DNA of 34,753 bases from Clostridiaceae bacterium. Lineage in GTDB: Bacteria; Bacillota; Clostridia; DSM-8532. The translations under genes and the position numbers were made by a program. The notes under the pieces were generated by a model, which saw only the letters and a program-made list of their open reading frames with translations, was not told where the DNA came from and made no database searches. Each line of letters opens with the position of its first letter. Within the stretch, counting starts at the first letter, position 1. Positions 1 to 34,753 of this stretch are shown one piece after another. The stretch is from NCBI GenBank assembly GCA_012521615.1, contig JAAYMA010000081.1:1-34753 (forward strand), read 5' to 3'.

Positions 1-82
1 CCTTCTTAGTAATCTCCTCAAATGTAGATACAGTCATGAATCTTCTTCCAGGAGATGTCGGTTTATACTTTCTGATTGACAT
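1..82 (-). CDS. rplB: 50S ribosomal protein L2, N-terminal fragment (cut by window edge)
   Basis: Only the first 27 codons lie in the window. They read [20 protein letters not shown] and onward, the typical bacterial L2 N-terminus (known family feature). An AAAGGAG site sits 8 nt before the ATG at 82. L2 is a primary 23S rRNA-binding protein needed for subunit association and peptidyl transferase activity. It follows rplW after a 95-nt spacer, the normal S10-operon order (S10-L3-L4-L23-L2). The rest of the gene runs off the left edge, so nothing can be said about its C-terminus. Confidence 0.95.
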
Positions 83-104
83 TGTTTCCACTCCTTTATT
101 TACT

Positions 105-157
105 CCGTACTGCCGTTCTCAGGCTGACTGTAAAGCCTATATTTCCGGCTTGTACGG
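105..157 (-). other. Structured rplW-rplB intergenic RNA (nested inverted repeats)
   Basis: Read on the minus strand, CCGTAC (157-152) pairs with GTACGG (110-105). Immediately inside, AAGCC (151-147) pairs with GGCTT (137-133). Together they give a compact branched fold in the 95-nt spacer. There is no T-run, so it is not a terminator. A role in RNA processing, translational coupling or protein binding is inference; only the repeats are seen. Confidence 0.4.
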
Positions 158-177
158 TCATAGATTGTTGCTAATAG

Positions 178-531
178 TTAGTGTGCTATACCAAATTCAT
201 CAATAGTAGTCTTGTATTTCTTCGAAGCAGTAACTTCCTTACCACCTTCAGTGAGGTAGGTAACTGGTTGAGGATCTGTATCAATCTGTACTACCGCTTT
301 TTTGAAAGAAGCTGTTTTTCCAACATGTACGCCCATGCGCTTTTCTTTTCCCTCGTAATTGGCTGTATTAACTTTCAGGACCTTAACGTTGAAAAGCTTC
401 TCTACCGCCTGTTTAATCTGGGTTTTAGTAGCTCTTTTATCTACAATGAAGGTGTACTTTCCCTCTGCAATTTCCATATTACTTTTTTCAGTAATATAAG
501 GGCTGATTATAATATCTTCTGCAAACTTCAT
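178..531 (-). CDS. rplW: 50S ribosomal protein L23
   Basis: This encodes 117 aa that read as a complete L23. The N-terminal segment [20 protein letters not shown] and the central [20 protein letters not shown] are the usual L23 signatures. L23 binds 23S rRNA domain III at the exit of the polypeptide tunnel, where trigger factor and SRP dock. Its ATG overlaps the TAA of rplD (TAATG), so the two are probably translationally coupled. The gene sits in the canonical S10-operon position between rplD and rplB. Confidence 0.97.
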
Positions 532-1154
532 TATGCGAACACCTCCTCAATCTTTGCTACTGCTTCTTTCGTAACGATAAACTTTTCAAACCTTAAGATG
601 TCATAGGTATTGATACTGTCTGAAGTAGTAGTTTTAACCTTTTCAATGTTTCTTGCCGATAAAACAATATTTCTGTCTACTTCAGGAGTTACAATCAAAG
701 CTGATGTATCAACATTCAAATTCTTAAGAATATTTGCCATTTTCTTGGTTTTGATTTCATCGAGCTTCAATTCATCAAGTACGATAATATTGTTATCAAG
801 AACTTTGGTTGTAAGTGCACTTTTAAGCGCAAGCCGCTTTACTTTTTTAGGCAATTTATAGCTGTAATTTCTGGGCTTAGGACCATGTGCTACACCACCG
901 CCGACCCACAAGGGTGATCTTATACTTCCATGGCGGGCACGACCAGTACCTTTTTGCCTCCAGGGTTTTCTGCCGCCGCCTCTTACCTCGGCCCTCGTCT
1001 TGGTAGACTGTGTACCCTGTCTTGCATTGGCAAGAATATTGACAACTGCACTGTGCATTGCAACGTCATTTACTTTAGCTGCAAATATCTCATCACTTAA
1101 ATTAATGTCGCCAACTTTTTGACCTTCAATATTGTAAACATCTACTTTTGGCAT
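531..1154 (-). CDS. rplD: 50S ribosomal protein L4
   Basis: The protein is 207 aa, starting [20 protein letters not shown]. It contains the L4 loop that enters the exit tunnel ([19 protein letters not shown], roughly residues 60-80). I chose the ATG at 1154 because GGAAGGAGGAAG lies just upstream; an in-frame ATG at 1172 would add six residues and lacks a good site. In E. coli, L4 also represses its own operon through the S10 leader. Whether that holds here is unknown, but the leader of this operon does contain an attenuator-like hairpin (2285-2317). Confidence 0.97.
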
Positions 1155-1184
1155 CTTTCTTCCTCCTTCCAAACCGGTTTTTCA

Positions 1185-1817
1185 TTAAGCCTTTACAGAG
1201 TCTTTTATTATAAGGAGGCCGCCCTTAGGACCAGGAACTGCACCTTTTACCAGAAGAAGACCTCTCTCAGCATCTACTCTGACAACTGAAAGATTTTGAA
1301 CTGTTACTCTTTCAGCTCCCATGTGCCCAGGCATTTTTTTGCCCTTGAAAATACGGCTTGGATCCGAAACTGCACCCATTGAACCTATACCCCTGTGGTA
1401 ACCTGAACCGTGGGACATAGGACCACGAGCTGTTCCATATCTCTTTGTAGTACCTGCAAATCCTTTACCTTTTGAAATACCGGTAATATCGACCTTATCT
1501 CCACTTTGGAACATATCTTCAACCTTGATTTCATCACCAGGGTTGTATGCTGAAATATCATCCAGTCTGAATTCTTTAAGATGTCTCTTGGGAGAAACTT
1601 TTGCTTTTTCAAACAAACCTTTCAGGGGTTTATTTACTTTTCTTTCGGGAATATCCTCAAAACCTACCTGAATAGCATTATAGCCATCTACTTCTTCAGT
1701 TTTCTTCCGAATAACTGTTAAAGGTCCTGCTGAAATAACTGTTACTGGAATTACAACTCCATCTTCATTAAAAATTTGTGTCATTCCCAATTTTCTGCCC
1801 AACATGCATTTTTTCAT
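1185..1817 (-). CDS. rplC: 50S ribosomal protein L3
   Basis: The protein is 210 aa, the normal bacterial length. It begins [20 protein letters not shown] and carries the conserved [20 protein letters not shown] and [19 protein letters not shown] segments that reach toward the peptidyl transferase centre. An AGGAGG site precedes the ATG by about 10 nt. Thirty bases separate it from rplD downstream and 73 from rpsJ upstream. That 73-nt spacer holds an 11-bp hairpin. Confidence 0.97.
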
Positions 1818-1840
1818 GTATTAATAACCTCCTGTCATTG

Positions 1841-1872
1841 GTTCAGTTTTTATAAATCATTAAAAACCGAAC
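1841..1872 (-). other. Hairpin in the rpsJ-rplC spacer
   Basis: On the RNA-sense strand, GTTCGGTTTTT (1872-1862) pairs with AAAAACTGAAC (1851-1841). That is 11 bp including one G-U wobble, with a 10-nt loop. It lies just upstream of the rplC ribosome binding site (AGGAGG near 1829-1834) and has no trailing T-run, so termination is unlikely. It could set rplC translation or be a processing site (inference). Confidence 0.45.
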
Positions 1873-1890
1873 TTAACATTTATTTAAGTA

Positions 1891-2202
1891 TTACAATTTA
1901 ATTTCAATATCCACACCTGCAGGAAGATCCAATCTCATCAGCGCGTCAACTGTCTTAGGTGTAGGCATAAGAATATCAATAAGCCTTTTGTGAGTTTTCA
2001 TCTCAAACTGCTCACGAGAATCCTTGTACTTATGAGGAGCTCTCAGGATTGTAATGATTTCCTTCTTTGTAGGTAGCGGAATAGGTCCGGAAACCTTGGC
2101 TCCTGTTCTCTTAGCAGTTTCGACTATCTTTTCTGCAGATTGGTCGATAACCTGATGATCAAAGGCTTTTAACCTTATTCTGATTTTCTGTTTGTTCGCC
2201 AT
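1891..2202 (-). CDS. rpsJ: 30S ribosomal protein S10
   Basis: This is 103 aa, full length for S10. It opens [20 protein letters not shown] and contains the [20 protein letters not shown] and [14 protein letters not shown] blocks typical of the family. S10 is a head protein of the 30S subunit and, with NusB, a transcription antitermination factor. An AAGGAGG site lies 7 nt before the ATG. It is the first gene of the S10 operon and has a leader of about 250 nt behind a good promoter. Confidence 0.98.
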
Positions 2203-2456
2203 ACATAAGCCTCCTTAAAAAACATTTTTGTAGGCGTAACAAGCTCTTTTCCTGTACACTCTGCCGGGTGTATCATACTTATCCATATAAAAAGCCCAGA
2301 TTAAAAAACCTGGAGCTATACAAGTACACAAACAACAAATAATGTATGATGTACAGTGACTTGCCGCCCGGTTTCTCTGAATCGGACATTCTCCACCGCA
2401 GTTCCCAGTTTGTTTCACCTGCAATCTGCAGTATCATCGTTTGTCATGTCACAGCA
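2203..2456 (-). promoter_or_regulatory. S10-operon leader with attenuator-like hairpin
   Basis: About 254 nt separate the predicted transcription start (near 2456) from the rpsJ ATG, and no convincing gene lies there. On the minus strand, AGCTCCAG (2317-2310) pairs with CTGGGCT (2299-2293) around a 10-nt T/A-rich loop, with one bulged C and one G-U pair. A run TTTTTATAT (2293-2285) follows, which is the form of a Rho-independent terminator placed before the first gene. A small CTGCA/TGCAG hairpin lies further upstream (near 2418-2430). The arrangement suggests transcription attenuation; the effector is not visible. Confidence 0.5.
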
Positions 2457-2462
2457 GCAAAT

Positions 2463-2491
2463 ATTATATAACAGGTTTGTTTCTATTGCAA
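2463..2491 (-). promoter_or_regulatory. Promoter of the S10 operon
   Basis: A -35 box TTGCAA (2491-2486) and a perfect -10 box TATAAT (2468-2463) are separated by exactly 17 bp on the minus strand. Transcription would start near 2456. It faces away from the plus-strand gene at 2644. Confidence 0.75.
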
Positions 2492-2574
2492 CAGTTTTTT
2501 TTAAAGACTTGAAATTTTTCTTGAGGTTTAATAATAATGTCTCATTATACTATTTTTTTCGACATACTGCTCTG

Positions 2575-2602
2575 TTCAATTTATCCAAAACCATGCTAAA
2601 AT
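2575..2602 (+). promoter_or_regulatory. Probable extended -10 promoter of the zinc-ribbon gene
   Basis: TGCTAAAAT (2594-2602) matches an extended -10 (TGnTAAAAT). The -35 match (TTCAAT, 2575-2580, 16-bp spacing) is weak. The gene starts 41 nt downstream, preceded by TGGAGG. Confidence 0.4.
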
Positions 2603-2643
2603 GATGTTAATTTTATTACAAGTTATTACATGGAGGTTAAGCT

Positions 2644-4059
2644 ATGATTACATGTTCCAATTGTGGTCATTCGAATCAGGACCACTTTAATTTTTGCGAA
2701 AAATGCGGAAACAACCTGAAAAATGTCTCTTCCACTGAAAATAAGGTACCTGAAAAACAGGTATCTGAAAATCAGACATCTGAAAATAATATTCCGCAGG
2801 AACGCACCACTCAAAACAATGCATCTTCATCCGCCCCCTCTTACCTGCCTGAGGGACCGAAAAAGAAGAAGAAAAGTGTCAAAAAAATAATACTGGCTGT
2901 TGCTGCTGTATTTATACTTTACATATTAATGTCCAATATTATTCTGGCCTTCAGTCCTGCTACAAGATTACTGAAAGGTATAAACGATTTCGGGAAGTTT
3001 TCAAAATTCACTTCTGAAGTTTCTCTGACTTTAGACTATAAAGGGTCTGATAAAACTTTGGATTTGTTGGACAATATTGGAGTTGCCGGAACAATCAGCA
3101 CTGATATGGAGAAATTACTTGTAGAGTCCTCTGTAAAGCTTTTGTATAACAAGAAAAAAGTGACCGAGCTTAAAGCTGGAATAAATGATAAATTAGTATG
3201 GATTGATCCTTTGGATCTGCATAAAGACAAATTCTATTATGAGTTTGACAACAAAACAGCCGTAGCTTCATCAAAAGAAATAGATATATACAGGAATGCA
3301 TTCAGAAAAATCTCTTTGGATTTTAATGAAAAAGAATATCTCAAAATTGTTAAAGATGTCTTTGGTAAGGATCTTAAGAACTCATTGGGGAAAGTAACAA
3401 TCACCCTTGACGGAAATACAATTGCAGAGCTTCTGGATGAATTCCTTGAATATGCAAAAGAAGACAAAAAACTGATGAAATCAGTAAGAACAGAAGGTAT
3501 CAAATTCATTAAAAATATAATGAAGCATGGTGAAAAGGGACAGTTATCCACTCTTTATGACAGAGACAGTTTTGAAATAGCGCTTGAATTTTTTGAGGAT
3601 AAAGAAGGTTTTGAAGATTCTTTCAGCTTTGTTATAGAATCATTGCAGTACCAGCTTAATAATATACTTTACTACTTTGACAACTTAATGCCTGAAATCA
3701 ATATCACACTCCATTATGGATTATTTAACAAGTTAAACAAAGTTACCGCTAACTTTACTGTTAGTGCTGCAGATGACTATACAAACGAAAAACTTGTGCT
3801 TGAATATAATATAATCACCAAGGAAGGAGCAAAGTTCACCAACTTTAACACCAAAAAGGCCAAAAATCTTGAAAAGGTCATGGATGATCCTGCAGAAATC
3901 ATGGATATAGGCAAAACTATAGCCACCAACCTGATAGAAAGTATTACTGATAATAAGGAATTCAGAAAAGAGATAAAGGAAATAGAGGACAGATTGGGCA
4001 TGGATATTGAAGATCTTACAGATTACCTTGAATACAGTATGCCCTTTTATGGCTGGTAG
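2644..4059 (+). CDS. Zinc-ribbon, single-pass membrane protein of unknown function
   Basis: The protein is 471 aa. A zinc ribbon occupies residues 4-21 (C4-x2-C7 and C18-x2-C21). A polar linker rich in Glu, Gln, Asn and Ser follows (about 26-70), then a Lys cluster (73-81) and one transmembrane helix (about 82-103). The last 365 residues are presumably outside the cell; they contain many charged helices and no domain I recognise. The zinc-ribbon-plus-TM plan is common in clostridial proteins of unknown role. A GGAGG site lies 7 nt before the ATG. The gene stands alone on this strand between two minus-strand operons and has its own terminator. Function not assigned. Confidence 0.85.
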   Translation: MITCSNCGHSNQDHFNFCEKCGNNLKNVSSTENKVPEKQVSENQTSENNIPQERTTQNNASSSAPSYLPEGPKKKKKSVKKIILAVAAVFILYILMSNIILAFSPATRLLKGINDFGKFSKFTSEVSLTLDYKGSDKTLDLLDNIGVAGTISTDMEKLLVESSVKLLYNKKKVTELKAGINDKLVWIDPLDLHKDKFYYEFDNKTAVASSKEIDIYRNAFRKISLDFNEKEYLKIVKDVFGKDLKNSLGKVTITLDGNTIAELLDEFLEYAKEDKKLMKSVRTEGIKFIKNIMKHGEKGQLSTLYDRDSFEIALEFFEDKEGFEDSFSFVIESLQYQLNNILYYFDNLMPEINITLHYGLFNKLNKVTANFTVSAADDYTNEKLVLEYNIITKEGAKFTNFNTKKAKNLEKVMDDPAEIMDIGKTIATNLIESITDNKEFRKEIKEIEDRLGMDIEDLTDYLEYSMPFYGW

Positions 4060-4066
4060 GACAGAT

Positions 4067-4102
4067 AAGTAAGACAGGGTCGGTCCCCTGTCTTACTTGT
4101 TT
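4067..4102 (+). terminator. Rho-independent terminator of the zinc-ribbon gene
   Basis: A perfect 13-bp stem, AAGTAAGACAGGG (4067-4079) with CCCTGTCTTACTT (4086-4098), has a 6-nt loop and is followed by TGTTTT. There is no T-run on the opposite strand, so it serves the plus-strand gene. Confidence 0.85.
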
Positions 4103-4133
4103 TAAACCTGGAATCTTGCAGCCGTCTGCTCCA

Positions 4134-6542
4134 TTATTCTATATCCCTGTATTTTGCAGTGGTCTCAGCAAAATATCTCAATTTATTATACACTCGTCCA
4201 TTTACTGTTCCCGGCGGATAAGATCCATCCGGCAGCCTCTCACCTGCCGGAACTCCTGTGAGTATTTCCATGCCCTCATCTACTGTTTTTATAGGGTAGA
4301 TGTGAAAATAGCCTTTCCTCACTGCTTCACAGACTTCATCAGACAACACAAGGTTTCTTATATTCTGGTAAGGAATTATTACTCCCTGCCTACCGCTGAA
4401 TCCATTTATTTTACAAATCTCAAAAAAACCTTCAATTTTGTATGTAGCCCCTCCTATTGGCTGTATGAAGCCATGCTGGTTTACTGAACCCGTTACAGCA
4501 ATCCCCTGATAGATAGGCAGATCAGAAAGGCTTGACAAAATAGCGAATAATTCAGTTGATGAAGCACTGTCTCCTTCTATACCGCTGTATAACTGTTCAA
4601 AACAAATACTTGCAGCCAAGGATAAAGGTATATTCTGAGCATACTTTTTGCCGATATATCCGCTTAAAATAAGTACTCCTTTGGAATGGGTAACACCGCC
4701 CGTTTCAACCTCTCTTTCAATATCTAATATCCCTGTTTTGCCCATATATGTGGTTGCTGTAATACGCCTGGGCTTGCCAAAAATATAGTCGCCCATATCT
4801 ACCACCACAAGCCCGTTAATCTGGCCCACTGCATACCCGTCAGTATCTATGAGTATACTGCCATCCCGAATAGACCTGAGCAGCTCTTCATCATATTTGT
4901 TTGATCTCTTCTTTTTTTCCTTTACTGCCTTTCTTACATGTTTTCCTGAAACTACCGGACATCCTTCAATCTTTGCCCAGGCCTCCGATTCTATCAGGAT
5001 ATCCTCAATTTCAGAAAATCTGACTGTTAACTTATATTGATCCTGAACCACCCATGAACAGTAATTTATTACCTCAGCAACTCCTGTTCTGTCAAAGTGT
5101 CTGAGCCCCTCTTTCCTGCAATAGGCCGATATATACTGGGCTATTCTTAAAATATTCTCCTCATTATATTCTACGCTGCTGTCAAACTCTGCTTTTATCC
5201 TGAAATATTTCTTAAAATCCCGGTCATAATTGTATAAAAAATGATAAGCCTCACTGCTGCCTATCAGGATTACCTTTACATTTACCGGTATGGGTTCAGG
5301 TTTTAATGATGAAACAGCTATCAGCCCCATTTGTTCTTTGATGTTTTCAATTATTATTTGTCTTGTTTTTAAAGTCCGTTTAATTGCATCCATGGACTGG
5401 GGATTTGACAGAACATCATTAATATGCAGAATTAAAAAGCCGCCATTGGCCTGATGAAATAATCCGGGCTTTATCATGGTATAGTCCGTTATTACAGTGC
5501 CATGTTCGTTTTCGTAATCGCACCTGCCCATCAAATTGTAGTAGGTAGGATTATAGTCTATTACAACGGGCGCCCCTTTTAATCTGCTGTTATCTACAAG
5601 CAGGTTTATCCGGTATTTGTCGTAATGATTTTCTTCACCGCTTTTTTTAAGCATAATCTGATAAATCATATTATGCTGACTGTCATCAAGTTCGATTCCT
5701 GCCAAATGACTGATATTTTCAAGTATATCTTTTTTGACACTGTCAAGATAGCTAACGACTTTTGGGAACTCCTTATATTTTTTATTAAGATCATCAATAT
5801 ACAGACTTACAGTATAGTGGGCAATTTGCTTTTCCCACTCTCTTATAGCCGATTCGGCCTGCATTTCGATCTGACGTATTTTTCTAATAATATCCTGAGT
5901 CTCTCTTTGAAGTTCTTCAGATGAATTAGATAGCTCAATTTTTATTTCTTCATCCAATAAATTATAGTCTTCTTCGCTGATTGGTGATCCGTTTATAATA
6001 GGTATGAAGTAAATTCCGGAGCTTGTAATCTTTACTTTGAACCCCCGCTCCTGGGCTGCATTGCTCAAGTCAATGGAATACTGCTCCTTTTGGACACGAA
6101 ACTCTTCCAGAATTTTTGACCGTTCAATCTCATATTCCTCACCTTCAAAAGCTTTCTTTATTTCCTGCTGAATATTTTTCACAAAGATCTCCATGTCCTT
6201 TTTGAACTCTTTGCCTTTCCCGGCAGGTAAATTTATTGTCTTCGGATGCATGGGATTTTCAAAGTTATATACATAACACCAATCATCCGGAACCGGCATT
6301 GAATTTGCATATTTGTGTGCTATTTCCATGGCATATCTTGTTTTGCCCAAGCCCGGCCTTCCAGCCATATAAATATTAAAACCTTCCTGGTGAATTGACA
6401 TTGCAAACTTTACAGCCCTTACAGCTCTTTCCTGATTAATTAGGCCAATCGAAGGAGTTAATGAAGATGTATCCTGAAAATTAAAAATTGAAGGATCGCA
6501 TAGCCTTCTTAGAAAATCGGCACTAAGTGGAGAGACAGACAT
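4134..6542 (-). CDS. Lon-like ATP-dependent serine protease (LonB/LonC-related, AAA_32 type)
   Basis: The protein is 802 aa. A Walker A motif GRPGLGKT (residues 61-68) opens an AAA module, and a long charged helical insert follows (about 115-270). The segment ANGGFLILHINDVL stands where Walker B should be but has no Asp-Glu pair. The C-terminal Lon (S16) protease domain has EGDSASS with catalytic Ser659 and IGGATYK with Lys702. The Ser-Lys spacing of 43 equals that of classical Lon. There is no Lon substrate-binding N-domain, so this is a different family from the lon gene at 9619. I chose the ATG at 6542, preceded by GTGAGG; a GTG at 6557 adds five residues and cannot be excluded. A long inverted repeat covers both starts. 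Likely role: cytoplasmic quality-control proteolysis (family inference). Confidence 0.88.
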   Translation of the reverse strand: MSVSPLSADFLRRLCDPSIFNFQDTSSLTPSIGLINQERAVRAVKFAMSIHQEGFNIYMAGRPGLGKTRYAMEIAHKYANSMPVPDDWCYVYNFENPMHPKTINLPAGKGKEFKKDMEIFVKNIQQEIKKAFEGEEYEIERSKILEEFRVQKEQYSIDLSNAAQERGFKVKITSSGIYFIPIINGSPISEEDYNLLDEEIKIELSNSSEELQRETQDIIRKIRQIEMQAESAIREWEKQIAHYTVSLYIDDLNKKYKEFPKVVSYLDSVKKDILENISHLAGIELDDSQHNMIYQIMLKKSGEENHYDKYRINLLVDNSRLKGAPVVIDYNPTYYNLMGRCDYENEHGTVITDYTMIKPGLFHQANGGFLILHINDVLSNPQSMDAIKRTLKTRQIIIENIKEQMGLIAVSSLKPEPIPVNVKVILIGSSEAYHFLYNYDRDFKKYFRIKAEFDSSVEYNEENILRIAQYISAYCRKEGLRHFDRTGVAEVINYCSWVVQDQYKLTVRFSEIEDILIESEAWAKIEGCPVVSGKHVRKAVKEKKKRSNKYDEELLRSIRDGSILIDTDGYAVGQINGLVVVDMGDYIFGKPRRITATTYMGKTGILDIEREVETGGVTHSKGVLILSGYIGKKYAQNIPLSLAASICFEQLYSGIEGDSASSTELFAILSSLSDLPIYQGIAVTGSVNQHGFIQPIGGATYKIEGFFEICKINGFSGRQGVIIPYQNIRNLVLSDEVCEAVRKGYFHIYPIKTVDEGMEILTGVPAGERLPDGSYPPGTVNGRVYNKLRYFAETTAKYRDIE

Positions 6543-6544
6543 AA

Positions 6545-6611
6545 AAAACAGCCTCACTTTTTACAATCCTATAATTATATATGAAGTAACTGTAAAAAGT
6601 GCGGCTGTTTT
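6545..6611 (-). repeat. 21-bp near-perfect inverted repeat over the start of the Lon-like gene
   Basis: The left arm (6545-6565) and right arm (6591-6611) match at 20 of 21 positions, with a 25-nt loop. On the minus strand the stem ends in GGCTGTTTTTT immediately before the ATG at 6542. This has the shape of a terminator or attenuator downstream of rimI. The loop includes TATAAT (6579-6574) but no convincing -35 box. Confidence 0.75.
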
Positions 6612-6623
6612 ACTGAAACAATA

Positions 6624-7073
6624 TCAGTTCAAATATAACCACATTATAAGCGCATCTTCATTGTTATCAGCATAATACTGCCTTCTTATGCCTGCTCTGG
6701 CAAACCCGAAACTTTCATACAGTGAAATGGCAGCTATGTTGCTTACCCTGACCTCCAGCGTTATGGCATTAATGCCATTTTCTTTTGAATAAGATATCAG
6801 ACTTTGAATTAACTTTTTTCCAAAGCCTTTGCCTCTGTGATCGGGATGAACGGCCAGATTTGTTACATGTCCCTCGTCAATTATTTTCCACATACCTGCA
6901 TAACCACAGACTTTTCCCCGGTCTTCAGCCACAAAATATATGGCATTGGGATTAAAAAGTTCATCCTCAAACATACCCCGGGTCCAGGGAATATCAAAGC
7001 ATTTCTGCTCAAGATCCAAAACTGCGTCCAGATCATTGTATTCCATAGAGCGTATATTCAGATTTTCAGACAT
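6624..7073 (-). CDS. rimI: GNAT N-acetyltransferase, RimI family (ribosomal protein S18-alanine N-acetyltransferase)
   Basis: The protein is 149 aa, usual for RimI. The acetyl-CoA loop is HPDHRGKGFGKKLIQSLI (R-G-x-G-x-G/A signature), followed by ITLEVRVSNIAAISLYESFG and the C-terminal IRRQYYADNNEDALIMWL typical of RimI. The enzyme acetylates protein N-termini, classically S18. The ATG at 7073 has GAGG six bases upstream; a TTG at 7085 is in frame but overlaps that site. It follows tsaB by 21 nt, the common bacterial tsaE-tsaB-rimI arrangement. Because related GNATs are hard to separate by eye, the exact substrate is inferred from context. Confidence 0.88.
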   Translation of the reverse strand: MSENLNIRSMEYNDLDAVLDLEQKCFDIPWTRGMFEDELFNPNAIYFVAEDRGKVCGYAGMWKIIDEGHVTNLAVHPDHRGKGFGKKLIQSLISYSKENGINAITLEVRVSNIAAISLYESFGFARAGIRRQYYADNNEDALIMWLYLN

Positions 7074-7094
7074 ACAATACCTCAAGTAAAAGGT

Positions 7095-7799
7095 TTATTC
7101 TTTACTTCCGAGCTCTTTCATTCTTTCTGCCTGGGATTTTCTAAGGTACATGGGTTTCAGGTCAAAAGCACTTTCATATTGATTGTTTTTATATGCCTGT
7201 TCTGCAAGTAAAGCCACCGCTGCAGCCCTGGTATAGGATACAGCATTATTTGCGCACACTATTTTTTCGTTACATATATCCTTTAACCTTTCAAAATGAA
7301 GTGGAACTGCATCACCTAAAATCAGAATATCCTCTTTGTAACTGTCCAAAGTGTCTGCCCATTCATCTATGTGAATTCCTGTTTCGGGCAGTATCTTTTC
7401 AAGTGAATTATTCTCTTTGCGGTAAAGGGCTGTAAATACCTGATTATTCCGTGCATCCAACATGGGTGAGATAATACCCTTAAAATCCGGCATTGAATAC
7501 GCCAGGGCATCAAGGGTCATTATACCGCAGACAGGCTTTTTATGTGCATAGGCAAACCCTTTGACGGTAACTACACCTATTCTTAAACCTGTAAAGGAAC
7601 CGGGCCCGACAGACGCAGCGTACAAGTCAATATCATCTACATCCCTGCCTATCATATCGAGCATGGTCATAATCATTGGCACAATTTTTTGCGAATGGGT
7701 TTTCCCATGCTGCATATTCAGTTCAACAAGTATTTTTCCATTTTCAGCTATAGCGCCGGAAGCGCAAGAAGTTGCTGTATCCACTGCAAGGGTTATCAT
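7095..7799 (-). CDS. tsaB: tRNA N6-threonylcarbamoyladenosine (t6A) biosynthesis protein TsaB
   Basis: The protein is 234 aa with the ASKHA-fold start MITLAVDTATSCASGAI and the signature ASVGPGSFTGLRIGVVTVKG (around 65-85). TsaB lacks catalytic activity; it dimerizes with TsaD and is needed with TsaE for the transfer of threonylcarbamoyl to A37 of ANN-decoding tRNAs. Its ATG overlaps the tsaE stop (ATGA), so translation is coupled. tsaD and tsaC are not in the window. Confidence 0.94.
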   Translation of the reverse strand: MITLAVDTATSCASGAIAENGKILVELNMQHGKTHSQKIVPMIMTMLDMIGRDVDDIDLYAASVGPGSFTGLRIGVVTVKGFAYAHKKPVCGIMTLDALAYSMPDFKGIISPMLDARNNQVFTALYRKENNSLEKILPETGIHIDEWADTLDSYKEDILILGDAVPLHFERLKDICNEKIVCANNAVSYTRAAAVALLAEQAYKNNQYESAFDLKPMYLRKSQAERMKELGSKE

Positions 7800-8242
7800 T
7801 TTATATTCGGCCTTTCAATATTAATAATTCTTCTGTCAGGATTTCTCTCATCCTTCGTTATTTTTATGCAAATGGTGTCTGCAGGCATAATATTGAGTAC
7901 CTTATCTCCCCATTCCACCACAGTTATGGCATCATCTGAAAAATATTCATCCCAGCCTATCGCATAAAGCTCTTCAGGGTCATCAATGCGGTAAACATCG
8001 AAATGATGGAGTTTTGTTCTGCCCTCGTAGGTATTGACAATAGTGAAACTCGGACTTGTAACAGGTTCTTTAATCCCTAATCCTTCTGCTATCCCTTTTG
8101 TCAAAACTGTTTTTCCCGTGCCTAAATCACCTTCAAGACAAATAGCGTCTCCCGGCTTTAAATGGGAAGCAATTTTCTTCCCCAAGAAAAAAGTATCTTT
8201 TTCAGAAAAAGTTTTATACCATTTGTTTATTAGCATATCCAT
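7796..8242 (-). CDS. tsaE: t6A biosynthesis ATPase TsaE
   Basis: The protein is 148 aa with P-loop GDLGTGKT (about 39-46), the family motif SPSFTIVNTYEG, then HHFDVYRI and VVEWGDK. TsaE hydrolyses ATP to reset the TsaBD complex during t6A synthesis. The ATG at 8242 overlaps the TAA of the amidohydrolase gene (TAATG). An ATG two codons later (8236) is better spaced from AAGGA, so the real start may be there. Confidence 0.93.
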   Translation of the reverse strand: MDMLINKWYKTFSEKDTFFLGKKIASHLKPGDAICLEGDLGTGKTVLTKGIAEGLGIKEPVTSPSFTIVNTYEGRTKLHHFDVYRIDDPEELYAIGWDEYFSDDAITVVEWGDKVLNIMPADTICIKITKDERNPDRRIINIERPNIK

Positions 8243-9423
8243 TATCCTTCTTGATTTTTATAAACTAATTTTCCATTTATAAAGGTCATCTTTACCTTAG
8301 TCATATAATCGAAAGGATGACCTGTATATAATACAAGGTCTGCATCTTTGCCTGATTCTATACTTCCGATTCTGTTGTCCAGCCTGACACTTTTTGCAGC
8401 ATTTATAGTAATGGCTTTCAAAGCCTCTTCTTCATCCATACCCTCACGGGCTGCTATGGCTGCACACAGCATAAGGTGCTGGACCGGAACTTCAGGATGA
8501 TCCGTCATTATAGAAACATTTAGTCCCGCCTTTGAAAGTATTCCTGCAGCCTTCAGCGATTGCCTCTTAAGTTCAATTTTTGATCTGTTTGTCAGAATTG
8601 GTCCCAAAATAATATCGTAACCATATTCCTTCAAAACATCTGCAATAAGATAGCCTTCAGTGCAGTGATCCAAAGTAATATCAAGGTCGAATTCTCTGGC
8701 AATCCGGATTGCTGTCATAATATCATCGGTTCTGTGGGCGTGAGCCTTAACCACAAGCTCGCCCTTAATTACCGGTATCAGGGAGTGGAGCTTAAAATCA
8801 AAATCAGGTTTTTCGTTTTCCTCTTTATTGCTCTCATATTCAGTAAGAGCATCCAGATATTCTTTAGCCTTATAAAGCTGTTCCCTCAGCACAGCTGCTG
8901 TCGCCATTCTTGTTGAGGGGAACTGATGCTTTTCATTGTAAACAACCTTGGGATTCTCACCAAATGCAATCTTCATTGCACAGGGAGCTTTTATTATCAT
9001 CTCATCAACAGTTCGTCCAAAAGTTTTTAAAGCCGCGAACTGTCCGCCTATAACATTTGCACTGCCAGGTCCGGTAACTACTGTTGTTACTCCGTTTTCC
9101 CGGGCTTCTTTAAAGGCATTGTCAGCTTGGTAAATACCGTCTATAGCTCTTAACTGAGGCGTAGCAGGATCGGTCATTTCATTTGTATCATCGCCCTCAA
9201 ATCCTACTGCGTCTTCCATCATGCCCACGTGACAATGGCTGTCGATGAGCCCCGGCAATAAGTACATGCCATTTGCATCAATCACTTCATCTTGAGCCGA
9301 CACAGGGGGCATTGAGCTCATATCACCCACAGTCTTGATTTTTTCGCCATCACAGCAAACAAAGCCTTTATTGTAATTTGTACCAGTCATTGTAAGAATT
9401 CTTGCATTTTTTATAAACAGCAT
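8242..9423 (-). CDS. Metal-dependent amidohydrolase (imidazolonepropionase-like)
   Basis: The protein is 393 aa with the amidohydrolase beta-sandwich and TIM-barrel plan. LPGLIDSHCHVG holds the HxH metal site (His63, His65). KAHAHRTDDI and LDHCTEGY supply further metal histidines, MTDHPEVP supplies the catalytic Asp, and SIESGKDADLVLYTGHPFD is the usual C-terminal closing segment. Members hydrolyse cyclic amides, dipeptides or related C-N bonds; the substrate cannot be read here. A GGTGGAGG site precedes the ATG. It is the first gene of a tightly overlapping unit with tsaE-tsaB-rimI and has its own promoter, which is an odd partner for t6A genes. Confidence 0.85.
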   Translation of the reverse strand: MLFIKNARILTMTGTNYNKGFVCCDGEKIKTVGDMSSMPPVSAQDEVIDANGMYLLPGLIDSHCHVGMMEDAVGFEGDDTNEMTDPATPQLRAIDGIYQADNAFKEARENGVTTVVTGPGSANVIGGQFAALKTFGRTVDEMIIKAPCAMKIAFGENPKVVYNEKHQFPSTRMATAAVLREQLYKAKEYLDALTEYESNKEENEKPDFDFKLHSLIPVIKGELVVKAHAHRTDDIMTAIRIAREFDLDITLDHCTEGYLIADVLKEYGYDIILGPILTNRSKIELKRQSLKAAGILSKAGLNVSIMTDHPEVPVQHLMLCAAIAAREGMDEEEALKAITINAAKSVRLDNRIGSIESGKDADLVLYTGHPFDYMTKVKMTFINGKLVYKNQEG

Positions 9424-9455
9424 GTTGCCTCCACCAGCTTTTAGATCTAATATCT

Positions 9456-9485
9456 ATAATATTTTAAACTATCACAGGTTCTCAA
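9456..9485 (-). promoter_or_regulatory. Promoter of the amidohydrolase-tsaE-tsaB-rimI unit
   Basis: On the minus strand, TTGAGA (9485-9480) and TATTAT (9461-9456) are separated by 18 bp, about 33 bp upstream of the amidohydrolase ATG. Together with the lon terminator further upstream, it makes this a separate unit. Confidence 0.55.
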
Positions 9486-9554
9486 TATCAAAAATTACAC
9501 AATGTATGCCAGCAATACGTTATGCAATTTTATCCTGAAATAAAAATTCAAAAA

Positions 9555-9586
9555 TATAAAAATAAAAGCAGGTAAAAAAACCTGCT
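9555..9586 (-). terminator. Rho-independent terminator of lon
   Basis: On the minus strand, AGCAGGT (9586-9580) pairs with ACCTGCT (9573-9567) around a loop of six T, followed by TTTATTTTTATATTTTT. It lies 33 bp past the lon stop codon. Confidence 0.75.
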
Positions 9587-9618
9587 CATATTATAGCACA
9601 TTCCATAGATCATGGAGA

Positions 9619-12033
9619 TTAATTTTCAAGAGTTACCGCTGCTTCCTCAGCCGCATTGTTGAGTACTACAATTTCATTATTACGTTTTGATGACTCATTT
9701 AATTCATTGACAAGTGCCAGCTCCAATACCTGATCTATGTGTGAAACAGGAACAAGATTAATTACTTCCCTGATATTTTCAGGTATGTCTTCAATGTCTT
9801 TGGCATTGTCCATTGGAATCAATACTGTGTCAATCCCTGCCCGGTGCGCTGCGAGAACCTTCTCTTTCAAGCCGCCGATAGCCAGAACCCTGCCCCTCAG
9901 AGTAATCTCACCCGTCATGGCAACATTTCTTCTTACAGGATTTTGGGTCAAAGCCGATACCATTGCAGTTGCAAGGGTAATACCTGCAGAAGGTCCGTCC
10001 TTTGGAACAGCTCCCTCCGGCACATGTATATGAATATCATATTTTTTATGGAAATCAGCTTCTATTCCATAACGAATAGCCTGGGAGCGTATATAACTCC
10101 TTGCTATCCTTGCCGATTCCTTCATTACATCGCCTAATTGTCCTGTAAGTTCAAGGCTGCCGTCACCCGGCATAATATTAACCTCAACAGGCATTGTATC
10201 GCCACCGACTGATGTCCATGCCAATCCTCTTGCAATACCTACTTCGTCCTTTTCATTGGCTTTATCATACAGATATTTTCTGGCACCTAAAAACTTGCTG
10301 ATATTATTGCCTGTAACGCGTACTATCTTTCTTTCACCTGAGACAATCAGCTTTGTAGCCTTACGTATGGTTGCAGCAATGTTGCGCTCAAGATTTCTGA
10401 CTCCTGCCTCTCTGGTATAGTGAACTATTATTTCACGCAGAGCCGAAGTATCAATCCTCACTTGTGAACGCGTTACACCATGAAGCTCAAGCTGTTTTGG
10501 CACAAGATATTTAGATGCAATGCTCATCTTCTCGTCTTCTGTATAGCCGGTTATATCAATAACTTCCATACGGTCAAGAAGCGGCCTTGGTATAGCACCA
10601 ATGTAGTTTGCGGTGGTCAGAAACAATACATCTGACAAATCGTATGGAACGTCAAGGTAGTGATCCCTGAATTCCTTATTCTGTTCCGGATCCAGAACTT
10701 CAAGCATTGCAGATGCAGGATCTCCTTTGTAATCACTGGACATTTTGTCGATCTCATCCAGGAGAATCAATGGGTTTGAAGAACCTGCCTGCCTGATAGC
10801 GTTGATTATCCTTCCTGGCATAGCCCCCACATATGTTCTTCTGTGACCTCTTATTTCAGCCTCATCTCTTACACCACCCAAAGACATTCTCACATATTTT
10901 CTGTTAAGGGCTTCAGCAATTGATTTGGCAATAGAAGTTTTACCAACACCCGGAGGACCTGCCAGGCATATAATAGGACCGTTCAGACTATTGTTCATTT
11001 TCCGTACAGCCAGATACTCCAATACCCGTTCTTTGACTTTTTCAAGTCCATAATGATCCCGGTCAAGTATCTCAGCCGCACGCCTGATATCAATTATCTC
11101 GTCTGTTTTCTTGTTCCATGGAAGCTCCAGTATGGTGTCCAGGTAAGTCCTGATTACTCCGCTTTCGGCCGAAGAAGAATGCATGCGTGAGAGACGGTCT
11201 ACTTCCTTGAGAGCCTTTTTCTCGGCTTCTTCAGGAAGACCTGCATTGCGTATTCTCTCCCGGTATTCTTCCACTTCACCTACCAGATCTGTATCACCCA
11301 GTTCTTTTTGTATAGCTTTCAACTGTTCACGCAGGTAATACTCCCGCTGATTTTTGTCGATTTGTTTACGTACTTTATCTGTAATACTCTTCTCAATTTT
11401 AAGAATATCATTTTCTTTCGCCAAAATATCCAAAAGTTTTTCAAGCCGTCTCTTCGGAGATAATTCCTCCAGAATTTCCTGCTTAATCTCTATGGAAATA
11501 TCAAGATTGGAAGCTATCAAATCGGGAAGCCGGGTTAAATCATCGATATTGGTAATTGAAAGCGTCGCATCTGATGAGATTTTTCCGGACAGCTTCGCAT
11601 ACTTTTCAAAATGTTCAATTGTTTGTCTCGCCAAAGCCTGAACATCGCGCCTCTTACTCTGCAATGCCGGATTTTTCAGGCATTTGATATCTGCAGAATA
11701 ATAAGGTTCACTTTGAATAAAGTTTACTATTTTAGCTCTTTCCATACCCTCAACAAGGACACGGATAGCCCTTCCCGGCAATCTCAGAAGCTGTTTGACC
11801 TTTACTATTGTACCCACAATATATATCTCATCAAAATCAGGATTTTCAATACTGGGATCTTTCTGTGCGGCCAGAAATATTCTCTGGTCTTTAAGCATTG
11901 CTTCTTCAACAGCCTTTATAGACTTTTCACGTCCAACATCAAAGTGCAATATCATAAAAGGGTAAATAACCAGACCCCTTAAAGGAAGCATTGGCATATT
12001 ACGTATTATATTATCATTAGTTGTCTTTGACAT
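9619..12033 (-). CDS. lon: ATP-dependent protease Lon (LonA type)
   Basis: The protein is 804 aa, full length. It has an N-terminal substrate-binding domain ([20 protein letters not shown]; about 15-210), a coiled helical linker, an AAA domain with Walker A GPPGVGKT (about 358-366) and Walker B ILLDEIDK, then the S16 protease domain with PKDGPSAG (Ser682) and GGLKEK (Lys725). Lon degrades misfolded and regulatory proteins. AAAGGA lies 7 nt before the ATG. It has its own promoter with a palindrome over the -10 box and its own terminator, so it is probably monocistronic. A second, different Lon-type protease is encoded at 4134. Confidence 0.97.
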
Positions 12034-12074
12034 CTTATCATCCTTTCAAACCCGTAAGGCCTAAAGCAGTCACG

Positions 12075-12112
12075 GTATGTATAATTATAAATACATACTG
12101 GCATCATTTCAA
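12075..12112 (-). promoter_or_regulatory. lon promoter with palindromic operator-like site
   Basis: On the minus strand, TTGAAA (12112-12107) and TATAAT (12089-12084) are exactly 17 bp apart. A perfect inverted repeat, GTATGTAT-N8-ATACATAC (12075-12098), is centred on the -10 box. It does not match CIRCE or a CtsR heptad repeat. A repressor binding this site would block RNA polymerase directly (inference). Confidence 0.7.
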
Positions 12113-12166
12113 TTGATTCTTTTGCCATTTCACAACACCAGTAAATTATTCAAATATTTCACAAAG

Positions 12167-12196
12167 AAAAAAGATCACAAAAAAGTGATCTTTTTT
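12167..12196 (-). terminator. Terminator of the str operon (tuf), bidirectional in form
   Basis: AAAAAAGATCAC (12167-12178) pairs perfectly with GTGATCTTTTTT (12185-12196) around a loop of six A. Both strands end in a T-run, but only tuf approaches it. Confidence 0.85.
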
Positions 12197-12225
12197 TGTC
12201 AAAGACTTATTTTTGATAAAGATAA

Positions 12226-12256
12226 AGTTTGCAAGCCCTATTAGGACTTGCAAACT
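12226..12256 (-). other. Second hairpin between tuf and its terminator
   Basis: AGTTTGCAAG (12226-12235) and CTTGCAAACT (12247-12256) form a perfect 10-bp stem, 34 nt after the tuf stop. No T-run follows, so it may be an RNA 3' stabilizer or processing site rather than a terminator (inference). Confidence 0.55.
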
Positions 12257-12290
12257 AAAATCATTCCATGCAATATATTATGAATTAAAA

Positions 12291-13496
12291 TTACTCGATA
12301 ATATCTACAACTGCACCTGAACCAACGGTTCTGCCGCCTTCACGGATAGCAAGTCTGAGACCTTTTTCCATAGCGATTGGTGAAATAAGCTCGATTTCCA
12401 TGGTTACGTGGTCACCAGGCATGCACATTTCAACGCCTTCAGGTAGCTTAATGGTTCCGGTAACGTCAGTAGTTCTGAAGTAGAACTGTGGTCTGTAACC
12501 GGAGAAGAAAGGCTTGGAACGGCCACCTTCAGAAGCTGTCAGTACGTAAACCTGTGCTGTAAACTTGGTATGAGGAGTAATTGAACCAGGTTTAGCAAGA
12601 ACTTGACCTCTCTGAATGTCAGTTCTCTGAATACCACGAAGCAATGCACCGATATTGTCGCCAGCTTCAGCCTGGTCAAGAATCTTACGGAACATTTCAA
12701 CACCGGTAACTGTGGTCTTTCTGGATTCTTCTGCAAGACCTACGATTTCTACTTCGTCACCAACCTTAACCATACCTCTTTCAACTCTACCGGTAGCAAC
12801 TGTACCACGACCAGTAATGGTGAATACGTCCTCAACAGGCATAAGGAATGGCTGATCTACAGGACGCTCTGGAGTAGGAATGTACTCGTCAACAGCTGCC
12901 ATCAGTTCAAGAATAGGAGCATATTTCGGATCGTTAGGATCGTTTGACTCACATTCGAGAGCCTCTAAAGCAGAACCTCTGATAAATGGAGTATCATCTC
13001 CGGGGAATTCGTACTCATTGAGAAGCTCTCTGAGTTCCATTTCAACAAGCTCGATGAGTTCTTCGTCGTCAACCTGGTCACATTTGTTCAAGAATACAAC
13101 AATCTTGGGAACACCAACCTGACGGGAAAGAAGAATGTGTTCACGAGTCTGAGGCATAGGACCATCAGCTGCTGAAACAACAAGGATAGCACCGTCCATC
13201 TGAGCTGCACCTGTAATCATGTTCTTAACATAGTCAGCGTGACCAGGGCAGTCAACGTGAGCATAGTGACGATTTTCTGTTTCATACTCAACGTGGGATG
13301 TGTTGATGGTAATACCTCTTTCCTTCTCTTCCGGAGCATTGTCAATCTGATCATATGCCCTTGCCTGGATGTTTGGGTTAGCTAAAGCAAGCACCTTTGT
13401 AATAGCTGCTGTAAGAGTAGTCTTACCATGGTCAACGTGACCAATTGTACCAATGTTTACGTGTGGTTTAGTACGTTCAAATTTTGCCTTTGCCAT
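12291..13496 (-). CDS. tuf: Elongation factor Tu
   Basis: The protein is 401 aa, starting [20 protein letters not shown]. The GTPase domain has GHVDHGKT (G1), DCPGH (G3) and NKCD (G4), with domains II and III following to the C-terminal [14 protein letters not shown]-Tu carries aminoacyl-tRNA to the ribosomal A site. I chose the ATG at 13496 because AAGGAGG lies 10 nt upstream; an upstream in-frame start at 13547 would add 17 unrelated residues. It lies 74 nt after fusA as the last gene of the str operon. Confidence 0.98.
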
Positions 13497-13570
13497 TTGT
13501 GAATAACCTCCTTCTTTTGAATCACTGATTGATTCAAAATTATACAATTATTAATTTATTTAAGCAATAG

Positions 13571-15652
13571 TTATGCTTTGGGTTTCCTGCCTTCAACAAT
13601 CTGTTCCTGTATATTCTTTGGAACCTGTTCATAATGAGAAGGTGTCATGGTATAAGTTGCACGGCCCTGAGTTTTTGAACGCAGGTCTGTAGCATACCCG
13701 AACATTTCGGACAATGGAACAAACGCGTGTACGGTTTGTCCGCCTGCTATAGCATCCATACCTTCTATTCTTCCGCGGCGAGAGTTAAGGTCACCCATAA
13801 CATCGCCAAGGTATTCATCAGGGGTTGTGACATCAACCTTCATAATGGGCTCCAATAGTACAGGATCAGCCTTTCTCATGGCTTCTTTGAAAGCCATCGA
13901 TCCGGCAATCTTAAACGCCATTTCTGATGAGTCAACCTCGTGATACGAACCATCAACAAGGGTTACTTTTACATCCAGTACCTGATATCCGGCAACTACA
14001 CCACTGTTCATGGCATCGCGGATACCACTGTCAACAGCAGGGATGTATTCCTTAGGAATAACACCGCCTACAATTTTATCAACAAATTCGTATCCCTTTC
14101 CAGGTTCAAGAGGTTCAACCTCAATGACACAGTGTCCGTATTGACCTTTACCACCGGACTGACGGATAAACTTACCTTCTGCCTTAACAGCCTTGCGGAT
14201 AGTCTCCTTATAGGATACCTGAGGTTTACCTACATTTGCCTCAACCTTAAATTCCCTGAGCAGTCGATCAACGATAATTTCAAGGTGAAGCTCACCCATA
14301 CCTGCAATAATAGTCTGACCTGTTTCTTTGTCAGTCCAGACACGGAATGTCGGATCTTCCTCCGCCAGTTTCTGCAGGGCAATACTCATCTTTTCCTGAC
14401 CGGCTTTTGTTTTAGGTTCAATTGCTATATTGATTACCGGTTCAGGGAATTCCATAGATTCCAAGATAATCGGATGTTCTTCATCACATAAAGTGTCGCC
14501 GGTTGAGGTGAATTTTAAACCTACAGCGGCAGCTATATCACCTGCGAATACCTTATCGATCTCCTCACGGTGATTAGCATGCATAAGCAGAATTCGTCCG
14601 ATTCTTTCGCGTTTATTCTTGGTAGAGTTCAATACATATGAACCTGAAGACAATGTTCCTGAATAAACACGGAAGAATGACAGTTTTCCAACATAAGGGT
14701 CAGTCATAATCTTGAAAGCAAGAGCTGAAAAAGGAGCATCGTCTGATGCAGGTCTTTCATCTTCCTCCTCAGTTCCCGCTTTAACACCTTTAATAGGTGG
14801 TATATCCAATGGTGACGGCAAATAGTCCACCATGGCATCCAATAAGAGCTGAACACCCTTATTTCTGTAAGAAGACCCACAGGTTACAGGCACTATCTGG
14901 TTGTTAATGGTCGCCTTTCTGATGGCTCTTTTAAGCTCATCTACTGTAAACTCTTCACCTTCAAAATATTTGTTCAGGAGTTCGTCATCCAGTTCAGCAA
15001 CCGACTCCACCAGTTTGGACCGATATTCTTCGGCCAGCTCTTTCATGTCCTCAGGAATTTCGCTCTCTTCTATTACCTTTCCGAGATCATCCTTGTAAAT
15101 TTCGGCTTTCATTTTTACAAGGTCGATAATTCCTTCGAAATGGTCTTCCTTTCCAATCGGCAATTGTATAGGTACCGCATTTGCACCTAATCTGTCTTTT
15201 ATCATTTGGACGCAGTTGAAAAAGTCTGCTCCCATTATATCCATTTTATTTACATAGGCTATACGCGGAACCTTGTATTTGTCAGCCTGTCTCCAAACAG
15301 TTTCAGACTGGGGCTCAACGCCACCTTTTGCACAAAAGAGCGTCACAGAGCCATCCAATACACGCAAGGATCTTTCAACTTCCACAGTGAAGTCAACATG
15401 TCCTGGCGTATCTATAATGTTTACACGGCAGTGCCTCCACTGAGCAGTTGTTGCAGCAGAAGTAATTGTAATACCTCTTTCCTGCTCCTGCTCCATCCAG
15501 TCCATAGTGGCCGAACCTTCGTGTGTCTCACCCAACTTATGGGTACGGCCGGTATAGAACAAAATTCTTTCAGTGGTGGTAGTTTTACCTGCGTCAATGT
15601 GTGCCATAATACCGACGTTTCTTGTATCTTCCAAGCTGAATTTTCTGGGCAT
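13571..15652 (-). CDS. fusA: Elongation factor G
   Basis: The protein is 693 aa. [20 protein letters not shown] leads into G1 [18 protein letters not shown] (G3) and NKMD (G4) follow, then domains II-V, including [10 protein letters not shown] of domain IV. EF-G drives ribosomal translocation and, with RRF, recycling. The ATG at 15652 has AAAGGAGGG upstream; an in-frame start at 15682 lacks one. It is 51 nt after rpsG and 74 nt before tuf, in canonical order. Confidence 0.98.
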
Positions 15653-15703
15653 TGATACCCTCCTTTCGATGAAATACTGCAATGTTTGCTGCGTTTAATA
15701 TTA

Positions 15704-16258
<555 letters not shown>

Positions 16259-16345
16259 TCAAGTGCAAAAACGTTACAATCTATATGATAACAACGTCTT
16301 AGCACGTTGATGTTCCTGTTTTTAATTTTGATCAAAATTAAGATA

Positions 16346-16756
16346 TTATTTACCTTTTTTCGCACCGTATTTGGATCTTGCCTGCTTACGATTAGCAACA
16401 CCGGCAGTATCGAGTGTGCCTCGGATGATGTGGTATCTTACACCAGGCAGGTCCTTAACACGGCCACCTCTGATAAGAACAACACTGTGCTCCTGGAGAT
16501 TGTGTCCAATACCAGGAATGTAAGCTGTTACCTCAAGACCGTTTGTCAAACGAACCCTGGCAACCTTTCGGAGAGCCGAATTAGGTTTCTTAGGTGTAAC
16601 TGTTTTAACAACGGTACAAACGCCTCTCTTCTGCGGAGAGTTTGTCTTGGTGTACTTTTTCTTCAGTGTGTTCATTCCAATCTGCAACGCCGGAGCATCA
16701 GAATGGTAAACCACTTTCTTTCTGCCCTTTCTTACCAATTGGTTAAACGTTGGCAT
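16346..16756 (-). CDS. rpsL: 30S ribosomal protein S12
   Basis: The protein is 136 aa, starting [20 protein letters not shown]. It carries [11 protein letters not shown], and Lys56 (equivalent to the lysine changed in classical streptomycin-resistant mutants) is wild type. The second resistance loop, [14 protein letters not shown], is also normal. S12 sits at the decoding centre and controls fidelity. AAGGAGGTG lies just upstream. It follows the L7Ae-like gene after 103 nt that contain a 10-bp hairpin. Confidence 0.98.
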
Positions 16757-16790
16757 TCTTTTTCACCTCCTTAGAAAAATTACATTAAAA

Positions 16791-16819
16791 TTTTCAGTGG
16801 AACATACTGCCACTGAAAA
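16791..16819 (-). other. Attenuator-like hairpin between the L7Ae-like gene and rpsL
   Basis: On the minus strand, TTTTCAGTGG (16819-16810) pairs perfectly with CCACTGAAAA (16800-16791) around a 9-nt loop, followed by TTTTAATG. The short T-run would give partial termination at most. It lies 34 nt upstream of the rpsL start. Confidence 0.5.
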
Positions 16820-16859
16820 AAATTAAACTATTTAACTATAAGAAACTAACGTGAAAACG

Positions 16860-17108
16860 TTAATTACTTTTCAGTATACCTACAACAGCAGCTGATACTT
16901 CAATTCCTGCTGCCTTGCCAAGTTGTTTCATAGACTCGGTCGTGTGAACCATAATGTTTTTTTCCTTACAAAGCTGTTTTATCGGTTCAGTCAGTCTCTT
17001 ATCAGCATCATCTGCAATAATGACCGATTCAAGCCTATCCTGCTCAATTGCTTTTTTGGTTTGTTTAAGGCCAACAACCTTTTCTTTCTTTTTCAGCAAT
17101 TCCAACAC
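16860..17108 (-). CDS. L7Ae/L30e/S12e-family K-turn RNA-binding protein (YbxF/RplGB-like)
   Basis: The protein is 82 aa from the GTG at 17108. It carries the L7Ae fold with GLKQTKKAIEQDRLESVIIA and the C-terminal LGKAAGIEVSAAVVGILK. B. subtilis YbxF, also 82 aa and just upstream of rpsL, binds K-turn RNA, so both position and length support orthology. I chose the GTG because GGAGG lies 7 nt before it; extension to an ATG at 17171 would add 21 unconserved residues. It is first in the str operon here, whereas rpoB-rpoC usually lie upstream; here the upstream neighbour is an unrelated divergent gene. Confidence 0.92.
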   Translation of the reverse strand: MLELLKKKEKVVGLKQTKKAIEQDRLESVIIADDADKRLTEPIKQLCKEKNIMVHTTESMKQLGKAAGIEVSAAVVGILKSN

Positions 17109-17191
17109 CTTTAAACCTCCAAAAAGAAACTTCTCGGCAAATTGCAGGCAAACACAAAAACATGTAAACATATGCGTTCACATGCTAAATT

Positions 17192-17221
17192 ATTGTATCA
17201 TCGCCAGTTTTATATTGTCAA
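17192..17221 (-). promoter_or_regulatory. Promoter of the str operon
   Basis: On the minus strand, a perfect -35 TTGACA (17221-17216) and an extended -10 TGATACAAT (hexamer 17197-17192) are 18 bp apart. Transcription should start near 17185, leaving a leader of about 77 nt to the GTG. Confidence 0.8.
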
Positions 17222-17300
17222 GCTTACTTTTTCAAACAATTTATAGCATAATCTTTCTGCATGTTAAGGCTTATGTAGTGACATTTAATCTTGTTTGCCT

Positions 17301-17332
17301 TTACCAGTATAATATATTACCAGTATAATATA
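17301..17332 (+). repeat. Perfect 16-bp tandem repeat with two -10 boxes
   Basis: TTACCAGTATAATATA occurs twice head to tail (17301-17316 and 17317-17332). Each copy holds a TATAAT (17308-17313 and 17324-17329). TTTACC (17300-17305) could serve as -35 for the second box at 18 bp. It lies 47 bp upstream of the TTG start of the acyltransferase gene and is the likely promoter. Confidence 0.65.
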
Positions 17333-17378
17333 ATTACAATGATAAAATTATGGAACGAAGGATGTTGATAAAATCAAA

Positions 17379-19352
17379 TTGAGAATTTCCATTTTTAATT
17401 TTATTGAAATCAGCGGTTTTATATTTTCTATTATAGTATCTAATAAATTACTGGATAATCCCTTTTTTGGCGGCTCCTTGTTTATAGGATTCCAGCTGAT
17501 ATTGCTTTTTACTGATTTCTTCAGTGCAGGCACGGCTGTTTTTCTTCCTCAGAAGGAACGAAAACTCAGTAAAATATGTTTAATTGTCTCCATACTCGTG
17601 CTGCTTTTCAATCTGATTTTGTTTCCTTTTATAGTGGACATTAAGTCTGTTCTGCAACTTATTTTATTTGTCCTTCTTCAATTTCCCATGCATTATTTTA
17701 TCAGAAAAAAGACTTCCGCTACATATCTTATCTTCTCAGCATTACCTGGAATCCTCTTATTCTTCAGTCTTGAAAAAGAACTGAAATTGTTTGTCTTTCT
17801 TTACTGTATTTTTGCGTTTGTATTATCTTTTTTCTATAAAATCTTCGCCGAAAAGAAGGCTGACCCGGACCATATAAAGAATGATTTTACAGTGAACGAT
17901 ATACAAAATCTTATCGGCTTGAATTCATATAAGTATTATTGGAAAATGACAGCCAATACAAAAGCTGCTTTCGAAGTCTCAATCCTTTTGGCATTATGTT
18001 ACATGGCATACCTGCCATTTAAAGGTTTCTGGCAGCTATTGACCGACGCTGCGGTACTGCTGGGACTCTACCTGTTGGCAGCATCGATTTCAAAATTCAT
18101 TCTAAGTAAAATCGTTCTTCGCGAACTTGGCAAAAATACAGTTTTTGCAGTCTTTTCTGTTGTCTGGATTGCCACTAACTACAATATGTATGAAAATTAC
18201 GGGAAACTCAGCGGAATATACTTGTACATAACGTTTGTAATTCTGTGTATATGCATTACCGCCCTTGCATCAATCATTATCGCAATGGACAGTGATATGC
18301 AAATTATAGGATATCTCGGCATCGAGCATTTTTCAGTGAGAAAATTTGAACTTCTCAAAAGAATAATCAATCATTTGAGCATGTTTATTTCCCGATCGGT
18401 TATACTTCTTGTAATCAGCTTTTTGGCTTTTTTCACTGAATTAAGCTCCTTTAAAAGCCAGGGAACAGTCTATGTTTTGGGCCGCTACGGATTTACCCTG
18501 CTTCCGGCTCTCTTTCTCATCTTTGCTGTAATCGCCGCCATCAGACAGCCCCTTACACGTATTTATGAGGAAAAATTAAAAAAATATGTAGCTCTGAAAA
18601 AAGAGGGCAAAGTAAACAAGTCCCTTGAAAAAAGGCTGCGTCATGTACTTGTTGAGAAATACAGCAAAAAGCTGGGTATCAGAATTCTGATGTTTTTGGT
18701 CAAACCGTTTTTCTACCATAAAGTTATAGGGCGTAATAATGTAGATGTTAATAAGTTTCCGTCCGTATTTGTGTGCAACCATTCAAAGGTTTACGGCCCG
18801 ATTGCCGCAATTTTAAATATCCCTTTCTATGTCAAGCCATGGATTCTTCGCGAAATGGTAGATAACAACCGCATAGCCGCACATATTCAAAAAGGAACCT
18901 TCGACCGGCAAAAATGGATTCCTAAACCCATCCGTGACAAGTTGGGAAAATTATTCGGACCCATGGTCGCCTGGGCAATGCAGTCTACCGAACCCATTCC
19001 GGTCTTCAGAAACGATGGCAGGGAACTAATTAAAGGTATCAATATGAGCGTTGACGCTCTTGAAGCCCACGACAACATACTCCTGTTCCCCGAAAATCCT
19101 TATAAAACCAATGGCTATGTGACAGAAGGTGTAGGAGAATTCTACAGCGGTTTTGTAAACATAGCCAGAGATTATTACAAAAGAACAGGAAAGCGGCTCA
19201 CTTTTTACAGTGTGTTTGCCGACAAGAAAAAACGCACCCTGGCATTTTCAGAGGGCATAACTTTCGATCCTGAAAACAGTTTCAAGAAAGAAAAAGAGCG
19301 TATCACCAGATATCTGCACAGTGCAATGATCAGTCTTTATCTTGAACAGTAA
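17379..19352 (+). CDS. Polytopic membrane protein fused to a PlsC-like acyltransferase domain
   Basis: The protein is about 657 aa. Residues 1 to about 420 hold many hydrophobic segments in two blocks, separated by a charged stretch near 155-190. The C-terminal 200 residues resemble the 1-acylglycerol-3-phosphate acyltransferase (PlsC) fold: VCNHSKVYGP (His468), IPVFRNDGREL (motif II region) and LLFPENP (570-573 FPEN, motif III). The catalytic H-X4-D is H-X4-G (Gly473), so activity is uncertain. A role in membrane lipid or lipid-linked acyl transfer is inference. The start is weak: the TTG at 17379 has AAGGA 16 nt upstream and no ATG is nearby in frame. The stop overlaps the 3' end of hydF by 23 bp. 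Confidence 0.75.
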   Translation: MRISIFNFIEISGFIFSIIVSNKLLDNPFFGGSLFIGFQLILLFTDFFSAGTAVFLPQKERKLSKICLIVSILVLLFNLILFPFIVDIKSVLQLILFVLLQFPMHYFIRKKTSATYLIFSALPGILLFFSLEKELKLFVFLYCIFAFVLSFFYKIFAEKKADPDHIKNDFTVNDIQNLIGLNSYKYYWKMTANTKAAFEVSILLALCYMAYLPFKGFWQLLTDAAVLLGLYLLAASISKFILSKIVLRELGKNTVFAVFSVVWIATNYNMYENYGKLSGIYLYITFVILCICITALASIIIAMDSDMQIIGYLGIEHFSVRKFELLKRIINHLSMFISRSVILLVISFLAFFTELSSFKSQGTVYVLGRYGFTLLPALFLIFAVIAAIRQPLTRIYEEKLKKYVALKKEGKVNKSLEKRLRHVLVEKYSKKLGIRILMFLVKPFFYHKVIGRNNVDVNKFPSVFVCNHSKVYGPIAAILNIPFYVKPWILREMVDNNRIAAHIQKGTFDRQKWIPKPIRDKLGKLFGPMVAWAMQSTEPIPVFRNDGRELIKGINMSVDALEAHDNILLFPENPYKTNGYVTEGVGEFYSGFVNIARDYYKRTGKRLTFYSVFADKKKRTLAFSEGITFDPENSFKKEKERITRYLHSAMISLYLEQ

Positions 19353-20553
19353 CATCTGCAGTTTTTTTCTGTGCAAATATTTCTATGGTTCTGTCCAGTA
19401 TTCCATTGAGTTTGGACAGAATAATACCATAATTGGTTATAGGGATTCCCTGATTTACACAATCCGCTATTCTGGATTTGAGAGCCTTTTTATTCACCAT
19501 ACATGCGCCGCAGTGAATGACAAGGTCATAACTGGTTACATCTTTTGCGAAATCGCGACCTGCACAAAAATCATATTCAAGTTGGTATCCTGTATATTTA
19601 TTGAGCAGCCGGGGTATTTTTACCCTTCCTATATCCTCATGCGTATGATTATGAGTACAGCTTTCTGCAATGAGAATACGGGAATCAGGTTTTAGTCTGT
19701 CAACCATTGAGGCGCCTCTGATAAATTCGTCAAAATCACCTTTCAGATGTGCAAAAAGCATGGAAAAACTGGTCAGATAAATATTTGCAGGAACTACAGA
19801 ATTGACTCTGTTAAATGCCTGGGAATCTGTTATTACAAGATCTGCATCCGGCATATCTTCCAGAGCAGAGGCAAGTTCAGTATCCCTTACAACATAGCTT
19901 TTAATACCATGATCAAGACAGTCCCGGATAACCTGGACCTGAGGTAAAATCAGCCGTCCTTTAGGAGCGCCCGAATCTATAGGCACAACCAAAATCACTT
20001 TTGAACCCGCCGGCAATAAATCTCCGACCAGGGTTTCCTCCTCATGGTCTTCACGCAATAATTCTGCTATTTTAGTCCTCAGATTGTCTATACCTGTATT
20101 TTTTAAAGCTGAAACTTCTATAGCCCCGGGAATGGCTTGTCTTAATTCTTCCAGTTTTTCTTCGGCTGCCTTGTCGGTTTTGTTTATCACAGTTATGTAA
20201 GGCGTTGAAGTGTGCCTGAAAAGTTTAACCATCTCATCGGATATGGCATTGTCCTTTTCAGCGTCAATGACATATATCGCCAGGTCTGTTTCCTTTAATA
20301 TATCCTTGCTTTTCTGAATGCGCATCAAGCCCAAATCCCCCGAATCGTCAAGACCAGCCGTGTCGATAAACACTACAGGGCCATATCCGGTAAGTTCCAT
20401 GGCTTTTTTAACAGGATCTGTGGTGGTTCCGGGAACTGAGGATACTATGGAAACATTTTGACCGGTCAGTACATTTATAATTGAAGATTTTCCGCTGTTC
20501 ATATATCCAAAAACAGCTATATGCTTTCTGTTTGCAAGAGGTGTAGTATTCAT
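19330..20553 (-). CDS. hydF: [FeFe]-hydrogenase H-cluster maturation GTPase HydF
   Basis: The protein is 407 aa. The N-terminal GTPase has GYMNSGKSS (P-loop), DTAG and NKTD. A dimerization domain follows (about 185-260), then the metal-cluster domain with CTH (299-301) and HCGAC (347-351), the CxH...HCxxC ligand set that distinguishes HydF from other Era-type GTPases. HydF is the scaffold that assembles the 2Fe subcluster with HydE and HydG and delivers it to hydrogenase. AAGGAG precedes the ATG by 8 nt. hydE, hydG and hydrogenase genes are absent from the window. The gene implies an H2-metabolizing anaerobe. Confidence 0.95.
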   Translation of the reverse strand: MNTTPLANRKHIAVFGYMNSGKSSIINVLTGQNVSIVSSVPGTTTDPVKKAMELTGYGPVVFIDTAGLDDSGDLGLMRIQKSKDILKETDLAIYVIDAEKDNAISDEMVKLFRHTSTPYITVINKTDKAAEEKLEELRQAIPGAIEVSALKNTGIDNLRTKIAELLREDHEEETLVGDLLPAGSKVILVVPIDSGAPKGRLILPQVQVIRDCLDHGIKSYVVRDTELASALEDMPDADLVITDSQAFNRVNSVVPANIYLTSFSMLFAHLKGDFDEFIRGASMVDRLKPDSRILIAESCTHNHTHEDIGRVKIPRLLNKYTGYQLEYDFCAGRDFAKDVTSYDLVIHCGACMVNKKALKSRIADCVNQGIPITNYGIILSKLNGILDRTIEIFAQKKTADVTVQDKD

Positions 20554-20616
20554 GTATATTACTCCTTCCTTCCAGATCAGTATCCCACTTCACTGTCAGG
20601 GATTTTCTTTGTTAAT

Positions 20617-20645
20617 AGTTTATCAAAGTCTGTTCATATCTGCAA
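20617..20645 (-). promoter_or_regulatory. Promoter of hydF
   Basis: On the minus strand, TTGCAG (20645-20640) and TAAACT (20622-20617) are 17 bp apart, and the -10 is preceded by TGA (extended form). The ATG lies 63 bp downstream. Confidence 0.6.
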
Positions 20646-20712
20646 GACCTGTAAATGTGGACGCAAAGGCTTTCCCTGAACTGCCGGACGCATCGAAGAA
20701 ATGACCTGGTTT

Positions 20713-21312
20713 TCAGGCCTTGACTGAGCGGTATACCCTTATTCCGCCTTTTTTCACCACATCCTCAACATTGCCGAACGTCTCTTCCATAATTCGCTTA
20801 AGAGTCTTGCCGCCTTTATTATGAAATGCGGTAAGCCACAGGGCTCCCCCATCCATAAGGTGGTTATAAGCGTCTTTGATCAATTTTGTGTAAACTTTTT
20901 TCCCGGCGGCAATGGGAGGATTGGACACTATATCTCCAAAGAGTCTGCCTCTTAGCTCATCATAGAGATTGCTCTTTATTACTTCAACATATAAATTGTT
21001 GATATCAGCATTTTTTCTGGTATATTCCAATGCCCGCTCATTTATGTCAACAGCCGTTACCTGCAGATGAGGATACCTTGCTTTTATGCACAGAGCAATA
21101 GGACCATAGCCGCATCCAACATCCAGTACAAAGAAGCTGGCACCTGACGGCTTGAAATTTTCAATAAGAAGCAGGGAAGCTTTGTCTATCCGGTCTCCAA
21201 AAGCAAAGACACCGCTGACAGAAGTGAAATCCAGCCTCTTTCCGTGCACATCATAGCTGAAATGATTTTCTTTTTTAGCTGATACAGGTTTTTCGGAATA
21301 ATAATGTTCCAT
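20713..21312 (-). CDS. Class I SAM-dependent methyltransferase, RsmC/YbxB-like
   Basis: The protein is 199 aa from the ATG at 21312, which has GGAGAG upstream; an in-frame start at 21363 is poorer. The SAM site is FVLDVGCGYGPIAL (about 60-74), with acidic loop VTAVDINERALEY and catalytic motif VSNPPIAAGK. N-P-P-I/Y/F is typical of base N-methyltransferases. This is the single-domain size of B. subtilis YbxB and of the C-terminal half of E. coli RsmC, which methylates G1207 of 16S rRNA. A 16S rRNA guanine target is likely but not certain. It has its own strong promoter. Confidence 0.85.
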   Translation of the reverse strand: MEHYYSEKPVSAKKENHFSYDVHGKRLDFTSVSGVFAFGDRIDKASLLLIENFKPSGASFFVLDVGCGYGPIALCIKARYPHLQVTAVDINERALEYTRKNADINNLYVEVIKSNLYDELRGRLFGDIVSNPPIAAGKKVYTKLIKDAYNHLMDGGALWLTAFHNKGGKTLKRIMEETFGNVEDVVKKGGIRVYRSVKA

Positions 21313-21365
21313 TTTAACTCTCCAAACATAAAACTCTAAGTTTAAAAATAAAAGTACTGACATTG

Positions 21366-21394
21366 AGTATAAAAACCATAAACAGAAATGTCAA
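21366..21394 (-). promoter_or_regulatory. Promoter of the RsmC-like methyltransferase gene
   Basis: On the minus strand, a perfect -35 TTGACA (21394-21389) and a -10 TATACT (21371-21366) are exactly 17 bp apart, 53 bp before the ATG. It separates this gene from the btu operon; no clear terminator after the btu operon is visible. Confidence 0.8.
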
Positions 21395-21420
21395 TTAAAG
21401 TGTCTGCAGATTTTCAAATA

Positions 21421-22179
21421 CTAATCAGACCAATTTTTGAGAAGTGACTGCATCCACTGGGCTACATCAACTTTATAAACACTTTTTAAGTTATCCCGGG
21501 TAAGTACATCTTTGACATTACCCCGGGAGTATATCCTTCCGTTTTCCATAAGTATGGCACGGGTCCCATATGAATAGACCAGGTTCAGATCATGCACCAC
21601 AGAAATAACTGCCCTGCCTTTTTCTTTTACCCATTCGCTGATAATATCAAAAATTACTATTTGGTACTGCAGATCCAGATGATTTGTTGGTTCATCCAAA
21701 ATCAAAAGCTTAGGATCCTGAGCAAAAAGCTGTGCCAAAAACACCCTTTGCAGTTCTCCTCCGGAAAGGGTTAAAACAGATTGCTCCACCAGATCCTGTA
21801 TGCCTGTGAGCATTATGGCCTGATGAATTTTCTCCTTATCCTCACGTGACAATTCTCCGAAAAACCCTTTTTTGTATGCATACCGGCCCAGACTGACAAC
21901 TTCATACACAGTATGATCAAACTGGGGCTGATGTTTTTGAGTAAGCACCCCGATTTTTTGTGCGAGAATTTTGGGTTTTAGCTTCCCGATATCAGTTCCG
22001 TTTAAAAAAACACGTCCTGAATGAGGCACTGCCCCCATAATGGCTCTTATCAGGGTAGTTTTTCCGGCACCATTGGGACCTATGACCATTAAAATATCAT
22101 GTTCATCAGCCTCAAAGGACACATCATTAACTATTTTTTTGTTATCGATTAATACAGTTAAATTTTCAGCTTTCAGCAT
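21421..22179 (-). CDS. btuD: ABC transporter ATP-binding protein, corrinoid/iron-complex type
   Basis: The protein is 252 aa with Walker A GPNGAGKTT, a Q-loop (GVLTQKHQPQF), the signature LSGGELQRVFLAQ, Walker B LLILDEPTNHLD and the switch His in SVVHDLN. This is the FecE/BtuD subfamily. I prefer the ATG at 22179 because AAGG lies eight bases upstream; the ATG at 22194 has no ribosome site. It is the last gene of the riboswitch-controlled unit, 19 nt after the permease gene. Substrate assignment rests on the riboswitch. Confidence 0.9.
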   Translation of the reverse strand: MLKAENLTVLIDNKKIVNDVSFEADEHDILMVIGPNGAGKTTLIRAIMGAVPHSGRVFLNGTDIGKLKPKILAQKIGVLTQKHQPQFDHTVYEVVSLGRYAYKKGFFGELSREDKEKIHQAIMLTGIQDLVEQSVLTLSGGELQRVFLAQLFAQDPKLLILDEPTNHLDLQYQIVIFDIISEWVKEKGRAVISVVHDLNLVYSYGTRAILMENGRIYSRGNVKDVLTRDNLKSVYKVDVAQWMQSLLKNWSD

Positions 22180-22198
22180 ATCTACAGCCTTCATTTTA

Positions 22199-23269
22199 TT
22201 ATCTGGATTTTTTGTTTGAATAATTATAAAAAATATAGATAAACAAAAATGCCCCTATAAAAGATGTTACCACACCTATGGGAAGTTCCCTCGGACTTAG
22301 CACAGTCCTTGATACCAAATCAGTCAGCATTAGAAAACTTGCTCCGAAAAGAACAGACAGTGGCAAGAGTTTCTTAAAGTTTGGACCTGCTAAAAGCCTC
22401 GTTATATGAGGTACCACCAAGCCTACAAAACCTATAGTTCCACTTACTGAAACCGATATACCTACGAGCATTGATACCAAAGCCAAAATCAGAAGTTTGA
22501 TTTTTTTAGTATTTACCCCTAAGTATCTTGCCTGTTCCTCTCCGAGTGAAAAGGCGTTCAATTCATGGCTTAAAGTCAGCAAGACTGCTGTTCCGGCTAC
22601 GAAAAAAGGAAGCATAAGCTTTACATGGGACCAGCCCCGACCTGAGAAAGATCCCAGAGACCAGAATACCACCTGTTTTAAGCTGTCTCCTGACAAAGTA
22701 ACCAACAGGCTCGTAAGACTGCTTGTAAACATTGAAAATATCACACCAGTCAGGATGATGGTCTGTGTTGAAAGCCCCTTGTCTATCTTATAAGTCAATG
22801 AAAGTATAAGCACAATCGAAAGGAATGAAAAGATAATACTTGTAATTGCCAAACCCAACTGTTTAAAAACGGGAATATGTATACCCAGGGTGAGCGACAG
22901 AACCGCCCCGAGTGCCCCACCCGAGGTAATTCCTAAAGTCGAGCCTTCCGCAAGGGGGTTTTTCAATAATCCCTGCATGGCTGCTCCCGATACAGAAAGA
23001 GCAGCTCCAACCATTGCCGCCAAAACCACCCTGGGCATACGGACATTGAACAATATGGTCTTAAGGCTTTCATTTATGGCCAAATTATGACCTGAATCTG
23101 AAATATGGTCTGTTAACAGCTTTATTGTATCTGAAAGTGTTATACCTACGCTTCCTGCAGAGATAGAAACGAGAAAAACAATAAAGAGAAGCACTGAAGC
23201 AATAATATAAAGTAATACTGTATTGCTTTTGTTCTTATTGTTTATTCTCATTTCATCTTCCTTATACAT
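22199..23269 (-). CDS. btuC: ABC transporter permease, FecCD/BtuC family
   Basis: The protein is 356 aa with about ten transmembrane helices. Family hallmarks are VRMPRVVLAAMVGAALSVSG, the glycine-rich MQGLLKNPLAEGSTLGITSG, SGTIGFVGLVVPHITRLL and the C-terminal RELPIGVVTSFIGAFLFIYI. It forms the inner-membrane channel for the corrinoid. The ATG at 23269 has AGAGG upstream; an ATG at 23251 preceded by AAGGA is equally plausible. It follows btuF by 36 nt. Confidence 0.92.
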   Translation of the reverse strand: MYKEDEMRINNKNKSNTVLLYIIASVLLFIVFLVSISAGSVGITLSDTIKLLTDHISDSGHNLAINESLKTILFNVRMPRVVLAAMVGAALSVSGAAMQGLLKNPLAEGSTLGITSGGALGAVLSLTLGIHIPVFKQLGLAITSIIFSFLSIVLILSLTYKIDKGLSTQTIILTGVIFSMFTSSLTSLLVTLSGDSLKQVVFWSLGSFSGRGWSHVKLMLPFFVAGTAVLLTLSHELNAFSLGEEQARYLGVNTKKIKLLILALVSMLVGISVSVSGTIGFVGLVVPHITRLLAGPNFKKLLPLSVLFGASFLMLTDLVSRTVLSPRELPIGVVTSFIGAFLFIYIFYNYSNKKSR

Positions 23270-23305
23270 AATTTAACCTCTTAAACTTTAATTCAAAATT
23301 ATTCT

Positions 23306-24298
23306 TTATTCTCCATAAATAGCGGTGAAAAGCTCCTCTGCACAGTCCAGCAATCTGGGACCGGGTCTTGTTGCCATGTCGGCATCCAGCATTATTACTT
23401 TCCCGTTCTTTACAGCATTGATCTTATCCCAATTTGGTCTTGACATAATTTCCCCTGCCGGATCTTCCATACCGGTAAGTGGACTTGCTGTAGTGAGTAT
23501 AACATCAGGATTTCTGTGAAGAACCTCTTCTTCCGATACAGCAGCCCAGCCTTCTATATCTTCAAATATATTTTTTGCACCTATTATTTCTATAATTTCC
23601 TGAATAAAGGTGTTCCTTCCGCATGACCAAAGACCATACTCCAATGGGGACACTTCAACATAAACTGATACGGGTGTCTTGTCTTTTACTTTCTCCTTGA
23701 TATCCTCAAAACCTTTTTTCATATTTTCGATGAGTAACGAGGCTTCCTCATTTTTGCCGGTGACAGCCCCCAGCACATTGATTACTTCATATGTCTGCTT
23801 CAGATCATTGGCCTCGGTCACTATAACTTTTATTCCAGCCTCTTCAAGCTGATTGGTTTGATCGTCGGCAGCTGTCATATGCCCCAATATAACAAGATCG
23901 GGATTCAGTCCAATAATAACTTCTGTACTCATCTGTTCACCTGTAGGAAGCTTCTGTTTATTGGCAGTATCTTCAGGATAATTGCAATAATCGCTGACAG
24001 CTATGATATTGCTGCCTTCATCAATTGCATACAGTATTTCTGTATTGGATGGCATAAGCGAAATAATTCTTTCAGGCTTTTCCTCAATAGTAATTTCTTT
24101 ACCCCTGCTGTCAGTAATGGTAACGGGAAAATCATAGTTCACAGTTTCTTCTTGAGGCGTGGATGTTTCGGTTGCTTCATGACCTGGTGAAGCTCCGGAA
24201 GAAATATCAGGTTGATTTTTTGAGTCATTTGCACTTCCGCAGCCTGCAAATGACACCAATAGTGTGAAAATTAAAAGAGCAGAAACTAACCTTTTCAT
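23306..24298 (-). CDS. btuF: Corrinoid ABC transporter substrate-binding lipoprotein
   Basis: The protein is 330 aa with a lipoprotein signal: MKR, a hydrophobic stretch and lipobox SFAGC, so Cys20 would be lipidated. A Ser/Thr/Glu-rich tether follows (about 21-50), then the BtuF-type bilobed domain beginning PERIISLMPSNTEILYAI. AAAGGAG lies 7 nt before the ATG at 24298. An upstream in-frame start at 24463 would translate the riboswitch and is rejected. It is the first gene of the transport unit. Family alone cannot separate B12 from siderophore binding; the cobalamin riboswitch makes corrinoid the best call. Confidence 0.93.
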   Translation of the reverse strand: MKRLVSALLIFTLLVSFAGCGSANDSKNQPDISSGASPGHEATETSTPQEETVNYDFPVTITDSRGKEITIEEKPERIISLMPSNTEILYAIDEGSNIIAVSDYCNYPEDTANKQKLPTGEQMSTEVIIGLNPDLVILGHMTAADDQTNQLEEAGIKVIVTEANDLKQTYEVINVLGAVTGKNEEASLLIENMKKGFEDIKEKVKDKTPVSVYVEVSPLEYGLWSCGRNTFIQEIIEIIGAKNIFEDIEGWAAVSEEEVLHRNPDVILTTASPLTGMEDPAGEIMSRPNWDKINAVKNGKVIMLDADMATRPGPRLLDCAEELFTAIYGE

Positions 24299-24383
24299 AA
24301 TTCTTCTCCTTTTGTATAAAATTTTTACAATCTTCAGAACACAGCGGGCTCTTCCGAGATAAATGAGAAATGAAGTATGAAAT

Positions 24384-24410
24384 GAAAATTCCCGCCTAAC
24401 AAGCGGGAAT
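24384..24410 (-). terminator. Expression-platform terminator of the cobalamin riboswitch
   Basis: On the minus strand, ATTCCCGC (24410-24403) pairs with GCGGGAAT (24395-24388), with a 7-nt loop and TTT after. It lies between the riboswitch core and btuF. A second stem, AAAACAT/ATGTTTT (24417-24438), precedes it and could be the alternative antiterminator partner (inference). Confidence 0.6.
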
Positions 24411-24452
24411 AAAAGCAAAACATGTATTTCTATGTTTTCTCTTATCCCCAGA

Positions 24453-24632
24453 AGAAACACCACATCACGGCAGGTCTACCGACTTTGCTTCATCCTCTGC
24501 AGGCGCCTTCCCAAAAGTTAAAAACTTTCAGTGGCATTTGCCTGTTTCGTCAGCTTCACGGTTGCTGGGACAGTTCAGGAATTGCACCTGATTCCCTATT
24601 AAGCATTGAATGCACCGTCATGTTCTATTTGA
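24453..24632 (-). promoter_or_regulatory. Cobalamin (B12) riboswitch
   Basis: On the minus strand, the B12 box AAGTCGGTAGACCTGCC (24485-24469) is near consensus. Upstream stand the other conserved pieces: GGGAATCAGGTGCAATTCC (near 24594-24576), CCCAGCAACCGTGAAGC (near 24569-24553) and GCCACTG (near 24535-24529). Order and spacing fit the adenosylcobalamin-family aptamer. Binding of B12 should switch off btuF-btuC-btuD. Boundaries are approximate. Confidence 0.95.
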
Positions 24633-24642
24633 TTGCAAGAAT

Positions 24643-24671
24643 ATTATATTAATTTATAAAGTAAAATTCAA
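24643..24671 (-). promoter_or_regulatory. Promoter of the btuFCD operon
   Basis: On the minus strand, TTGAAT (24671-24666) and a perfect TATAAT (24648-24643) are 17 bp apart. Transcription begins near 24636, directly before the riboswitch. Confidence 0.75.
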
Positions 24672-24692
24672 GATACAGCCGGAAACTTATCA

Positions 24693-24725
24693 AAAAGGAG
24701 ACAGCAAGGAATGCTGTCTCCTTTT
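24693..24725 (-). terminator. Terminator of groESL
   Basis: AAAAGGAGACAGCA (24693-24706) and TGCTGTCTCCTTTT (24712-24725) form a perfect 14-bp stem with a 5-nt loop. On the minus strand the T-run is TTTTT. It lies 24 bp after the groEL stop. Confidence 0.9.
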
Positions 24726-24748
24726 ATAGTTCCATGTTTTAATTGTTA

Positions 24749-26401
<1,653 letters not shown>

Positions 26402-26408
26402 CTATCTA

Positions 26409-26684
<276 letters not shown>

Positions 26685-26729
26685 TCAACCTCCTTATATT
26701 TTTCCCATGCTAAGGGTTTGTTTTTCCTG

Positions 26730-26756
26730 TTAGCACTCACCCTTGTTGAGTGCTAA
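26730..26756 (-). promoter_or_regulatory. CIRCE operator (HrcA binding site)
   Basis: TTAGCACTC-N9-GAGTGCTAA is present without a mismatch. It overlaps the predicted start of groESL transcription, 49 bp upstream of groES. HrcA represses here and is released on heat stress (established). hrcA is not in this window. Confidence 0.97.
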
Positions 26757-26760
26757 TACA

Positions 26761-26789
26761 ATATTAAACAATTTACCTTTTTGAAGCAA
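26761..26789 (-). promoter_or_regulatory. Promoter of groESL
   Basis: On the minus strand, TTGCTT (26789-26784) and TAATAT (26766-26761) are 17 bp apart. This puts the start inside the CIRCE repeat, as expected. Confidence 0.6.
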
Positions 26790-26905
26790 ACTACTGTATC
26801 GGTTCAAAAATGGCAAATTTCTTCTGTTTTTAATTGTTTTCATAAATAGTTTTATAATGCTCGCTCTAGCTCGTTAATTCAAATTATTCCATTAATTTTT
26901 GAAAA

Positions 26906-27679
26906 TTAAACCTTGGAATTTAATTCATAGATAAATTTTAACCCCTCCAGACTGAGGTTGGGGTTAACAATATCTATACTTTTTGTTTCACTGGCAATTA
27001 AATTTGCCATACCTCCTGTAGCAACTACTTTAATACCACTTTCACCCATCTCGGCTTTCATGAGCCCGACAATATACTCTACCTGCCCTACAAAACCGTA
27101 GAATATCCCGGACTGCATGCTGTTGACAGTATTTCTTCCGATTATATGCTTAGGTTTTACAATTTCTATCCTGGGAAGTTTGGATGCTTTGGAAAAAAGC
27201 GCCTCTGCAGAAATTTTAATGCCGGGACATATAATACCGCCCTTGTAGTCGCCTTTTGAATTAACTGCACAGAAAGTTGTAGCTGTCCCGAAATCCACTA
27301 TAATGACAGGTCCGCCATATAGTTTAAGGGCAGCCACAGCATTGACAATTTTATCTGAACCTATTTCCTTTGGATTTTCATACTTAATGTTAATACCGGT
27401 TTTAACCCCGATTCCAACTATTAAGGGCGTTTTTTTGATATATTTTTTTATTGCATTGACAATGGAATGCATGGCAGGCGGTACAACAGAACACATGATC
27501 ACATCACGAATATGATCCGGACTAATTCCAGCCGTATTCAACATTGATATGAGGAACATACCTGTTTCGTCAGAAGTTCTTTCCTTGTCGGTAGATATAC
27601 GCCAGTTGCCTATGAGCGTATTATTCTTGTAGACACCTATTGCACTGCTTGTGTTTCCAACATCTATAACCAAAAGCAT
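26906..27679 (-). CDS. coaX: Type III pantothenate kinase
   Basis: The protein is 257 aa with the ASKHA P-loop MLLVIDVGNTSSAIGVY, the pantothenate-site region GVKTGINIKYENPKEIGSDK, catalytic DFGTATTF and GGIICPGIKISAEAL. It performs the first step of coenzyme A synthesis. Type III kinases use a monovalent cation and resist feedback by CoA (established for the family). The ribosome site is poor. The gene begins 8 nt after the stop of the small Asn-rich gene, so translational coupling is likely. Confidence 0.95.
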   Translation of the reverse strand: MLLVIDVGNTSSAIGVYKNNTLIGNWRISTDKERTSDETGMFLISMLNTAGISPDHIRDVIMCSVVPPAMHSIVNAIKKYIKKTPLIVGIGVKTGINIKYENPKEIGSDKIVNAVAALKLYGGPVIIVDFGTATTFCAVNSKGDYKGGIICPGIKISAEALFSKASKLPRIEIVKPKHIIGRNTVNSMQSGIFYGFVGQVEYIVGLMKAEMGESGIKVVATGGMANLIASETKSIDIVNPNLSLEGLKFIYELNSKV

Positions 27680-27687
27680 AGTATCAC

Positions 27688-28026
27688 TTATAACCCCAGT
27701 TTTATTGTGCGTATTTGTTTTATTTCAAATTGAATCTCTTTCTCTACCCTCTCTATATCCGCAATAATATCTTCAACAGTTTCAATATGGCTGGCTCTTA
27801 TATGACGCGGGGAATCCTGGTTATAATTATTTCTTTTGATATAACGGGTTGTGCTGCCTGAACCTTTCTGAGTATTGGACGGATTTTTCTGAAATCTCGA
27901 ATACTGGCCATCCCTGGCTTTACCATTCTTTCTGTACTTTGTTCTATGGTGATTCTTGGTGTTCTTTCTGCCCTGATGCTGGTAACCTTCATTTTGATTG
28001 TTTCTGGTGTTGTTTTGATACTCCAT
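27688..28026 (-). CDS. Small Asn/Gln-rich basic protein of unknown function
   Basis: The protein is 112 aa. Residues 1-75 are low-complexity and hydrophilic, rich in Asn, Gln, Lys, Arg and Tyr with no hydrophobic core, so probably disordered and RNA- or DNA-binding in character (inference). The last 32 residues (ETVEDIIADIERVEKEIQFE and on) look like one amphipathic helix or coiled coil. CGGAGG lies 5 nt before the ATG, supporting a real gene. It sits between birA and coaX in an apparent operon. I do not recognise the family. Confidence 0.7.
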   Translation of the reverse strand: MEYQNNTRNNQNEGYQHQGRKNTKNHHRTKYRKNGKARDGQYSRFQKNPSNTQKGSGSTTRYIKRNNYNQDSPRHIRASHIETVEDIIADIERVEKEIQFEIKQIRTIKLGL

Positions 28027-28128
28027 AATAACCTCCGAAAATACACGTTTTACCGATAATTGGCTATCTCCCTCTTAGTCTTTCACAATATATAATATAC
28101 AAATAACTTTGAAAGTTAAATAACCTGG

Positions 28129-29124
28129 TCATATTTCTCTTAAAGAGATTTCACCGGACATAATATACTCCAGCGTTCCGTCATCCCTCTTTAATACAAG
28201 CCTTCCATCCGGCATTATGTCAACAGCTGTACCTTTAATATATTCACCATTCGGTGATATTAGCTTCACTTTTTTTTCTAAAGTCAGACTATAATCCTTC
28301 CATTGAGCTATGACAGCCTCTGGACCTTCTTCAATAAATGTATTATATATCTCTTCAAAATTGTTAATAATCTCTGCTGCAAGCCTGCTCCGGTCAACAG
28401 GTCTGTCGGGATTTGCCTCTATTCTGATCGATGTCGCCGTATCTTTTATTTCTTCCGGAAACTCCAAATGATTGACATTAAGACCAATCCCTGCAATTAC
28501 CCAGAAAATCCTATCAATTTCTGCTGAAAGCTCAGTCAGAATTCCACATACTTTTTTACCTCTTATCAAAATATCATTGGGCCATTTAATTCCTGTCCCC
28601 GGTATTTTAAATCTGTCAAGGGCCTTTGCAACAGCCACCGAAGCTGCCAAAGTCAATACCTGAACGTTGCCTGGATCAAGTTCGGGTCTTATAAGCAGTG
28701 ACATCCATATGCCTTTACCCGGCGCTGACAGCCAGCTTCTGCCAAGTCTCCCGCGTCCCCTGGTCTGACAGTCGGCAATCACTACAGTACCTTCAGCGGC
28801 GCCTTCTTGAGCAAGTTTTTTTAAAACATTATTGGTTGAATCAACCTCATTATAAAATTCTATGCTACGACCAAAAATCTGTGTAGAGAGATTTTCTTCT
28901 ATAGCCAATTTACCATAGGGGAGATTGCTATCCAACATGCAATAGCCCTTTTTAGTGGATGCAACTATTTTATAACCTTCTTTTTTCAGGGCATTAATCC
29001 TTTTCCATACAGCCGTCCTGCTTATGTTCAGACATTGGCTTAAATACTCCCCCGATACATATTGACCACGGGCATTATACAATATAGAAACAATATCAGG
29101 TGTAGATTTATTACTATCTGCCAA
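28129..29124 (-). CDS. birA: Bifunctional biotin-protein ligase / biotin operon repressor
   Basis: The protein is 331 aa. A winged-helix DNA-binding domain (about 8-65: YVSGEYLSQCLNISRTAVWK) comes first. The ligase domain follows, with GRGRLGRSWLSAPGKGIWMS and KWPNDILIRGKKVCGILTE, and then a C-terminal SH3-like domain. It attaches biotin to carboxylase carrier proteins and, with its DNA-binding domain, should repress biotin genes. I chose TTG 29124 because GGAGG lies nine bases upstream; no ATG fits as well. It overlaps the end of the upstream gene by 11 nt. Confidence 0.94.
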   Translation of the reverse strand: MADSNKSTPDIVSILYNARGQYVSGEYLSQCLNISRTAVWKRINALKKEGYKIVASTKKGYCMLDSNLPYGKLAIEENLSTQIFGRSIEFYNEVDSTNNVLKKLAQEGAAEGTVVIADCQTRGRGRLGRSWLSAPGKGIWMSLLIRPELDPGNVQVLTLAASVAVAKALDRFKIPGTGIKWPNDILIRGKKVCGILTELSAEIDRIFWVIAGIGLNVNHLEFPEEIKDTATSIRIEANPDRPVDRSRLAAEIINNFEEIYNTFIEEGPEAVIAQWKDYSLTLEKKVKLISPNGEYIKGTAVDIMPDGRLVLKRDDGTLEYIMSGEISLREI

Positions 29125-29755
29125 TATAATATTCCTCCTCAGGTATCTTGCAGACAGCATATTCATCACTGTCTACACAGAAAAACACTGCATTGCCCTT
29201 ATCTTTATCCTCGTATCGGACTACCCTGCCCCTTGATTCCAAATATATGTAATATGCATAAAGAAGATGGTTACCCGAATCATCCCAGACCTCCTCATGT
29301 CTGTTCAGTTCATTATTAAGGTAAAGCGACATGGAACTTTCATAAAGAACGGGTATGTCCATAGCTTTCCCAGGAACTTCAATATAATCGGGCAGTACAG
29401 ATATCATAACCAAAACTTCCGGTATAAGAAAAGTACCGAATTTATAATCTATTAAAGGAGTGAGTCTCTTTTTATAGTATTCCATGAAAGCAGGATCCTT
29501 CAAACCCAGATCATATAATACTGAATCCCCTACCAAACAGTATTGGGGATCAATTTCAAGCCTCAGACACTGGTAGTTGGGATCTTTAAGTTTAGCTTCA
29601 TCATCCCTGGGGTTTAACAGGGTTTTTAGAAATTTTCTTTTGCCGCTTATACAGGACAGAGTCATTTCCCTGTCATACCATTCTGACAATTTTAAACCAC
29701 AGCTCACAACATCTTCTACTCTGTCTTTCGGAACATAAAAATAGAGGCCTGCCAT
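29114..29755 (-). CDS. Conserved-looking hypothetical protein, first gene of the birA-coaX unit
   Basis: The protein is 213 aa, soluble, with no signal peptide or transmembrane helix. It starts MAGLYFYVPKDRVEDVVSCG and ends EEEYYIGR. It is rich in Tyr, Asp and Glu. I cannot assign a domain; the opening pattern (short strand, then a gap before CGLKLSEWYD) loosely recalls proteins that read a nucleotide-like ligand, but that is too weak to claim. GGAGG lies 8 nt before the ATG. It has its own promoter and its stop codon overlaps birA, so translation of the two is coupled. Confidence 0.8.
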   Translation of the reverse strand: MAGLYFYVPKDRVEDVVSCGLKLSEWYDREMTLSCISGKRKFLKTLLNPRDDEAKLKDPNYQCLRLEIDPQYCLVGDSVLYDLGLKDPAFMEYYKKRLTPLIDYKFGTFLIPEVLVMISVLPDYIEVPGKAMDIPVLYESSMSLYLNNELNRHEEVWDDSGNHLLYAYYIYLESRGRVVRYEDKDKGNAVFFCVDSDEYAVCKIPEEEYYIGR

Positions 29756-29795
29756 TTATGATTCCTCCAAGCAATCCCAACCTGTACGCAAAAGT

Positions 29796-29824
29796 ATTAT
29801 ATAACTTTTTTGTATGTTTAGCAA
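29796..29824 (-). promoter_or_regulatory. Promoter of the hypothetical-birA-(small protein)-coaX unit
   Basis: On the minus strand, TTGCTA (29824-29819) and a perfect TATAAT (29801-29796) are 17 bp apart, 41 bp before the ATG at 29755. No BirA operator-like repeat is evident around it. Confidence 0.75.
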
Positions 29825-30005
29825 ATTATTGATCATTTTGGATATTACCAGTTTTCAGCGTTTTGAAGTATAATGAGCTTCCAAATCAGAAGTATAAACC
29901 CGGTATAACCTGTAAATAATTGAAATATATACATTTGAGTTGTCTAAAATAGTAAACTGATTGAAAAATTAAAGACTATTTTTTATAGAAAAACCCCCTG
30001 AATGC

Positions 30006-30034
30006 TTGACTTTATAAGGCTTACGTTATAAAAT
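30006..30034 (+). promoter_or_regulatory. Promoter of the HU gene
   Basis: TTGACT (30006-30011) and TAAAAT (30029-30034) are exactly 17 bp apart on the plus strand, 31 bp before the ATG. The rest of the 309-bp gap (29756-30064) holds only the divergent promoter; I see nothing else in it. Confidence 0.75.
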
Positions 30035-30064
30035 TAGTTCAAAATTTATACAGGAGGTTATCCT

Positions 30065-30340
30065 ATGAATAAAGCTGATCTTATCAGTGCAGTCGCTCAA
30101 AAATCAGGTTTGACAAAAAAAGATAGCGAGGCTGCTATTAACGCTTTCATTTCAGTAGTTGAAGATGCTCTGACCAGTGGAGAAAAAGTTGTGCTGGTTG
30201 GATTTGGAACATTTGAGACAAAAGACAGAGCTGCCAGAAAAGGACGCAATCCTCAGACCAAGGAAACAATTGTTATTCCTGCTTCCAAGGCACCTGTTTT
30301 CAAGCCTGGAAAGGCTCTCAAAGAAAAAGTAAACAGCTGA
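30065..30340 (+). CDS. hup: DNA-binding protein HU
   Basis: The protein is 91 aa, starting [20 protein letters not shown]. It carries the family signature region [20 protein letters not shown] and the DNA-gripping arm [22 protein letters not shown] is a histone-like dimer that bends DNA and compacts the nucleoid. CAGGAGG lies eight bases before the ATG. It is monocistronic, with a promoter and strong terminator. Confidence 0.97.
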
Positions 30341-30357
30341 TTTCTCATGACAAAACG

Positions 30358-30403
30358 AAAATAAAAATAGACAAGACCTGTCAGCCTTGTCTATTTTTAT
30401 TTT
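30358..30403. terminator. Shared bidirectional terminator of HU (+) and proB (-)
   Basis: An 18-bp stem (30358-30375 with 30386-30403) encloses a 10-nt loop. The core is ATAGACAAG/CTTGTCTAT, with A-rich left and T-rich right flanks. It ends transcription from both sides, 18 bp after the HU stop and 6 bp before the end of proB. Confidence 0.88.
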
Positions 30404-30408
30404 TATAT

Positions 30409-31242
30409 TCAGAATTTATTATCTGCCTGATCTTTCCTGATGAAAAGAGTTCCGACATTCTCACCTTTTATTATATCCAAAATAATATCCGGATTTTTTC
30501 CGTTGGCAATAATCACATTAACCCCTGCATTTGTAGCAATCTCGGCAGCATTAAGTTTAGTTATCATGCCACCTGTTCCTCTATTGGTACCGGAACCCCC
30601 GGCAAATTGTTTTATAGAGTCATCAATATTTTCTACAACAGAAATCAAATTGCAATCCGAGTTTTCTTTTGGGTTCCCGTCATAAAGACCATCCACATCT
30701 GAAAGTATTATCAATAAATCAGCAGATATAAGCTTAGCCACTACCGCGGATAATGTATCATTTTCACCGAACATAACAAGGCTTTTAATTTCTTCAACAG
30801 ATACAGTGTCATTTTCATTGACAATGGGAAGTACTCCGATATCTATGAGACTACGGAAGGTATTCATTACATTTTTTCTTTTTATATCATCATCCAAATC
30901 TGTCTTGGTCAGAAGAATCTGGGCAACTATGTGATTGTATGTGTTAAACATCCTGCTATAAATATTCATAAGATCACATTGGCCAACAGCAGCCAAAGCC
31001 TGCTTCATACCCATAGCAAGAGGTCTTCTTCTAAAATTGAATTTCCCCATACCCACAGCTATGGAACCTGAAGACACGAGGACAACTTCCCGGTTCTCAT
31101 TCATGAGTTCTGATATGGCCATTGCAAGTCTGTCCATTCGGGTCAGATTCATCTTTCCGTTTTCATGGGTCAACAAGGATGTCCCTACTTTGATTACAAT
31201 TCTTTGAGCATTTTTCAAACTGGCTCTGATTTCCTTTTCCAT
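30409..31242 (-). CDS. proB: Glutamate 5-kinase (PUA-less form)
   Basis: The protein is 277 aa. IVIKVGTSLLT begins the amino-acid kinase fold, with VLVSSGSIAVGMG, NENDTVSVEE, FGENDTLSAVVA, LSDVDGLYDGNP and GTGGMITKLNAAEIA following in order, all typical of ProB. It catalyses the first step of proline synthesis. The C-terminal PUA domain found in E. coli ProB (about 100 aa) is absent, a common short form. A GAGG site lies nine bases before the ATG. Its usual partner proA is not adjacent. Confidence 0.95.
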   Translation of the reverse strand: MEKEIRASLKNAQRIVIKVGTSLLTHENGKMNLTRMDRLAMAISELMNENREVVLVSSGSIAVGMGKFNFRRRPLAMGMKQALAAVGQCDLMNIYSRMFNTYNHIVAQILLTKTDLDDDIKRKNVMNTFRSLIDIGVLPIVNENDTVSVEEIKSLVMFGENDTLSAVVAKLISADLLIILSDVDGLYDGNPKENSDCNLISVVENIDDSIKQFAGGSGTNRGTGGMITKLNAAEIATNAGVNVIIANGKNPDIILDIIKGENVGTLFIRKDQADNKF

Positions 31243-31287
31243 GGCTACTTACCTCAATTCGACAATTATTTACACGGGCAATACTAT

Positions 31288-31318
31288 ATTATAAAAAATT
31301 TGCGATTTATTTTTTCAA
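31288..31318 (-). promoter_or_regulatory. Possible proB promoter
   Basis: On the minus strand, a perfect TATAAT (31293-31288) is preceded by TTGAAA (31318-31313) at 19 bp, a long spacing. Position relative to proB (46 bp upstream of the ATG) is good. Confidence 0.4.
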
Positions 31319-31448
31319 ATCACCCGGCAATGTCCGAAACTAAACAGTTTGTACCAGTTAAACATATCAATTTTTCAAGGGTAATTCTTTACCTGGAAGA
31401 TTTAATACTATAAACTGAATATGGTTAAAAGAATAAAGCTTTTTTTGG

Positions 31449-31495
31449 GCCAGACTAAATCCTAACCCCCCGGTGGTTTGGCCTTTTTTTTATTC
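31449..31495 (+). terminator. Orphan plus-strand terminator-like hairpin
   Basis: GGCCA (31449-31453) pairs with TGGCC, with an inner AACC/GGTT stem and a C/G-rich loop, followed by a run of eight T. No plus-strand gene lies upstream of it (proB is on the minus strand), and the next gene has its own promoter downstream. It may end a small RNA starting somewhere in 31300-31420. Confidence 0.5.
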
Positions 31496-31570
31496 TTCTG
31501 CATAGATTTCATTATAAACTTCAAGTACCAGTTTTTCAATAAACATTTCCAACACATTTGGTGTATGTAA

Positions 31571-31599
31571 TTGACAGAAAATTGGTATTCTGATATTGT
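31571..31599 (+). promoter_or_regulatory. Promoter of the HD-domain gene
   Basis: A perfect -35 TTGACA (31571-31576) and an extended -10 TGATATTGT (hexamer 31594-31599) are 17 bp apart. The start codon lies 86 bp downstream. Confidence 0.72.
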
Positions 31600-31685
31600 C
31601 GTTTTTATACAAGAATAATTTTCAAATCTCAGGATAAACATTAAGTCATATGCACAAGTCTTATCAGAAAAGAGGTAAAAGTACA

Positions 31686-32279
31686 GTGACAAGTGAAAGG
31701 TTGAAAAAACAAATTGAATTTATTTGCGAGGCAGATAAATTAAAGAATATTTTCAGGCAAAGCAGGATTCATGACGGTACAAGAAGAGAAAACGATGCCG
31801 AGCACTCCTGGCATCTTGCCCTTTTGGCAATTATTCTTTCAGAATACTCAAAAGAGCCTGATATAGACCTTTTAAAGGTTATAAAAATGTGCATCATTCA
31901 CGACATAGTGGAAATTGATGCCGGGGACACCTTCTGTTATGACACCCAGGCCAACCTGGACAAAGAAGAAAGAGAGAAAAAAGCTGCCGACAGAATTTTC
32001 TCCATTCTGCCAGAAGATCAGGCAAAGGAGCTCAGAAGCTTATGGGAGGAATTTGATGCAATGCAGACTCCCGAAGCCAAATTTGCCGCGGCTTTGGACA
32101 GAATTCAGCCCGTGCTTTTAAATTACCTCAATAAAGGCGGAACGTGGCAAGAGCACGGAATAACAAAAGAACAGGTAATAAATCGTAACAAGCATATTGA
32201 AGATGGTGCACCTGAACTTTGGGATTTTATATCTCAACTTATAGACCAAGCCATTGAAAAGAGATATCTGCGCCCGTAA
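31686..32279 (+). CDS. HD-domain phosphohydrolase (HDDC2/YfbR-like)
   Basis: The protein is 197 aa from the GTG at 31686. Metal ligands of the HD fold are visible: NDAEHSWHLALLA (His40), IIHDIVEIDAGD (His72, Asp73, with a following Glu and Asp), and a distal Asp in AAALDRIQPV. The closest known families are 5'-deoxynucleotidases (YfbR, HDDC2), so a nucleotide-pool role is likely but not proven. I preferred the GTG because AGAGG lies ten bases upstream; an ATG at 31650 has no site. Confidence 0.85.
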   Translation: MTSERLKKQIEFICEADKLKNIFRQSRIHDGTRRENDAEHSWHLALLAIILSEYSKEPDIDLLKVIKMCIIHDIVEIDAGDTFCYDTQANLDKEEREKKAADRIFSILPEDQAKELRSLWEEFDAMQTPEAKFAAALDRIQPVLLNYLNKGGTWQEHGITKEQVINRNKHIEDGAPELWDFISQLIDQAIEKRYLRP

Positions 32280-32354
32280 TCCAATTTCACAGGGCCAGGG
32301 CGCAAGGTTCTCCGTTCCAGGCAGCCTCAAAGCATCCGGATTCACATGAACAAT

Positions 32355-32403
32355 GGCCTATATCTAAACATCCATATTAGAATATGATGTTTAGATATAG
32401 GCC
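32355..32403. repeat. Perfect 18-bp inverted repeat (long hairpin)
   Basis: GGCCTATATCTAAACATC (32355-32372) pairs exactly with 32386-32403. A further ATAT/ATAT pair inside makes a 22-bp stem with one bulged C and a TAGA loop. Neither strand shows a T-run, so it is not a standard terminator. It lies in the 255-bp gap between the HD gene and the EamA gene. The flanking 32280-32350 is noticeably richer in G+C and holds no gene I can support. Confidence 0.7.
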
Positions 32404-32460
32404 TCTTCGGAAGGAGTTAAACAAAAGGAGTTTCTGGTTCTTTTTTATTTGTTTATATAG

Positions 32461-32469
32461 TGCTATACT
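32461..32469 (+). promoter_or_regulatory. Possible extended -10 promoter of the EamA gene
   Basis: TGCTATACT is a good extended -10, but only TTTTTT stands at the -35 position. A small GACCT/AGGTC hairpin with a T-run (32478-32498) begins right at the expected start, so expression may be low or conditional. Confidence 0.35.
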
Positions 32470-32534
32470 TGTAAAATGACCTTCACAGGTCTCTTTTTTA
32501 TAGTTTACATAAAGAAAGAGGTCGTATATACTTC

Positions 32535-33413
32535 ATGAACAGTAAAAGCTTCCTGGGGCTATCTTCAGCGCTATTTGCCATTTTCGTATGGGGCATTTCA
32601 TTTGTGTCCACAAAAATAATATTAAGAGAGCTGCCTCCTGTAACTATAGCTTTTTTCAGGCAATTTATAGCGCTTATACCGCTGATAATACTTATGATAT
32701 TTAAAAAAGAGAATTTCCGGATAAAAAAAGGGGAACTGATGTTGTTTTCCTTATCAAGCCTGTTTGGAATAGTCCTGTATTTCTTTTTCGAAAACAGGGG
32801 TTTAACTTTGATATCCGCATCAAATGCCTCTTTACTGGTTGCAGCTGTACCTATATTTGTACTTATTATTGACGCTATAAGCGGGCGGAAAAAAATCAAC
32901 ATTCCATCCCTGCTTTGTATAATAACATCGGTGGTAGGAGTATATTTTATAACCTTTGAGGGCAAAGTACCGGATTTCAGGTCAGGTTCTTTTTTGGGTA
33001 CCCTGCTGGTTTTAGCCTCAATGATCTCATGGATAATTTATACATTTCTGAGCAGCAATCTTGGCAAAAAATATTCAAGTCTTAAAATGACCACCATACA
33101 GACTGCATTGAGTATCCCGCTGTTTATCCCCTTTGTATCAGTCGAATTTGATAAATGGATAATGCCATCAGCAGTATCTCTCCTTAATCTTATTTTCCTG
33201 GGAGTATTCTGCTCTGCTTTAGCCTATGTTTTTTTCCTTTTTGGACTTAAAAATCATGGTCCGGTATTGGTTTCAGCACTTCTGAACTTAATCCCGGTTA
33301 TAACAATTATAGCAGAGGCAATAATGCTCAAAGAGATGATATCTGTTTACCAGGCTGCAGGTGCGGCCCTTATTTTAGGAAGTATATCATACTTAAGCCT
33401 TAAAAAAGAATAA
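32535..33413 (+). CDS. EamA/DMT-family transporter
   Basis: The protein is 292 aa with ten predicted transmembrane helices in two EamA repeats. The first opens FAIFVWGISFVSTKIILREL, and the second starts near residue 153 (GTLLVLASMISWIIYTFLSS). The closing PVITIIAEAIMLKEMISVYQ followed by a Gly-rich helix is characteristic. The family exports amino acids, metabolites or drugs; substrate not readable. The ribosome site (AAGAGG) is 13 nt from the ATG, a long spacing. Confidence 0.88.
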   Translation: MNSKSFLGLSSALFAIFVWGISFVSTKIILRELPPVTIAFFRQFIALIPLIILMIFKKENFRIKKGELMLFSLSSLFGIVLYFFFENRGLTLISASNASLLVAAVPIFVLIIDAISGRKKINIPSLLCIITSVVGVYFITFEGKVPDFRSGSFLGTLLVLASMISWIIYTFLSSNLGKKYSSLKMTTIQTALSIPLFIPFVSVEFDKWIMPSAVSLLNLIFLGVFCSALAYVFFLFGLKNHGPVLVSALLNLIPVITIIAEAIMLKEMISVYQAAGAALILGSISYLSLKKE

Positions 33414-33419
33414 AAATCA

Positions 33420-33443
33420 GGCCGGCGCAAAGAAGCGCCGGCC
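33420..33443 (-). terminator. Terminator of the WG-repeat gene
   Basis: GGCCGGCGC (33420-33428) pairs with GCGCCGGCC (33435-33443) around a 6-nt loop. On the minus strand it is followed by TGATTTTTATT. It lies between two convergent genes and could also stop EamA transcripts, although the plus side lacks a T-run. Confidence 0.6.
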
Positions 33444-33465
33444 CGGTTGAAATCCATTGATCCCC

Positions 33466-34753
33466 TTAGTTAAAGACCTTCCAGAAATTACTTTCGGTAT
33501 CTATATATTCGCGTATATGAGTGTAGGGAATGAAAAATTCAGGCATACCTGCTGCATAGGCTGCAATTTCGTATTCATCGAAATAGATGATTATACCATC
33601 CTCTTTCAGTACAAAATTAGCTTCGGGAGTAATTTCTACATAATCTTCCCAATACATATCAAACTCTTCTCTTATTTGATGACTTACTGCGGTACTTAAA
33701 GCCAATAGCGCATCATCCAGCATTTCAGGTTTGATAAGTTCTGCTATACTCTCGTATGTTGTGCCATTTTTCAAATCAATATAAACTATATCCCTGAAAG
33801 AACTTCCATGAGCACTGCCAAAAACATATTCATGGGTTCTGTAATCAATAATCAACAAATCTTTATTACGGGTAATTGAATAATCTGTATCTATAACAAT
33901 GGTTTCAAAAGCATATTTATCAAACTGTCTGAAATCTCCGGTCAGTTCGTCCTCAATTAACTTGTTAATCTGACTTTCAAGAGCTTTATCCTCAATGCCG
34001 GTAATAACCGGATAAACAAAGCTTGAAGTAAAAGCAGGATAATACACTTCCATTTTTGCTGTTATACCATCTCCCAATAATACATCTTTACCGGAACCGG
34101 TAAGAAGCTCACCTTTAAGATTCGCTACAACCTTTGTGCAATTTAATTCACCCCGAAGAAGGTTTCCATCTTTCTCAAAGTAGCCACAGCCTTCAAATTC
34201 AGGCAGCTCTTTTGCCTTATTAAAGTTACTGTCATAAAAAGCTACAGAATTTTCATTGCTTACACAGATATATTTGTCATCAAAATCTTTTACTATATCA
34301 TAGTTCCAGCCGGTCAGCTGTTTACCGTCAGGAGAGAATATAGCTTTTTTACCGTATTCATAGATTGATTCGGCAGGCACAAACTCTCTTGAGTCAAATT
34401 CTTCACCTACCACAAAGACACCATTTTTCATTCTCTTTATACCAGAATAAATAGGATTGATTACAAACCTGCCCTTTGTGTCAATTACTCCATAGCCAAT
34501 ACCAAATGTATCACCGGTATCCACTTCCACCCCTACAACAGCATATCCGTTTAAAAAGGGTTCAGCCTCTGCAAATTGTGCTGGTATAACTGCAACATCA
34601 TCGTTGGACACAAAACCAAAATGGCCGGTATAGTATTCCTTATACATGGTAAGACCTGATGAGACAGTATCCGTCAAATCATTGCCTTCTTTATCAATAT
34701 AAAAAGAAGGACCACCATATTCCCAGGAAACTTTGGCAATGCCATTTGCAAAA
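33466..34753 (-). CDS. WG-repeat and DUF3298-type extracytoplasmic protein, partial
   Basis: At least 428 aa are visible. The reading frame stays open to the right edge (ANGIAKVSWEYGG and on), so the start lies outside; a TTG at 34677 is not the true start. The N-terminal half has degenerate WG repeats (GFVSNDDVAVIPAQFAEAEP and YGVIDTKGRFVINPIY). The C-terminal 200 residues resemble DUF4163/DUF3298 (YPVITGIEDKALESQINKLI, AHGSSFRDIVYIDLKNG), a module found in anti-sigma factor RsiV and other surface proteins. Exported or surface binding is likely; the signal peptide is not in view. Confidence 0.8.
   Translation of the reverse strand, partial: FANGIAKVSWEYGGPSFYIDKEGNDLTDTVSSGLTMYKEYYTGHFGFVSNDDVAVIPAQFAEAEPFLNGYAVVGVEVDTGDTFGIGYGVIDTKGRFVINPIYSGIKRMKNGVFVVGEEFDSREFVPAESIYEYGKKAIFSPDGKQLTGWNYDIVKDFDDKYICVSNENSVAFYDSNFNKAKELPEFEGCGYFEKDGNLLRGELNCTKVVANLKGELLTGSGKDVLLGDGITAKMEVYYPAFTSSFVYPVITGIEDKALESQINKLIEDELTGDFRQFDKYAFETIVIDTDYSITRNKDLLIIDYRTHEYVFGSAHGSSFRDIVYIDLKNGTTYESIAELIKPEMLDDALLALSTAVSHQIREEFDMYWEDYVEITPEANFVLKEDGIIIYFDEYEIAAYAAGMPEFFIPYTHIREYIDTESNFWKVFN

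Follow-up and report, generated by a model that had tools for sequence, protein, structure and literature searches.

Gene Organization at the Locus

The window (the whole stretch of DNA that was analysed, 34,753 nucleotides) contains a gene whose product joins a membrane half to a C-terminal domain resembling PlsC. The features of this fused gene are collected in Table 1. The gene is present once in the host genome, which comprises 2.2 Mb in 133 contigs. Its start is doubtful: a Shine–Dalgarno (SD)-like GAAGG precedes the TTG by about 17 nt, and the profile match already opens 15 nt ahead of this codon. A ten-codon open frame on the same strand (17350-17383) also has the SD-like GAAGG, and its TGA overlaps the TTG of the fused gene (TTGA). 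This overlap could represent translational coupling or merely a mis-set start.

Table 1. Positions of the fused gene and its parts in the window.
Feature	Position	Strand	Basis
Complete gene (657 aa; start at TTG doubtful)	17379..19352	+	ORF, copy number, upstream sequence
Membrane half, residues 2-389, twelve long helices, predicted diverged GPH/MFS_2 (MelB/MFSD2A-type) MFS fold	17382..18545	+	AlphaFold2, fold comparison, profiles, hhalign
Linker helices, residues 394-444	18558..18710	+	AlphaFold2 model
Predicted LPLAT (PlsC-like) domain, residues 445-657	18711..19349	+	Model, fold comparison, profile match
Motif I N467-H468-S-K-V-Y-G473-P474 (HX4G)	18777..18800	+	Alignments, DNA
Arg544 of motif II (IPVFR)	19008..19010	+	Alignment, DNA
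Motif III F570-P571-E572-N573-P574; Glu572 is the proposed relay acid	19086..19100	+	Profile, alignment, DNA

The genes to the left, named by eye, encode ribosomal proteins and elongation factors and lie on the opposite strand. To the right is a convergent hydF (TIGR03918, E 4.9e-160), the 3' end of which overlaps that of the fused gene tail to tail by 23 bases (window 19330-19352). In the L002 locus, the orthologue is flanked by a radical-SAM gene (hydG-like by eye) and a similar methyltransferase. In another Clostridia bin (L062:4204-4623), the fused gene lies just upstream of what by eye looks like the gene for ribosomal protein S12 (rpsL); the window also has rpsL within approximately 700 bases of the fused gene, but on the other strand.

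Predicted Structure of the Membrane Half

The full protein was modelled with AlphaFold2 from 28 aligned sequences, and the mean pLDDT and pTM were 84.8 and 0.83, respectively. The model contained 12 long helices, linker helices and then an alpha/beta domain, which agreed with the polytopic membrane domain and PlsC-like domain described in an earlier note on this DNA. In the fold comparison of residues 1-407, the Z scores were 19.8 for MFSD2A (8d2t; 336 aligned, rmsd 3.6), 17.7 for SPNS2 (8jhr; 322 aligned, rmsd 4.6) and 16.2 for MelB (9old; 339 aligned, rmsd 5.7). Many MFS rows lay at Z 15-17; hence, the top rank of MFSD2A is only a hint, and a common fold with MFSD2A and MelB by itself demonstrates no function.

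A profile of the membrane half built from 24 members was searched against the 391 genomes of the class and matched in 9 of them. This search with the membrane part alone, which the earlier note had suggested as a check, reached the fused genes and also three other open frames (506, 482 and 470 aa, with E values of 1.2e-14, 1.1e-9 and 7.2e-4), which Pfam identified as MFS_2 proteins (PF13347; E 1.7e-80, 2e-82 and 2.2e-71, respectively). A weak match (G067, E 1.4e-4) seemed unrelated by eye. The hhalign comparison between the membrane-half profile and the GPH/PF13347 proteins gave a probability of 97.7 and an E value of 2.3e-12 over 390 columns, and the match takes in the C-terminal PL...KL segment. 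A PDB sequence search with the same profile returned chance rows only. Judged from the profile match and the modelled fold, the membrane half is a diverged member of GPH/MFS_2 (MelB/MFSD2A type). The 12-helix fold and the profile match to PF13347 proteins are what it has in common with GPH/MFS_2, whereas the fused acyltransferase sets it apart, and the direct Pfam scan of the 28 fused proteins detected neither PF13347 nor any other MFS family.

A further difference concerns the Na+ site. Two helix-II aspartates of the aligned GPH proteins, which we take to be the MelB pair Asp55/Asp59, align to positions 42 and 46 of the window protein, and these positions are acidic in only 2/24 and 6/24 members, respectively. 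The Na+-site aspartates were therefore not conserved in the 24 aligned membrane halves; in MelB, a Na+-site role is described for Asp55 and Asp59 in the part of PMC8329300 consulted. Moreover, four of the 28 fused members (L053, L071, L075 and L080) lack at least three of the first six helices, keeping the later helices and the acyltransferase domain, and L052 and L068 are without one or two of the first six. Some of these losses are perhaps assembly errors. With the Na+-site acids mostly absent and helices missing in 4/28 members, transport by the membrane half is doubtful; a lipid-binding or flipping domain is possible.

Acyltransferase Domain and Its Motifs

The C-terminal domain was also modelled alone (pLDDT 88.9, pTM 0.85). 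Comparison with PlsC (5kym) gave a Z score of 15.2 (180 aligned, rmsd 3.5), and the other LPLAT matches were plant GPAT (1k30, Z 13.6), human GPAT1 (12.8), PatA (5f2t, 10.2) and LpxM (8.5), whereas unrelated structures began at Z 6.5 and below. The modelled domain is of the LPLAT (PlsC) fold, not of the unrelated fold that the earlier note had allowed for. At the sequence level, a profile match to PlsC 5kym (E 0.0028) aligned Glu572 with the Glu of the PlsC FPEG motif. Pfam PF01553 matched the window protein at E 3.1e-4 with 21 bits, which is under the cut-off of 23, and was found at E<=0.01 in 22 of the 28 fused members. A PDB sequence search with the window protein alone yielded only chance rows.

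The earlier note had read Gly473 in the place of the catalytic Asp and an FPEN motif III, and both were confirmed in the alignments and in the DNA, where His468 is encoded by CAT (18780-18782), Gly473 by GGC (18795-18797) and Glu572 by GAA (19092-19094). Motif III of the window protein continues as FPENPY. The domain resembles PlsC and other LPLAT proteins (PF01553; 5kym) in its fold, the motif I His, the IPV-R of motif II and the motif III Glu, but it differs from them in having HX4G for HX4D, in lacking the G-T-R that follows the motif III Glu in PlsC, and in its fused membrane half. The HPHG motif of DGAT2-like proteins was also considered.

An MFS half joined to an acyltransferase is also a feature of LplT-Aas and of the MFS-PlsC-AMP-ligase fusions (NF006386); by contrast, the window protein has a GPH-like membrane half, no acyl-ACP ligase and no motif I Asp. 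As stated in the part of PMC11416262 consulted, LplT and Aas act together in a complex, and certain bacteria have the two as a fusion. Membership in the LplT-Aas/NF006386 group was not adopted for the window protein, which had no NCBIfam match at E<=1; NF006386 was found in 2/28 members with a best E value of 8.9e-5. The literature search returned no account of HX4G acyltransferases and nothing on the fusion of a PlsC domain with an MFS protein.

Conservation of HX4G Across the Clade

Relatives at E<=1e-3 were found in 5/32 genomes of the family (own genome included), 5/33 of the order, 26/391 of the class and 18/398 of the phylum. An alignment-based scan of genome contigs returned 45 loci from Clostridia, Bacteroidales and one Spirochaetales bin; its patterns fixed part of motif I (CNH then S, K or G) and left position 473 free. 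The single-protein scan of genome contigs returned no relative.

Position 473 was compared over 71 distinct clade loci, the window counted: 67 have G, 3 have A, one has S and none has an acid. By set, G was present in 28/28 fused proteins, 44/44 domains and 34/38 rows of the wide set (3 A, 1 S). His468 was present in 71/71 loci; it was invariant in the 44/44 and 38/38 rows, and no other column of the wide set was invariant. The block-3 acid (E572) was kept in 69/71 loci, namely as E in 28/28 fused proteins and 44/44 domains and as E (21) or D (15) in the wide set (n=38), where it was the sole acid conserved above 80%. In the same 38 rows, the motif II base was R in 26, K in 5 and H in 3, and Pro followed Gly473 in 35. 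The two exceptions at the block-3 site, L023 and L026, carry R and K and thus have neither acid left. They are standalone relatives from the same genus and may be dead copies.

The 71 loci leave out three ordinary HX4D proteins matched at approximately 20 bits (L030, L031, L048), fragments (L044, L046, L047, L050), membrane-part matches (L029, L049), three HX4G loci not placed in the wide alignment (L014, L017, L045), and two not placed in the 44-domain alignment (L089, which is incomplete and HX4G, and L054, which has a run of N). L001-L004, L006-L010, L032 and L033 duplicate the records of the window or of L051, L053, L054, L065 and L073 and were not recounted; L069 and L070, near copies from one MAG, are both counted.

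Since this pattern is kept across 71 loci, HX4G is more than chance. The conservation of the Gly, which the earlier note had proposed to check, is a character of the clade and not a local loss. Homologues with a normal Asp, which it had named as evidence of a simple loss, were seen in 0/71 clade loci, and the three HX4D matches lie outside the clade. The clade-wide Gly points to a variant active site, not a single broken enzyme. The presence of Gly in a whole clade and not in one protein, together with the GPH/MFS_2-like membrane half, is new beyond the earlier note.

Comparison With Ordinary PlsC

For the control, PF01553 was found in 21/21 related genomes, and all 30 loci returned were HX4D, including L141 with motif I NHNTDYD. 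The own genome also has an ordinary PlsC (L125; NHPSAWD, FPEGTRT); hence, the fused protein need not carry out lysophosphatidate (LPA) acylation. A quick tree was calculated for 85 domains (71 HX4G rows and 14 of the 30 HX4D rows). The HX4D and HX4G rows fell on opposite sides of one branch with support 100, with a long-branch warning for the HX4D rows. The MFS-fused rows formed one group (support 99) that included the incomplete row L079, and the GT2-linked clade joined this fused clade with support 81. Because the searches started from HX4G proteins, the HX4D rows served as the root and no further LPLAT groups were included, the tree supports a separate branch and not its origin.

Proposed Function and Mechanism

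The predicted folds of both halves, the conservation, the tree grouping and the separate ordinary PlsC were computed directly. The reading that we prefer, at a probability of roughly 0.45, is that the fused protein may be a membrane-lipid O-acyltransferase built on a GPH/MFS_2-type transporter-derived domain, with a His468-Glu572 relay and an acceptor other than lysophosphatidate; here we infer the activity, the residue pair, the acceptor and the transport step. His468 would serve as the general base, as in characterised LPLAT enzymes, for which the part of PMC4280512 consulted describes the motif I Asp as the relay of the His. The substitution of this residue in AGPAT1 (Asp109 to Asn or Glu) gives a dead enzyme (PMC4280512). 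In the window protein, the charge-relay partner of His468 would be the block-3 Glu572 instead of the lost Asp, in the manner of His126-Glu200 of PatA, the mycobacterial PIM acyltransferase. H126 and E200 of PatA are 2.8 A apart, E200A is dead and D131A retains 37% of activity, according to the part of PMC4792965 consulted. The His468-Glu572 pair is proposed because Glu572 aligns with the Glu of PlsC FPEG and is the only acid kept above 80% in the wide set. The likeness to PatA thus lies in a likely block-3 relay acid and in a motif I Asp that is not essential in PatA; however, PatA retains this Asp, and the two proteins have 10-14% identity and a Z score of about 10. Moreover, the C-terminal fold is nearer to PlsC than to PatA (Z 15.2 vs 10.2), and the block-3 Glu is retained alongside the Asp in PlsC and GPAT as well, so that conservation of the Glu alone is no proof of a relay. 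For LpxM, E127 is presumably the motif I HX4E Glu, and the PDB title of 5knk calls E127A a catalytic-residue substitution. Hence, in the literature covered, a block-3 relay is demonstrated for PatA only.

The acceptor would not be lysophosphatidate and might be, for example, a lysophospholipid or a glycolipid. In AGPAT1, the motif III Glu and Arg are essential, and the Arg after PEGT is also essential in GPAT1; both enzymes act on glycerol phosphates (PMC4280512, in the part consulted). Since this Arg is missing from the window protein, LPA is an unlikely acceptor. The membrane half would bind or flip the acceptor towards the active site in a layout like that of LplT-Aas. By analogy, a lysophospholipid acceptor would suit the MFSD2A-like half and has a precedent in LplT-Aas, and the GT2/GtrA links described below would suit a lipid-linked sugar.

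Gene Neighbourhoods and Alternative Readings

No common neighbourhood was found for the MFS-fused genes, which mostly lie among housekeeping genes; hence, there is no operon argument for the window gene. At Bacteroidales loci L068, L069 and L070, the fused gene is directly followed by small genes; L069 and L070 each have two of them, of which the second is nucleotidyltransferase-like by eye. Eight standalone HX4G genes from Ruminococcus-type bins (L082-L086, L091, L092, L095) lie just downstream of an argS-like gene (by eye) on the same strand, with a small gene in between in L086.

The links to glycan genes bear on a different acceptor. The protein might be a sugar or glycolipid O-acyltransferase acting on a polyprenyl-phosphate sugar or another envelope glycolipid, with the membrane half handling that lipid; on this view, the HX4G clade as a whole would decorate glycans, like PatA and LpxL/M. 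A DPM-like GT2 adjoined or was fused at 9/33 wide-search HX4G loci vs 0/30 ordinary PlsC loci (Fisher p 0.002), a count in which five of the nine neighbouring GT2s had gone into the GT2 profile, the loci are not independent, some ordinary PlsC loci have shorter flanks, and the 33 include the fragments L044, L046 and L047 plus L014, L017 and L045. An N-terminal GT2 (Glycos_transf_2) is present in L042 and L043 and a fused GtrA domain in L024 and L027, and a GtrA-like tail is present in two neighbouring GT2s, in one case under the Pfam cut-off. Downstream of two MFS-fused genes (L055, L073) lies a gene for a membrane protein that weakly matches Dpy19, and L073 is also followed by GtrA. PatA, in which the block-3 relay is proven, acylates a mannose (PMC4792965, in the part consulted). 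However, the GT2 profile was found at 0/31 MFS-fused loci, the window gene stands alone between the ribosomal genes and hydF, and the join between the GT2-linked and fused clades has support of only 81. This acceptor is considered fairly unlikely.

A loss of catalysis was also weighed. The LPLAT fold could bind an acyl lipid as a pseudoenzyme, acting as a lipid sensor, as the earlier note had offered beside altered chemistry, or as a lipid-gated scaffold for the MFS half. The absence of the Asp throughout the clade, the loss of GTR in motif III of the window protein and the two relatives without the block-3 acid agree with such a role. Nevertheless, a mere binding fold would not need a catalytic base, yet of all residues in the 38 diverse rows only His468 never varies, and most rows retain the block-3 acid and the motif II base. 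Furthermore, no recurrent sensor or signalling partner was found beside the fused genes, although L065 has a response regulator downstream. With the His invariant and the block-3 acid near-invariant, an enzyme is favoured over a lipid sensor; altered chemistry is the better part of the earlier proposal, and a non-catalytic role is judged unlikely. An ordinary but weakened acyltransferase, in which the His acts without a relay acid and the Gly is a tolerated loss, would be in line with E. coli GPAT D311G, which lowers Vmax and leaves Km unchanged (PMC4280512, in the part consulted), and with the activity left in PatA D131A. Such an enzyme appears very improbable, since the Gly-Pro pair is retained almost everywhere (G 67/71; P 35/38 in the wide set) and seems selected rather than tolerated.

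Implications for the HX4G Clade

The preferred reading of an O-acyltransferase with a His468-Glu572 relay can be extended to the clade as a whole. The HX4G clade, which spans Clostridia and Bacteroidales and is absent from the literature searched, may have dropped the Asp for good and let the block-3 acid alone carry the relay. Its members may have become joined by fusion on several occasions to membrane machinery for lipid handling or to glycan machinery (GPH/MFS_2, GtrA, GT2), and they may acylate a lipid of the envelope, or a sugar linked to a lipid, that is not yet characterised. This extension is on balance doubtful. HX4D counts as the hallmark of glycerolipid acyltransferases, and proteins that lack it are at risk of being labelled inactive or overlooked by Pfam. 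A clade that retains the His and the block-3 acid while the Asp is missing throughout would mean that the relay can shift entirely, and it offers a natural test of the PatA proposal. Furthermore, the HX4G clade suggests that Clostridia and Bacteroidales may modify a lipid in a way not yet studied.
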